From an uncultured SAR86 cluster bacterium (GTDB lineage Bacteria; Pseudomonadota; Gammaproteobacteria; Magnimaribacterales; Magnimaribacteraceae): 64,000 nucleotides of DNA. A program made the translations under genes and the position numbers. Location of the stretch: positions 1 to 64,000 of the forward strand of contig CACBBD010000004.1 in NCBI GenBank assembly GCA_902537425.1. The letters run 5' to 3'. The notes below the pieces were generated by a model. It had not been told where the DNA came from. It saw only the letters and a list, made by a program, of their open reading frames with translations, and made no database searches. Of the stretch, positions 1-64,000 are shown one piece after another. How positions within the stretch are numbered: the first letter of the stretch is position 1; every line of letters starts with the position of its first letter.

Positions 1-927
1 GCAATTGAAGCAAGTAAAGGTAATGACACGTCTTCTTTTTTGTTTTTAGCAGATTATCATTCTTTGATAAAAAACTTAGATTCTAAGCTTACTCATGAAT
101 CAAGTTTTGAAATAGCTGCATGTTGGCTAGCTTGTGGACTCGATCCAAAAAAAGTGACCTTTTATCGTCAATCTGATATTCCACATATATTCGAATTAGC
201 TTGGATACTTGGCTGTTTAACATCAAAAGGACTCTTAAACAGGGCCCATGCATACAAAGCTGCCGTATCAGATAATGAATTGAGTGGTGCAAAGGATGTG
301 GATAAAGGAGTAACCATGGGTTTATTTAATTATCCTATTTTGATGGCTGCAGATATATTGATGTTTGGCGCAGACATAGTACCGGTTGGACAAGACCAGA
401 AACAGCATATTGAAATGACAAGGGACATTGCACTCAGGTTCAATCATCACTACGGAGACTTATTAACACCTCCTGAAGCGAAGATAAGTAAACTAACTGG
501 AGTATTACCTGGAATAGATGGCAGAAAGATGAGTAAGTCATATAATAATACGATTCCAATTTTTGCCGATGAAGGTTCCTTAAAAAAGACGGTTATGAAG
601 ATCAAGACTAATTCTCTTGAACCAGGAGTTCCAAAAGATGTTACAGATTGCAATATTTTTGCGATCTTTAAATCTATTGCGAATGAAAACGATGTAAAGA
701 GCTTTCAGCAAATGTACGAGGAAGGTATTGGCTGGGGAGATGCAAAGACGTATCTTTTTGATAACCTTTCTTCATTTCTGTCTTCTTATAAAAAAGAATA
801 TCTAAAGATAATAAAAGATAGAGATTATGTTGAGTCAGTTTTAAAAGAAGGAGCCCATAAAGCATTGGAGGTTTCAACACCACTTATTGAGGATATAAGG
901 AATTCTGTAGGCATTAAAGGGTTTTAA
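1..927 (+). CDS. trpS: Tryptophan--tRNA ligase (5' truncated by window edge)
   Basis: Frame is open from base 1 (AIEASKGNDTSSFLFLADYHSL...); contains GQDQKQHIEMTRDIA and the class I KMSKS motif (GRKMSKSYNNTI). Confidence 0.95.
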   Translation, partial: AIEASKGNDTSSFLFLADYHSLIKNLDSKLTHESSFEIAACWLACGLDPKKVTFYRQSDIPHIFELAWILGCLTSKGLLNRAHAYKAAVSDNELSGAKDVDKGVTMGLFNYPILMAADILMFGADIVPVGQDQKQHIEMTRDIALRFNHHYGDLLTPPEAKISKLTGVLPGIDGRKMSKSYNNTIPIFADEGSLKKTVMKIKTNSLEPGVPKDVTDCNIFAIFKSIANENDVKSFQQMYEEGIGWGDAKTYLFDNLSSFLSSYKKEYLKIIKDRDYVESVLKEGAHKALEVSTPLIEDIRNSVGIKGF

Positions 928-1493
928 TGGACACTCTGAAAGTATCATCTTTAAGTGAAAATTTTAAGTTAGTTAAGGAACAGCATTTCAACATTCGTCT
1001 GCATGACCATGGCCTTCTAAGACTGATCCCTTTATCAGTAGATCCTGAATTACTTAAAATGACAGACAAATTTTTTTTTCATACTTTGGTTAATTCGCAA
1101 GCCTACCAAGAAATGTTTTTTGATCATTTCAGTCAAAAGAGTGCTGATAAGCATGGTCCATTTTTATTGAGTAGCATCAAACACGATGATTTTACAAGCA
1201 TTACAAATTCTCATTTAAGAGAGGAGATTATTCAGGTAGTAAGTACTCCAAAATGGTCCTGTCCTCCAATTGGTAAAAGAGAACTTACTAATGTAAAAAA
1301 ATTATTGGATTCAATAATTAATGATGAGTCTGAAACATATTTTTTAAAGAAATGTCTGACTTTCAATTCTTCATCTCAAGAAGCTATTGTTTATGAGCAT
1401 GAATGGTCGCATAGCCTTACAAGTTATTATGAGTATGTCCTCAAAGACGTTATTAATAAAAAGATTTTTTTACTCATAATTACGTATGAGTAA
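927..1493 (+). CDS. Hypothetical protein
   Basis: 188 aa ORF abutting the trpS stop (TAATG) and overlapping the next CDS; no family recognised. Confidence 0.65.
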   Translation: MDTLKVSSLSENFKLVKEQHFNIRLHDHGLLRLIPLSVDPELLKMTDKFFFHTLVNSQAYQEMFFDHFSQKSADKHGPFLLSSIKHDDFTSITNSHLREEIIQVVSTPKWSCPPIGKRELTNVKKLLDSIINDESETYFLKKCLTFNSSSQEAIVYEHEWSHSLTSYYEYVLKDVINKKIFLLIITYE

Positions 1494-2736
1494 ATCGCTT
1501 GAAAAGCTACCTAAAACTATTTGGATTCTTGCTGCAGGCTTGCTTTGCGTTGGAGCAGGACAATCTATAGTCTTTATAACTATTCCTCCAATTGCACGAG
1601 ATCTTGGCTTAAATGAAATTCAAATAGGTTCAATTTTTGCCACTTCAGCATTAGCTTGGATGATTCTAAGTCCTATATGGGGATCATTAAGTGATTCTAT
1701 TGGACGAAAAAAAATAGTTGTCGTAGGTCTTTTTGGTTTTGCAATTTCTTTGATACTTTTTAGTTTTACAATCTCACTAGGACAAAGCGGCTTATTAGCA
1801 GGTACTTTTTTATTTATATTGTTGGTTTGTGCGAGACTACTGAATGGCATCTTTGGGAGCGCAACTAGACCCTCATCTGGAGGGTGGGTAGCTGATATAA
1901 GCTCTATTGAAACAAGGAGTAGAGCATTTGCTAGACTTGATTCAGGATTTTCAATGGGTAGGATACTAGGTCCTGCGGTAGCAGGTTTACTTTTACTAAT
2001 ATCTTACACTGCTCCGTTCTTCTTTTTTGCTATGGGTGCGTTCATAGTAATTATTTTTATTTCCTTACAAAAAACTCCCCCAATGATTTTTCAAGAGAAA
2101 AAGATTAAAAAGCTTACTTTGTTTGATGCCAGAGTCTGGCCCTTTTTAATTGTATCAGCAGGATTTGGTATATCTAATGCTGCCTTAGTACAAACTTCTT
2201 CATTTTTTTTCCAGGACGTAATAACTCCCTCTTCAGAGAACTATATAGCTCTTGCTAGCGTTGGTTTTATGCTTTCTGCATTAGGTGTATTAAACGGGCA
2301 ATTGGTTATAGCAGATAGACTTCAAACCTCGCCTGGATCTTTAGTAAAATTAGGTGTTATCCTTAATTTTTTTGCTCTTTTGGGGTATGCATATAGCTCT
2401 ACATTAGTGGAAGTATATATTTGTCTATTTTTTTATGGTCTTGGAGGAGGCATGTTAGGACCGGGTATATCATCTTCTTTATCATTATCTGTAGGCAAAG
2501 AATATCAAGGAATAGCAGGAGGTTTTTTAGGAATGGTGATTCCGATTGGACACGTTATTTCTCCATTAATTTCCATGCCTCTTTATATGCTCAATCCATC
2601 TTTACCTTACCTTTTAGGTGCTGCATTGATGTTCTTAGCTAGTATCTTTATTTTTTTTAATAAACGCCACAAATGGATAAGAGATAAAAATTACAAGGAA
2701 GACAGAAATTTGGAAGTATTTGAAAATTCCCAATAA
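1486..2736 (+). CDS. MFS transporter
   Basis: 416 aa, about 12 hydrophobic segments; MFS motif A-like GSLSDSIGRKKIV. Confidence 0.9.
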   Translation: MSKSLEKLPKTIWILAAGLLCVGAGQSIVFITIPPIARDLGLNEIQIGSIFATSALAWMILSPIWGSLSDSIGRKKIVVVGLFGFAISLILFSFTISLGQSGLLAGTFLFILLVCARLLNGIFGSATRPSSGGWVADISSIETRSRAFARLDSGFSMGRILGPAVAGLLLLISYTAPFFFFAMGAFIVIIFISLQKTPPMIFQEKKIKKLTLFDARVWPFLIVSAGFGISNAALVQTSSFFFQDVITPSSENYIALASVGFMLSALGVLNGQLVIADRLQTSPGSLVKLGVILNFFALLGYAYSSTLVEVYICLFFYGLGGGMLGPGISSSLSLSVGKEYQGIAGGFLGMVIPIGHVISPLISMPLYMLNPSLPYLLGAALMFLASIFIFFNKRHKWIRDKNYKEDRNLEVFENSQ

Positions 2737-2797
2737 ACCCCGATAGAGCTAATTGTGTAATATTTGTTATAGTGTAATTATTAAATGAGGAGAGTTA

Positions 2798-3691
2798 ATG
2801 TTTAAAGAAGACTTACTAAAGGGAAAGAGAATATTGGTTACCGGGGGTGGTTCTGGATTGGGTAAGGAAATGTCTAGATATTTCTTAAAATACGGTGCCG
2901 AGGTTCTTATATGTGGCAGAAGAGTAGGAGTATTAGAAGACACTGCAAAGGAATTAATGGATGAAAACGGTGGAAGTGTTATGTGTTATGGTCTAGATAT
3001 TAGGGGAGCTCAAGATGTAGATAACACTATTAATGAAATTTTTGAAGAAGGACCAATTCACGGATTGGTAAATAATGCTGCTGGTAATTTTATTTCAAGA
3101 ACACAAGATCTTTCATATAGAGGTTTTGATGCTATAGCTAGTATTGTATTTCACGGGACTTTCTATGTTACTCATTCAGTAGGAAGAAGGTGGCTTGAAC
3201 TGGGCATGGGCGGAAATATCATTTCCATACTTGCAACATGGGTTTGGACTGGATCAGCCTTTACAGTTCCATCGGCAATGTCAAAAAGTGGTATCCATGC
3301 AATGACTCAATCATTAGCTACTGAATGGGGAAAGACAGGAATAAGAATAAATGCTATCGCTCCTGGTCCATTTCCAACTGAAGGAGCTTGGGCAAGACTT
3401 TCTCCAGGTCAGAGTCCTGAGGAAGCTTCATCTGATTCAAGCGGAAGTTATAGTCAAAATCCGATGGGGAGAGTCGGTGAGATGGAAGAATTAGGGAACC
3501 TTGCTACCTTTTTGATGTCTGATGGTTGTAACTACCTCAACGGACAAACAATTGCTATAGATGGAGCAGAATATTTGACCGGAGGAACCTTTTATAGAGC
3601 CTTAGCATCTATGAAAGATGAAGATTGGGAAGCAATAAGAGATAGTATTAAAAAAACTAATGAGAAAGATAAGGCTAAAAGGTCTGTCTAA
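2798..3691 (+). CDS. SDR family oxidoreductase (2,4-dienoyl-CoA reductase-like)
   Basis: GKRILVTGGGSGLGKEMSRYF Rossmann motif, NNAAGNF, C-terminal LNGQTIAIDGAEYL. Confidence 0.88.
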   Translation: MFKEDLLKGKRILVTGGGSGLGKEMSRYFLKYGAEVLICGRRVGVLEDTAKELMDENGGSVMCYGLDIRGAQDVDNTINEIFEEGPIHGLVNNAAGNFISRTQDLSYRGFDAIASIVFHGTFYVTHSVGRRWLELGMGGNIISILATWVWTGSAFTVPSAMSKSGIHAMTQSLATEWGKTGIRINAIAPGPFPTEGAWARLSPGQSPEEASSDSSGSYSQNPMGRVGEMEELGNLATFLMSDGCNYLNGQTIAIDGAEYLTGGTFYRALASMKDEDWEAIRDSIKKTNEKDKAKRSV

Positions 3692-3715
3692 GTAAAACTA
3701 AAGATGGGAGAAATT

Positions 3716-5152
3716 ATGAGTACTGAAACAATCAACGAAATGCATCGTGTTTTGGAGTTGCAAAAAAGCTTAAACATTAAAGAGGGTGCACCAGAAATAA
3801 ACTTAAGAAAAGATCGTCTTGATAGAGTCATTGCTATGGTTAATAAATATGACAAACAGATTATAGAAACTGTTAATCAAGATTTTGGTAATAGAGATTC
3901 TATGATGTCAGCAGTTACAGAAGTTGCTTCAGTTGTTGGTCCCATGGAGCATGCCAAAAAGAACTTAAAAAAATGGATGCGTACAGAAAAAAGAAAAGCT
4001 GCAATTGCTCCTTTGGGATCTGCGCTTTCATTGTTGGGCGCTAAAGCTGAAGTTAGATATCAGCCCAAAGGTGTCGTTGGGGCAATCAGTCCCTGGAATT
4101 TCCCAATGAATCTTGCTCTTGCTCCGCTTGCAGGAATTATTGCTGCTGGTAATCGAGTTATGCATAAACCTTCAGAATTAACTCCTGCTACTTCAGATCT
4201 TTTAAAATTGATGGTTGAAGAGTACTTTGATGAAGCTGAAATGGCAGTATTTGTAGGAGATGCTGAAGTGGGAGCGGCGTTTAGTGGTCTAGCTTTTGAC
4301 CATTTGATCTTTACCGGAGGAACGTCCATAGCAAAACATGTTATGAAGGCCGCCTCTGAAAATTTAGTACCTCTAACATTAGAGCTTGGAGGAAAGTCAC
4401 CTGTAGTTGTAGGTAAAGATGCAAAAATTAAAGATACAGCACAAAGAGTCATGCAAGGTAAGACTATGAATGCAGGGCAAATATGCTTAGCTCCAGATTA
4501 CGCATTGGTACCGGAAGGAAAAGTTGATGAATTTGTCAAAGCTAGTGTAGAAGTTACTTCGGAGATGTTCCCTGAAATGAAAGATAATGATGACTTTACA
4601 TCTATAATAAATCAACGTCACTACGACAGGATTCAAGGATATTTAGATGATGCTAAAGAAAAAGGAGCAGATATTGTTGAAATAAATCCTTCCAATGAAG
4701 ATTTTTCTCAACAACCTCATCATAAAATCCCTCCAACTTTAGTTTTGAATCCCTCTGAGGATATGAAAATTATGCAAGAAGAGATATTTGGTCCTGTACT
4801 GCCTATCAAAACTTATAATGATGTATCAGAACCTGTGGAATATATTAATAGTAAAGATAGACCATTAGGTTTGTACTATTTCGGAAACGATAATACTGAA
4901 AAAGATTATGTCTTAGATAACACGACTTCTGGAGGGGTTACAATCAATGATGTTATTTCTCACATTCAAATGGAAGATCTTCCATTCGGTGGAGTTGGTC
5001 CGAGCGGTATGGGGTCTTATCATGGATATGATGGTTTCAAAGAATTTAGTCATGCTAAAGCTGTATATAAGCAAACTAAATTTAATTTGATGAAATTAGC
5101 TGGACTAGTACCACCTTACAAAAAGAAAGAAGAAAAGACTAAAACGGCATAA
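3716..5152 (+). CDS. Aldehyde dehydrogenase family protein (coniferyl-aldehyde dehydrogenase-like)
   Basis: LELGGKSPVVV, NAGQICLAPDYALVP, EEIFGPVLPI motifs. ATG at 3716 preceded by GGGAGAAATT is preferred over 3704. Confidence 0.92.
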   Translation: MSTETINEMHRVLELQKSLNIKEGAPEINLRKDRLDRVIAMVNKYDKQIIETVNQDFGNRDSMMSAVTEVASVVGPMEHAKKNLKKWMRTEKRKAAIAPLGSALSLLGAKAEVRYQPKGVVGAISPWNFPMNLALAPLAGIIAAGNRVMHKPSELTPATSDLLKLMVEEYFDEAEMAVFVGDAEVGAAFSGLAFDHLIFTGGTSIAKHVMKAASENLVPLTLELGGKSPVVVGKDAKIKDTAQRVMQGKTMNAGQICLAPDYALVPEGKVDEFVKASVEVTSEMFPEMKDNDDFTSIINQRHYDRIQGYLDDAKEKGADIVEINPSNEDFSQQPHHKIPPTLVLNPSEDMKIMQEEIFGPVLPIKTYNDVSEPVEYINSKDRPLGLYYFGNDNTEKDYVLDNTTSGGVTINDVISHIQMEDLPFGGVGPSGMGSYHGYDGFKEFSHAKAVYKQTKFNLMKLAGLVPPYKKKEEKTKTA

Positions 5153-5179
5153 AGTTTCCAATACTGATATAGGATTCTT

Positions 5180-6424
5180 GTGAAAAATATATCTTTATAT
5201 TTGGCATTAAAGTATTTCAAGTCCAGAAAAAATGGATTCGTTTCTTTCCATTCTGGAATGGCTATCGTTGGGATAACTATTGGTGTACTGGTTCTTATTT
5301 TAGTGACCTCAGTCATGAATGGTTTCCAGAAAGAACTTAAAGAAAGAATCTTAGAAACTATCCCTCATGCCTCTATCATTGGAAATATCCAATTAAAGGA
5401 ATATGATTCCATAGAGAAAATAGTTTACGAGAATTCGCAGGTTATTGGCGTTGCTCCTTATATTGAAACTCAAGGTTTATTGAGTTCTGGATCCTTTCTC
5501 AAAGGTGTCTATATTTATGGTGTAATACCTAAATATGAGAATACAGTATCCTCTATTGGTGACCACATTGTTAATGGTTCTTTGCAGACTCTTGAAGAAG
5601 ATAAATATAATCTGGTCATTGGAGATATCTTAGCTTACCAACTAAATGTTGAAGTAGGAGATTACGTCAATGTTCTCGTTCCCGATACTGGATTAGGATT
5701 AGCGGGTATATTTCCACGCACAAAGAAATTTAAAATTAGTGCAATTTTTAGTATTGGTTCACCAGAATTAGATCAAAGTTTTGCGTATATGAGTATTGCT
5801 AATGCATCAAAGTTATTGAGGATGAACCAGTCAATGACCGGAATAAGGATAAAATATCAAGATCTTTTTAGTTCGACTAATCAAATAAGATTTGATGCAG
5901 CAAATATTAGAAAAACTTCTAATAAAGAAATAATGACTAGTACTTGGCAGCAAAACTATGGAACTTTATTTGAAGCTATACAAAATGAGAGATTTTTAGT
6001 TTCTTTAATGTTGTTCATGCTTATTTTGCTATCTGCTTACAATTTGATGTCAATGCTGGTTATGACAGTTAATCAAAAGAAATCTCAGATCGCTATTTTA
6101 ATGACTATGGGTGCTACTTCTAAAACTATTAGAAATGTCTTTTTACTCTTTGGAGGCCTAGTTGGCTCTTTCGGAATTTTATTAGGTTGTTTTGCAGGAA
6201 TAATTATTTCAATAAATTTCGGTTCAATAATTAATTTTTTGGAAATCTTGTTAAACACTCAATTTTTAGAAGTATATTTTATTGATTATTTCCCAATAGA
6301 TATTAGATTTGAATGGATTTCCGCAATCTGCGCTGTCTCACTTATTTCCTGCATTTTGTTCACCATATATCCCGCAAGATTGGCTTCAAAAGTCGATCCA
6401 GTAGAAATATTAAATAATGAATGA
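5180..6424 (+). CDS. Lipoprotein-releasing ABC transporter permease, LolC/LolE family (possibly LolF-type)
   Basis: 414 aa with N-terminal ALKYFKSRKNGFVSFHSGMAIVGITIGVLVLI and C-terminal FtsX-like TM region; overlaps lolD; GTG start. Confidence 0.9.
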   Translation: MKNISLYLALKYFKSRKNGFVSFHSGMAIVGITIGVLVLILVTSVMNGFQKELKERILETIPHASIIGNIQLKEYDSIEKIVYENSQVIGVAPYIETQGLLSSGSFLKGVYIYGVIPKYENTVSSIGDHIVNGSLQTLEEDKYNLVIGDILAYQLNVEVGDYVNVLVPDTGLGLAGIFPRTKKFKISAIFSIGSPELDQSFAYMSIANASKLLRMNQSMTGIRIKYQDLFSSTNQIRFDAANIRKTSNKEIMTSTWQQNYGTLFEAIQNERFLVSLMLFMLILLSAYNLMSMLVMTVNQKKSQIAILMTMGATSKTIRNVFLLFGGLVGSFGILLGCFAGIIISINFGSIINFLEILLNTQFLEVYFIDYFPIDIRFEWISAICAVSLISCILFTIYPARLASKVDPVEILNNE

Positions 6425-7076
6425 AGAGATTATTAATATTGAGAACATAGATAAATCCTTTGGTGAAGGTGATAAACTTCTGCAGGTTTTTAAAAATTTT
6501 TCTTTTAGTCTTCATCAAGGTGAGACTATTGGGTTAGTTGGTGCTTCTGGATCAGGCAAGTCAACACTTCTGCATATTATTTGTGGACTAGATAGACCAG
6601 ATTCAGGTTCTGTAAAGATAAAAGGCGTAGATATTACAGAACTAAACTATGATGAGAGATCTCAACTTAGAAATAAGGAAATAGGATTTGTTTATCAATT
6701 CCACCACTTGTTGCCAGATTTGACAGCATTGGAAAATATTGCGTTACCGGCATTACTAGCAGGAACTAACCATATTGAAGCCATGAGGAATTCTTCACTT
6801 CTTCTGGAACAAGTGAATCTATTTGGTAAAGAAAACAATACTCCAAATGAGCTGTCGGGAGGTGAAAGACAGAGAGTTGCCATAGCAAGAGCTATGTCCA
6901 ATAACCCATCATGTTTGATTATGGATGAACCGACTGGAAATTTAGATACAAAGAATGTTGAAAATTTTATGACTCTTTTAACGGACATGGTTTCCATAAG
7001 AAACGTAGCTCTATTAATAGCTACTCATGACACAAAGGTCTCTAGTCGACTGGATAGATTGTTAAGTTTAGAATAA
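6417..7076 (+). CDS. lolD: Lipoprotein-releasing system ATP-binding protein LolD
   Basis: Walker A GASGSGKST, LSGGERQRVAIARAM signature, Walker B CLIMDEPTGNLD. Confidence 0.93.
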   Translation: MNEEIINIENIDKSFGEGDKLLQVFKNFSFSLHQGETIGLVGASGSGKSTLLHIICGLDRPDSGSVKIKGVDITELNYDERSQLRNKEIGFVYQFHHLLPDLTALENIALPALLAGTNHIEAMRNSSLLLEQVNLFGKENNTPNELSGGERQRVAIARAMSNNPSCLIMDEPTGNLDTKNVENFMTLLTDMVSIRNVALLIATHDTKVSSRLDRLLSLE

Positions 7077-7081
7077 AGAAG

Positions 7082-9889
7082 ATGGATAAAAGCAATCAAG
7101 AATTATCCAGTATAAAACTCTATGGTAGGTTGTTGACCTATGTTCTTCCTTATATTCCTCTATTTATTGTAAGTATTTTAGGATTTGCAATTTATTCAGG
7201 CTCTCAAGTAGCTGCTACAGAATGGTTAAAAAGAGTTATAGATTATGTAAGTAGTCCTGAAGGCGATTTAAGATTAGTGCTTCCGCTTGCTTTAATAGCT
7301 ATCGCATTTGTAAGAGGTATAGGTTTCTTCGTAGGAAACTATTTATTGTCCTCTATTTCTAATAGATTAGTTCACAACCTAAGAACTGAACTATTTGAAA
7401 AATTAACTATACTCCCTAGTTCTTTTTATGACGCTCATAGTTCTGGTCACCTTATTTCTAGAATTACCTTCAATGTTATGCAGGTGACCGGTGCAGCAAC
7501 TAATGCATTAAAAATTCTAATACGGGAAGGTCTTTTAGTAATTGGATTAATTACTTATCTGATGTATTTAAACTGGAAGCTAGCATTGTTTCTATTTATT
7601 GCAGCACCTTTCATTGCTCTTATAGTTAGTATTGCAGCAAAAAGGTTAAGGAGAATAAGTGGGAAAATTCAAACGGCTATGGGAGATGTGACTCATGTTG
7701 CATCTGAAACTATTAATGGATATGAAGAGGTTAAATCTTTTGGTGGTGAAGATTATGAAATAGACAGATTTAATAAGGCAAGTGATAACAATAGAAAACA
7801 AAATTTAAAACTAGAGGCTACAAATTCAATTGCATCACCCTTAGTTCAAATGTTTGTTTCTGCGGCGTTAGCACTAGTTACTTGGTTGGCTCTTGATGCT
7901 TCCGTAGTATCTGTGATGACACCAGGAACCTTTATAGCCTTTTTTACTGCAGCAGGTATGTTAGCTAAACCAGTTAGACAATTATCTGAAATTAATAGCC
8001 AAATACAGAAGGGATTAGCTGCTGCTGAAGATATTTTTAGTCAATTAGATGAAGAGATTGAAAAAAATGATGGCATATTCAAATCTGATGAAATTAAAGG
8101 TGAGATTCAATTTAGTAATGTTTCCTTCGCCTATGCTAAATCTACTCAAAATATACTCAATAATATTAATCTTGAAATAAGTATAGGAGAGTCAGTTGCA
8201 TTTGTTGGAAAGTCAGGTGCAGGCAAAACAACCCTAATGAGCCTTCTTCCAAGATTTTATGATGATTTTGAAGGAGAAATAAAGATTGATGGAGTATTGT
8301 TGAGGGAATTTGAAATAAAGAATCTAAGGTCACACATAGCTCTAGTAAGTCAAAACATTACTTTATTTAATGACACTATCGCTAATAATATTAATTATGG
8401 TTCTGAAGAGAGATCACTTGAAGAAATTAAAGTAGCTGCACAAAAAGCCAATGCTCATGATTTCATAGAAGCCCTACCTGATGGTTATGAAACAATTGCC
8501 GGAGATGATGGTGTTCTTCTATCAGGTGGCCAAAGACAGAGAATCGCTATTGCTAGAGCTCTATTAAAAGATGCTCCTATTCTAATCCTTGATGAAGCCA
8601 CTTCTGCGCTGGATTCTGAATCAGAGAATTATATTCAGGAAGCCTTGTTGGAACTGACAAAAAATAGGACAACATTGGTAATTGCGCATAGATTATCAAC
8701 TATTGAGAATTCAGATAAAATTGTAGTGCTTGAATCCGGTCATATTGTTGAAATAGGTTCACATGAAAGCTTAATTTCTCAAGATGGGCACTATGCAGAA
8801 TTACACAAGAATCAATTTAAAGATGATGAAGAAGATGGTCTAAGAAAAGAACCTCAAATAAATTTCCTTGAAGAAAATATTGATGATCTATCTTCGGCAA
8901 GTTTTATAGAGCAAAGTTGGTATCAGAAGAAATTATGGTTATGGCTTCTTTGGCCTCTTTCACTCTTAACGCAATTTGTTTCTAGAAGGAGAAGGAATAA
9001 ATTTTTAGATCAACCTAAACTATCCTGGAAACCTGAGGTCCCAGTTTTAGTGGTTGGTAATATTGTTGTGGGTGGAACCGGAAAAACACCACTAGCTATA
9101 TGGTTAACTAAATTACTTGAAAAGAACGGATATAAACCCGGCATCGTAAGCCGAGGTTATGGTGGATCATCTACTAAGCCTATTATTATTAATGATGAAA
9201 CTTCTGTAAATGTCAGTGGAGATGAACCATTGATTATTCATAGAAACACTCTAAGACCAGTTTGTATATCGACAAACAGAATAGCCGCAATAAAGAAATT
9301 ACTTGCAGATACCGATACCGATATCGTGATTAGTGATGATGGTTTACAACATTATAAGATGGATAGAGATATAGAAATTATAGTTTTTGATGGTAATAGG
9401 GGAATTGGAAATGGACTTTATTTGCCCGCTGGTCCATTAAGAGAGCCTTTAAAAAGAATAGATGAAGCTGATTTTATAGTTAGTTCATCAAAACTTACCA
9501 GATTGAAGACAAAACATAAAAATTACCTGATGAATTATCAGCCGATTGAATGGGCGAGAATCAAAGATAATAAAAGGTTCAATGCCAATTCTTGGCCATT
9601 ATCCAAAAATGTACATGCTGTAGCAGGGATAGGTAATCCAGCTAAGTTTTTTAATACTTTAATAAGCTTAGGCCTTAATCCTATAAGACATAGTTTTCCT
9701 GATCATTATCAATTTAAAGAGGAGGATCTTGATTTCGGAGATTCATTGCCAATTATTATGACGGAAAAAGATGCTGTAAGATGCCTCGAAATGAACTCCA
9801 ATAATCTTTGGTACTTATCTGTAGAAGCTAAATTTGAAAATGAAGATTTGGCCGAAAATATCTTGAATAAACTTAAAATAAACAAATGA
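7082..9889 (+). CDS. Fused lipid A flippase MsbA / tetraacyldisaccharide 4'-kinase LpxK
   Basis: 935 aa continuous ORF. N-terminal ~580 aa is an ABC exporter ([36 protein letters not shown]). C-terminal ~325 aa is LpxK ([54 protein letters not shown]). No Met or stop in the linker. Confidence 0.93.
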
Positions 9890-10062
9890 CTAAGATCGAC
9901 AAAAAGCTATTAGATATACTCGTGTGTCCTGTCTCAAAAGGTTCTTTAGAACAAATTGGTGATGAGCTAATATGCAATGAAAGTAAGCTAGCTTATCCCA
10001 TAAAAGATGGAATACCCGTAATGATACCTGACGAGGCAAGAGACCTCTCTGATGAGCTATAG
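9886..10062 (+). CDS. ycaR: Trm112/YcaR family protein
   Basis: 58 aa ORF not in the supplied track: [58 protein letters not shown]. Overlaps the lpxK stop (ATGA) and the kdsB start; classical lpxK-ycaR-kdsB order. Confidence 0.92.
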
Positions 10063-10768
10063 AATAATTATTCCTGCCAGGATTGGCTCCACTAGACTAC
10101 CCAATAAGCCCCTTAAGGATATAGCTGGTAAAACCTTAATTGAAAGAGTAGTTGATCAGGCAAGAAAAACTACTGCTAAATCTATACATGTGGCAACTGA
10201 TTCTGAAGAAATTATGTATCACTGCAATGAAATTAATGTAGAGGCTCTTTTAACCAGTTCGAACCATAAAACAGGATCTGATAGATTATTTGAATCATGC
10301 GATATTTTACAATTGTTGGATGAAGAATTAATAATAAACATTCAGGGAGACGAGCCTTTCATAGATCCCAAGGATATTGAAAACTTAGCGCAATTAGCTG
10401 AAAAAGAAAATGCCAATATGGTTACTTTGTATTCAAGCCTAGTATCAAATGACTTAGCAAATAATAATGTGGTAAAACTTTGGTTGGATTCAAATATAGT
10501 TAAAGATTTCTCAAGAGATGTAGATCATCTACCGAGAAAAGACGCTAAGAAACATATAGGAGTCTATGGATATAAAGTAAATTTCCTTCAGAAGTTTATC
10601 AAATGGAAACAAAGCAAAAATGAGATTAAAAGAAATCTTGAGCAAATGCGAGTCATGGATAATGGAGAGAAAATTTATGCAATTGAATCATCGGGGAAAT
10701 ATCATATCGGTGTCGATACTGAAAGTGATCTCAAGCAAGCCACAGAGATAGCTCTAGATTTAGAATGA
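10052..10768 (+). CDS. kdsB: 3-deoxy-manno-octulosonate cytidylyltransferase
   Basis: [38 protein letters not shown]. Confidence 0.95.
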
Positions 10769-11763
10769 ATTTCATAGCAGATTATCCATTTTCTAAACTA
10801 TCCTCATTAAGGACCACAGAAATAGCATCATTTTTCTGCGAACTTTCTGATATTAATCAAATAGATGAAATAATTTCATTTTCTAATGACAAGAACTTAC
10901 CAATATTAATTATAGGAGAGGGGACGAATATAGTTCCTACTAAAACATTTCAGGGATTGGTAGTTTTCAACAAACTATTAGGTATAAAAGAAATTGATAA
11001 AATGACCATTGAAGTTGCCTCTGGGGAGAACTGGCATGATTTTGTGGAATGGACCGTAAGGCATAAAATGTTTGGGTTAGAAAATCTTGCTTTGATACCA
11101 GGAACAGTTGGAGCTGGACCTATACAGAATATAGGGGCCTACGGATCAGAGATTTCTAGCTTTATAAAAAAGATAACTTGTTTTGATCTTAGGACGGGTT
11201 CAATCAAAGTTTTAAATGCCAACGAATGTGGATTTGGTTACAGAACCAGTATTTTTAAAGATTGCTCTGATTACATAATTTTATCGGTAACATTTCAATT
11301 TAAAACAGATCCTAAAATTAATTATTCCTATGGTTCTCTTCAAGATGAAATTAATAAAAATAACATTAATAAGGATAATCTAACTCATGGGGATATATTC
11401 GATTTGGTCTCAAAAATTCGAAAAAAAGTCTTACCTGATTATAAAGAATTTCCAAATGTTGGAAGTTTTTTTAAGAACGTAATCTTAACTAAAGAAGAAT
11501 TCAGTAAATTAGATATAAATGATGAAATACCAGTCTATTTCGAAGGAGATGACATAAAAATATCTGCTGCTTTTTTAATTGAAAAGTTTGGATGGAAAGG
11601 TTTCAGAGAGGGAAATGTTGGAATATCAGATCAACATGCTCTTGTTTTGGTGACTTACGAAGAAACTGCAGGAGATGAAATTCTTAAATTTGCTAACAAA
11701 ATTATTAATCAAATCTTTTCTATAACTGGAATTAAATTAGAAATAGAACCAACCTTAATATGA
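10765..11763 (+). CDS. murB: UDP-N-acetylenolpyruvoylglucosamine reductase
   Basis: LIIGEGTNIVP, GLENLALIPGTVGAGPIQNIGAYG, FPNVGSFFKN, C-terminal LEIEPTLI. Confidence 0.95.
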   Translation: MNFIADYPFSKLSSLRTTEIASFFCELSDINQIDEIISFSNDKNLPILIIGEGTNIVPTKTFQGLVVFNKLLGIKEIDKMTIEVASGENWHDFVEWTVRHKMFGLENLALIPGTVGAGPIQNIGAYGSEISSFIKKITCFDLRTGSIKVLNANECGFGYRTSIFKDCSDYIILSVTFQFKTDPKINYSYGSLQDEINKNNINKDNLTHGDIFDLVSKIRKKVLPDYKEFPNVGSFFKNVILTKEEFSKLDINDEIPVYFEGDDIKISAAFLIEKFGWKGFREGNVGISDQHALVLVTYEETAGDEILKFANKIINQIFSITGIKLEIEPTLI

Positions 11764-12371
11764 CAGAGTTTTTTACGGTAGTCATTCTACATATGTTTGC
11801 TGTAATGAGTCCTGGTCCTGATTTTTTTTTAGTTTCTAGACAGAGTATCCGTTATGGTAGGACGATAGCATTATGGACAGCGGGAGGAATAGGAACAGGT
11901 ATTTTATTTCATTCTGGTTTGGCAGTTACTGGAATGTTAATCATATTAGCTTCTAATGATTTTTACTTTCTTCTTCTTAAATTTATTTGTGCTTTCTATC
12001 TTGTATACCTTGGCCTTACCTCGTTACTTAATGTTTCTAGTTTTGACGAAGATATTAATAATAAAGATAAGTGGAGTAGAGCAGGAGGGTTTACTGTAGG
12101 CCTCATTACGAATATAACGAATATAAAAGCTTTATTATTTTTTATTTCTTTATTTGGTGTAGTTTTGAGTAGCTCCAATAACTTTAGTCTCATGCTATAT
12201 GGGTTATATATGGCAGTTATGACCTTTGTATGGTTTGCTTTCGTTTCTTATATTTTTACAAGTAATTTTTTTATAGAGAAGTTTTTAAAGTTTTTTGGAC
12301 TATTCGAAAAGTTTTTAGGTTTAGCACTGGTTATAATTGCATTAAAGATATTACTTAGTGAGTTTATATAA
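11760..12371 (+). CDS. LysE/RhtB family transporter
   Basis: MSPGPDFFLVSRQSIRYGRTIAL motif, multiple TM segments. Confidence 0.9.
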   Translation: MTEFFTVVILHMFAVMSPGPDFFLVSRQSIRYGRTIALWTAGGIGTGILFHSGLAVTGMLIILASNDFYFLLLKFICAFYLVYLGLTSLLNVSSFDEDINNKDKWSRAGGFTVGLITNITNIKALLFFISLFGVVLSSSNNFSLMLYGLYMAVMTFVWFAFVSYIFTSNFFIEKFLKFFGLFEKFLGLALVIIALKILLSEFI

Positions 12372-12373
12372 AC

Positions 12374-12916
12374 ATGACCGATACAACTATTTCTTCAATC
12401 TTTGCAGAACTGTCAAAGTTAGATGAAGACACATTCCCTCCTGTAGAAAGTTGGGATCCTCCACTATGTGAAAATGTTCATATGAAGATTGATCGGAATG
12501 GAAAATGGTATTTTATGGATTCTGTGATAACTAGGGAACGTATGGTGAAATTATTCAGTAGGGTATTAAGGTTAGATGGTGAAGAATATTTTCTAGTAAC
12601 ACCAGTAGAAAAAATAAAGATTGAAGTTGAGGATAAGCCATTCACAATAGTTGATTTTGAATTCTCAGGTAAAGGTCATGAGCAGGTAATAACTTTCCGA
12701 ACAAATACAGATGAAATATTTGAAGTAAATAGAAACCATCCCATTAGAGTAGCAACTTTGGGTAATAATGATGAACCTTCACCTTACGCACTAGTCAGAA
12801 AAAATTTAGAGGGACTGATATCTAGAAACGTATACTATAAGTTGATAGACATGGCAGAGGAGGTTGATGGGTTTTATGGCGTTTACAGTTCTGGAAATTT
12901 TTTCAGACTTAATTAG
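12374..12916 (+). CDS. DUF1285 domain-containing protein
   Basis: PPVESWDPPLCENVHMKIDRNGKWYFMDSVITRERMVKLFSRVLRLDGEEYFLVTPVEK is characteristic of DUF1285. Confidence 0.85.
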   Translation: MTDTTISSIFAELSKLDEDTFPPVESWDPPLCENVHMKIDRNGKWYFMDSVITRERMVKLFSRVLRLDGEEYFLVTPVEKIKIEVEDKPFTIVDFEFSGKGHEQVITFRTNTDEIFEVNRNHPIRVATLGNNDEPSPYALVRKNLEGLISRNVYYKLIDMAEEVDGFYGVYSSGNFFRLN

Positions 12917-12918
12917 GC

Positions 12919-12944
12919 AAAAAAAAACAGAGCTATTGCTCTGT
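12919..12944 (-). terminator. Rho-independent terminator of the candidate ncRNA
   Basis: Minus strand ACAGAGCAATAGCTCTGT followed by nine T; stem 12928-12933/12938-12943. Confidence 0.85.
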
Positions 12945-13136
12945 CTTTAGTTCGAGTTCGAAAGTGTCTAAACCGAGATTCTGTTTAGCTCCTTGATTGG
13001 TTTCTCTTCCAACCTTGGTGGTCTAAAAAACTTTTTTTGCTAGCTGTTTTTTAGAGCTTTCACCTTCCGTTCTCTAACCTATCTTTCCCCCTTTTCTTCG
13101 TCTCGAGTTGTTTCCAAGTCGGTCTGATAGGTAACA
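12919..13136 (-). ncRNA. Candidate structured small RNA of unknown family (~218 nt)
   Basis: No plausible ORF. Minus-strand TATAAT (13148-13143) downstream of T8A9 tracts; perfect inverted repeats ACCTATC/GATAGGT (13077-13083/13126-13132), TCTAAAAAAC/GTTTTTTAGA (13022-13031/13046-13055), CTAAAC/GTTTAG (12968-12973/12983-12988); hairpin 12995-13014 with a G-U pair only on the minus strand; ends in an intrinsic terminator with U9. Confidence 0.68.
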
Positions 13137-13142
13137 ATGTAT

Positions 13143-13187
13143 ATTATAGATTAATTTTTATTTTGCAAGCTTTTTTTTAAAAAAAAA
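13143..13187 (-). promoter_or_regulatory. Predicted promoter with UP-element-like A/T tract for the candidate ncRNA
   Basis: Minus strand: TTTTTTTTTAAAAAAAAGCTTGCAAAATAAAAATTAATCTATAATATAC. TATAAT at 13148-13143; TTGCAA (13168-13163) is -35-like but only 14 nt away, so the -35 assignment is weak. Confidence 0.5.
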
Positions 13188-13233
13188 GTAAAAAAAATGA
13201 AATATTTTTTTAGTGGATAAAGTATTGATTTTA

Positions 13234-14883
13234 TTACATATTCGGGTAGTTTGGTCCACCAGCTCCTTCAGGAGTTATCCAATTTATGTTTTGAGAAGGG
13301 TCTTTTATGTCACAAGTTTTACAATGTACACAATTTTGTGCATTAATTTGAAACTGCTTTTCTCCCTCTTTCTCAATTATTTCATAAACACCAGCAGGAC
13401 AGTATCTCTGTGCAGGTTCATCATACTTAGGTAAGTTAACACTCAATGGTATGGAAGGATCTTTAAGTACAAGATGACATGGTTGATCTTCTTCATGATT
13501 CGTATTGGAAAGAAATACTGAAGAAAGCTTGTCGAAACTTATTACACCATCAGGTTTAGGATAGTCAATGCGTGGCATTTCTGAAGACTCTTTTAAACAT
13601 TCATGATCAGGTTGGTCATGATGCAAAGTAAATGGCAGCTTACCTCTGAATATTAACTGGTCAATTCCTGCAAGTGCTACGCCGAGTAAAGTTCCATATT
13701 TATGTATAAATGGTAAAAAGTTTCTAGCTTTATGCAGTTCGGTTTCTAACCACGAAGATTTAAAGTTAGCTGTAACTGTATTTAGATCAGTCATAGGGTC
13801 TTCTTTGTAAAATTCTTCAAAGAGACTTTCAGCAGCAATCATCCCGGACTTCATTGCAGTGTGCGTCCCCTTTATTCTAGGGAAATTCATGGTGCCTGCA
13901 TCGTCTCCTACTAGCATACCGCCAGGAAAATGCATTTTTGGAATAGACTGGTGGCCACCTTTTATAAGAGCTCTTGCTCCATATGCAGTTCTTGTTCCAC
14001 CTACTAAATATTTTTGTATAGATGCTTGATGTTTCCATTGTTGAAACTCATCAAAAGGGCTTATGTGAGGATTATCATAATCAAGAGGCACTATGTAACC
14101 CAAAAACGCTTGATTATTTTCTCCGTGATAAAGGTACGATCCAGATAATACTCCCTTAGCTGCAGGCCATCCCATAGTATGTACAACTAATCCTTCTTCA
14201 TGAACAGAAGGGTCTAGATCCCATACTTCTTTAAAGCCTATGCCATAGTGCTGCGGATCTTTGTCTTCATCGAGGTTGAATAAACTAATAGCTTGTTTTC
14301 CTAGATGACCACGACATCCTTCGGAAAGGATCGTGTATTTAGCCATAAGATTTATGCCAGGTTCATATGAGTCTTTCTTTTCTCCATTAACATCAACTCC
14401 CATATCACCAGTAGCAATTCCTGCAACAACTCCATTGCTGATTATCAACTCAGAGGCTGTAAATCCAGGGAAGATATCTATTTCCAGTCCCTCTGCATAC
14501 TCCGCCATCCATCTACAAAAGTTGCCTAGGCTCATAATGTAGTTTCCATGATTCTTAAAGGTAGTTGCAAATAGCGTCGGTATTGAAAAGTTCAAATTTT
14601 CATTCAGTAGATACCGTACTGAATCTTTTTTAACAGGAGTATTTAGTGGCGCGCCAAGTTCTTTCCAATCAGGTATAAGTTCATCTAATGCTTTTGGATC
14701 AAAAACATTACCAGATAATATATGCGCCCCAACTTCAGAACCTTTTTCAACAACACATATTGACATCTCTTTTGATGCTTCGATTGCTTGTTGTTTTAAC
14801 TTAATTGCAGTAGACAGTCCAGCCGGTCCAGCTCCAACTATGACTACATCATACTCCATTGATTCTCTTTCGATATTTTCCAT
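13234..14883 (-). CDS. Electron transfer flavoprotein-ubiquinone oxidoreductase
   Basis: 549 aa; FAD motif VIVGAGPAGLSTAIKL, SGNVFDPKAL, C-terminal 4Fe-4S ligands CPAGVYE...INAQNCVHCKTCDIKDPSQNI. Confidence 0.95.
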   Translation of the reverse strand: MENIERESMEYDVVIVGAGPAGLSTAIKLKQQAIEASKEMSICVVEKGSEVGAHILSGNVFDPKALDELIPDWKELGAPLNTPVKKDSVRYLLNENLNFSIPTLFATTFKNHGNYIMSLGNFCRWMAEYAEGLEIDIFPGFTASELIISNGVVAGIATGDMGVDVNGEKKDSYEPGINLMAKYTILSEGCRGHLGKQAISLFNLDEDKDPQHYGIGFKEVWDLDPSVHEEGLVVHTMGWPAAKGVLSGSYLYHGENNQAFLGYIVPLDYDNPHISPFDEFQQWKHQASIQKYLVGGTRTAYGARALIKGGHQSIPKMHFPGGMLVGDDAGTMNFPRIKGTHTAMKSGMIAAESLFEEFYKEDPMTDLNTVTANFKSSWLETELHKARNFLPFIHKYGTLLGVALAGIDQLIFRGKLPFTLHHDQPDHECLKESSEMPRIDYPKPDGVISFDKLSSVFLSNTNHEEDQPCHLVLKDPSIPLSVNLPKYDEPAQRYCPAGVYEIIEKEGEKQFQINAQNCVHCKTCDIKDPSQNINWITPEGAGGPNYPNM

Positions 14884-14959
14884 ACTTTTATTTATTGTAT
14901 TGAGGCGGGCAGCAGTTATAGAATACGCACTGTAAATTTTACCATATAAGGAAGATAGT

Positions 14960-15712
14960 ATGAAGGTTCTTGTTCCTGTAAAGAGAGTTGTTGATTATAA
15001 CGTCAAAGTAAGGGCTAAATCTGATGAGAGTGGACCTGACTTGAGTAATGCCAAAATGGCTATAAACCCATTCTGTGAAATTGCCATTGAAGAAGCTGTG
15101 AGAATCAAAGAAGCCGGTAATGCAGAAGAGGTAATCGCTGTATCTGTTGGAGACTCTTCATCTCAAGAGCAATTGAGAACATGTTTGGCACTTGGTGCAG
15201 ATAGAGCTATTTTGATAGAAACTGATGAATTTGTTGAACCATTAGGAGTAGCTAAAGCACTTAAAGAAGTTGTTTCTAGAGAAAGTCCTGATCTCATAAT
15301 CCTTGGAAAACAAGCAATAGATGGTGATGCGAACCAAACGGGACAGATGTTGGCAGCAATGTTAGACCTCCCTCAAGGAACCTTCGCTTCAGAGGTTGAA
15401 ATACAAGACGGAGCTGTTCAAGTTACACGAGAAATTGACGGTGGTTTGCAGACACTGTCATTAACCATGCCAGCAATAATTACAACTGATCTAAGATTAA
15501 ATGAACCTAGATATGCTTCTTTACCCAATATTATGAAAGCGAAAAAGAAACCACTTGAAATATTATCCTCATCAGATTTGGGTCTCGATTTATCCCCAAG
15601 GCAAAATACTTTGAAAGTTACTCCTCCTCCAGAGAGGGCCGCAGGGATAATGGTAGAGGACATTGAACAACTAGTTGATAAATTAAAAAACGAAGCAAAG
15701 GTGATTACATGA
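14960..15712 (+). CDS. etfB: Electron transfer flavoprotein beta subunit
   Basis: [51 protein letters not shown]. Confidence 0.95.
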
Positions 15713-16638
15713 GCATATTAGTTATAGCAGAACACGATAATTCAGAATTAAAGGGAGCAACACTCAATACTGTTGCTGCAGCAAAAGAGATTGGAGGTGA
15801 CATAGATATTCTCGTTGCTGGTATGGATTGCGAATCTGTTGCCGATTCAGCTTCTCAAATTCCTGGGGTAAGTAATGTACTTCTAGCAAATAAAGAGACA
15901 TATAAAAATTCTCTTGCTGAGAACTTAGGAAATTTAATAGTTGAGTTATCTGATGGTTATTCACATATCATGGCACCAGCTACAACAAATGGTAAGAATT
16001 TCATGCCCAGAGTAGCAGCCAAGTTGGATGTTTCTCAAATATCTGACATAAGTGCTGTTATTTCAGATGATACGTTTGAACGCCCAATTTATGCAGGTAA
16101 TTGCATAGCAACTGTGCAAAGTACTGATTCAATTAAGGCTATTACGGTCAGAACTACTGGATTTGATGCTTGTGAATCCAGTGGAGGAAGTGCATCTATA
16201 AACTCAATTGAAAACGATACAAATGCAGGAGTTTCCTCTTTTGTTAAAGAAGAGATAGCTGAATCTGATAGACCTGAACTAACTGCAGCAGAAGTTGTTA
16301 TATCGGGTGGAAGAGGTATGCAAAATGGAGATAATTTTAGTCTATTAAATGGAATAGCGGATAAGTTAGGAGCAGCAATTGGGGCTTCAAGAGCAGCTGT
16401 AGATTCTGGATTTGTTCCAAATGATATGCAAGTTGGACAAACAGGGAAGATTGTTGCTCCTGACTTGTACATAGCTGTTGGGATATCCGGTGCAATACAG
16501 CATTTAGCAGGTATGAAAGATAGTAAAGTAATAGTCGCAATCAACAAAGATGAGGAAGCACCAATCTTCTCAGTTGCAGATTATGGATTAGTTGCGGACC
16601 TCTTCGAAGCATTACCTGAATTAGAAGCAAAACTATAA
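15709..16638 (+). CDS. etfA: Electron transfer flavoprotein alpha subunit
   Basis: [53 protein letters not shown]. Confidence 0.95.
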
Positions 16639-16647
16639 AAAAGCAAA

Positions 16648-17718
16648 CTAGTATTTTTTACTAAGAATTGCTCCAGACTCTATGTGCTCTGTGTATGGAA
16701 ATTGGTCGAACATTGCTAGTTTCAATATATTGTGTGTAGATTTTAGGGCTTGTAAATCTCTCTTGAATGAATTCAAGCTACACGAAATGTAAATAATATT
16801 TTTTATTCCTATTATGTTTTCGAGTGTAGACGAATCAAGTCCTTCCCTCGGCGGATCTAAAAAAATTGAATCTATTTTAAATTTCTCTAAATCTATATCT
16901 TTCAATCTTCTAAATGTCCTTACACCCTTAAATGCTTCTAAGGTTTCTTTGCTTGATAACCTACCGGTATAGATATTTTTAATTTTATTTGACCTAATAT
17001 TTTCTTGTAATGCCTTAATACTGGGTCGGCTATTCTCTGTAGCTAAAACTTTGTTAAAGTAGCTGCTTAAGGGAATTGTAAAAGTTCCAAGACCGCAATG
17101 AAGTTCCATTAGATCATTCTCAACTGGTTGAATGTTATCAAAAACCCAACTTAGCATGGAGTCACAAATATAAGGATTTGTTTGACTGAAACACTGTTCG
17201 TAGAGCTTAATTGAAAACCTTTTATCTTGGTATTGATAGGTCTCAGTAACATAATTATTTCCAATGATTATTTTTCTATTTTTACTTCTTCCAATAATTG
17301 ATATGTCTAATTCATCAGATATATATGATGCCATTTCTGACCACTCATCTCCCAGTTCTTTGTGATAAATTAAACTAACCATGGCCTCGTTATTTCTTGA
17401 GGATTGAAACTCTATTTGAAAAAGTTTATGGGATATTATCGAATTACTTTGAATCTTTATTAACAATAGGGGCATGATATTTTGGATCTTTTGACTGCTA
17501 ATAGGAAAAGAGTTTATAGCTATTTTTTCTCCATTCTTTGTCATTGAGTAGAAATATTGTCCTTTCTCCTTTAAAAGACCAAACTCAGCTCTATATCTAT
17601 AAGCTTCATAAGGAGATTTAAAGAAGTCTATTGGAGTTTTTTCAGTAAATTCACGAATAAATGAACTTTTCTTTTCTTCAAAAAGTTCGATGTAATCTTC
17701 TTTTTGTATGATTGGCAA
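16648..17718 (-). CDS. trmA: tRNA (uracil-5-)-methyltransferase
   Basis: LELHCGLGTFTIPL-like SAM motif (LMELHCGLGTF), FLDPPREGLD, IIYISCSLNSFKRDL. Confidence 0.92.
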   Translation of the reverse strand: MPIIQKEDYIELFEEKKSSFIREFTEKTPIDFFKSPYEAYRYRAEFGLLKEKGQYFYSMTKNGEKIAINSFPISSQKIQNIMPLLLIKIQSNSIISHKLFQIEFQSSRNNEAMVSLIYHKELGDEWSEMASYISDELDISIIGRSKNRKIIIGNNYVTETYQYQDKRFSIKLYEQCFSQTNPYICDSMLSWVFDNIQPVENDLMELHCGLGTFTIPLSSYFNKVLATENSRPSIKALQENIRSNKIKNIYTGRLSSKETLEAFKGVRTFRRLKDIDLEKFKIDSIFLDPPREGLDSSTLENIIGIKNIIYISCSLNSFKRDLQALKSTHNILKLAMFDQFPYTEHIESGAILSKKY

Positions 17719-17796
17719 AATTTAAGCTAGGAATCTTTAGTTTATGTTTAATCCTATTAATATTATAACAGTCGATATATTTGATAGAATGACACT

Positions 17797-18384
17797 ATGA
17801 AAGAGATGACTATCACACCTTCAGCGCAAGAGTATTTGAATGATCTTCTGTCTAGTCAAGATGAGGCCACTTGTGGAATAAAAATATTCGTTTCTGAACC
17901 TGGAACACCCAGAGCGGAGACTTGTATTGCTTATGCAAAGCAAGACGAGGACTTTTCAGACTATAGAATTATTAATGAATTCAAGTTTGATCTGTATCTT
18001 GAAGAAAATTCCATTGATTTTTTGAAAGATGCTGAGGTCGATTATTCACCTGATAAGTTTGGTGGAACACTTACCATCAAAGCTCCAAATGCAAAAGTAC
18101 CTCAGATAGGAAAAGATGCTTCTATTGAAGACAAAATTAACTATGTTCTTTACTCCGAGGTAAATCCAGGATTGGCAGCTCATGGAGGAGAAGTTTCTTT
18201 GATTGAGGTTGTAGATGATGCAACAGCGGTGCTTCAATTTGGAGGAGGTTGTCAAGGATGTGGAATGGTAGATCTTACTTTGAAAGATGGTGTTGAAAAA
18301 ACCTTATTAGAACAAGTTGAAGGCTTAAAGGGCGTGAAAGATGTAACTGACCACAGCTACAGAGAAAATGCCTATTATAAATAA
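17797..18384 (+). CDS. nfuA: Fe-S biogenesis protein NfuA
   Basis: A-type scaffold N-terminus plus NifU domain with QFGGGCQGCGMVDLTLKDGVEKTLL. Confidence 0.94.
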   Translation: MKEMTITPSAQEYLNDLLSSQDEATCGIKIFVSEPGTPRAETCIAYAKQDEDFSDYRIINEFKFDLYLEENSIDFLKDAEVDYSPDKFGGTLTIKAPNAKVPQIGKDASIEDKINYVLYSEVNPGLAAHGGEVSLIEVVDDATAVLQFGGGCQGCGMVDLTLKDGVEKTLLEQVEGLKGVKDVTDHSYRENAYYK

Positions 18385-18387
18385 TAT

Positions 18388-19806
18388 ATGTCTCAATTAA
18401 ATGCAGATAAATGTTATATATTTACAGATACTGAGACGACAGGCCTTGATATTAACTTCTCTCAAATTATTCAAATTGGATCAATTCTTACAGACGAATC
18501 TCTTCATCAAGAAAATTCTCAAGATATAGGATGTAAAGTATTACCTTGGATTGTCCCAACTCCAGAGGCCTATTTAGTTCATAAGAAAGTTGAATCATTA
18601 AAAGATGAATCTATGTCTCACTATGACATGATGAAACTTCTAAGATCAACTTGGTTAGATTGGTCAAAAGGAAGAAATCCTGTATACATTACCTATAATG
18701 GTCATCGTTTCGATGAAGAACTTTTCCGACGTCAATTTTTTTGGAATTTACTTCCTTTATACATTACAAATACACTTGGTGCCTCGCGCTTAGATATGCT
18801 TCCTACATTGCAGCTAGTTGCTAACTTTTTCCCTGATAGCCTCACTCTCCCAATCTTTGAAGAAGGAGATGTGAGTATGAAATTAACAGATTGGTCTGAT
18901 GCCAACTCTATAGAAATCGAAAATGCTCATGATGCATTGGCTGATTGCGTTCAAATGCATGAACTCGCTAAATTAATTTTAGAAAAGGCTAAACCTGTTT
19001 GGCAAGCTTCAATAAAAGGATCGACAAAGACAGGCAATTTAGAAATCCTACAAACAGAACCATTTGCCATGATAGGAGAAGTAATACGTAGAAAGAAATT
19101 CACTTATCCTGTTACATTCTGCGGTCAGAACCCAAAAATGAATAATGAAGTTGCTGTTGCAGATTTATATTTCGATCCCGATCAACTTAATGATTTAACA
19201 GATACTGAATTGCTCGAGCAGATAGGAAATAGCGGAACAGCAATTAGAAAAGTGAGAATCAATAAGAGTCTACCTGTTATGCCATCAGATCATATCCCTA
19301 ATATTGATAATCACTTAGACATATCACATGATCAACTTATTGAGAGGGCAAGAAAGATTAAGGAAAATATAAAACTGCAAACCAGAGTGAGCGAGCTTTT
19401 GGCAAGTAATCAAATCAACTATCCTCCACCCAAACATCTAGAACAAACTGTTTATTCAGGATTTCCATCTGATGCTGATGATTTATGGATGGAAAGATTC
19501 CATACCCTTCCTTGGGAAGAGCGCTCTAAAGTTCTAGATGGCTTTGAGGATTCACGTTACAAAGAATTAGCTGAGAGACTTGTTTGTGTAAATCAGCCTA
19601 ACTCTGTAATGCCTGAGACCATGGAAAGATATAGGAATTTTGTAAACCAAAGGCTTTATGATAAAGGGCCCTGGCTGTCTCTTGAAAAAGCATTGGATAA
19701 GACACGCTCTATGCTAGTTGATGCAACTGGTGAAAGGAAAGAAATCCTTCAAAGCTTAGAAAAGAATCTAGTTGAAAAATCTGAATTTATTAAGTCTGTT
19801 CGGTAA
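18388..19806 (+). CDS. sbcB: Exodeoxyribonuclease I
   Basis: FTDTETTGLDINFSQIIQIG, YNGHRFDEELFRRQFFWNL, AHDALADCVQMHELAKLI; 472 aa. Confidence 0.94.
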   Translation: MSQLNADKCYIFTDTETTGLDINFSQIIQIGSILTDESLHQENSQDIGCKVLPWIVPTPEAYLVHKKVESLKDESMSHYDMMKLLRSTWLDWSKGRNPVYITYNGHRFDEELFRRQFFWNLLPLYITNTLGASRLDMLPTLQLVANFFPDSLTLPIFEEGDVSMKLTDWSDANSIEIENAHDALADCVQMHELAKLILEKAKPVWQASIKGSTKTGNLEILQTEPFAMIGEVIRRKKFTYPVTFCGQNPKMNNEVAVADLYFDPDQLNDLTDTELLEQIGNSGTAIRKVRINKSLPVMPSDHIPNIDNHLDISHDQLIERARKIKENIKLQTRVSELLASNQINYPPPKHLEQTVYSGFPSDADDLWMERFHTLPWEERSKVLDGFEDSRYKELAERLVCVNQPNSVMPETMERYRNFVNQRLYDKGPWLSLEKALDKTRSMLVDATGERKEILQSLEKNLVEKSEFIKSVR

Positions 19807-20725
19807 CTTTAATTAAAATTGAGAAGTAGGGATGATCTATGAAGTTTAGTTCATCAACTTCAAGCTTTACATCCTTATCAATTTCATACAAATCTACAAA
19901 TTTAAATTGAGGGAGCTCTATGATTTCTTCAGAGTTAATTTCATTATCTGAATAAACAAAATCTCCAATATACTTCAGATTAACCTTTACAGAATTAAAG
20001 ATAGTTTCTACCCAATAATTATCATTCAAAAAGCCTTTATTTTTTGTCTCATTCTTATCTTTAATAAGTGTTTGAAATGTTTTAATTTCTTGGGTTCTTG
20101 AAGAATTGTCAATTTCATCAGTTTTTTGAGAGAACCTTAATTTTGATACAAGGTGAATAAATCTTTCTTTATAAATCTTTATTTCACCATGAACCTTTTT
20201 GTCTTTTTTACGAGCATCTATAAATATTGGTATGGTTTCATTCTCTTTAAAAATAGGTTGGTACCATGAGTTATAGTAGATGACTCTATAGTCTCTGCTT
20301 CTATTTAAATTATTCTCAATTTCTACCATTTCTTTTTGAAATGGAATTTTTTCATATAAAAATGGATCAGGTTTCGTAACCTCTGTAACTTCATCACTAA
20401 GAATCTGTTGTTCAGGTTGTATTTTAAATTTTAAAGGGAGCAAAGTTGTCTCGTCTGAGAATTTTCCTTCAGGAAAGGTCACAAATGTCGTAGGTTCGGT
20501 TTTGATTTCAATGAGATGATTTGAAAGTTCAAGTTCGTCCAATTCTTTCCAATTTTCTTCAAGATCTTCATCTTCGATAGACAAATTTTGTATGATGAAA
20601 AAGTCAACCTTAATGTGATCAAGTATCTGCTTATTATCAAGGTACTTTTCTACATATTCATTGAAATCAACTGAATATAGGCTCTCTGAAATGAATAGAA
20701 CTATAATCGCTAGCTTAAGGTGCAT
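19790..20725 (-). CDS. CsiV-like protein (putative peptidoglycan-binding)
   Basis: Signal-like N-terminus, C-terminal FIDHPYFSILIKVT; directly downstream of mfd, the usual neighbour of CsiV-type genes in pseudomonads. Confidence 0.65.
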   Translation of the reverse strand: MHLKLAIIVLFISESLYSVDFNEYVEKYLDNKQILDHIKVDFFIIQNLSIEDEDLEENWKELDELELSNHLIEIKTEPTTFVTFPEGKFSDETTLLPLKFKIQPEQQILSDEVTEVTKPDPFLYEKIPFQKEMVEIENNLNRSRDYRVIYYNSWYQPIFKENETIPIFIDARKKDKKVHGEIKIYKERFIHLVSKLRFSQKTDEIDNSSRTQEIKTFQTLIKDKNETKNKGFLNDNYWVETIFNSVKVNLKYIGDFVYSDNEINSEEIIELPQFKFVDLYEIDKDVKLEVDELNFIDHPYFSILIKVTEQT

Positions 20726-23672
20726 TTGTGCAAATTGTCTTAATCACGTCCGAAGTCATTTTTATTTTCTCTTCTAAAGTATCGTCATTAAAAAAAGATG
20801 TATCAAGATCTTTATTTTTGAAATAAATATTTATTTTGCTATCCATGAAGTTTATTTTTTTAATCGAGTATTCTTCGGCAATTATTCTTAATTCAGCTTG
20901 AAAGAAAAAGTTTTTTAGTTCCTCTGGCAATAATCCAAATCTATTGATCATCTCTATTTGTATATTCTTTAAATCAGCAGAAGACTCAGCCAAAGAAACC
21001 TTGTTGTACATTAATAATCTTACATTTATGTCCGGTAGATAATTTTCAGGAATGAAACAATTTTTATTTAGATTAATCTCTGGCAATTCATCTAGTTTTT
21101 GAAAATCAAGGTCTCCATTCTTAATGAAATCTGACGCTTTCTTTATCATCCTTGTATATAACTCAAGGCCTATGGATTCAAATACACCACTTTGATTTGA
21201 TCCAAGGATTTCTCCAGCTCCCCTTATTTCAAGGTCTTTTAGGGCTAGCAGGAATCCTGCTGACAAAGAGTCTGCGCTCATCAGGGCATCGAATCTTTTG
21301 TCGGCATTCTTCTTATTCATGATATTTCTAGATCTTAAAAAATATGCATAAGCTTGTCTCTCCGCTCTTCCAACACGACCTCTAAGTTGGTGGAGTTGTG
21401 ATAGACCAAATTTATCAGCATCTTCCACAATCAATGTATTTGCATTTGAGACATCAATACCACTCTCTATAATAGTAGAGCACACAAGTATGTCTATTTC
21501 ACCTGCATTAAATTTCAACATAATTTCCTCTATAACATTTGCTTTTAATTGGCCATGAACAACTTCGATAACAAGATCATTAAACTTTTCTTTAAGTCTC
21601 AATCTTCTGTCCTCTATTAATGAGAGATCATTACAAAGGTAATAGACTTGACCACCCCGTAGATTCTCCCTTTGGATGGCTTCAAAGATTAAATTTTCAT
21701 TGAAACTATAAGTAAAAGTCTTAACCGGTAAGCGATCATCTGGCGCTGTTGCAATAATGGATAGATCTTTAAGTTCTGTGAGGGCAAAATTCAATGATCT
21801 CGGAATAGGCGTAGCTGATAAGCTCAAAATATCCAATTCTTCCTTAAGTGATTTGATCTTTTCTTTTTGACGAACTCCAAATCGATGCTCTTCATCAATT
21901 ATTAAGAGCCCAAGATCTTTGAACCTTATATTTCCCTGGATCAGTGCGTGAGTTCCAATTACGATATCAATCTCACCTGAAGCTAGACTATGAACCAACT
22001 TATCTTTCTCTTTTGGAGTTATATTCCTAGATAACGAAGCTATATGCACACCGGTATCTTTGAATCTTTGCTCAAAGCTATCTAGATGTTGAGATGTCAG
22101 TAAAGTTGTTGGAACCAAGATACAAGTTTGTTTGCCATTCAATGCAGATATAAACGCTGCCCTCATTGCAACTTCAGTCTTTCCAAAACCTACTTCTCCA
22201 CAAATTAATCTATCCATCGGTCTTGAGGAATGCATATCCTGTAACACTTCATCGATAGTTCTTTTTTGATCAAAGGTTTCTTCATATGGAAACTTTTTAA
22301 TAAAATTTAAGTATTCATCTTCATATAAATCAAACGAATATCCATTTGCAGCATATCTTTTGGCTTGGACTTCAAGTAATTCTGCTGCAGTATCAAAAGT
22401 TTGCTTGAGAGCTTTATCTTTTCTTTTTTTCCATTTTTTTGAATTAAGTGAGTCAATATCTCTGTCAACCGGACCAAAGTACTTCGAAATCAGATTCATA
22501 TGTTCTATAGGAACAAAGACTTTGCTTTCATCTTTATAAAGAATTTCTAAGCAATCACTAACACCAACAAAAGTTTTCAATTGCTTAAGTCCCAGAAATT
22601 TACCAATACCGTGTGTTAGATGAACAACTAGATCACCTTTATTGGGCATTTTCGAAGAAGAAATATCAGCCTTCTCTTTCCTCTCATTTTGAAGAACATC
22701 ATTTTCAATTATTTCTGAATAATCTGTCTCTATGTCAAAAGTGAGGCTATCTTTTATATTTGTATTGAGTTCATTCATACTCAAAAATAAATCTTCAGGT
22801 GCAAGTAATGGTCGCTTTTGATCATATCTGTATTCTTCATATCTCTGATTTATGAGTTCTTCAAACTCATGACCTTTTTCATTTACATTATCTTGTATGT
22901 AAATTTGATCGGCATATTGCAGAAATGGAATGAAATCAGATTTTGTGCCATAGAATAGAGGAAAGTAAATTTCAGCTCCTTCCGGATGCCTTAAGTTCAT
23001 TATCTTTCTAAATAACTCTGAATCTTCTTCAAAGAGTTCAAACCTTTTTCTCCATTCTTTTTTAAAAATTTCAGCAGAATTCCTATTCAAAGGATATTCA
23101 TATGAGGGTACGAAATTAACATGATTAATTTTCTCGTGAGTAATTTGCGATTCAGGGTTAAATATTCTTAGACTTTCAATTTGATTATTAAAGAATTCAA
23201 TTCTAATAGGCTCTGTCCCGCTAGTAAGAAATATATCCATAACAGATCCTCTTAAAGCATAGTGTCCAGGCAATGATACGAAATCTTCTCTTGTATATCC
23301 GTTTAGGATTATTTCGTTTATTACTGATTCCGGATCGAAAGGATCTCCGACTGACAAATTATTTAGAGGAGATATATGAATTGGTTTGGGCACAGGTGAC
23401 AATAATGTAGCTATTGAGGAAATTAATGTTATTTCTTTTTCTTTTAAATAAGCAGATAAAGTCGATATTCTTCTTGCTCTTGTTATAGGTGCCATCGAGA
23501 AGAAGTCGTAAGGAAGTAATTCAGAGTTTTCTAGAATAAGAACATTGGGTTTATTTAAGAAATTGGCAAATTGAACTGCCGATTGAGAATCTTTAGTAAT
23601 GACTAAATTTTTTTTAGACAGGTCTAATCTCAGATTTAAAATATCCGAGGATGATGTGATCTTTTCTACCAC
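20715..23672 (-). CDS. mfd: Transcription-repair coupling factor Mfd (short form)
   Basis: 985 aa; KGDLVVHLTHGIGKFLGL, LICGEVGFGKTEVAMRAAF, IIDEEHRFGVRQKEKIK, LSATPIPRSLNFAL, HGQL, LRGRVGR. Confidence 0.95.
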   Translation of the reverse strand: MVEKITSSSDILNLRLDLSKKNLVITKDSQSAVQFANFLNKPNVLILENSELLPYDFFSMAPITRARRISTLSAYLKEKEITLISSIATLLSPVPKPIHISPLNNLSVGDPFDPESVINEIILNGYTREDFVSLPGHYALRGSVMDIFLTSGTEPIRIEFFNNQIESLRIFNPESQITHEKINHVNFVPSYEYPLNRNSAEIFKKEWRKRFELFEEDSELFRKIMNLRHPEGAEIYFPLFYGTKSDFIPFLQYADQIYIQDNVNEKGHEFEELINQRYEEYRYDQKRPLLAPEDLFLSMNELNTNIKDSLTFDIETDYSEIIENDVLQNERKEKADISSSKMPNKGDLVVHLTHGIGKFLGLKQLKTFVGVSDCLEILYKDESKVFVPIEHMNLISKYFGPVDRDIDSLNSKKWKKRKDKALKQTFDTAAELLEVQAKRYAANGYSFDLYEDEYLNFIKKFPYEETFDQKRTIDEVLQDMHSSRPMDRLICGEVGFGKTEVAMRAAFISALNGKQTCILVPTTLLTSQHLDSFEQRFKDTGVHIASLSRNITPKEKDKLVHSLASGEIDIVIGTHALIQGNIRFKDLGLLIIDEEHRFGVRQKEKIKSLKEELDILSLSATPIPRSLNFALTELKDLSIIATAPDDRLPVKTFTYSFNENLIFEAIQRENLRGGQVYYLCNDLSLIEDRRLRLKEKFNDLVIEVVHGQLKANVIEEIMLKFNAGEIDILVCSTIIESGIDVSNANTLIVEDADKFGLSQLHQLRGRVGRAERQAYAYFLRSRNIMNKKNADKRFDALMSADSLSAGFLLALKDLEIRGAGEILGSNQSGVFESIGLELYTRMIKKASDFIKNGDLDFQKLDELPEINLNKNCFIPENYLPDINVRLLMYNKVSLAESSADLKNIQIEMINRFGLLPEELKNFFFQAELRIIAEEYSIKKINFMDSKINIYFKNKDLDTSFFNDDTLEEKIKMTSDVIKTICTNAP

Positions 23673-23755
23673 TTATTTATTGGTTTTTTCCTAAAAAAAA
23701 AGCAAATTATATATGGAAGTGTATAATTATTTTTTTTTTATTACATAGGAACAAA

Positions 23756-24949
23756 ATGGACTTAAAATTTTCAGAAGCAGATGTTACTTTTAGAGAAGAA
23801 GTTGTTAACTTTTTAGAGACTGAATATCCGGATGATATCAAAGAGAAACAAGATAAAAGGATTCCTCTGGAAAAAGACGAAATTGTCAGATGGCAACAAA
23901 TTCTAAATAAGAAAGGTTGGTTTGCCATCAACTGGCCAACTGATTATACAAATCAAGAAGAACTTTCTGTCACTCAGAAATACATTCTTCAAGAAGAGCT
24001 AGCAAAAGCAAACACACCGACAACTATTCCATTCGGTGTTGGTATGTGCGCGCCTGTTGTTTATACATTCGGCACCGATGAACAGAAAGAAAAGTTTCTT
24101 CCTTCTATATTAAATAGTGAAGTATGGTGGTGCCAAGGCTATTCTGAACCGGGTTCAGGATCAGATCTCGCTTCTTTAAAAACCAAAGCAGAATTGAAAG
24201 AAGATAAGTATATTGTTAACGGAGCCAAAACTTGGACAACATTGGCTCAACATGCTGATTGGATATTTTGCCTTGTGCGGACCGAAACCACTGACATCAA
24301 GCAAGAAGGAATAAGTTTCCTACTCATCGACATGAAAACACCTGGAATAGAGGTTAAGCCAATAATAACCATTGATGGTTCGCATGAAGTTAATATGGTG
24401 TACTTTGATAACGTTGAGGTGCCTGCTGAAAATCTAGTAGGTGAGCAAGGCCAAGGATGGAATATAGCAAAATTTTTATTAGCTCATGAAAGAAGTGGAA
24501 TAGCTGGTATTGCAGCCTTAAAAAGAGAACTATCTAGACTTAAGGATTTATCATCAGATATACCATTAGGTGAAGGAACATTGCTTGAAGATGTTCAGTT
24601 TAGAAATAAAATTGAAGAAACTGAAATCGAACTTACTGCTACTGAGTTTACCGAGCTTCGAACACTTGCAGCAATGTCTCAAGGTGGCTCTCCTGGTGCA
24701 GAATCTTCCATATTAAAAATTAAAGGCACTGAATTACAACAAACTATTTCAGAGCTTTTCGTTGAAATGTTAGCTTACTACGCTCATCCCTTTTACTTAG
24801 AGAATGAGATTGGTACAAATGAAACAGTTGGACCGGACTATGCAGCGCCTGTAATGCCTCATTATTTAAACTACAGAAAAGTATCTATATATGGCGGAAG
24901 TAATGAAATTCAACGAAATGTCATTTCTAAGGCAATTTTGGGGTTATAA
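23756..24949 (+). CDS. Acyl-CoA dehydrogenase family protein
   Basis: WWCQGYSEPGSGSDLASLKTKAE, YGGSNEIQRNVISKAILGL. Confidence 0.93.
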   Translation: MDLKFSEADVTFREEVVNFLETEYPDDIKEKQDKRIPLEKDEIVRWQQILNKKGWFAINWPTDYTNQEELSVTQKYILQEELAKANTPTTIPFGVGMCAPVVYTFGTDEQKEKFLPSILNSEVWWCQGYSEPGSGSDLASLKTKAELKEDKYIVNGAKTWTTLAQHADWIFCLVRTETTDIKQEGISFLLIDMKTPGIEVKPIITIDGSHEVNMVYFDNVEVPAENLVGEQGQGWNIAKFLLAHERSGIAGIAALKRELSRLKDLSSDIPLGEGTLLEDVQFRNKIEETEIELTATEFTELRTLAAMSQGGSPGAESSILKIKGTELQQTISELFVEMLAYYAHPFYLENEIGTNETVGPDYAAPVMPHYLNYRKVSIYGGSNEIQRNVISKAILGL

Positions 24950-24951
24950 CA

Positions 24952-26079
24952 ATGGATTTTACTTTTAATGAAGAACAAACATTAATTCAAGATCAAGTTG
25001 ATCAGTTTGTTCAAAAAGAATACGACTGGGAAACGAGACAATCTTTATCTAATTCTGATCTAGGATTTGGTGAATCAAACTGGCAAAAGTTTGCTGAACT
25101 AGGTTGGCTAGGTATAAGTGTCTCTGAAGATAGTGGAGGGTTCGGTGGGTCTGCAATTGAGTCCATGCTAATTATGGAGGCTTTTGGAAAAGGACTCGTA
25201 GTAGAGCCATTTTTAGAAACTATGATCATGGCCGGAAGCCTTATTGATGATCATGGTTCTGATGAACAAAAGTCATCCATTCTAGAGCCTGCAATTTCAG
25301 GAGAAATGCATCTTGCTTTAGCATATGCAGAACCACAAAGCAGATTCAATTTATCAGATGTTGTTACAGAGGCTAAATCTGAGGGTGAAAATTATATTTT
25401 GAATGGATACAAGTCAGTAGTCATGAACGGTCCTTCTGCTAATAAAATCATTATCTCAGCAAGAACTTCTAGCTCTCAATTAGACGAAAATGGTATAACT
25501 TTATTTATAGTGGATTCTGATTCTAAAGGATTGTCGAAAACAAATTATAAAACTGTAGATGGAAGAAGAGCATCAGATCTAACCATAGAAAATGTTTCTG
25601 TTTCAAAAGACAACATTATAGGTAATTTAGATTCAGGTTTTGAGATTTTAGATTCTGCCATTGATAAAGCGATTCTTGCAATTTCAGCAGAGGCTGTAGG
25701 CGCGATGGAGGTTCTTTATAAAACAACAGTGGAATATACAAAAACCAGAGAACAATTCGGTACTCCAATAGGTAAATTCCAAGTTTTGCAACATAGAATG
25801 GTGGATATGTTCATGGAGTATGAACAATGTAAGTCTCTCCTCTACATGGCAACTATGAAACATGAAGAAGGAGCTTCTGATGCAAAAAAAGCTATATCAG
25901 GCCTAAAATATCAAGTCGGTAAAGCTGGTAAATTTATAGGTCAACAAGCTGTGCAACTTCATGGTGGTATGGGTGTTACTGATGAGTTAAATGTGGGACA
26001 TTACTTTAAAAGGCTCACAACTGTAGGGACGATTTTTGGTAATACAGATTACCACCTCAAAAAATATACCTCTCTTTAG
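24952..26079 (+). CDS. Acyl-CoA dehydrogenase family protein
   Basis: MDFTFNEEQTLIQDQVDQFV, YTKTREQFGTPIGKFQVLQHRMVDM, QLHGGMGVTDELNVGHYFKRL. Confidence 0.93.
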   Translation: MDFTFNEEQTLIQDQVDQFVQKEYDWETRQSLSNSDLGFGESNWQKFAELGWLGISVSEDSGGFGGSAIESMLIMEAFGKGLVVEPFLETMIMAGSLIDDHGSDEQKSSILEPAISGEMHLALAYAEPQSRFNLSDVVTEAKSEGENYILNGYKSVVMNGPSANKIIISARTSSSQLDENGITLFIVDSDSKGLSKTNYKTVDGRRASDLTIENVSVSKDNIIGNLDSGFEILDSAIDKAILAISAEAVGAMEVLYKTTVEYTKTREQFGTPIGKFQVLQHRMVDMFMEYEQCKSLLYMATMKHEEGASDAKKAISGLKYQVGKAGKFIGQQAVQLHGGMGVTDELNVGHYFKRLTTVGTIFGNTDYHLKKYTSL

Positions 26080-27561
26080 ATGAAAAAAAATCAGCCCGAT
26101 CAAAGGACTCGTCCTGAGCTTCCAAAAGATCCTTTTGGCGACTTTCAATATAGACAAGCATTAGCAGAAGAGATGCTTCCTATGATTGGAAGAATCTATA
26201 GAGACAATGTCCATCTTCTTTTATATGGAAAGCCACTGGTGAACTTATCAGTTTCAGAAATTATGAATGCTCATAGATTTGTAAGAGAAACCGAAAACAA
26301 TGAGATGAGTGAATTTGAAACCTATCAAGTCATTGTAGCTCTTAGTGATCTAGAATTAGGACCGGCTGAAGTTGACATTGGAATTATTGCTGCAGCATAC
26401 CTGTTTGATGATAAGGATCTCTCTATCGAAGATTTCGTAAAAGAATCGGTAAATGATTTGATTGGCACTAAAGGATCAATATTGGAACAAGCGCAGGATG
26501 TTGTTCTTTATGGTTTTGGAAGAATAGGAAGATTGTTAACAAGAATGTTAATTCAAGATTCTGGTGGAGGAGATAATCTAAGGTTGCGAGCAATAGTAGT
26601 TAGAAAAGCTGTCGATGATGACATCATTAAAAGAGCAAATCTAATGAGAACTGATTCTGTTCATGGTCCCTTCAAAGGAACAATTCGTGTTATAGAAGAA
26701 GAGAACAAATTAATCATAAATGGTAATGAAGTAAAAATAATTTATGCCAACGATCCTTCGGAGATTGACTATACTGACTTCGGCATAAATAAAGCTTTAT
26801 TGATTGATAATACTGGAGTCTGGAGAACAAAAGAAGGTTTAAATACTCATTTAAGTTGCAATGGAATTTCTAAGGTACTGCTTACTGCCCCAGCAAAAGA
26901 AGGTATAAAAAACATTGTTCATGGTATAAACAACGAAATTATAGATAATGATGAAATCTTAGGGGCTGCTTCATGTACAACGAATGCTATAGTTCCAACT
27001 TTAAAGGTCCTAAATGATGAGTTTAATATTATCTCAGGTCACATCGAGAGCGTACATTCCTACACTAATGATCAGAATCTAATAGATAATTTCCACAAAA
27101 AAGCTCGAAGAGGAAGGAGTGCAGCCCTTAACATGGTGATTACTGAAACTGGAGCGGGAAAAGCAGTAGGTCAGGTGCTTCCTGAACTTATAGGCAAATT
27201 GACAGCAAATGCTGTAAGAGTTCCTACTCCAAATGTATCTCTCGCAATAATGAATCTTCAACTAGGTAAAGAAACTTCATTAGAAGAGCTCAATAACTTC
27301 CTTAGACAACAGGCGTTTCATTCAGATTTAAAAGAACAGATAGGTTTTACAAATTCTCCAGAAGTTGTTTCTACAGATTTTGTAGGGGATAGGCATGCGG
27401 GCATAATTGATTCAGCTGCGACAATCGTAAATGGAGATAAATGTGTTCTTTACGTTTGGTATGACAATGAGTTTGGATATACCGCACAACTTTTGGGATT
27501 GGCAAAAGAGATGGTCGGATTAACTTATCAACGATATCCAAATTTTAGCGAAACATCCTAG
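26080..27561 (+). CDS. Glyceraldehyde-3-phosphate dehydrogenase (long, N-terminally extended form)
   Basis: VLYGFGRIGRLLTRML, GAASCTTNAIVPTLKVLND, HSYTNDQNLIDNFHKKARRGRSAALNMV, YVWYDNEFGYTAQ; ~130 aa N-terminal extension. Confidence 0.93.
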   Translation: MKKNQPDQRTRPELPKDPFGDFQYRQALAEEMLPMIGRIYRDNVHLLLYGKPLVNLSVSEIMNAHRFVRETENNEMSEFETYQVIVALSDLELGPAEVDIGIIAAAYLFDDKDLSIEDFVKESVNDLIGTKGSILEQAQDVVLYGFGRIGRLLTRMLIQDSGGGDNLRLRAIVVRKAVDDDIIKRANLMRTDSVHGPFKGTIRVIEEENKLIINGNEVKIIYANDPSEIDYTDFGINKALLIDNTGVWRTKEGLNTHLSCNGISKVLLTAPAKEGIKNIVHGINNEIIDNDEILGAASCTTNAIVPTLKVLNDEFNIISGHIESVHSYTNDQNLIDNFHKKARRGRSAALNMVITETGAGKAVGQVLPELIGKLTANAVRVPTPNVSLAIMNLQLGKETSLEELNNFLRQQAFHSDLKEQIGFTNSPEVVSTDFVGDRHAGIIDSAATIVNGDKCVLYVWYDNEFGYTAQLLGLAKEMVGLTYQRYPNFSETS

Positions 27562-27630
27562 TAAATTAGACCTCAGATCATTATAATACCTCCGCGCTCT
27601 AGGGTACTTTTCCCATACATCAAATAGGGA

Positions 27631-28983
27631 ATGATTAGAATAAAAAAAGGTTTAGATATACCCATATACGGCTCACCTGCCGAAGATATAGTTGACTCCA
27701 AAAAAAGCAGATCTGTTGCTATTTTGGGGAGCGACTATATAGGCATGAAACCCACTATGTTAGTTGAAGAAGGTGATATTGTAAAAATAGGACAACCTCT
27801 CTTTGAAGATAAGAAAAATCCAGGAGTTATTGTTACATCGCCAGCAGGTGGTAGGGTTGAAGCAATAAACCGTGGAGATAGAAGGGTCTTACAGTCAATT
27901 GTCATAGAAATTTCTCAAGCAGAAGATTCTATTCAGTTTGATAATTTTACAGTCGATACTTTAACAAACTGTTCTTCAGATGTTATCAGAGACCAGCTTA
28001 TAGAGTCTGGAATGTGGACATCCTTTAGAACTAGACCTTACAGCAAGGTTCCAACTGTAAAATCATTACCTGCTAACATATTTATTTCAGCTATTGATAC
28101 TCAACCTTTAAGTCCTAATCCTGAAACAATTATTAACTTGAGTAAAGAAGATTTTGACTTTGGGCTTTTGGTTCTAAAACAATTAGTTGAGTGTCCAATT
28201 CATCTCTCTGTTTCTAATAATTCTTCACTTGAAATACAAGAAGATGACCAACTTAAAAAACATATATTCTCTGGTCCACATCCTGCTGGGCTCGTAGGGA
28301 CTCACATGCATTTTATTTCTCCTGCTTCTTTAACCAATGTTAATTGGACTATTGGTTATCAAGATATTATTGCGATTGGAAAGTTGTTTAAGTCTGGGTA
28401 CATTGATAACGATAGAATAGTTTCTTTGGCTGGACCTCAAGTAAATAGTCCGAGCTACATTAAAACAAGACTTGGAGCTTCTACAGATGAAATAACAGCC
28501 GGAGAACTGACACAGAGAGAAAATAGAATTATTTCAGGATCAATCATATCTGGAAGAGAAGCTATCGGCCCCTTTGCTTATTTAGGGAGATACCATAATC
28601 AAATTTCAGTAATAGCTGAGCCTAATTCCAAAGATAGAGAGTTTATGAACTGGCTCACTCCTGGTCCAAGAAAATTTTCAAAGATGCCAGTATTTCTCTC
28701 TTCCTTATTCCCCAAGAAAGTTTTTAAATTTAAAGCTTTAATGAATGGTTCAGACCGTCCTATAGTGCCAATTGGCTCATATGAAGAAGTTTTACCATTC
28801 AACATGCTGCCAATAATGCTTCTTAGAAACATTGTTTTATTGGATACAGAAAAATTACAAGCATTAGGGGGACTAGAGTTAGATGAAGAAGATCTTTCTT
28901 TATGTAGCTATATTTGCCCAGGAAAATATGATTTTGGCTCTTTATTAAGAGCTGGACTTACCAAAATTGAGGTTGAAGGATAG
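27631..28983 (+). CDS. nqrA: Na+-translocating NADH:quinone reductase subunit A
   Basis: MIRIKKGLDIPIYG, first gene of a complete nqr cluster. Confidence 0.95.
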   Translation: MIRIKKGLDIPIYGSPAEDIVDSKKSRSVAILGSDYIGMKPTMLVEEGDIVKIGQPLFEDKKNPGVIVTSPAGGRVEAINRGDRRVLQSIVIEISQAEDSIQFDNFTVDTLTNCSSDVIRDQLIESGMWTSFRTRPYSKVPTVKSLPANIFISAIDTQPLSPNPETIINLSKEDFDFGLLVLKQLVECPIHLSVSNNSSLEIQEDDQLKKHIFSGPHPAGLVGTHMHFISPASLTNVNWTIGYQDIIAIGKLFKSGYIDNDRIVSLAGPQVNSPSYIKTRLGASTDEITAGELTQRENRIISGSIISGREAIGPFAYLGRYHNQISVIAEPNSKDREFMNWLTPGPRKFSKMPVFLSSLFPKKVFKFKALMNGSDRPIVPIGSYEEVLPFNMLPIMLLRNIVLLDTEKLQALGGLELDEEDLSLCSYICPGKYDFGSLLRAGLTKIEVEG

Positions 28984-30189
28984 ATGAAACCATTAAGAAA
29001 ATTTCTAGATGGTTTAAAACCTAGGTTCACTAGTGGGGGTTCTTTAGAAAAATACTTTCCCTTATATGATGTTGTTGAGAATCTTTTTTATTCTTCGGAC
29101 AAAAGAACTTTTGGATCTGTTCATGTAAGAGATAGTGTAGATCTACAAAAAGTTATGGTTGTGGTTTGGATGGCTACATTTCCTGCCATGTTCTATGGTA
29201 TGTATAACTTGGGATATCAGTCACTCGCTGCTTTTGAAGAGCTGGGAACTATAAACAAAGATGATTGGCACTTCTTTTTTATAGACATATTTTGCAACTA
29301 TGATCCTAAAAGTATAGTGGACTGTATTTGGTTTGGAGCATGCTATTTCATACCTATTTACCTTGTTACCTTTATAGTAGGAATAGCATGGGAAGTAGTA
29401 TTTGCTATTTTCAGAGGACATGAAATCAATGAAGGTGCTTTTGTAACAACTGTTTTATTCGCATTATGTTGTCCTCCCGATGCTCCCCTGTGGCAAGTGG
29501 CAGTTGGAATAAGTTTTGGTATCGTTGTTGCAAAAGAAATATTCGGAGGCACAGGAAAAAACTTTCTAAATCCCGCTTTAGCTGGAAGAGCATTTCTTTA
29601 TTTTGCCTACCCAGTAGATTGGTCTGGCGATTCTGTTTGGGTTGCAGTTGACGGTTATAGCTCACCAACAATATTAGGAATAGGAGCGCAAGAAGGTCTT
29701 AATGGAATACAGTCTCAATATTCATGGAGCGACGCATTTTTTGGCTCAATACCAGGTTCAATAGGTGAAACTTCAACTTTGTTTATTCTTATAGGTTTGA
29801 TAGTTCTCCTGTATACAAGGATTGCTTCATGGCGGATTATTGCCGGAGTCTTACTAGGAACATTCTTAACATCAGAATTATTTAATTTAATTGGTTCAGA
29901 TAGCAATCCAATGTTTTCATTGCCTTTTCACTGGCACTTAGTAATTGGAGGCTTCGCTTTCGGTCTTACATTTATGGCTGTCGAGCCAGTTTCTGGTTCT
30001 CATACAAATTTAGGTAGATGGTATTACGGAATTTTAATTGGAGTAATGGTGGTATTGATAAGGGTTGTTAATCCAGCTTATCCAGAAGGTATGATGCTGG
30101 CAATTTTATTTGCAAATTTATTTGCGCCACTTATTGATCATTTTGTTCAAGAGAGAAATATCAAACAAAGATTGAGGAGGGCAAACTAA
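28984..30189 (+). CDS. nqrB: Na+-translocating NADH:quinone reductase subunit B
   Basis: RnfD/NqrB membrane protein with [15 protein letters not shown] and [19 protein letters not shown] (FMN attachment region). Confidence 0.95.
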
Positions 30190-30971
30190 TGAACAATAAC
30201 GATACAATCAGAAAAACTCTTATTGTTGCTGTCTCACTATGCCTTGTTTGTTCTGCTTTAATTTCTTTTTCAGCCGTTGAACTTAGAGATCTTCAAGAAG
30301 CTAACAAGACACTTGATAAACAAAGTAAGATACTTTCTGCTGCTGGTTTGCTTGACGATGAAACTGATGTAACTGAGCTCTTTCAGTCTATAGAAGCACG
30401 AATAGTTAATCTAGAAACTGGTGAGTTTGATTCTGAAATTAGTTTAACTGAATATGAAGAAAGTGCATTTTCTAGAAATCCAGCTACTTCTATTGAACTG
30501 ACCTCTGAAAATGATATTGCACTTCTAAAAAGACGTGAAAATTTCCAAACAGTTTATCTTCACTATAATGTAGATTCTTTAAACGCAGTTATTTTGCCTG
30601 TAAGAGGCTATGGATTATGGGGAACAATGAAGGGCTACCTAGCTCTTGAACCAGATCTTAAAACAATTATTGGATTAGAGTTCTTTGATCACAAAGAAAC
30701 GCCTGGTCTTGGTGGTGAGATAGATAATCCTAAGTGGAAATCTATATGGAAGGGAAAAGAAGTTTATTCTGATTCCGGAGATATCCTTATTTCTGTAATA
30801 AAAGGTTCCGTTGATAAAAGTAGTACTCTTGCAAAATATCAAGTAGATGGTTTATCTGGTGCAACCATTACAAGTAACGGAGTTACAAATTTACTTTCTT
30901 TTTGGCTTGGTGATATGGGTTACGGGCCTCTAATAGACCGACTAAAGCAGAGTGAGGTTAAAGATGTCTAA
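30189..30971 (+). CDS. nqrC: Na+-translocating NADH:quinone reductase subunit C
   Basis: [46 protein letters not shown] (SGAT FMN site). Confidence 0.95.
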
Positions 30972-31632
30972 AGCAAAAGAAGTTTTACTCAATCCTATCT
31001 TTAATGACAATCCTATTGCATTGCAAATCTTAGGCATTTGTTCTGCTCTTGCTGTAACGGGTAACCTCTACATCACATTAATAATGTGTGTTGCTCTAAC
31101 AACTGTTGTAACCTTATCTAACCTTTTTGTATCTCTAATAAGAAATCATATCCCAACAAATATTAGAATCATTGTACAGATATCTATAATAGCTACACTC
31201 GTCATGCTTGTAGATGAAGTCCTTCAAGCTTTCGATTATGAGAGTAGTAAGACATTGTCTGTATTTGTTGGTTTGATCGTTACTAATTGTATAGTTATGG
31301 GTAGAGCAGAAGCCTTTGCTATGAAGAATGGACCATTGATGAGTGCAATTGATGGTTTTGGTAATGGACTTGGTTACAGTGTCATCTTAATTGTTATTGC
31401 TATCATAAGAGAATTCGTGGGCGCTGGAACATTCTATGGAATCGAAATAATGCCTCTGACAACCAATGGTGGATGGTATCTTGCAAACAACTTTTTCTTA
31501 ACTCCAGCAAGTTCTTTTTTCATTATAGGATTTACTATATGGGCACTCAGACAATGGAAAACAGAACAAATAGAAGAGCCAGAATTTAAGATATCTAAAA
31601 ATAGTCTTGAAGGTGAAAAGGGAGCAGCTTAA
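30964..31632 (+). CDS. nqrD: Na+-translocating NADH:quinone reductase subunit D
   Basis: [35 protein letters not shown] at 30964 preferred over GTG at 30952. Confidence 0.94.
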
Positions 31633-32231
31633 TGCTAGAAGCATATCTTAGTATTTTTATTAAAGCTGTCTTCATTGAGAATATAGCAATCAACTTTTTT
31701 CTTGGCATGTGTACTTTTCTTGCCATTTCTAAAAGAATCCAACCTGCGATTGGTTTGGGAATTGCTGTTATTGTCGTACTGGGACTTGCAGTGCCGATAA
31801 ATAATCTAATTTTTAATTATTTCTTAAAAGCAGATGCACTCTTTCCCGGGTCAGATTTACATTTCGTAGGACTCATATGTTACATAGGAATTATTGCGGC
31901 TTTAGTACAAATACTAGAAATGTTTTTAGATCGTTATATACCAGCTCTTTATAACGCACTCGGTGTATTTTTGCCGTTGATCACAGTTAACTGTGCAATT
32001 CTAGGTGGAGTACTTTTTTCTATTGAAAGAAACTTAGAATTTACTGAAAGCATAGTTTATGGACTAGGAGCTGGAACTGGTTGGGCTCTTGCTATTGTAG
32101 CTTTAGCAGGGATAACAGAGAGGTTAAAATATGCCGATATACCTGAAGGTCTTCAGGGGTTAGGTATAACTTTCATAACAGTAGGATTAATGTGTTTCGG
32201 TTTTTTATCATTCGGAGGAATATCTTTATAA
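31632..32231 (+). CDS. nqrE: Na+-translocating NADH:quinone reductase subunit E
   Basis: [43 protein letters not shown]. Confidence 0.95.
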
Positions 32232-32232
32232 A

Positions 32233-33465
32233 ATGAACTTTATTCAAAATGAAATCGTGCTAGGAGTTTTAGTTTTTACAATTGCAGTCAATTTGATGGT
32301 TTTTATAATTCTTGGCGCAAGGAAGCTTTTAGTTTCTTCAGGTAATATCAGTATTTCTATGAACGATGCTGCGAAATCAATTGAGGTAGAGGCTGGAGGA
32401 AAATTGCTGCAAACTTTAGCTGCGCAGAATTTATTCTTATCATCTGCCTGTGGTGGAGGCGGAACTTGTGCTCAATGTAAATGTAAGGTTATAAGTGGTG
32501 GAGGATCTATTCTTCCAACTGAAGAATCTCATTTTACTAATAAAGAAAAAAAGGAAGGTTGGAGGCTATCTTGCCAAGTTCCTGTGAAAGACGATATGGA
32601 AATAGTAGTACCAGACGAAGTCTTTGGTGCTAGGAAATGGGAATGTGAAGTTATTTCAAATAAAAATGTTGCGACTTTTATTAAAGAACTTGTTCTCAAA
32701 TTACCTGAAGGAGAAGAAGTTGCTTTTAAAGCTGGCGGTTATGTTCAAATGGAAATTCCTCCATATGAATTAGATTACAAATCTTTTGATATTGAAGAAG
32801 AATATCATGGAGATTGGGATAGATTTGGTGTTTGGGAGAACTCCTCAAAGACACTTGAACCAGTCATTAGAGCTTACTCTATGGCCAATTATCCAAATGA
32901 AAAAGGAATAATGAAATTCAATATCAGAATTGCTTCACCTCCTCCTGGTACAGATTTTCCTGCAGGTGAAATGAGTTCTTATATTTTTAATTTAAAACAA
33001 GGCGATACTCTCACTATTTTTGGACCTTTTGGGGAATTTTTTGCGGAAGAGACTGACGCAGAGATGGTGTTTATTGGTGGCGGTGCAGGTATGGCGCCAA
33101 TGAGATCTCATATTTTTGATCAATTACTGAGATTAAACTCTAAACGCAAAATCACTTTCTTTTACGGAGCTAGAAGCTTAACAGAAATGTTCTACACAGA
33201 TGAATATGACAAATTAGCAGAAGAACATGATAATTTTGAATGGCATGTAGCCTTATCTGATCCTTTACCTGAAGACAATTGGGAAGGGCATACAGGCTTC
33301 ATCCATCAAGTCATTCATGATCAATATCTAAAGGATCATCCTTCACCAGAAGATTGTGAATATTATATGTGTGGTCCGCCTCCAATGATGGCTGCATGTT
33401 TTGATATGTTAGATAGCTTGGGCGTGGAGCCAGAAGCAATTAAATTTGATGATTTTGGAAGCTAA
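32233..33465 (+). CDS. nqrF: Na+-translocating NADH:quinone reductase subunit F
   Basis: 2Fe-2S ligands [41 protein letters not shown]-terminal KFDDFGS. Confidence 0.96.
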
Positions 33466-34482
33466 TTGAATCAAAGCATTTTTTTATCTTCTTTAGCTCT
33501 TGTTTTTGTCATATTCTTAATCTTCAAGAATGATGATATAGCTGAGACTCAGATTTTTAAAGGCAGTATCATGGGTACTGGCTATAGCATTTCAATTCAA
33601 TCTGAAGTTTCAAGTCAAAATACACACTTTAAAGCATTCAACATCCTTCAAAAAGTTAACCAGGAAATGTCTACATATCTAGACGATTCTTTGATTTCAA
33701 AAGTAAATAAAGCTGAAGTTGGCATATGGATAACAGTTACTCAAGATTTTATAGAAGTTTTAGATTATGCCTTAGCTTTATGTAAAGAGACTCAAGGTAT
33801 CTATGACGTTTCTATTGGCAAATTAGTTAATCTGTGGGGGTTTGGTCCTGATGAAGTTTATGAAGAACCTTCTGAGGAAGAGGTATCTTATTTATCGTCT
33901 CAAGTTGGTTGTGGTTCAGTTATTCTAGACTCCTCAAACCTTTTAGTTAAAAAAGTTAAAGATATTGAATTAGATTTCTCATCAATAGCGAAGGGTTTTG
34001 CTATTGACAAGGTATATGATTTTTTAGATGAGCAGCAGAACATCAAAAGCTTTTTTATTGAGATAGGAGGAGAGATTCGATCCACTTCTTTAAAATCCAA
34101 TGATCAGCCCTGGAAAGCTGGAATAGTAAATCCATCAGATCAAGACAAGATCATATATACTTTTTTGTCTTCTAGTTTTGATTCTTTTGCCTTGGCAACT
34201 TCAGGGGATTATAGAAATTCAAGAATCCTTGATGAAAAAGAATTTAGTCACACCATGAATACTTTTTCTGGGGTTCCATCTAGTTTTTCAAAAAAATCTG
34301 TAACTGTTATTTCCGAAAACGCAATGAAAGCTGATGCGCTTGCAACAGCTCTCAATGCCATGAAATTAGAACAGGCTATTAATTATTCTAATAAGGAAGG
34401 AATAAAAGCCCTTTTTATTACAGAAATTGAAGGTCAAACTAAATTACTATTTTCTGACGACCTTGAACAAGTTAAAATATAA
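33466..34482 (+). CDS. apbE: FAD:protein FMN transferase
   Basis: IMGTGYSI, LDFSSIAKGFAIDKV, IEIGGEIRS; adjacent to nqrF; TTG start. Confidence 0.92.
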   Translation: MNQSIFLSSLALVFVIFLIFKNDDIAETQIFKGSIMGTGYSISIQSEVSSQNTHFKAFNILQKVNQEMSTYLDDSLISKVNKAEVGIWITVTQDFIEVLDYALALCKETQGIYDVSIGKLVNLWGFGPDEVYEEPSEEEVSYLSSQVGCGSVILDSSNLLVKKVKDIELDFSSIAKGFAIDKVYDFLDEQQNIKSFFIEIGGEIRSTSLKSNDQPWKAGIVNPSDQDKIIYTFLSSSFDSFALATSGDYRNSRILDEKEFSHTMNTFSGVPSSFSKKSVTVISENAMKADALATALNAMKLEQAINYSNKEGIKALFITEIEGQTKLLFSDDLEQVKI

Positions 34483-34484
34483 CT

Positions 34485-34661
34485 ATGTTGGAAATGCTCT
34501 TAATCTTTTTTGTTTTAATGTCTATTATCGGTATTATGTCAGTGGGTGTTCTCTTTGGAAAAAAACCTATAACCGGCTCTTGTGGAGGGCTAGCTGGTTT
34601 AGAACCAGGAAGAGAATGTGAGTTGTGTGGAGGAAATCCATCTAAATGCATAGAACAATAA
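34485..34661 (+). CDS. nqrM: Na+-NQR maturation protein NqrM (DUF539)
   Basis: 58 aa ORF not in the supplied track: MLEMLLIFFVLMSIIGIMSVGVLFGKKPITGSCGGLAGLEPGRECELCGGNPSKCIEQ. TM helix plus SCGGLAG and Cys cluster, in the usual position after apbE. Confidence 0.93.
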   Translation: MLEMLLIFFVLMSIIGIMSVGVLFGKKPITGSCGGLAGLEPGRECELCGGNPSKCIEQ

Positions 34662-34665
34662 AAAA

Positions 34666-34687
34666 GGGAGCCAAAGCTCCCTTTTTT
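34666..34687. terminator. Bidirectional intrinsic terminator between nqrM and aceA
   Basis: AAAAAGGGAGCCAAAGCTCCCTTTTTT; perfect 6-bp stem, A and T tracts either side, between convergent genes. Confidence 0.9.
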
Positions 34688-34698
34688 ATGAAAGTTAA

Positions 34699-36279
34699 TT
34701 AGAACTGATTCATAGTATTATCTTCACCTGAAGCCTTCAGAGCTGCCTCTCCAGCAAAATATTCTTTGTGATCATCTCCCATATCTGATCCAGCCATATT
34801 TTGATGTTTAACGCATGCAATGCCTTCACGTATTTCTTTTCTTTGAACACCTTTTACATAGCCAAGCATACCCTCTTCACCAAAATATTCTTTTGCAAGA
34901 TTATCAGTGGATAAAGCTGCAGTGTGGTAAGTGGGGAGGGTGATTAGATGATGGAAAATACCAGCTTGCTTCGCAGCATCCGCTTGAAATGTTCTTATTT
35001 TTTCATCAGCCTCTAGACCAAGTTCACTTGTGTCATATTTTTCATCCATTAGATTATCTCTGTCATAATCAGAAGTATCTTTTCCAGCCTTCTCCATTGC
35101 ATCAAAAACTTGCTGTCTAAAATTTAATGTCCAATTAAAGGAAGGACTATTGTTGTAAACAAGTTTTGCATTTGGAATAACTTTTCTAATTTCATCCATC
35201 ATTGCACCAATTTGACCAATGTGAGGTTTTTCTGTCTCTATCCAAATAAGATCTGCACCATTTTGAAGGCTGGTAACTGAATCTAAAATACATCTCGCCT
35301 CACCGGTGCCCTCCATAAATCTATATAGATTGCTTGGAAGCCTTCTAGGTCTAACAACTCTTCCATGATAGTTGATGAGAACATCACCGTGTTTCATTTG
35401 ATCCTCAGAAACCACTTCTAAATCTAGAAAAGAATTATATTGATCCCCAAGATCTCCTACTTCATGAGTAATTGCTATTTGCTTTGTCAAACCAGCCCCT
35501 AAAGAGTCAGTTCTTGCAACTATCACTCCGTCATCGACTCCCAACTCTAAAAAAGCATAGCGAACTGCATTTATTTTAGCCAAGAAATCTGCATGGGGGA
35601 CTGTCACTTTACCATCTTGGTGTCCGCATTGTTTTTCGTCAGAAACTTGATTTTCAATTTGAATACAACAGGCTCCGGCTTCAATCATTTGTTTAGCCAT
35701 TAGATAAGTGGCTTCTTCATTTCCAAAACCGGCATCAATATCTGCAATAATTGGAACAATGTGTGTTTGGAAGTTATCTATTTTATTTTGTATATCTGCT
35801 TTAGCGTCTTCTTCAGCCTCGTCTAATTGTCTAAATAAGTCTCCAAGTTCTCTAGCATCTGCTTGTTTTAAAAAGGTATAAAGTTCGTTTATCAAAGATG
35901 CGACTGTTGTTTTTTCGTGCATGGACTGGTCTGGAAGAGGTCCAAACTCAGATCTCAAGGCAGCAACCATCCAGCCAGACAGATATAAATACTTTTTATC
36001 TGTATTTCCAAAATGTTTCTTTATTGAAATAAGTTTTTGCTGTCCAATAAATCCATGCCAACAGCCTAAAGATTGTGTATAAGCTTCTGGATTAGCATCA
36101 TACTCATCCATATCCTTTCTCATTATGGCCGCAGTGTACCTGGCTATATCAAGACCTGATTGAAACTGATTTTGAAGTTTCATTCTTGCTGCACTTTCAG
36201 GTTCAATGTTTACATTGGAAGCATTACCTTTGTTTTTTAGATCGGTAAGTTCTTGTATTAAATCTTTATAAGACGCCAT
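34699..36279 (-). CDS. aceA: Isocitrate lyase (long form)
   Basis: 526 aa; ADIDAGFGNEEATYLMAKQMIEAGACCIQIENQVSDEKQCGHQDGKV, YNNSPSFNW. Confidence 0.93.
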   Translation of the reverse strand: MASYKDLIQELTDLKNKGNASNVNIEPESAARMKLQNQFQSGLDIARYTAAIMRKDMDEYDANPEAYTQSLGCWHGFIGQQKLISIKKHFGNTDKKYLYLSGWMVAALRSEFGPLPDQSMHEKTTVASLINELYTFLKQADARELGDLFRQLDEAEEDAKADIQNKIDNFQTHIVPIIADIDAGFGNEEATYLMAKQMIEAGACCIQIENQVSDEKQCGHQDGKVTVPHADFLAKINAVRYAFLELGVDDGVIVARTDSLGAGLTKQIAITHEVGDLGDQYNSFLDLEVVSEDQMKHGDVLINYHGRVVRPRRLPSNLYRFMEGTGEARCILDSVTSLQNGADLIWIETEKPHIGQIGAMMDEIRKVIPNAKLVYNNSPSFNWTLNFRQQVFDAMEKAGKDTSDYDRDNLMDEKYDTSELGLEADEKIRTFQADAAKQAGIFHHLITLPTYHTAALSTDNLAKEYFGEEGMLGYVKGVQRKEIREGIACVKHQNMAGSDMGDDHKEYFAGEAALKASGEDNTMNQF

Positions 36280-36326
36280 TTTTCTCCCTTTTTCGTTATT
36301 TGAATTGACTATTATTGCCTAAAACT

Positions 36327-36349
36327 ATTTCATCAAAACAAAATGAAAT
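36327..36349. promoter_or_regulatory. Inverted repeat upstream of aceA (possible operator)
   Basis: ATTTCAT-caaaacaaa-ATGAAAT, perfect 7-bp arms, in the 124-bp gap upstream of aceA. Confidence 0.35.
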
Positions 36350-36403
36350 CTAGCTTTGAGGAGGCGTAAGTTTAACCAGATATTGTTATAAATCAACTAA
36401 CTT

Positions 36404-37765
36404 TTAGGTCCTAGAAAGCTTCTCTGCGTAGCCTATATAGGAGAAAGGTGTTAATTCTAAAAGACGTTGCTTTTCGTCCTGCGGTATATCCATATTTTCT
36501 ATGAAATTTATTAAATCAGATCTATTTAAATCTTTACCTCTAGATAGTTTCTTCATTAATTCATAACCGTTAGGTATATTATTTTTTCTTATAATTGTTT
36601 GAATAGCTTCAGTAAGAACTTCCCAAGAATCATTTAAATCTTCAATTAATTTTTCATTATTTAATTCAAGTTTATCTAAACCTTTTAATAAGGAATTGAG
36701 TGCGATGTTTATGTATCCGAAACATATACCTAGGTTCCTCATGACGGTAGAGTCTGTCAGATCTCTTTGCCATCTTGATATGGTAACTGTGTTACTAATA
36801 TGAGTTAAGTTGGCATTAGCCATTCCGAAATTACCTTCTGCATTTTCAAAATCTATAGGATTGACCTTATGAGGCATGGTTGAAGAACCAACTTCGCCAT
36901 CTTTTAATTTCTGTTTGAAATAACCTAATGAAATGTACCCCCAAACATCCCTACTTAAGTCTATCAGAACATTGTTTAGCTTTACATAATCACCAAGCAG
37001 CAAGGCAATTGAGTCTTTTGGTTCAACTTGAGTAGTATGACTGTTGAAATCAAGCTTTAAGCTTTTAACAAAATCTTTGGATACTTTCTCCCAATCAATA
37101 TTTGGATAAGCAATATGATGAGCGTTATAGTTACCTACTGCTCCGTTAATTTTCCCTGTCATTTCATGTCGCTTTATCTCATTTGAAACTTTGTTTAATC
37201 TATGGAGGTAGTTTGAAAATTCTTTACCCATAGTAGTAGGAGAAGCATTTTGACCATGGGTTCTTGAAAGCATTGATTTTCCTGAATACCTTTTTGACAG
37301 AGATTTAATTTTTCTTTCTAGTTTAGTAATTAAAGCACCAATAATAGCTGAGGCATCTTTAATCATTAAAGCGTACGAAAGATTGTTTATATCTTCAGAA
37401 GTACATGCAAAATGTATAAATTCAGAATATTTGTCTAGTTTTTTCTGTTTTTTAAATTTTTCTTTTAAGAAATATTCAATAGCTTTGACATCATGATTAG
37501 TTTTGCTCTCAATGGCTTTGATACGTTTAGCATCATTGACATCAAAATTATTAATTAAATCATTGAGATAGGTGATTTCTTTAATATTTAATTTAGGAAG
37601 TTCTTTTATCTTCGAATTACTTGAGAGGTGCAGGAACCATTTTATTTCAATGATAACTCGGTATTTAATTAGCCCGAATTCGCTAGTTATAGGCCTTAAA
37701 TCTGATACAGATTGATTGTATCTGCCGTCTAAAGGCGAAATAGATAAAAGATTTTCAGATTTCAT
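36404..37765 (-). CDS. purB: Adenylosuccinate lyase
   Basis: LSISPLDGRYNQSVSDLRPI, SRTHGQNASPTTMGKEFSNYLHRL, VGSSTMPHKVNPIDFENAEGN. Confidence 0.96.
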   Translation of the reverse strand: MKSENLLSISPLDGRYNQSVSDLRPITSEFGLIKYRVIIEIKWFLHLSSNSKIKELPKLNIKEITYLNDLINNFDVNDAKRIKAIESKTNHDVKAIEYFLKEKFKKQKKLDKYSEFIHFACTSEDINNLSYALMIKDASAIIGALITKLERKIKSLSKRYSGKSMLSRTHGQNASPTTMGKEFSNYLHRLNKVSNEIKRHEMTGKINGAVGNYNAHHIAYPNIDWEKVSKDFVKSLKLDFNSHTTQVEPKDSIALLLGDYVKLNNVLIDLSRDVWGYISLGYFKQKLKDGEVGSSTMPHKVNPIDFENAEGNFGMANANLTHISNTVTISRWQRDLTDSTVMRNLGICFGYINIALNSLLKGLDKLELNNEKLIEDLNDSWEVLTEAIQTIIRKNNIPNGYELMKKLSRGKDLNRSDLINFIENMDIPQDEKQRLLELTPFSYIGYAEKLSRT

Positions 37766-37830
37766 ATTTCTATTATAACTTAATGTTTTTATTCCTTGCC
37801 TTGAAGATAAACTACATACAAACTATTGAT

Positions 37831-39111
37831 ATGGTAAAAATGTTTTTAGCTTTAGTTTTTTTCAGTATTAGCATTACAATCCATGCTAGAACATTAATTC
37901 ATGCTGGTTATTTATTTAATGCTGAAAATGGGACTATTGAACCTCAAATGTCAATCGTCATCGACCAAGACAGAATAACTAATGTTCTTGAAGGATACGT
38001 TAATCCAGAACCTGATGATATTTACCTAGACCTTACTGGTTATTATATTTTACCTGGGCTAATTGACATGCACGTTCATCTAACAAATCAAAGTTCAAGA
38101 AATGCTTATTTGGAGAGGGTAACTTTGAATGCTGCAGATTATGCTATCAGGGCAACAAAACACGCTGAAAACACTCTAATAGCAGGCTTTACAACTATTA
38201 GAAATTTGGGAGATTCAGATACGGTGACTATTTCCCTCAGAAATGCCATAAATAATGAAACCGTAATCGGACCCAGAATTTATTCTTCAGGCAAGACTAT
38301 CTCTACAACAGGAGGTCATGGCGATCCTTCAAACTCTCTTAACCAAAAATTAACCTCTGATTTAGGACCTAAAGATGGTGTCATGAATGGAGAGGAAGAA
38401 GCCATGGAGTCAGTAAGATTTCGTTATAAAGAAAATGCAGATCTTATTAAATTTACAGCAACTGGAGGAGTCCTGAGTAATGCTAATGATGGTCAAAATC
38501 CTCAAATGACATTAAGCGAGATGAAAGCAATTGTTTCGACTGCAAAAGATTATGGGTTTAAGGTAGCTGCTCATGCGCACGGCGCTGAAGGAATTAAAAG
38601 AGCTGTATTAGCTGGAGTAGATTCGATAGAACATGGAACATTAATGGATAACGAAGGCGCAGCTTTAATGAGGGATAGAGGAGTATATTATGTTCCAACT
38701 CTTTTAGCAGGAAAATGGGTTTCAGATAAAGCTCTTTTAGAGGGTTATTATCCTCCCTTTGTAGAGAAGAAGGCATTAGAAATAGGTCCAAAGCTTCAGT
38801 CTACCTTTTCAATGGCTTATCAAGCTGGCGTTAAGATTGCCTTTGGAACAGACAGCGGAGTTTCTCCGCATGGAGAAAACGCCAAAGAATTCTCTTTGAT
38901 GCTAAAAGGTGGCATGCCTGCAAAAGAAGCAATAATGAGTGCTACCATTTATGCAGCTGATTTATTGGGTGAAAAGGAAAACTTAGGAAGTATAGTAAAA
39001 GATAAATATGCGGATTTAATTGGAGTTTCAAGAAATCCTTTGGAGGATATATCAATTCTTGAGACAGTAGATTTTGTAATGAAAGGAGGTAAGGTTGTAA
39101 AAGAGCCTTAA
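37831..39111 (+). CDS. Secreted amidohydrolase family protein
   Basis: Signal-like MVKMFLALVFFSISITIHA from ATG 37831; GLIDMHVHLT, AHAHGAEGIKRAVLAGVDSIEHGT, FGTDSGVSPHG. Confidence 0.9.
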   Translation: MVKMFLALVFFSISITIHARTLIHAGYLFNAENGTIEPQMSIVIDQDRITNVLEGYVNPEPDDIYLDLTGYYILPGLIDMHVHLTNQSSRNAYLERVTLNAADYAIRATKHAENTLIAGFTTIRNLGDSDTVTISLRNAINNETVIGPRIYSSGKTISTTGGHGDPSNSLNQKLTSDLGPKDGVMNGEEEAMESVRFRYKENADLIKFTATGGVLSNANDGQNPQMTLSEMKAIVSTAKDYGFKVAAHAHGAEGIKRAVLAGVDSIEHGTLMDNEGAALMRDRGVYYVPTLLAGKWVSDKALLEGYYPPFVEKKALEIGPKLQSTFSMAYQAGVKIAFGTDSGVSPHGENAKEFSLMLKGGMPAKEAIMSATIYAADLLGEKENLGSIVKDKYADLIGVSRNPLEDISILETVDFVMKGGKVVKEP

Positions 39112-39117
39112 GAACAA

Positions 39118-39729
39118 ATGAAATTATTTAATTCAATGGGTCCAAACCCACATGTAGTCAGAATGTTTATAGCTGAACTCGGTCTTGATATTGAAACTAT
39201 TGAAGTTGATTTGATGGCTGGTGAAAATAGACAAGAAGAACATCTAAAAAGAAATCCTTCTGGTCAAATGCCTGCTTTGGAGCTTGATAATGGAGATTAC
39301 TTAGCAGAAATAACAGCAATTTGTGAATTTTTAGATGAAATAAATGGTCATAGTGATCTTATAGGTAAAACGCCTGAAGAAAGAGCTGAGACAAAAATGT
39401 GGGTTCGAAGAATTGATCTACAAATTATTGAGCCTTTAACAAATGGTTTTAGATCTGCTGAAGGATATGAACTCTTTAAAGATAGATTACATCTAATACC
39501 TCAAGCTGCAGATGATTTAAAGATGATTGCACAAGAACGACTACAATGGCTTGATAAACAACTTGAAGGAAAAGAATTTATTTGTGGTGATAGATTTACT
39601 CTAGCTGACATCATGCTTTATTGCTTCTTAAATTTTGGTGCTTCTGTTGGTCAAGTTATTAACGAGGAAAATAAAAATATTTCTAATCTTTATTCTAGAT
39701 TAAGTGAGTTGGATTCAGCTTCAGCCTGA
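39118..39729 (+). CDS. Glutathione S-transferase family protein
   Basis: Thioredoxin-fold N-terminus (NPHVVRMFIAELGLDIE), NPSGQMPALELDNGDYLAEITAICEFLDE, GDRFTLADIMLY. Confidence 0.9.
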   Translation: MKLFNSMGPNPHVVRMFIAELGLDIETIEVDLMAGENRQEEHLKRNPSGQMPALELDNGDYLAEITAICEFLDEINGHSDLIGKTPEERAETKMWVRRIDLQIIEPLTNGFRSAEGYELFKDRLHLIPQAADDLKMIAQERLQWLDKQLEGKEFICGDRFTLADIMLYCFLNFGASVGQVINEENKNISNLYSRLSELDSASA

Positions 39730-39818
39730 TGGATAAAGAGGAAAGAATAAGAGCTTGGCTTTGTACTTTGGTTGTTATTATTGTGCTAACTCTCTGGATC
39801 GTTTCTGCTTTTGTCTGA
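39729..39818 (+). CDS. Putative small single-TM membrane protein (29 aa)
   Basis: MDKEERIRAWLCTLVVIIVLTLWIVSAFV; TGATG overlap with the GST stop, and its TGA directly abuts the GIY-YIG ATG. Confidence 0.5.
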   Translation: MDKEERIRAWLCTLVVIIVLTLWIVSAFV

Positions 39819-40079
39819 ATGAAATGGTGCGTGTATATTTTGAAGTGCTCTGACGGTAGTTTATATACCGGAATTAGTAACAGTCTTTCTGAAAGAATTG
39901 ACACTCATAATTCTGGTAAAGGAGCAAAATATACTAAAAGTCGACTTCCAGTTACTCTTGTTTATGTAGAACATACTCACGATAAAAGTAGATCTCTAAA
40001 AAGAGAGATTGAGATTAAGAAGCTTACTAGATCTAGGAAAATAGAATTAATTAATGGTGCAAATCTCACCACCGCCTAA
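39819..40079 (+). CDS. GIY-YIG domain protein (UPF0213/YhbQ-like)
   Basis: MKWCVYILKCSDGSLYTGISNSLSERIDTHNSGKGAKYTKSRLPVTLVY. Confidence 0.9.
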   Translation: MKWCVYILKCSDGSLYTGISNSLSERIDTHNSGKGAKYTKSRLPVTLVYVEHTHDKSRSLKREIEIKKLTRSRKIELINGANLTTA

Positions 40080-41114
40080 ACATTTTTCATTTTTATAAAT
40101 TACTACTGATTGACCCGGTGTGACAGATCTTTGCGGTTTATCAAATTTTACATTCAAAGCATTATCTTCAACATAGATTTCACATTTCTGATCTTCCTGC
40201 CTGTATCTTACCTTGGCAGTTCCCTCGAAGCTTATCGGCAGTGAATCTTCGAGTTTAAAGAGATTCTTTGTTGACAATTCTCTAGAAAATAATAGAGGAT
40301 GGTCATTACCTTGGACGCATAAGAGTTCATTAGTTTTAAGATTCTTCTTAGCTACATACCAGGGAAGATCGGGAGATCCTTTAACACCGCCGATTCCTAG
40401 ACCTTGTCTTTGCCCTAAGGTATAAAAAACTAATCCCTGATGAATTCCTATCACATCACCATTCTCATTTATTATGTTACCTTCCTGACCTGATAGATAG
40501 CTGGCTACAAATTCAGGAAAAGGCCTTTCACCGATAAAACAAATACCTGTACTATCCTTTTTATTGCTTGTTATAAGACTATTCTCTTTTGCTATTTGCC
40601 TCACATTCTCTTTTTTAAGTTCCCCCAATGGGAATATGGTTTTTTTTAAAACTTCTTTATCTATTGCGTGTAAGAAATAAGATTGATCTTTAGAATTATC
40701 TATACCTTTATATAAGCCTTGATTATCAGTTATCGCATAATGCCCGGTAGCTATAAAGTCATAATCATTAGACATTGCGTAATTATAAAATTCTTTAAAT
40801 TTAATCTCTTTGTTGCATAAAATATCCGGATTAGGTGTATTTCCAGTCACTAATTCAGATAGAAAATAAGAAAAGACTGACTCTTTGTATTCCTTTGAAA
40901 AACTTATTTGTTCTAAAGGAATTTTTAATTGATCAGACACAAACACTGCATCCATGAAATCTTCTTTTGCGCTGCAATATGGAGAGCCATCATCATCATC
41001 CCAGTTTTTCATAAAAAGGGCATGTACTTCATAACCTTGTTCTTTTAACAACAAAGCTGTAACAGATGAATCTACTCCTCCAGATAGTCCAACTAGTACT
41101 TTTCCTTTACTCAT
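40047..41114 (-). CDS. mnmA: tRNA-specific 2-thiouridylase MnmA
   Basis: VLVGLSGGVDSSVTALLLKEQGYEVHALFMKNWDDDDGSPYCSAKEDFMDA, STGICFIGERPF, LGQRQGLGIGG. Confidence 0.96.
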   Translation of the reverse strand: MSKGKVLVGLSGGVDSSVTALLLKEQGYEVHALFMKNWDDDDGSPYCSAKEDFMDAVFVSDQLKIPLEQISFSKEYKESVFSYFLSELVTGNTPNPDILCNKEIKFKEFYNYAMSNDYDFIATGHYAITDNQGLYKGIDNSKDQSYFLHAIDKEVLKKTIFPLGELKKENVRQIAKENSLITSNKKDSTGICFIGERPFPEFVASYLSGQEGNIINENGDVIGIHQGLVFYTLGQRQGLGIGGVKGSPDLPWYVAKKNLKTNELLCVQGNDHPLLFSRELSTKNLFKLEDSLPISFEGTAKVRYRQEDQKCEIYVEDNALNVKFDKPQRSVTPGQSVVIYKNEKCLGGGEICTIN

Positions 41115-41123
41115 TTAGCTCAA

Positions 41124-41152
41124 TTAACCTATTTACCTAAATAATATATAAT
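41124..41152 (+). promoter_or_regulatory. Predicted sigma70 promoter for icd
   Basis: TTAACC - 17 nt - TATAAT, 32 bp upstream of the icd ATG. Confidence 0.5.
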
Positions 41153-41183
41153 GCACCACCAATTTTAATTATACAGAGCAATC

Positions 41184-42443
41184 ATGGAATTTGAGCACAT
41201 AATAGAACCTAAAGGTGGTTCTAAAATATCAGTGGATTCTTCAGGAAAACTTATAGTACCTGACAATCCTATAGTTCCCTTTATCGAAGGAGATGGTATA
41301 GGTTCCGATATTACACCTGCTATGATTAGTGTAGTTGATAGTGCGGTAGAGAAGTCTTATGGTGGTAAGAAGAAGATTGAATGGATGGAAATATACTGCG
41401 GCGAGAAGTCTACAATGGTTTATGGAGAAGATAATTGGCTTCCGCCTGAAACACTTAGAGCTTTAGAAATTTATCTTGTAGGAATTAAGGGCCCATTAAC
41501 CACTCCAGTAGGAGGTGGTATTAGGTCCTTAAATGTTGCTTTGAGGCAAGAATTAGATCTTTACGTATGTCAAAGGCCGGTTAGATATTTTAACGGAGTA
41601 CCAAGCCCAGTTGTGTCTCCTGAGAAAACAGATATGGTGATTTTCAGAGAAAATTCTGAGGACATTTATGCTGGTATTGAATGGGAAGCAGGGACTGAAG
41701 AGGCTGATAAAGTAATAAAGTTTTTTACTGAAGAAATGGGTGTAACAAAAATAAGATTTATGGAAAATTGTGGAATAGGTGTCAAACCAGTTTCTAAGCA
41801 GGGTACAGAGAGATTAGTAGACAAAGCTATCCAGTACGCTATAAACAATGATAGGGACTCTGTTACCTTGGTTCACAAAGGTAACATAATGAAGTTTACC
41901 GAAGGTTCTTTTAAAGATTGGGGTTATCAATTTGCAGTTTCAAAGTATGATGCCAAAGAATTAGACGGAGGACCATGGCATACATTAACTAACCCAATTA
42001 CAGGAAAAGAAATAGTTATTAAAGATGTTATAGCCGATGCTTTTCTTCAGCAAATACTTACAAGACCTGACGAGTATAGTGTTATAGCTACTTTAAATTT
42101 AAATGGTGACTATATTTCTGATGCTTTAGCGGCAGAAGTAGGAGGGATAGGAATAGCACCAGGTGCAAACTTAGGTGAAAAAATAGCATTATTCGAAGCG
42201 ACTCATGGAACTGCTCCAAAATATGCTGGATTAGATAAAGTTAATCCAGGATCATTAATTCTTTCAGCAGAAATGATGTTGAGATACATGGGTTGGATGG
42301 AGGCTGCAGATTTAATAATTGAAGGTTTAGCTAGAACGATCAGTCAAAAAACTGTTACTTACGATTTCGAGAGGCTTATGAGTGGGGCAAGCCTATTAAA
42401 ATGCTCTGAATTTGGAGAGGCAATAATTTCAAATATGGATTAA
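41184..42443 (+). CDS. icd: Isocitrate dehydrogenase (NADP+)
   Basis: [17 protein letters not shown]-like start, [68 protein letters not shown]. Confidence 0.96.
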
Positions 42444-42793
42444 TGCTTTCAGTAAAAAATAATAAAAATCGCGAAGACCAAAATCAAGACACTTCTTCAG
42501 TAGCAACTTTAGAAAAACCTAAAGTTAAGAAACCCTCCCTTTATAGAGTTATCCTCCTTAATGATGATTACACTCCTATGGAGTTTGTAGTCTATGTATT
42601 GCAAATATTTTTTGGTTTTGATGGTGATAAGGCCCAGCAAATAATGTTAGCTGTTCATACACATGGAAAGGGAGTTTGTGGTATCTTTACCAAAGAAGTG
42701 GCAGAAACTAAGAGCGCTCAAGTAAATAATTTCGCTAAAGAAAATGGTCACCCGCTATTAAGCGATATTGAGGAAATTGACGAAGATGATTAA
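42443..42793 (+). CDS. clpS: ATP-dependent Clp protease adaptor ClpS
   Basis: [48 protein letters not shown]. Confidence 0.95.
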
Positions 42794-45041
42794 CCAAGAA
42801 TTAGAACAAAATTTAAATAATGCTTTTAAACTTGCACAAGATCAAAAACATGAATTTGTTACTGTCGAGCATCTTTTGCTTGCGCTATTAGAAAATTCTG
42901 ACGCAATTGCATTATTAACTTCAAACAAAGTAAATATTGAACAACTTCGCGTTGATCTACAAGAATTTATAGGTTCAACAACTCCCAAGATATCAAAAGA
43001 AACTGAAATTGACATCCAACCAACCTTGGGCTTTCAAAGAGTAATACAAAGAGCCGTTTTTCATGTTCAGTCCTCAGGTAAAGACGAAGTTAAAGGCAGT
43101 AATATACTTGTGGCTATCTTTAGTGAGAAAGAGTCACAAAGTGTCTTCCTTTTAGAGCAATTAGGCTTAACTCGACTAGATGCCGTATCGTATTTAAGTC
43201 ATGGAAGAAGCGAAAATACTGATCCTGATAGCGTAGAAACAGGTGAATCTAATGAACCAGAGTCAAACAATGCTCTTGAACAATTTACCACTAACTTAAA
43301 TAAAGAAGCATTAGAAGGGAGAATAGACCCTTTAATAGGTAGAACTTCTGAAATAGAGAGAGTTGTACAAATATTAGCGCGAAGAAGTAAAAATAATCCT
43401 CTATTAGTAGGTGAATCAGGAGTTGGTAAAACAGCTATTGCTGAAGGATTAGCTAAATTAATCACAGAGAATAAAGTTCCAGATTTGATCAAAGATTGTG
43501 TTATCTATTCATTAGATATGGGGGCGCTACTGGCGGGTACAAAATATCGAGGAGATTTTGAAGAAAGATTAAAAGCAGTCTTGAAAGAATTAGAAGATGA
43601 TAGTTCTGCAATATTATTTATTGACGAAATTCATACCATTATAGGTGCGGGAGCTACTTCTGGTGGCGTAATGGATGCCTCCAATCTTCTTAAACCTGCA
43701 TTAGCAAAACGTGGACTTCAATTTGTCGGATCAACTACATACAAAGAATTTAGAGGTATTTTTGAAAAAGATAGAGCGTTATCAAGGAGGTTTCAAAAGG
43801 TAGAGGTGAGTGAACCGACTGTTGATGAGACTTTCAATATATTAAAAGGACTCAAAGATCGCTTTGAAGAACATCACGAAATTAAATACACAGAAGGTTC
43901 TCTGAGGGCAGCAGCCTCTTTGGCTTCAAAGCATATCAATGATAGATTTCTTCCTGATAAGGCAATCGATGTAGTCGACGAAGCTGGCGCTAGACAGAAA
44001 TTAGTTCCTATTTCTAAAAGAAAAAAAACTATTAACGAACTAGACATTGAAAAGATCGTAGCATCCATAGCTAGAATACCGGAAAAAACAGTATCTACAT
44101 CAGATAAGAAATCTTTAGAAAAATTAGAGGAAAATCTCAAACGAGTCATATTTGGTCAGGATATAGCAGTTGAGAGTCTTTCTTCAGCAATAAAGCTTGC
44201 CAGAGCGGGACTGAGAGTAGATGAAAAACCAGTTGGATCATTTTTGTTTTCTGGTCCGACTGGAGTAGGTAAAACAGAGGTTAGTAAACAACTTTCTAAA
44301 ATAATGGGCATTGAATTTGTAAGGTTTGATATGTCCGAATATATGGAAAGACATACGGTCTCGAGGTTGATTGGAGCTCCTCCTGGTTATGTCGGTTATG
44401 ATCAAGGCGGTTTACTCACTGAGTCTGTTAATAAACATCCGCATTCAGTAATACTGTTAGACGAAATAGAGAAAGCTCACCCAGAGGTCTTCAATATTCT
44501 TCTACAAGTAATGGATCATGGAACTTTAACGGATAATAATGGTAGAAAGGCTGATTTTAGGAATACCATTGTGATAATGACAACAAATACTGGTGCTCAA
44601 GATATGAGCAGGGCTAGTATGGGCTTTCAGTCTCAAGATCATACAAGTGATGCTACAGAAATGATTAAGAAGACCTTTTCTCCTGAGTTCAGAAATAGAC
44701 TTGATGGAATCATACAATTTAATCCTTTGCCAACAGAAGTTATTCGTACGGTAGTCGATAAATTTTTAGTTGAACTACAAGTTCAATTAGAGGTTCAAAA
44801 AGTTCAACTCGAAGTCTCCGAAGAAGTTAGAGATTGGTTGCTAGAGAACGGATATGATAAGAATATGGGTGCTAGACCTATGCAGAGACTTATACAAGAT
44901 AGTATAAAAACAGTCCTCGCTGAAGAGATTCTATTTGGCAAATTATCAAAATCTGGTGGTATTGCCTTCGTATCTCTGGAAGATAATGAAATAAAAGTAG
45001 ATTTTAAAGAAACCTCAAAGAAAAAAGAAAAAGTCTCTTGA
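42786..45041 (+). CDS. clpA: ATP-dependent Clp protease ATP-binding subunit ClpA
   Basis: [69 protein letters not shown] at 42786 overlaps the clpS end. Confidence 0.96.
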
Positions 45042-46204
45042 TGAGGTTTATCTTAGCTGCATATTTAATTTGTCTTTCATTTCTCTTTTTTGGATCTGAA
45101 AATGAGTTGAGCAGTGATGAAGCTCCAAAGTCAATCCTATTTTGGAATACTGAAGAGAAACTTCTTGGATTCAAAAATATACAACATATCCTTCCAACCA
45201 GACTTATAAACAAAAGTTCTGACCCTTATTCTCTTTCTTACCAACTAATAAATCTCGATTCTCTAACATACAGATATGGGGGTAAGAAATTTACTATAAA
45301 TGATTATATAAATACATTTAAGGTAGCCGGCCTAATTGTAGTGAAGGACGATAAAATCCTTTATGAAAATTATAATTTTGGTAATGATGAAACATCAAAG
45401 TGGATGTCATTTTCAGTAACTAAATCTGTTACATCTATGCTGATCGGTGCGGCAATAAAAGATGGATTTATTAAATCAGTTAATGATCCAATATCCTCTT
45501 ATGTAACTGATTTAAATCAAGGAAATTATTCAAATGTGTCCATAGAAGACGCATTACAAATGTCTTCAGGAATAGATTGGAATGAAGATTATGCCGATTC
45601 AAATTCAGACGTCAACAAAGCTTCCGGATTTAATGATACTAAGCTTTATAGTTACCTAAATAAACTTGAAGTATCAAGCAAACCTGGAACTAAATTTAAC
45701 TATAATACCGCTGAATCCAATGTCATAGGGGGAATTGTAAGAGAAGCAACTGGACAAAATCTTTCTACTTATTTAGAAGAGAAAATATGGCAGCCTTTTG
45801 GAATGGAGTCCGATGCTCATTGGGTATTAGATAGTGATTATTCCCAAGAGCTTGGAGGTTGTTGTATAAATGCAACACTAAGAGATTATGCCCGCATAGG
45901 TCTTTTTGCATTAAAAAATGGTGTCTTACCGGACGGTAGAAATACATTACCCAATGATTGGATGATTAAGTCTACTAAACCATCTCCAGGTTTTAGTTAC
46001 TATGGATACCAGTGGTGGCTAGCCGGATTTGGATATAAATCATATTATGCTGATGGTATTTTTGGACAGTTTATTTGGGTAGATCCAGATTCAAGAACTG
46101 TTATAGCAATGCATAGCGCGAGAGACGTAGCAGCTCTGGATAGATACTCTGGAGGGCATAGACTTAATTTTCTAATTTCTCTAATAGAAGAAATAAATAA
46201 ATAA
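45038..46204 (+). CDS. Serine hydrolase, beta-lactamase/class C family
   Basis: N-terminal signal-like; SVTKSVTSMLIGAAIKDG (SxxK) and YNTAESN (YxN-like). Confidence 0.9.
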   Translation: MMRFILAAYLICLSFLFFGSENELSSDEAPKSILFWNTEEKLLGFKNIQHILPTRLINKSSDPYSLSYQLINLDSLTYRYGGKKFTINDYINTFKVAGLIVVKDDKILYENYNFGNDETSKWMSFSVTKSVTSMLIGAAIKDGFIKSVNDPISSYVTDLNQGNYSNVSIEDALQMSSGIDWNEDYADSNSDVNKASGFNDTKLYSYLNKLEVSSKPGTKFNYNTAESNVIGGIVREATGQNLSTYLEEKIWQPFGMESDAHWVLDSDYSQELGGCCINATLRDYARIGLFALKNGVLPDGRNTLPNDWMIKSTKPSPGFSYYGYQWWLAGFGYKSYYADGIFGQFIWVDPDSRTVIAMHSARDVAALDRYSGGHRLNFLISLIEEINK

Positions 46205-46205
46205 T

Positions 46206-46424
46206 TTATCTTTCTCTAAAAATAATTCTTCCTTTGGATAGATCATAAGGGGTTATTTCCACTTTTACCTTATCGCCTGTAAGAATTCGAATATAGTGTT
46301 TACGCATTTTCCCAGATATGTGAGCAGTCACGACATGATCATTATCTAATTTAACTCTAAAGGTAGTATTAGGAAGGGTTTCTATAACCTCTCCATCCAT
46401 TTCTATTAAATCTTGTTTTGCCAT
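46206..46424 (-). CDS. infA: Translation initiation factor IF-1
   Basis: [72 protein letters not shown]. Confidence 0.97.
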
Positions 46425-46469
46425 ATATAATACATTTTCTAACAGATAGCTTAATTACTAAAGCAAAAG

Positions 46470-46580
46470 ATGAAAGAAAAAGAATTTAAATTTAAAACGC
46501 TACTACTTTGTTTGGCATTAATTACCATTTTTATAGCTTTAGCTGCATATGTTTTGGATAAATATATCCTAGTCTATTGA
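46470..46580 (+). CDS. Putative small single-TM protein (36 aa)
   Basis: MKEKEFKFKTLLLCLALITIFIALAAYVLDKYILVY between divergent infA and the CoA-transferase 3' end; charged N-terminus plus one TM helix. No clear SD. Confidence 0.35.
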   Translation: MKEKEFKFKTLLLCLALITIFIALAAYVLDKYILVY

Positions 46581-47777
46581 TTGGATGATTTTTTCCTTCT
46601 CAAGACTCTCAATTTCATCATCTTGATATTTTGACCAATTTTTTAATATTTCTCTTGTGTTGGTCCCTAAGTGTGGTGGGGAAGAGTAGGATTCCTCATT
46701 TGTATAAGACATTTTAACTGGGTTGCCAGGCATTTTAACAAAACCGCCATCAGGATGTTCAACCTCAACTATCATATTTCTGTGTTTAACTTGCTCATCA
46801 TTTAATGCATCACTGAATTTATTGATCGGTGCACAGGGAACTTTCTCTTTATTTAACTTATCAATCCAATAATCTGATGTTTGAGTGGAAAGTACCTTGT
46901 TAAGCTCATTTTCAATAAAAGCTTGATTTTTAAGCCTGCCGATAGAGGAATCAAATTTGGAATCATCCAAAGAGCCAACATTCACCACTGATTTGAGGGA
47001 TTGCCAGAATTCATCTGTTATAACTGCTATCACGACAAAACCATCACTAGTTGTAAAGCTGTTGTAAGGTACATGAACAAAGTGAGCATTTCCAATTGGT
47101 TCAGGATCTATGCCTGACAAAGTTTGCATAGTAGCCATGTAAGTTAGAAGTGATATTTGAACATCAAGTAAAGACAAGTCTATATGTTGTCCTTTTTGTG
47201 TTTTTTCTCTTGAATATAGTGCTGAGAGGATTCCGATAACACTATATAGTCCAGATCCTAAATCTCCAATTGGTATTCCAGCCCTTGTGGGCGACTTTGC
47301 ATCTTTTCCTGTAATTGACATACCACCACTATAGGCCTGAACAATTTGGTCATATGCAGGTCTGGTAGAATGCGGACCAGTTTCACCAAACCCAGTGATA
47401 GAACAAGTAATTATCTTTGGGTTTATTGAAGACAAATTTTCGAAGTCAATTTTTAACTTAGTTACCACTCCGGCACTAAAGTTATTGAGAACTACATCAG
47501 CGGATCTTACAAGATCATAAAAAACTTCCAGACCTTTTTTGTTTTTAAGATCAATAGAGACGCTTTTCTTATTTCTATTTAAAGTTAGGAAATAAGCTCC
47601 AAAGTTTTTGAAAGAATAATTTGGATCATTTTTTAATAATCCTCTAGTCATTTCTCCGCTTCCTAAGGGTTCAACTTTAACAACTTCTGCTCCTAAATCT
47701 GCTAAAACCATTCCAGCATAGGGTCCAGCTAACATATGCGTCAGATCGATTACTTTTACCCCATTTAATGGCTTCAT
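46569..47777 (-). CDS. CaiB/BaiF CoA-transferase family protein
   Basis: LNGVKVIDLTHMLAGPYAGMVLADLGAEVVKVEPLGSGEMTRG, GFGETGPHSTRPAYDQIVQAYSGGMS. Confidence 0.93.
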   Translation of the reverse strand: MKPLNGVKVIDLTHMLAGPYAGMVLADLGAEVVKVEPLGSGEMTRGLLKNDPNYSFKNFGAYFLTLNRNKKSVSIDLKNKKGLEVFYDLVRSADVVLNNFSAGVVTKLKIDFENLSSINPKIITCSITGFGETGPHSTRPAYDQIVQAYSGGMSITGKDAKSPTRAGIPIGDLGSGLYSVIGILSALYSREKTQKGQHIDLSLLDVQISLLTYMATMQTLSGIDPEPIGNAHFVHVPYNSFTTSDGFVVIAVITDEFWQSLKSVVNVGSLDDSKFDSSIGRLKNQAFIENELNKVLSTQTSDYWIDKLNKEKVPCAPINKFSDALNDEQVKHRNMIVEVEHPDGGFVKMPGNPVKMSYTNEESYSSPPHLGTNTREILKNWSKYQDDEIESLEKEKIIQSID

Positions 47778-47854
47778 AAGTGAGATTGTACTACAGAGTT
47801 CAGAAGCTCAATGACTCATCTTGAATGTATAGGTCAGTTTGTTATATTAGCTTT

Positions 47855-49522
47855 ATGAAGTTAAAAAACCTTTTACCTATTCTCTTTGTAGTTTACTCAT
47901 GTTCTCAAGATAGTTCGATTGATCGAAATGATTTAATAGAAAAAGCTGGTGCACCATTACTAAATGGACTTGGATCTCATTCTTTTACCATTTCCTCTAA
48001 AGTCGAAGGGGTACAGGACTATTTTAATCAGGGTCTTATAATGGCGTATGCTTTCAATCATGCCGAATCTATTCGAAGCTTCAAAGCTGCTCAAAAATTA
48101 GATCCTAATTGTGCAATTTGTTTCTGGGGAGAAGCTCTGGCCTTAGGTCCAAATATTAATGTTACAAGTGATGGCAAGGCAATAATGAGCCCTCAAGACC
48201 GACTTGATGCTTTTGAGAGAATGAATAAAGCCATAGCTCTAATAGAATTTGCTTCACCGAAAGAAAAGGACTTCATTTTGACTTTAAAATCGAGATATAA
48301 CGGGGATGTGAATTCCTCAAGAGTGCCACTTGATATTGCTTATGCTGAAGCAATGGAGGGACTTTCGTCTAAATATCCCGATGACACGGATGCAGCATCG
48401 TTATATGCTGAGGCTTTGATGAATACAATGCCTTGGAACTATTGGGCAGAAGATGGTAATCCCAAACCAGACACAATAAAAGTTATTAATACTATCGAAT
48501 CAGTTCTTGATAAGGATCCAAATCATCCTTTGGCAATTCATCTTTATATACATGCTGTAGAAGCATCAAGTGATCCTGGTAGGGCAGAAGAAGCCGCTGA
48601 TAGGTTAGCCGATTTGGTTCCTGGAGCTGGACATTTAGTACACATGCCATCTCATATCTACTGGAGAGTGGGAAGATATGAAGACGCATCATTAGCTAAC
48701 ATAGCAGCAGCAAAGGTTGATGAGGAGTATATTGCTCAATGTAATGCTCAAGGTTTTTATCCGGCCTTATATTATCCTCATAATGTCCATTTCCTTTGGG
48801 CCGCATCAACAATGGAAGGTATGAGCGACTTGTCTATTGAATCAGCAATAAAGGTATCAAATTATGTTTCGCCAGAGCAAATTAGAAATATACCTTTTTT
48901 AGAATTCTTTCACACAATACCTTTATTGTCTTATGTGCGATTTGCAAAGTGGGATAAAGTTTTTTCTTATGAAAGACCAGATGATGATTTCAAATTTTCC
49001 AATTCTATTTTCAACTATGCTTTGTCTGTTGCACATGCTGCTAGCGGAAACTCACTTGAGGCAAATAGATATCAAAGCATGATATTAAATGATATTGAGT
49101 CTGAAGAAGTAAACGCCATGGTAATGGCAGGTCACCCAACAAAATCATTAATGAAAATAGCTTCTTTACTTGCTTCAGGATCGATTGATATGTATTCCAG
49201 TAAATATAGTGAGGCTATAACTTCTTTTAAAGAAGCTGTAACAATTCAAGATACTCTTCCATATACAGAACCTCCATTTTGGTATTATCCAACCCGTCAA
49301 ACTTTAGGTCATGCACTTTTAATGAATAATTCATTTGAGGAAGCAGCGTTAGTTTTTGAAAAAGATTTGAAAGATTATCCTAGAAATGGATGGTCTTACT
49401 TCGGACTACATCTCGCGCAAAATAAATTAAATAATCAAGAAGAGTCTATTGAAGCTCTCAATAAGTTTAAGGAAATATGGGGCAGGGCGGATATTTCAAT
49501 TAATTCTTCCATAGTTTATTGA
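47855..49522 (+). CDS. TPR-repeat lipoprotein of unknown function
   Basis: Lipobox-like MKLKNLLPILFVVYSCSQ from ATG 47855; AYAFNHAESIRSFKAAQKLDPNCAICFWGEALALGPNIN. Confidence 0.8.
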   Translation: MKLKNLLPILFVVYSCSQDSSIDRNDLIEKAGAPLLNGLGSHSFTISSKVEGVQDYFNQGLIMAYAFNHAESIRSFKAAQKLDPNCAICFWGEALALGPNINVTSDGKAIMSPQDRLDAFERMNKAIALIEFASPKEKDFILTLKSRYNGDVNSSRVPLDIAYAEAMEGLSSKYPDDTDAASLYAEALMNTMPWNYWAEDGNPKPDTIKVINTIESVLDKDPNHPLAIHLYIHAVEASSDPGRAEEAADRLADLVPGAGHLVHMPSHIYWRVGRYEDASLANIAAAKVDEEYIAQCNAQGFYPALYYPHNVHFLWAASTMEGMSDLSIESAIKVSNYVSPEQIRNIPFLEFFHTIPLLSYVRFAKWDKVFSYERPDDDFKFSNSIFNYALSVAHAASGNSLEANRYQSMILNDIESEEVNAMVMAGHPTKSLMKIASLLASGSIDMYSSKYSEAITSFKEAVTIQDTLPYTEPPFWYYPTRQTLGHALLMNNSFEEAALVFEKDLKDYPRNGWSYFGLHLAQNKLNNQEESIEALNKFKEIWGRADISINSSIVY

Positions 49523-49542
49523 TCTCCTTTCCCATAAAAATA

Positions 49543-49567
49543 CACAGTACTGTGACTTTAATGTAAT
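49543..49567 (+). promoter_or_regulatory. Possible Pho-box-like or palindromic operator upstream of phoD-like gene
   Basis: CTGTGAC-TTTA-ATGTAAT (49550-49567) has 7-4-7 Pho-box spacing with 5/7 matches per half; overlaps the perfect palindrome CACAGTACTGTG (49543-49554). Confidence 0.3.
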
Positions 49568-49590
49568 AGATATTTGGTAGTGTTCCATTT

Positions 49591-51171
49591 ATGAACAGAA
49601 GATTGTTTTTTAAAGCTCTAGTACTGACAATTGCTTCTTTTTCTTTCAAGATATTTCCTTCAATAAAAAAAGAACCAATATCATTCGATTTCGGAGTTGC
49701 AAGTGGTGATCCTACCAACACACATGTGATTTTATGGACAAAATTAACTACTCCTAGCTCTACAAATCAAGAGGTAAATTGGGAAGTCTCATCCGATAAA
49801 GATTTCTTAAATATAATTGTCAATGGATCATATATCTCAGAAAAAGAAAATAATTTCATAGTAAAGATAGATGCTCAGATTCCAATAGAAGTTAATGCAA
49901 AGAAATTATTTTATAGATTTGAATCAGGAGGAATCTATTCAGAAACAGGTACAACTTTTACATTACCAGTAAAAAATCCAAATAAATTCAACATAGCTTT
50001 TTGCAGCTGTTCTAATTATCCATCAGGATATTTCAATGCATATAAAGAAATGGCAAGAGATGCCGATATAGATTTAGTTTTACATTTAGGTGATTACATA
50101 TATGAATATAGTAGAGAGGGCTATGCGTCGTCTGATGCCAAGAAAATGGGAAGAGAAGTTAATCCATCAAATGAAATCGTAACATTAGATGATTATCGCA
50201 AAAGATATGCTACTTATAGAAGCGATAAGGATCTTCAACTCCTACATAAATCAAAACCCATGATTGTTGTATGGGATGATCATGAGATAACTAATGATAC
50301 GTGGAAGTTAGGAGCACAAAACCATTCGCAAGATGAAGGCTCATTTGATGACAGAAAAAAAAATGCAATACGTGCGTACTATGAATGGATGCCTATCCGT
50401 GAGGTTAAGGAAAGAGAAAAAATATGGCGTAGTTTTTCAGTAGGTAATTTAATAAATTTAATGATGCTGGATACGAGGCTTTACGGAAGAGAAAGGCAAT
50501 TAGAGATTGGAACATATTTTAATAATAATAAATTAAATAAAGAAGAGTTTAAAAAAGACCTACTAAAGCCTAGAGCTTTACTTGGTAAGGAGCAATTAGA
50601 ATGGGTTAGAAATAAAGTTGATAAGAAATATAGATGGTCAATATTCGGACAACAACTTTTAATTGGACCAAAATATTTACCTAAAATATTTAAAAATAAA
50701 GAAATTTCAAATGATAGTTCGTATTACGCAAGTGAATTAGCAGGAGAAGAACTACCGTTTAATACTGACCAGTGGGATGGATATCCAAGAGAAAGGGAAG
50801 AGTTTTATAAAAATATATCAAATTCAGAATCTAACTTAATATTAGCAGGTGATTCTCATAATTCTTGGTTTTCGAATTTATACGATAAAAATAATGAATT
50901 TGTTGGAATAGAGATAGGAGCACCCGCAATATCATCACCTAGTTTTGGTGATACTTTTAAAGATAAAACTGGAATCATTGAATATGAATTTATAAAGGAT
51001 AATAAGGATTTAGTATGGGTGAACGGCAGAAACCAAGGATATGTTTCATTGACCATTACAGAATTAGATGTAGAGGTCCAATTCAAATATGTTTCTACTG
51101 TTAAATCTAAAGAATATGAAGTACTTGAACCAGACATATTCAGGGTAGAGCACAATAAACCTTATACGTGA
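49591..51171 (+). CDS. PhoD-like alkaline phosphatase/phosphodiesterase, probable Tat substrate
   Basis: NRRLFFKAL twin-arginine N-terminus; FDFGVASGDPTNTHVILWTKL, LHLGDYIYEY, VVWDDHEITNDTW. Confidence 0.9.
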   Translation: MNRRLFFKALVLTIASFSFKIFPSIKKEPISFDFGVASGDPTNTHVILWTKLTTPSSTNQEVNWEVSSDKDFLNIIVNGSYISEKENNFIVKIDAQIPIEVNAKKLFYRFESGGIYSETGTTFTLPVKNPNKFNIAFCSCSNYPSGYFNAYKEMARDADIDLVLHLGDYIYEYSREGYASSDAKKMGREVNPSNEIVTLDDYRKRYATYRSDKDLQLLHKSKPMIVVWDDHEITNDTWKLGAQNHSQDEGSFDDRKKNAIRAYYEWMPIREVKEREKIWRSFSVGNLINLMMLDTRLYGRERQLEIGTYFNNNKLNKEEFKKDLLKPRALLGKEQLEWVRNKVDKKYRWSIFGQQLLIGPKYLPKIFKNKEISNDSSYYASELAGEELPFNTDQWDGYPREREEFYKNISNSESNLILAGDSHNSWFSNLYDKNNEFVGIEIGAPAISSPSFGDTFKDKTGIIEYEFIKDNKDLVWVNGRNQGYVSLTITELDVEVQFKYVSTVKSKEYEVLEPDIFRVEHNKPYT

Positions 51172-51211
51172 TAATAACTTTTGAAGAACTCGCGGGTAAT
51201 ATTTAATTTAA

Positions 51212-51227
51212 CATAATATATATTATG
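51212..51227. repeat. 16-bp perfect AT-rich palindrome in the 51172-51362 intergenic region
   Basis: CATAATATATATTATG, followed by a near-palindrome TATTATGCGCATATATAATA. Confidence 0.4.
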
Positions 51228-51362
51228 CGCATATATAATAACCTAATATAGTGTTTTTAGATTTTATATCACCCATATCTAGTATCAGACCAGCTATACA
51301 AAAAATATGACTTCTATTGCAATTATTGGAAGATGTTATAAATTATAGAAAGGTTTTAATTA

Positions 51363-51920
51363 ATGAGGAAACAAATGAAAAATAAAATAAAGACAATTTA
51401 TCTGATTATTTCTCTCTTATTTTCATTTTCTCTTTCTGCAGATGAAGTAGTAAAGATAGGTGATGTTGAAATGGCATCTGAGAAAAAAAGTGCAGCTTTT
51501 GAGCAAGTTAAGAAGAAGCTAGGTAAATGGGAAGGAACGATGATCCAGGGGCTTAATGGAACTGTTATAAACGTATCCTATGAATTTGCCCTTACTTCTG
51601 GAGGTAATACTATTACTGAGACTCTTATTGAAGACGGAGTTCAAATGCTAACGACATACAGTGATGACGATGGAGATCTGGTTATAAGGCATTATTGTGG
51701 CTTAGGAACTGAACCAGTTTTTGCAGTTGAAAGTCTATCTGCAGATACTATGATTTTTAAACTGGACAAATCTAAGGTGGATTTACATTCCGAACATGAA
51801 AGTTTTGTTACAGGAATGAAATGGGTTATGAATAATAATGATTCAATAACCTTTCAGAATACAGTTATGTTAGATGGGTCACCAACTACAAATATAGCTG
51901 AATTAAAAAGAGTTTATTAA
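51363..51920 (+). CDS. Secreted hypothetical protein
   Basis: Signal peptide-like MKNKIKTIYLIISLLFSFSLSADE; KKKLGKWEGTMIQGLNG resembles DUF1579-like folds only weakly. Confidence 0.75.
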   Translation: MRKQMKNKIKTIYLIISLLFSFSLSADEVVKIGDVEMASEKKSAAFEQVKKKLGKWEGTMIQGLNGTVINVSYEFALTSGGNTITETLIEDGVQMLTTYSDDDGDLVIRHYCGLGTEPVFAVESLSADTMIFKLDKSKVDLHSEHESFVTGMKWVMNNNDSITFQNTVMLDGSPTTNIAELKRVY

Positions 51921-51928
51921 TTTTCTCT

Positions 51929-52696
51929 ATGAGATTAGAAAATAAAAATGCCATCATTACAGGAGCAACTGGAGGCATAGGTACTGCAACCGTATCAAAA
52001 TATTTGGACGAGGGAGCCAATGTAATGATGGTTGGTCGAAGCGAGGATAAACTTGTTGAAGTATATGATCAGTTAGGTAAACCTAATAATGCTGCTTATT
52101 GTGTTGCTGAATCAACAGATGAAATAGCTATTAAGGATTCGATACAAAAAACTAGTGATACCTTTGGCTCTGTTGATATCGTAATTGCAAATGCCGGAAC
52201 TGAAGGGGTTGTGCAACCTTTGGTTGATTATTCAGTGGAAGATTTTAATCATACACTGGTCGTCAATGTCACAGGTGTCTGGCTTTATTTTAAATACGCC
52301 ATACCTTATATGGAAAATCAAGGCTATGGTTCTATAGTAGCAGTTGCTTCTGGTGCAGGCGTCGTAGGCTTTCCCGGTTTATGCCCCTACTCTGCTAGTA
52401 AACATGCTGTCTGTGGAATGGTTAAAACCGCCTGTCTAGAATACGGAGAGAAAGGTATTAGATTTAATGCTCTAGCCCCAGGTCCCATTGACAACAGAAT
52501 GATGGAATCATTGGGCACTCAATCCCAACCAGACGATCCATCTAATTTCAGAGAAAACGTAACTGCCAATATACCTTCAGGTAGATATGGTACCAATGAA
52601 GAAATGGCCAATTTGGCTCTTTTTCTAGGTTCAGATGAATCTTCATACTGTAATGGTGGTGTATATTTAGCAGACGGAGGTTTTACAGCAGCATAA
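51929..52696 (+). CDS. SDR family oxidoreductase
   Basis: NAIITGATGGIGTATVSKYLDEGANVMMVGR, NAG, YSASKHAV, ADGGFTAA. Confidence 0.93.
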   Translation: MRLENKNAIITGATGGIGTATVSKYLDEGANVMMVGRSEDKLVEVYDQLGKPNNAAYCVAESTDEIAIKDSIQKTSDTFGSVDIVIANAGTEGVVQPLVDYSVEDFNHTLVVNVTGVWLYFKYAIPYMENQGYGSIVAVASGAGVVGFPGLCPYSASKHAVCGMVKTACLEYGEKGIRFNALAPGPIDNRMMESLGTQSQPDDPSNFRENVTANIPSGRYGTNEEMANLALFLGSDESSYCNGGVYLADGGFTAA

Positions 52697-52701
52697 AAAA
52701 A

Positions 52702-52724
52702 GGCTCCGCTTTGGAGCCTTTTTT
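52702..52724. terminator. Bidirectional intrinsic terminator
   Basis: AAAAAAAGGCTCCGCTTTGGAGCCTTTTTT between convergent genes; perfect stem GGCTCC/GGAGCC. Confidence 0.9.
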
Positions 52725-52735
52725 ATTTTTCCTTT

Positions 52736-53467
52736 CTATTGATTAAAAGTCTCGGGTGTATTGTTCCATGTACTTAAAACTAGAACCAACGAATTTCCAA
52801 GGAAGGTAGTCCCCTCTCTTGCATCACTTAAGTAATCTACAAAAGCATCAGAAGTAGTAGTTATTTCATACCAGCTTTCTAAATCCTTTACATCTTTAAA
52901 TTGAACTATTAAGGCAGAATTGGTATCTGATTCTCCACAGTAGTTACATTGATGCATAGACACTAATCCTGGGAACTTCTTCCCATCATCAGTTGCTATA
53001 AATTTATTTAAAGCCTCAATCACAGTTCTTGTGTCTGTTGTTTGCATTGGTACATATTCAACATAAGGATAATCTTGGGGATTTTCCTCTGGTTGCCAAT
53101 TGGCAATTTGAATAAATGACATGTCTCTAACAACATCAGCACTGTCATTAAGGGTATCAAACCATTTTTCTCTAATAGATGTAGCTTCTGGAGACCAAAA
53201 TACGGCTCCCCACTCATTGGATGCTACCATAGACGGAAAAAGATTGACTATTGCGTGAGTTGCTGGATTGGCACCATTATTTAAATGCCAGTTTAGTTCT
53301 ACTGAGCCTGGATACATCTTTCCTACAGGCGAGTTCATCAGTTCATCTAAACCCTGTTGCAGTTGTTCATATTTACCTGGCTTAATTTCAATTTCTAAAG
53401 CCGTCCAAGTAGGTAAAGCAAATATATTTAAACTCAGAAATAAGGTTATTAGTGATAAAAATTTCAT
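52736..53467 (-). CDS. Secreted protein with two tandem dimeric alpha/beta-barrel-like halves
   Basis: Signal-like MKFLSLITLFLSLNIFA from ATG 53467; two halves with PGKYEQL... and ...IEALNKFIATDDGKKFPGLVS. Related in layout to the next gene. Confidence 0.6.
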   Translation of the reverse strand: MKFLSLITLFLSLNIFALPTWTALEIEIKPGKYEQLQQGLDELMNSPVGKMYPGSVELNWHLNNGANPATHAIVNLFPSMVASNEWGAVFWSPEATSIREKWFDTLNDSADVVRDMSFIQIANWQPEENPQDYPYVEYVPMQTTDTRTVIEALNKFIATDDGKKFPGLVSMHQCNYCGESDTNSALIVQFKDVKDLESWYEITTTSDAFVDYLSDAREGTTFLGNSLVLVLSTWNNTPETFNQ

Positions 53468-53475
53468 ATGATCTC

Positions 53476-54171
53476 CTACTGTATAACTTGACCTGAATGT
53501 GAACTTACTAGTTTTCCAGAATTTCCTTGAGCAGTAGAAGCTTGAAAAGCTGCCCACTCCGAACTAGCACCTAATGCCGCATAGCTTTCTCCCATCTCGG
53601 TCCAGTTATCATATAGTAAAACATAATGAAATTTACCATTTCCTCCAGTACCTTCAGAATAAATCTCTACCCTGGCGCCTGTTTCTTCAATCATTGATTT
53701 GGCCATCATAAAGTTGGACAGCATTTCTTGCATTTTCCCTGGAGTTGCTTCCCATACCTGTACTGAGTATACAAATGGGTCTGAAAAGTCTGATGCTTTC
53801 ACAGAACTATCAAGATTAACTCCTGATAAGCTTGAAGTCATTTCACCTAATTCCCCGGGAGTATACTTTTCTCCTAATGCCGCCCATTCAGCTGAAGTAT
53901 TTAATTTATCTTTTGAGATACCCCAATCAACTAAATTGTCCCATCTCATGACATATTGGTAAGTTCCCATTGTATCGCCAACATTCATAGCTTCCATAGC
54001 AACTGTAGCACCTTCATTTTCATGAATTACTGCTGCATCTCTAAAAAGTTGGATTAATTCAGCATCCTTCCCTGGCTTAGCTTTCCATGTATACACTTCA
54101 ACTACATCTGAAAATGTAATAGTGGAAAAGCCAATTAATGACGTTATTATTAAATTTTTTATTATTTTCAT
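53476..54171 (-). CDS. Secreted protein with internal duplication (ABM/dimeric alpha-beta barrel-like)
   Basis: Signal peptide-like MKIIKNLIITSLIGFSTITFS; repeats VYTWKAKPGKDAELIQLF...YQYVMRWDNLVDWG...SAEWAAL and VQVWEATPGKMQEMLSNF...FHYVLLYDNWTEMG...SSEWAAF. Confidence 0.7.
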   Translation of the reverse strand: MKIIKNLIITSLIGFSTITFSDVVEVYTWKAKPGKDAELIQLFRDAAVIHENEGATVAMEAMNVGDTMGTYQYVMRWDNLVDWGISKDKLNTSAEWAALGEKYTPGELGEMTSSLSGVNLDSSVKASDFSDPFVYSVQVWEATPGKMQEMLSNFMMAKSMIEETGARVEIYSEGTGGNGKFHYVLLYDNWTEMGESYAALGASSEWAAFQASTAQGNSGKLVSSHSGQVIQ

Positions 54172-54233
54172 AAAATTCTCCTTTAACTAAAGATAGATCA
54201 TTTTATGAAATTTGTCGATATTTCTAACTATTT

Positions 54234-55814
54234 TTATAGTTCTATACGGAATAATGATCTCTCTAGTTCACCCGATATGTAAAGATAATTATCTTTTACA
54301 GCCAAGCCATTAAATACCATTGAAGGAGGTTGAAGTTCTGATTGAACCGGACTCCCCGGCATGACCTCTGCAATGATCGAGATCTGTCCTTCTAGATATT
54401 TTTTTATTTGTCCGGTATTGCCTTCAAAAATGTAGATAGCATTATCTTTTATTGCAATTCCTTCAGGAGAATCTAGACCATCAACTATTACCTCTTTAGC
54501 TCCTTGTTTATTAACACGTATTATCTGTCCTTTTGATCTATCCGAAACAAGCAAGTCATCTTCATAATTTATTACATGGGTGGGGGCCATGAATCCATCT
54601 GCCAATATCTCCCCTTCTCCATTTTGGACATTAAATAAAGTAATTGATTTATCACCTTGTAAAGCTACTGCTATTCGTTCTCCATATTTAGTTGCTGAAA
54701 CTGGTACATTTAGTCCATCAAGACTTTCTAGAATTTCACCGGTATCTGGTCTCATAATTTTTACGTGGTTATCTAACCAGCTAGATAATATTACATAATC
54801 ATCGAAAGTTGAGACTGATGTATTTGCACCATGAGGAGAAATTCTAAATACATTTTTATAATTCCAAGATTCAGAGCCATCTATTAAGCTATACGCTTTT
54901 ACAGATTGTATGTCAGCAACAATAAGATCATTACCTGCAACAGCTATGCCACCTGCATGTGAGATGCCTCCAGGTAAAACTTCTTCAATACCATCAGGAG
55001 ACACTTTCAAAATACTACCCTCTGAGTAACTTGAGACAAATACGTCATCATTGGCATCAATAGCAAGATTATCTAGGCCGAGTTCCACAAGCGCATAATC
55101 AGATTTGATGCCTTCAGCAAATTTTACGACTTTTCCATCACCGGTATCCAGAATAAAGAGTTCACCTTTAGAGTTAAAATTCACTGCAGCGGGGACATTT
55201 AATCCCCCTACTTCCTTTCTGATCTCGCCAGTATCTACGTTTACACTAACTATTTCATTATTGAACCATCTAGGTCCATAAAGTCTTCCATCAGGACCCC
55301 AATCCATACCATTTAGACCACAGAATTCTCCAATCTCTTCTTTGATAATTCTAGGAGCAGTTTGTCCCGAGGGATCCATTTCAAACAGACCATTATCAAA
55401 GAAACATTGAGCAACAAATAATCTATCATCATCAGAAAATGTAATTGGGTTAACTCCAGGTCCAGGATTACCAGCTATAACTTTTTCTCCATTTAAATCA
55501 AAACCAGCTACCTCTCCTGTAAGTATAGATGTCCAGTAGAATTCTCCTTTAGAATTAAAAGCTACATCATCCGGTCCTATGACTCCATCGGATAAATCAT
55601 ATCTTTTTACTATTTTATTAGTTTCCGTATCAACGAGAGAAATATCTGAACCAATAACAGAAGCAGCATAGAGAAGACCATCAGGTCCAAAATGCATGCC
55701 GTTCACTCCAGCTATTTGAGCCCCAGATACAAATAATTCAATTTTATTATTATCCGATTTATCACAACTTAACAGTAAGAAAATTATTGATATTTTTAAT
55801 ATAAGTTTGACCAC
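54234..55814 (-). CDS. Beta-propeller (SMP-30/NHL-like) lipoprotein
   Basis: Lipobox IIFLLLSCDKS; repeated G.DGLYAAS, GPDDVAFNSKGEFYWT, NFNSKGELFILDTGDGKVVKFAEG blades. Confidence 0.82.
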   Translation of the reverse strand: MVKLILKISIIFLLLSCDKSDNNKIELFVSGAQIAGVNGMHFGPDGLLYAASVIGSDISLVDTETNKIVKRYDLSDGVIGPDDVAFNSKGEFYWTSILTGEVAGFDLNGEKVIAGNPGPGVNPITFSDDDRLFVAQCFFDNGLFEMDPSGQTAPRIIKEEIGEFCGLNGMDWGPDGRLYGPRWFNNEIVSVNVDTGEIRKEVGGLNVPAAVNFNSKGELFILDTGDGKVVKFAEGIKSDYALVELGLDNLAIDANDDVFVSSYSEGSILKVSPDGIEEVLPGGISHAGGIAVAGNDLIVADIQSVKAYSLIDGSESWNYKNVFRISPHGANTSVSTFDDYVILSSWLDNHVKIMRPDTGEILESLDGLNVPVSATKYGERIAVALQGDKSITLFNVQNGEGEILADGFMAPTHVINYEDDLLVSDRSKGQIIRVNKQGAKEVIVDGLDSPEGIAIKDNAIYIFEGNTGQIKKYLEGQISIIAEVMPGSPVQSELQPPSMVFNGLAVKDNYLYISGELERSLFRIEL

Positions 55815-55916
55815 TTTTGCCCCCTTTAAATTTTTTTTAATCTTACTACAAACCCTTATTAGTCATCAAAATAACTACATCTAAAAGAAGAAACTGATGG
55901 AGTCTGGTAAAGATAT

Positions 55917-56447
55917 TTAATCTCTATATGTGTTTAATTCTTTCCTTCCAATTTCCGACTTAAATTCATCTACATTAAAGCCTTTGTCTCCATAGATTTC
56001 CATTTCAAACCACTCAACAAATTTCTTATCTCTTGTAACCTTCCAACTAGCCCAAGTTCCCTTTGCTACAGGTGTTTTCATAACACCGAACTTCAATGTA
56101 TTCATTCTAGTATCTAGATGACTTCGATCTACTAGTCCAGCCTCTACCTTGTCATAGACATCAAATATATCAACCAAATAAGTAAGAATAGCCATTGAAA
56201 CACGCCATCCATCTACTGGATCTTCAAGAGGTTTAGACCAATCTTTTGACATAAATTTTGCATATTCAGGATCTTTAGAAGTCTGAAAATATCTATCATA
56301 AAGTCTTTGAGTCAATGAATGACCAAATTGAGCTTTAGTAATTATATTTTGTTGTCTTATTTGTAGTCCAAGATATATCACCGAAACAACCACACCTAGG
56401 GCAGCAATTATTTGAACAACCAAAATTATTAAATCTTTTTCGATCAT
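55917..56447 (-). CDS. Hypothetical membrane-anchored protein
   Basis: 176 aa with N-terminal TM (LIILVVQIIAALGVVVSVIYLGLQIRQQ); start overlaps the upstream MBL stop. Confidence 0.75.
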   Translation of the reverse strand: MIEKDLIILVVQIIAALGVVVSVIYLGLQIRQQNIITKAQFGHSLTQRLYDRYFQTSKDPEYAKFMSKDWSKPLEDPVDGWRVSMAILTYLVDIFDVYDKVEAGLVDRSHLDTRMNTLKFGVMKTPVAKGTWASWKVTRDKKFVEWFEMEIYGDKGFNVDEFKSEIGRKELNTYRD

Positions 56448-57403
56448 TATTCAACTGAGCTTCTGACTATTTTTAGATTTTTTGTAACAACCGTTCCTAT
56501 AGCTCCGTGAGCTAAATCTTCTTTAGAAATTGAAGCTATATCTGCTATAGTCCTTGCTGCACGTATACCTGTGCAGTGTCCACCAACTAATTGCTTGAGA
56601 CCGAACTTTTTCAGTGATTTAGCAGTTTTACTAATGTCTTCCTCTGAAGACCTGAATAGATGAAAGCCTCCTATTGCACCAAATACATCTTTATTTTCAA
56701 TTTGTTGAAATTTATGAGCGGTATTAATCATTCCTGCATGCCCACAACCGGACATCATATACCAACCTTTATCAGTTTTAATTCCCAAAGACTGATCATC
56801 CTTTAATAGATCTTCAACCAATACACCATTTTCTTTCAAATAAAAACCAGGAGAAACAACTACTCTTTCAAAGATTCTTTCAACAGGACCAGAAAGTACT
56901 AAATTTGGAGCTAGTTCGTATGCTTCATCAATAACGATAAAATTGATTCCTAAATTTTCTGCTTTTTCCTTGAAGTCAGATACTTTATTAAAACCACCAA
57001 TAAATCCTCTCAGTTCACCATGTTCATCAAATCTTTGATCAAAAAAACCTTCTGCAACATATACGTCACCAAAAGCTTTAGGATTTGAGTTCATATATGT
57101 TTTTCTAAGTTTGATTAATCCGCCTGTATGGTCTCCATGAAAATGACTAAGAATGACTTTTTCAACTTTGCTTAGATCTTTTTTTAATAGGTTTGCGTTG
57201 TGAAGAACAGTATTTTCATCAAACCCTGTATCGAATAAGATAGATTCTTGTTCGCTTTCCAAGAGTGCTGAAAAGCTCCATTCCCCTATTCCTCCAAAAT
57301 TAGCAATATTAGTGGCTAAAATTGTTATTTCATACTCTGTGCTCTTTAAATTCGCCGAAAATAAAAAAGTTATTAATACATATTTCCAAAAGTTCTGAGT
57401 CAT
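56447..57403 (-). CDS. Periplasmic MBL-fold metallohydrolase
   Basis: Signal-like N-terminus; LSHFHGDHTGGL metal-binding motif, SGCGHAGMINTA, GGHCTG. Confidence 0.88.
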   Translation of the reverse strand: MTQNFWKYVLITFLFSANLKSTEYEITILATNIANFGGIGEWSFSALLESEQESILFDTGFDENTVLHNANLLKKDLSKVEKVILSHFHGDHTGGLIKLRKTYMNSNPKAFGDVYVAEGFFDQRFDEHGELRGFIGGFNKVSDFKEKAENLGINFIVIDEAYELAPNLVLSGPVERIFERVVVSPGFYLKENGVLVEDLLKDDQSLGIKTDKGWYMMSGCGHAGMINTAHKFQQIENKDVFGAIGGFHLFRSSEEDISKTAKSLKKFGLKQLVGGHCTGIRAARTIADIASISKEDLAHGAIGTVVTKNLKIVRSSVE

Positions 57404-58338
57404 CTTTCTCTGAATGCTTTATTTTTTATATTGGTAACAGGTTGTAGCAAATATTTTAAGATAGTTTTACTACCGCTCACAATATTCACTGTCGCCTGCA
57501 TGCCAGGAAGAAGTTGCAACTCTCTTGACATACTAGTTATTCCATCTGAAGGAATACTTACTAAACATACATACCAAGTTGATCCATCATCTTTTGACAC
57601 TGTATCAGCACTCACATTAAGTACTTCTCCTTCAAGGCTGCCATATATAGCAAAATCAAATGCACTGAGCTGAACTATTGCCTTCTGTCCTTTGATCACA
57701 TATGCAATATCCATTGGAGATACTTCTACTTCTAGAATTAGCTCATCATTTAGTGGAATCATCTCAAGAATCGGACTAGCTGGTTGAACAACACCTCCAG
57801 TAGTATTAATTAAAATTCTATTAATTATCCCATCCATGGGAGCTGTAACATTGGTTCTTTTAAGTTTGTCCTGCAGATTTGGTATTTGGTCTAATGTTGC
57901 TTGATATTCTGATTCTGCGGTTGAAATCCTTTGCAAAAGTCGAATCAAATTAATTCTAGGTTCCACATTACTATCAACCAAAGGTTCCAAAATAAGCCTT
58001 TCTTCCTCAAGGAGTGTGAGAGATTGCTCTAAGGATTTTAACTGCTGTTGGGATGAGTTTAAATCACCAAGAAATTTTGTTTCATCAAGTTTTACTAGCA
58101 AATCACCCTTATTAACTTTATCGCCTGTATTGACCGCAATTTCGTTAATAATTCCCCCTTCTAAGTTTTGAATTACCTGTAATTTACTAGAAGCTATAAT
58201 TTTACCATTACCTCTTGTCACTTCTTCTAGCTCTGCATTAGAAGCCCAAACAAAGAATGCAATAAAGAAAAAAAGTATGACATACAAGATCAAATCAGGT
58301 TTAGGTGTGGAAAATATATTTTTTAATTTACTAAACAT
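57400..58338 (-). CDS. Type I secretion membrane fusion protein, HlyD family (short)
   Basis: 312 aa; LEEVTRGNGKIIASSKLQVIQNLEGGIINEIAVNTGDKVNKGDLLVKLDETKF, TAPMDGIINRILINTTGGVVQPASPILEMIP. Confidence 0.92.
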   Translation of the reverse strand: MFSKLKNIFSTPKPDLILYVILFFFIAFFVWASNAELEEVTRGNGKIIASSKLQVIQNLEGGIINEIAVNTGDKVNKGDLLVKLDETKFLGDLNSSQQQLKSLEQSLTLLEEERLILEPLVDSNVEPRINLIRLLQRISTAESEYQATLDQIPNLQDKLKRTNVTAPMDGIINRILINTTGGVVQPASPILEMIPLNDELILEVEVSPMDIAYVIKGQKAIVQLSAFDFAIYGSLEGEVLNVSADTVSKDDGSTWYVCLVSIPSDGITSMSRELQLLPGMQATVNIVSGSKTILKYLLQPVTNIKNKAFRER

Positions 58339-60038
58339 TATCTGGGTTGATTAAGTTTATTAATGATCTCTTCCTTCGGGCCATCCTCAACAATTTGACC
58401 TTCATTCATCACTATAATTCTATCCACAAGATTTAAGAGAGGCATTCTATGTGTAACTATGAGCATAGTTGAGTTTTGCATTATGGAACCCATTTGACTG
58501 ATGAAAATATTTTCAGCATTCATATCCATAGCTGATGTTGGCTCATCTAGAATAAAATGAGATGGTTTATGCACAATAGCTCTTGCAAGAGCTATAGATT
58601 GTCTTTGACCACCCGATAGTCCTTTTCCACCATCTGATAATTGAAGATCATATCCTCCTGGAATTTTTGAAACAAAATCATCTAATCCTGAAAGCTTTCC
58701 AGCATTTATCAAATCTTCCTGATTGATGTTATGTCTTCCCATTGTAATATTCTCTCTTATCGATCCGGAGAATAATTGAACGTCCTGTAATACAATTCCA
58801 ATAGATCTTGAAAGATCATCTGTATGAAGTTGTCTTATATCGGTACCGTCATACATGACGAGACCATCTGAAGCCTTGAAAAGACCAGATGCAAGTTTCA
58901 TTAAAGTGCTTTTACCTGAACCATTTCTTCCTAATATAGCTACCTTCTCACCTTCACTAACAGATAGGTTAATATTTCTTAAAGTATCTATGTCTGCTTC
59001 AGGATACCTATACGTTGTATCTTTAAATTCTATACTTCCTAATTTTTCTCTTCTAATTGCACCTTTATTTTTTTCTGAAACATCATCTGCTTGCGTTTCT
59101 TCCATAAAGGATGCAAGTCTTCTGTAAGAAGTCTTGGCATTATTAGCCCTACCGAATAAATTTGCTATTTGTGCTAACGGTGCGAGGGTCCTTGATGACA
59201 ATAAGACAGCTGCAACCATTCCTCCCATACTCACTGTTCCTTCTGAAACAAGAAAAACTCCATAAAAAACTATTCCCACTAAGCAGATTTGTTGAGCAGA
59301 TTGTGCGGAATTAACAGCTATTTGTGCTAAAGCTCGTGATAATCTACTACGACTAGATTGTTTAGTTGCAGCATCCTTCCATCTTTCTTTAACTAAGTCA
59401 CCACCACCTAAAACTTTAATTGATTCAATACCCGTTATTGTCTCCACTAGTACCGACTGTTTTTCTTGATTATGCTGACCCAAATCTTCACTTACTCTTG
59501 CTAAGAATGGTTGAATTAAGATTCCTATTAATAAAACTACTGGAACAGCAACTAGGGGTATGTAAGCCAAAGGTCCGGCAATAAGATAAATAACAAAAAT
59601 AAATAAAAATATAAACGGTATATCTACAATCAACGATAATGTAGCTGAAGTAAAAAAATCTCTTACAGAGTCAAATTCTCTGAAAGTATTAGCCGTTGCA
59701 CCGACAGGTCCAGTTACAACAGCTGTAGGTGCATCAAGTAATCTATTGAAAATAGTATCTCCAACATTCTTATCAACATATTCACCAGCGTAATCAATAA
59801 AATATGTTTTTAACATCTTCAAAACAAAATCAAAAATAATCACAAGAGCCATACCTATCGTAAGTGCATAGAGAGATTCATAAGCAGAATTAGGAAGGAC
59901 TCTGTCATAAACCACCATGATGAAAATAGAACTTCCTACAGACATGAAATTGACCAGAGTAGCTGCCAACATAACTTTGTAGTAAGTCTGTTTATTTTCT
60001 AGAAAAGCAGACCAAAACCAGTGATCTATAAGTTTCAT
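58338..60038 (-). CDS. Type I secretion ABC transporter permease/ATPase (no N-terminal C39-like domain)
   Basis: 566 aa; FIMVVYDRVLPNSAYESL, ILGRNGSGKSTLMKLASG, LSGGQRQSIALARAIVHKPSHFILDEPTSAMD. Confidence 0.93.
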   Translation of the reverse strand: MKLIDHWFWSAFLENKQTYYKVMLAATLVNFMSVGSSIFIMVVYDRVLPNSAYESLYALTIGMALVIIFDFVLKMLKTYFIDYAGEYVDKNVGDTIFNRLLDAPTAVVTGPVGATANTFREFDSVRDFFTSATLSLIVDIPFIFLFIFVIYLIAGPLAYIPLVAVPVVLLIGILIQPFLARVSEDLGQHNQEKQSVLVETITGIESIKVLGGGDLVKERWKDAATKQSSRSRLSRALAQIAVNSAQSAQQICLVGIVFYGVFLVSEGTVSMGGMVAAVLLSSRTLAPLAQIANLFGRANNAKTSYRRLASFMEETQADDVSEKNKGAIRREKLGSIEFKDTTYRYPEADIDTLRNINLSVSEGEKVAILGRNGSGKSTLMKLASGLFKASDGLVMYDGTDIRQLHTDDLSRSIGIVLQDVQLFSGSIRENITMGRHNINQEDLINAGKLSGLDDFVSKIPGGYDLQLSDGGKGLSGGQRQSIALARAIVHKPSHFILDEPTSAMDMNAENIFISQMGSIMQNSTMLIVTHRMPLLNLVDRIIVMNEGQIVEDGPKEEIINKLNQPR

Positions 60039-61363
60039 TAATTCACCCTTATTGCAAATTCAGTTCCAAGCTCGCCAGTAAGCTTTGTATAAGAATACCT
60101 CTCAATTTGGGATGACCTTATAGCTTCTAAAAGTGCTTGAGAAGATTCCAAAAAGTCCCTTTCAGTTTGTAGAAGATCTAGAAGTAATACATTAGAAGTT
60201 TGAAACTGTTCATTAGCATAATACTGTGACTGTTTATTTGCTTTGTAAGCATTTTGATATGCTTCTATATTGTTAGGAATAAGTTTGATATTTTGGAGAG
60301 AATTACTCATCTCAGCTTCAATTTGTCTAATAATTGCATCCTTGTTATTCATATAAGCACTTGATTCAGCTATCGCCTGCTCTTTTAAGGCCCTATTCTT
60401 TCCACCTGTATAAAGATCATATGAAAGATTCAATCCTGAATAGACGTCATATTCATCAGATTGCTCTGTAAGATTATATTGGCTGCCCCGTATTTCTAAA
60501 TCAAGTCTAGGAAGAGATTCACCTTGTACCTTTTGAGCATTATAGATAGAAGCTTCTAAAGAACTTAATGCTCTAAGGATATTAGGATTATTTGTCATCA
60601 TTAAATTTCTGGATTCTTCTAAAGTTCTAAATTGTATATTTAAATTCTCTGGAGGGAGTTTTCTTGGAAGTTCATTTGCTGGAAAATAAACTCTATACTC
60701 TGATATGGCTTTACTTAAGTTTTGTCTTACAGTTATTAGCTTAGCATAAGCTTCTGCCTCTCTAGCAACGGCTCTACTTAGTTCTCTTGGAGCAGATAAA
60801 CCACCTTCTACTTTTTGTTGAATTCTTTCTTTGATAGCAGTATGCCTTTTATAAGACTCATTTATAGTATCGGTAAAAATTGTATAAGCTGAAACATTTA
60901 TATAACTGATTACGGATCTATAAATAAGGTCCAAAATTGTAGCTGAAAGTTCAGCTCTTTTTGCATCGAATAATGCTTCTGACTTAGATATATCACTTCT
61001 AGTTGCCCCAAAATCATACAAAAGCTGGCTTATAGTTATAGTTGCGTCAGTCTTATGATCTGATCTTGATTTTTCAAAAAGATTATTTGCACCATCCTCG
61101 AAGCTTTTATCTAACTGATTATTAGAATCTACTATCAACCTGATTTGAGGTAATAAATTTGCCTTGCTTCCTTTGAGATTAGCTCCAGCTGCTTTTAGGG
61201 AATCGAGTGATGATAAGTATTCTGGATGATTACTCACTGCATCACTAACTTGTTTTATAAAGACTTCATATTCTGATGAACTCATATACGGATCTAATAA
61301 ATCATCACTTATTAGAAAATTACTTAAAGAAGCTATTGCAATAATTGCTATGAAAGATTTCAT
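60038..61363 (-). CDS. TolC family outer membrane protein
   Basis: 441 aa; LLPQIRLIVDSNNQ, ITISQLLYDFGATRSDISKSEALFDAKR, LSYDLYTGGKNRALKEQAIAES. Confidence 0.92.
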   Translation of the reverse strand: MKSFIAIIAIASLSNFLISDDLLDPYMSSSEYEVFIKQVSDAVSNHPEYLSSLDSLKAAGANLKGSKANLLPQIRLIVDSNNQLDKSFEDGANNLFEKSRSDHKTDATITISQLLYDFGATRSDISKSEALFDAKRAELSATILDLIYRSVISYINVSAYTIFTDTINESYKRHTAIKERIQQKVEGGLSAPRELSRAVAREAEAYAKLITVRQNLSKAISEYRVYFPANELPRKLPPENLNIQFRTLEESRNLMMTNNPNILRALSSLEASIYNAQKVQGESLPRLDLEIRGSQYNLTEQSDEYDVYSGLNLSYDLYTGGKNRALKEQAIAESSAYMNNKDAIIRQIEAEMSNSLQNIKLIPNNIEAYQNAYKANKQSQYYANEQFQTSNVLLLDLLQTERDFLESSQALLEAIRSSQIERYSYTKLTGELGTEFAIRVN

Positions 61364-61371
61364 GAATTTAT

Positions 61372-62472
61372 TTAAAAATTTAATATTAATCCAGCATTTA
61401 CCTGTCCATAAGGATGATCAAATAAATGATTTGATCTCCTATTATAAGCCAAAGGATTTTCACCTATGAGATAGTTTGAGGAAGCAGATACTTTTAAATA
61501 AAGAAGACTATTATCAGTTAGCGAGTAAAAGAGAGACAAATCAATGAGATGATTATTACTAAAGTCTTTTTTAGCAGGATTATTTAAATAGTCCTTTCTT
61601 TTAACCTTTATAAAGCTATACATCCCAGAAATAGCAAATTTCTCTCCAAATGGTATTAGATTACTGATGGAATACTTTAATGTATTTTCCTGCCAAGGTG
61701 TTGTCTGAGGTAATTCTGCCTTAAATTGATCTAATAATTGACCAGCATTTCTGTTATCAACAGTTAATCCTCTAATAAAAGAATCAGATGTATTTAATAT
61801 AGATGAAGTAAAATCTTGATTTATCTCTGAATTTTTAAAAGAAAAGGTATGATTAAAATTGAATAAACCCATGGACTTAGAAGATAATCTTAAATAAATA
61901 CCTTGAGATTTAGATTTTCCTGATGTTTTGAGTACAGGTTCGTAAATTAATTCTCCACTAGCTCTGTAAGCTTCACTATTTAGAATATTTAATTCCGCTT
62001 CAATGCAAGAACCACCAATGACAGTTTCACCAAAAGCATAACAATCTATCGTTACTGGATCTTGGTCTTCATTTCTAAGAAGTAATCCTATCTGTATATA
62101 ACTATTTTTATTCTCATGAAAATTATAAGAGATAGTAAGTGTTTCACTAATGACATCAGTTTCAATGAATCTGGGAATAGATAACCTCTCTACTTCACCT
62201 GAAGAGTCATTAGATTCAAAAGAAAGTTTCCATTGATCAAATTGATAACCAAGATAATAACTATTTATTAATGCTTCTTTAGGTTTTGTAGACTCTAAGT
62301 TATCTGCGTAGTTAAGAATATCCAGAGATTGATCAAATCTACTATGAGAAATACCAATTGTAAATTGATTATCAAGTCTGTTGGCAAGTATATTTTCTAA
62401 TGATTCATACTCTGTTGTATAAAATAGTAAGGGCTGCATAAGCAGCCCTAATGATATGATCAGTTTTTTCAA
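61372..62472 (-). CDS. Predicted outer-membrane beta-barrel protein of unknown function
   Basis: 366 aa with signal-like MKKLIISLGLLMQPLLF, alternating amphipathic strands and terminal phenylalanine (QVNAGLILNF). Confidence 0.6.
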   Translation of the reverse strand: MKKLIISLGLLMQPLLFYTTEYESLENILANRLDNQFTIGISHSRFDQSLDILNYADNLESTKPKEALINSYYLGYQFDQWKLSFESNDSSGEVERLSIPRFIETDVISETLTISYNFHENKNSYIQIGLLLRNEDQDPVTIDCYAFGETVIGGSCIEAELNILNSEAYRASGELIYEPVLKTSGKSKSQGIYLRLSSKSMGLFNFNHTFSFKNSEINQDFTSSILNTSDSFIRGLTVDNRNAGQLLDQFKAELPQTTPWQENTLKYSISNLIPFGEKFAISGMYSFIKVKRKDYLNNPAKKDFSNNHLIDLSLFYSLTDNSLLYLKVSASSNYLIGENPLAYNRRSNHLFDHPYGQVNAGLILNF

Positions 62473-62480
62473 AAATAGTC

Positions 62481-64000
62481 CTACACTATATCAATAGAAA
62501 TCAAGATTTCTTCTTCATAGATCTCATCAATTATGGAAATGCTATTATCGTCTGAAGGGATAGCTATATCTTGATTTGAAAGTAAGTCGCAAATATTAGC
62601 AACTTCTAATACAGGATCAGGGTTATCTAAATTACCAAATTCAAATCCGGGAGAATCATCTACTAGCCCTGTAACATAAAAAGCATTTTCTATATCATCA
62701 TTTCCTGAATTAAGAGCACTGTCTTCAGTCTCTAAGCCTGCATCTGAAATATTAGTACTGATTGTCACACCTGATAATGATGATGTTGCATAATTAGCAT
62801 CAACTAGAACAAAATCATCAGATGTTATACTAGATGCAGTTGTGTTCCATAGAATTAGCCAATATTGATAATCACTATCTCCACCCCTTTCTGCAGCTCC
62901 AGTTAAAAGGAAAGTATGATTGGACATTGTTCCCGTTCCTTGTTGAACTACAATAGTTTTTCCTGACCAATCAGATCCTCTTAATCCAATCTTATCAGAA
63001 CCATCTTGGAAATCAGTTATGACACCTTGGATACTGTAATATTCATCAAAATTAATACTTAAATCTTGATTGCTATCATTTCCGTTGAATGAATTACCAG
63101 AATCCCACTTCCAGCCAGTATTGTATTCAATCACGAACACATCATTACCATTACCACCAGTCATTTTAATTTGATGTTGTGAGTTAGAATACAGAGTATC
63201 ATTTCCGTCACCACCATCTAAAAGTGAGGTGCGACCTGAATTATTAGAATCTTTAATTATGTCATCTCCGGCACCACCGAAAATCATATAATTACTGTTA
63301 TCGTCAGACAGAGTGATATCATCATTACCAGCAAAACCTTGATAGAGTACATTCGTATTTGCAGTGTTAAGATTTATGGTGTCATTACCACTAGTGCCTT
63401 CTGAAAAAGTGACAGCACCTTGTTGATAAGATGTATCTCTGAGACCTTCTCCAGTTGGGAAAAGTAAATTCGCGTAAGCAGAGGAGTCTGTATCAATGGT
63501 TCTATCATAGACTAACCCAGATGCTGGCAATGCTGTAGTTGCACCAGTATATTTAAAACCAGAGTCGGTATAAATATCATTTATCAAAGCCGTGTTCAGA
63601 TCTGCACTGGCAGTAGAAGTAAACTCAGATAGATTTAAAGTATTAAATCCTACAGACAGAGCTGCCATATCTTTCGCCATCTCCGAACCGTCAATTTTAA
63701 GAGAATCCTGTATTCCAGATGGGCCTCTTACAGCCATCACGTAAGTATTAATTAACTCCATAACCGCCTTTGCAATTGGAGAATACACAGTAACGTCATC
63801 TGATATTTCACCTGATAAATAAGTTGAGATATCACTTATATCTGTATTACTTAATAATATATCAGTAAAGCTAGTTGAAGAAGAGCTTAAGTCTGCAGAA
63901 TTTGCATCTGTTAAGGTCTTTAATTCAGTTACTAAAGTTGTAGATAATTTTGTAAGCATTTTATCTACTACTGAATTTAGATCTATAGAAGAAGCGCTTT
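62481..64000 (-). CDS. RTX-type calcium-binding type I secretion substrate (N-terminus beyond window)
   Basis: RTX-like repeats GTSGNDTINLN, GFAGNDDITLSDD, GGAGDDIIKDS, GGDGNDTLYSN, GGNGNDVFVIEY; frame stays open to the window end (SASSIDLNSVVDK upstream of the track ATG). Confidence 0.9.
   Translation of the reverse strand, partial: SASSIDLNSVVDKMLTKLSTTLVTELKTLTDANSADLSSSSTSFTDILLSNTDISDISTYLSGEISDDVTVYSPIAKAVMELINTYVMAVRGPSGIQDSLKIDGSEMAKDMAALSVGFNTLNLSEFTSTASADLNTALINDIYTDSGFKYTGATTALPASGLVYDRTIDTDSSAYANLLFPTGEGLRDTSYQQGAVTFSEGTSGNDTINLNTANTNVLYQGFAGNDDITLSDDNSNYMIFGGAGDDIIKDSNNSGRTSLLDGGDGNDTLYSNSQHQIKMTGGNGNDVFVIEYNTGWKWDSGNSFNGNDSNQDLSINFDEYYSIQGVITDFQDGSDKIGLRGSDWSGKTIVVQQGTGTMSNHTFLLTGAAERGGDSDYQYWLILWNTTASSITSDDFVLVDANYATSSLSGVTISTNISDAGLETEDSALNSGNDDIENAFYVTGLVDDSPGFEFGNLDNPDPVLEVANICDLLSNQDIAIPSDDNSISIIDEIYEEEILISIDIV

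Follow-up and report, generated by a model that had tools for sequence, protein, structure and literature searches.

To our knowledge, IMES-1 is known from marine environmental sequences, and we know of no cultured host and no function for it. The RNA is reportedly exceptionally abundant in ocean RNA samples. It is catalogued in Rfam as RF02034. The Rfam model contains no promoter, terminator, extended 5' stem, kiss between loops 3 and 4 or self-complementary loops, and the loop of hairpin 2 is drawn as unpaired. Rfam assigns no clan to IMES-1 or to IMES-5 (RF02995), and no paper naming IMES-1 was found in the literature searched. Among RNAs that form homo-oligomers, OLE and GOLLD were studied by cryo-EM, and their symmetric kissing loops were argued from the switching of palindromes, in which adjacent bases cannot pair within the chain (PMC12286853).

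Identification of the gene

The window, that is, the whole stretch of 64,000 nucleotides analyzed, possesses a non-coding gap of 317 bp between the stop codons of the DUF1285 gene (12916) and the ETF-QO gene (13234). The host ETF-QO is 98% identical to that of uncultured SAR86 cluster bacterium isolate AG-422-M05, which marks the host as a gammaproteobacterium of the SAR86 cluster. The original prediction placed in this gap a new structured small RNA gene of unknown family, transcribed on its own from the minus strand, and proposed cmscan against Rfam as a check. In this search, minus-strand positions 12942-13128 matched IMES-1 (RF02034) with 158 bits (E 7.7e-35), the gathering score being 81 bits. 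The match covers the full model, 1-191, without truncation, and it is the sole RNA family match across the whole window. The IMES-5 model scored 19.1 bits at the locus, under its gathering threshold of 96.1 bits. In view of this full-length RF02034 match, the gene is genuine, and the claim of a new family is refuted. The locus resembles the Rfam entry in this match, in its helices and in its marine host; judged from its sequence, it is almost certainly the SAR86 gene for IMES-1, a catalogued RNA family of unproven function. The gene is thus a further instance of a known orphan family, and the new part is a testable structural prediction. The features of the locus are as follows.

12374..12916 (+): DUF1285 protein gene (Pfam PF06938, PF21028), convergent neighbour downstream of IMES-1
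12919..13131 (-): IMES-1 RNA gene (RF02034 match, fold z -3.9), with the 5' stem CCUAUC/GAUAGG and the terminator included
12919..12944 (-): intrinsic terminator ACAGAGCAATAGCTCTGT + T9, read directly and found by terminator scan, outside the Rfam model
13141..13168 (-): promoter, read directly and aligned with relatives, preceded by T/A tracts
13234..14883 (-): ETF-QO gene (Pfam PF05187, PF21162), same-strand neighbour upstream of IMES-1

Promoter, terminator and fold

The minus-strand TATAAT (13148-13143), the A/T tracts upstream of it, the stems and the terminator were all present as claimed. A -35-like TTGCAA, which had been overlooked, lies at 13168-13163. Its spacing is 14 nt to TATAAT and 16 nt to an alternative -10 element, TAATAT, the -10 region (TATAAT/TAATAT) occupying 13148-13141; since this spacing is non-standard, a simple promoter scan missed TTGCAA. 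The +1, originally put at about 13136, was moved to about 13131-13133 on the basis of the fold and the promoter alignment. The transcript probably extends from there to the T-run at 12919.

The terminator scan found ACAGAGCAATAGCTCTGT + T9, with 0.3 expected in shuffles. The fold energy was -54.1 kcal/mol, compared with -40.2 +/- 3.6 kcal/mol in dinucleotide shuffles (z -3.9), and 0 of 200 shuffles were as stable. In the relatives, TTGACA or TTGCAA, a TATTAT-like box and the T/A tracts are conserved, and the terminator is in the same position. The comparison with relatives, also proposed originally, thus gave a conserved promoter and terminator, together with covariation in the stem of hairpin 2 and in the loops. 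The minus-strand structured RNA gene with its own transcription is strongly supported. By this comparison, IMES-1 would be a stand-alone transcript of about 210 nt with a promoter and a terminator of its own.

The terminator hairpin is found immediately 3' of the stop codon of the convergent DUF1285 gene (12916-12944). In the plus-strand sense it could also serve DUF1285; no T-run is present on that side.

Structural parts of the RNA

Hairpins 2 to 4, the closing helix and the 5' stem, which are the consensus helices of IMES-1, agreed between the Rfam alignment and an independent MFE/centroid fold. The parts are listed below.

13078..13131 (-): 5' domain, stem CCUAUC (13131-13126) / GAUAGG (13083-13078) around hairpin 1, from the fold and the Rfam structure
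13102..13107 (-): self-complementary hexamer CUCGAG of loop 1, CUGCAG in families f2 and f4
12959..13069 (-): closing helix CGGAAG (13069-13064) / CUUUCG (12964-12959), enclosing hairpins 2 to 4, from the Rfam structure line
13022..13055 (-): hairpin 2, from the Rfam structure and the fold
13039..13044 (-): self-complementary hexamer GCUAGC of loop 2, proposed homodimer kissing site
12995..13014 (-): hairpin 3, whose loop GAGA (13006-13003) pairs with loop 4 in the proposed structure
12968..12988 (-): hairpin 4, loop UCUC (12978-12975), the proposed partner of loop 3

The 12995-13014 hairpin requires a G-U pair on the minus strand, as had been pointed out in favour of that strand. In family f2, the stem of hairpin 2 is strongly covarying, with changes on both sides in 6 of 9 pairs.

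Two further pairings were rejected. An extra helix GGUG/CACC flanking hairpin 2 has a variable 5' side (GGCG, GGAG, GUAG) and a fixed CCACC, so that no covariation is seen. In the other pairing, between loop 1 and the 3' tail CUCGA, the change of loop 1 to CUGCAG is not matched by a change in the tail.

Proposed pairing between loops 3 and 4

For the comparison, 137 complete IMES-1 copies were extracted. Loops 3 and 4 can form at least four Watson-Crick pairs in 128 of these copies, compared with 0.7% of shuffled loops; in nine f1 copies, only three pairs are available. The variants are compensatory (GAGA/UCUC, AAGA/UCUU, GAAGA/UCUUC and GAGAU/AUCUC), and IMES-5 has GGGU/ACCC at the equivalent place. 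These results strongly suggest an intramolecular kiss between loops 3 and 4, which would compact the 3' domain.

Self-complementarity of loops 2 and 1

Since MAFFT misregisters loop 2 across families, the hexamer was tested on family-fixed registers. Loop 2 contains a self-complementary 6-nt sequence in all 137 copies with G-U allowed, the register in f1 and f4 being set by the outer G..C or by family position, so that in f1 the free test is that of the inner tetranucleotide only. The register in f2 was unconditioned; there the hexamer is self-complementary in 86/86 distinct RNAs and 8/8 distinct hexamers, and other offsets reached at most 59%. Twelve hexamers occur: GCUAGC, GGUACC, GUCGAC, GUCGAU, GUCGGC, GUAUAC, GUUAAC, GUUGAC, GUGCAU, GUGCGC, GCAUGC and GCCGGC. 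On a tree built without the hexamer, at least 24 replacements were counted, and none of 3000 tree simulations with an equal number of changes kept all copies self-complementary (mean 29%, maximum 82%). Pair counting gave 100% paired cells, with a covariation score reached by 0 of 500 shuffles. Purines flank the hexamer on both sides, and it always lies within the hairpin loop.

No intramolecular partner of the loop-2 hexamer was found, a 6-nt complement elsewhere in the RNA being present in 1 of 137 copies. Neighbouring bases of a single chain cannot pair with each other, and the simplest reading is therefore that the hexamers of two IMES-1 molecules pair. IMES-1 thus has the pattern expected of a homo-oligomer, a self-complementary loop that covaries at adjacent bases. 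We infer, on strong comparative grounds, that loop 2 pairs with its counterpart in another IMES-1 molecule, which would give a working homodimer or a larger oligomer. Loop 1 is self-complementary in 137/137 IMES-1 copies and 42/43 IMES-5 copies. The sequence CUCGAG is present in f1 as well as in 42 of the 43 IMES-5 copies, and CUGCAG in f2 and f4. With two variants only and one non-palindromic exception in IMES-5, loop 1 supports a dimer less strongly than loop 2, and it probably also takes part in the dimer contact. We regard the dimer model for IMES-1 as likely.

The palindrome could instead be the recognition site of a homodimeric protein, acting on RNA or DNA, with IMES-1 remaining monomeric. 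A symmetric protein would bind a palindrome, and CTCGAG/CTGCAG and the loop-2 sites are palindromic as DNA too. However, a site read by a protein would normally be conserved in sequence, whereas loop 2 has undergone at least 24 changes among 12 sequences in one order with only self-complementarity kept. In addition, the hexamer is always in a hairpin loop with purines on either side. We therefore consider the protein site unlikely and prefer the RNA-RNA kiss.

In family f2, IMES-1 genes are duplicated in tandem or nearby, at distances of 0.3-10 kb, in a number of genomes (G035, G480, G481, G482, G483, G493, G495, G504 and others). In the duplicate pairs checked (G495 and G493), the loop-2 palindromes of both copies are mutually compatible.

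Distribution and gene neighbours

IMES-1 was detected in 128 of 203 genomes of the host (SAR86) order and in none of 365 other genomes (class sample of 369). Among the genomes searched, this comparison indicates that IMES-1 is specific to the SAR86 order. It occurs in families f1, f2 and f4; f3 lacks it, its few matches being weak (about 34 bits).

In f1, the neighbours LysE, DUF1285 and ETF-QO are kept in most copies, and IMES-1 immediately follows the co-oriented ETF-QO gene. This arrangement would suit a 3'-UTR fragment or a cis-regulatory element of ETF-QO or DUF1285. However, IMES-1 possesses its own conserved promoter and terminator. Furthermore, gene neighbours are not conserved between SAR86 families: in f2 and f4 it stands beside unrelated genes (M20 peptidase/SSF, IDO, glucokinase and prephenate dehydratase), and it is present in two or more copies in some genomes. 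We consider a UTR or cis-acting origin extremely improbable. Since promoter and terminator travel with the RNA and the f2 and f4 neighbours are unrelated, IMES-1 would be a trans-acting RNA rather than a leader or UTR fragment.

Viral carriage of IMES-1 was rejected. The IMG/VR contigs L275 and L276, in which parts of IMES-1 (L275:2084-2162 and L276:1-122) accompany phage-like genes, end inside IMES-1 at shared words and look chimeric. They might be chimeric assemblies, as from very abundant IMES-1 reads.

Relationship to IMES-5

IMES-5 is above threshold in f3, and f1 has both RNAs; together, IMES-1 and IMES-5 cover the four families of the order. A distance of about 13.7 kb separates their genes in G005, an f1 genome consisting of a single contig, with IMES-5 on the DUF1285 side. 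The host genome (G000) gave no IMES-5 match; at the spacing of G005 the gene would fall just past the contig start (window base 1), and hence this result is uninformative.

With the IMES-1 model, IMES-5 copies reach 30-34 bits (E about 1e-5), which is sub-threshold. They resemble IMES-1 in the ACUCGAGAC loop, the AGAAGGGUGAAA strand, the CCCCUUC closing strand and two adjacent kissing hairpins. From the sub-threshold scores and these shared motifs, we infer that the two RNAs share ancestry. In contrast to IMES-1, IMES-5 is about 150 nt and has a short hairpin 2, mostly with a tetraloop, and no variable palindrome. Because IMES-5 lacks a palindromic loop 2, loop-2 dimerisation is not superfamily-wide. 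IMES-5 may be a shorter branch of the same superfamily with a similar job.

IMES-5 was also seen near a gene reading like tryptophanyl-tRNA synthetase (L129:1230-1417 and L130:1263-1413). It is directly upstream of such a gene in f3 (G036), and one small gene lies between them in f1 (G022). Several f1 copies of IMES-5 have no visible terminator hairpin downstream.

Comparison with housekeeping RNAs

The original prediction recognised no signature of RNase P, tmRNA, SRP or 6S RNA at the locus, and cmscan matched no known housekeeping RNA there; Rfam searches for 6S (RF00013), tmRNA and RNase P RNA were negative at the locus. 6S RNA resembles IMES-1 in size and as a stand-alone small RNA, and the 6S gene of the host genome is elsewhere (G000:C2:35356-35533, 87.5 bits). 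Genuine tmRNA was found in four near-complete relatives, with sub-threshold matches only in the incomplete G000, and RNase P RNA was found in all five genomes. IMES-1 as 6S, tmRNA or RNase P RNA was thus rejected, each being encoded separately in the lineage.

SRP RNA (RF00169) was not matched even at E 10 in the five SAR86-order genomes G000, G005, G038, G036 and G040, four of which are 95-97% complete; in controls it was matched in 11-13 of 14 genomes. IMES-1 or IMES-5 occurs in all four families, and either could in principle be a hidden replacement for a housekeeping RNA such as SRP RNA. However, the Ffh M-domain (PF02978) is also missing from these genomes (0/5, compared with 14/14 controls), which leaves any SRP RNA without an SRP protein to serve. 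No SRP domain-IV motif was seen in IMES-1 by eye, and 6S, tmRNA and RNase P RNA are present in the lineage. A replacement role is thus scarcely credible, and the results suggest that the SRP pathway has been lost in free-living SAR86.

Discussion

As for its cellular role, IMES-1 might be an abundant trans-acting RNA, either a scaffold or a binder of protein, that exposes the well-conserved single-stranded CCACCAAG and CAAGGAGC. This role is speculative, and we rate it lower than the dimer model.

ARGGA is the core of CsrA sites. CsrA is encoded in the genome, the IMES-1 copy in the window has five GGA, and CAAGGAGC matches the ARGGA core, all of which would fit a sponge of the CsrB/RsmY kind that sequesters CsrA/RsmE. 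However, GGA shows no clear enrichment (on average 4.8 in each IMES-1 copy, range 0-8, compared with 4.2 in shuffles). The conserved linker AAGGAGC varies to AAGGCGC and AAGGATGC, so that its GGA is gone from several copies, and the linker is absent from IMES-5. Multiple conserved and enriched GGA in loops, as in CsrB/RsmY-type sponges, were thus not found, and we consider this function very unlikely.

Taken as a whole, the explanation we prefer, that of a SAR86 IMES-1 gene encoding a trans-acting RNA with a loop 3-4 kiss and a loop-2 homodimer, is probably correct. The broader proposal, that two palindromic kissing loops join this RNA of about 210 nt into homodimers or chains and that IMES-1 and IMES-5 constitute one SAR86-wide superfamily, seems to us only somewhat likelier to be right than wrong. 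With its assignment to a single order, its proposed link to IMES-5 and a defined, predicted dimer interface, the orphan becomes testable. What is new here is the self-complementary loop 2 across 137 copies, which points to a kissing-loop homodimer. If this is true, a bacterial group that is among the most abundant in the ocean depends on a homo-oligomeric RNA.

IMES-1 would then be a compact natural homo-oligomeric RNA with a logic comparable to that of OLE and GOLLD. The parallel with the OLE, GOLLD and ROOL homo-oligomers (PMC12286853) consists in symmetric kissing loops with palindromes that have switched during evolution. Those RNAs are large and ornate, with oligomers seen by cryo-EM, whereas IMES-1 is about 210 nt and its oligomer is predicted; the likeness proposed is one of logic.
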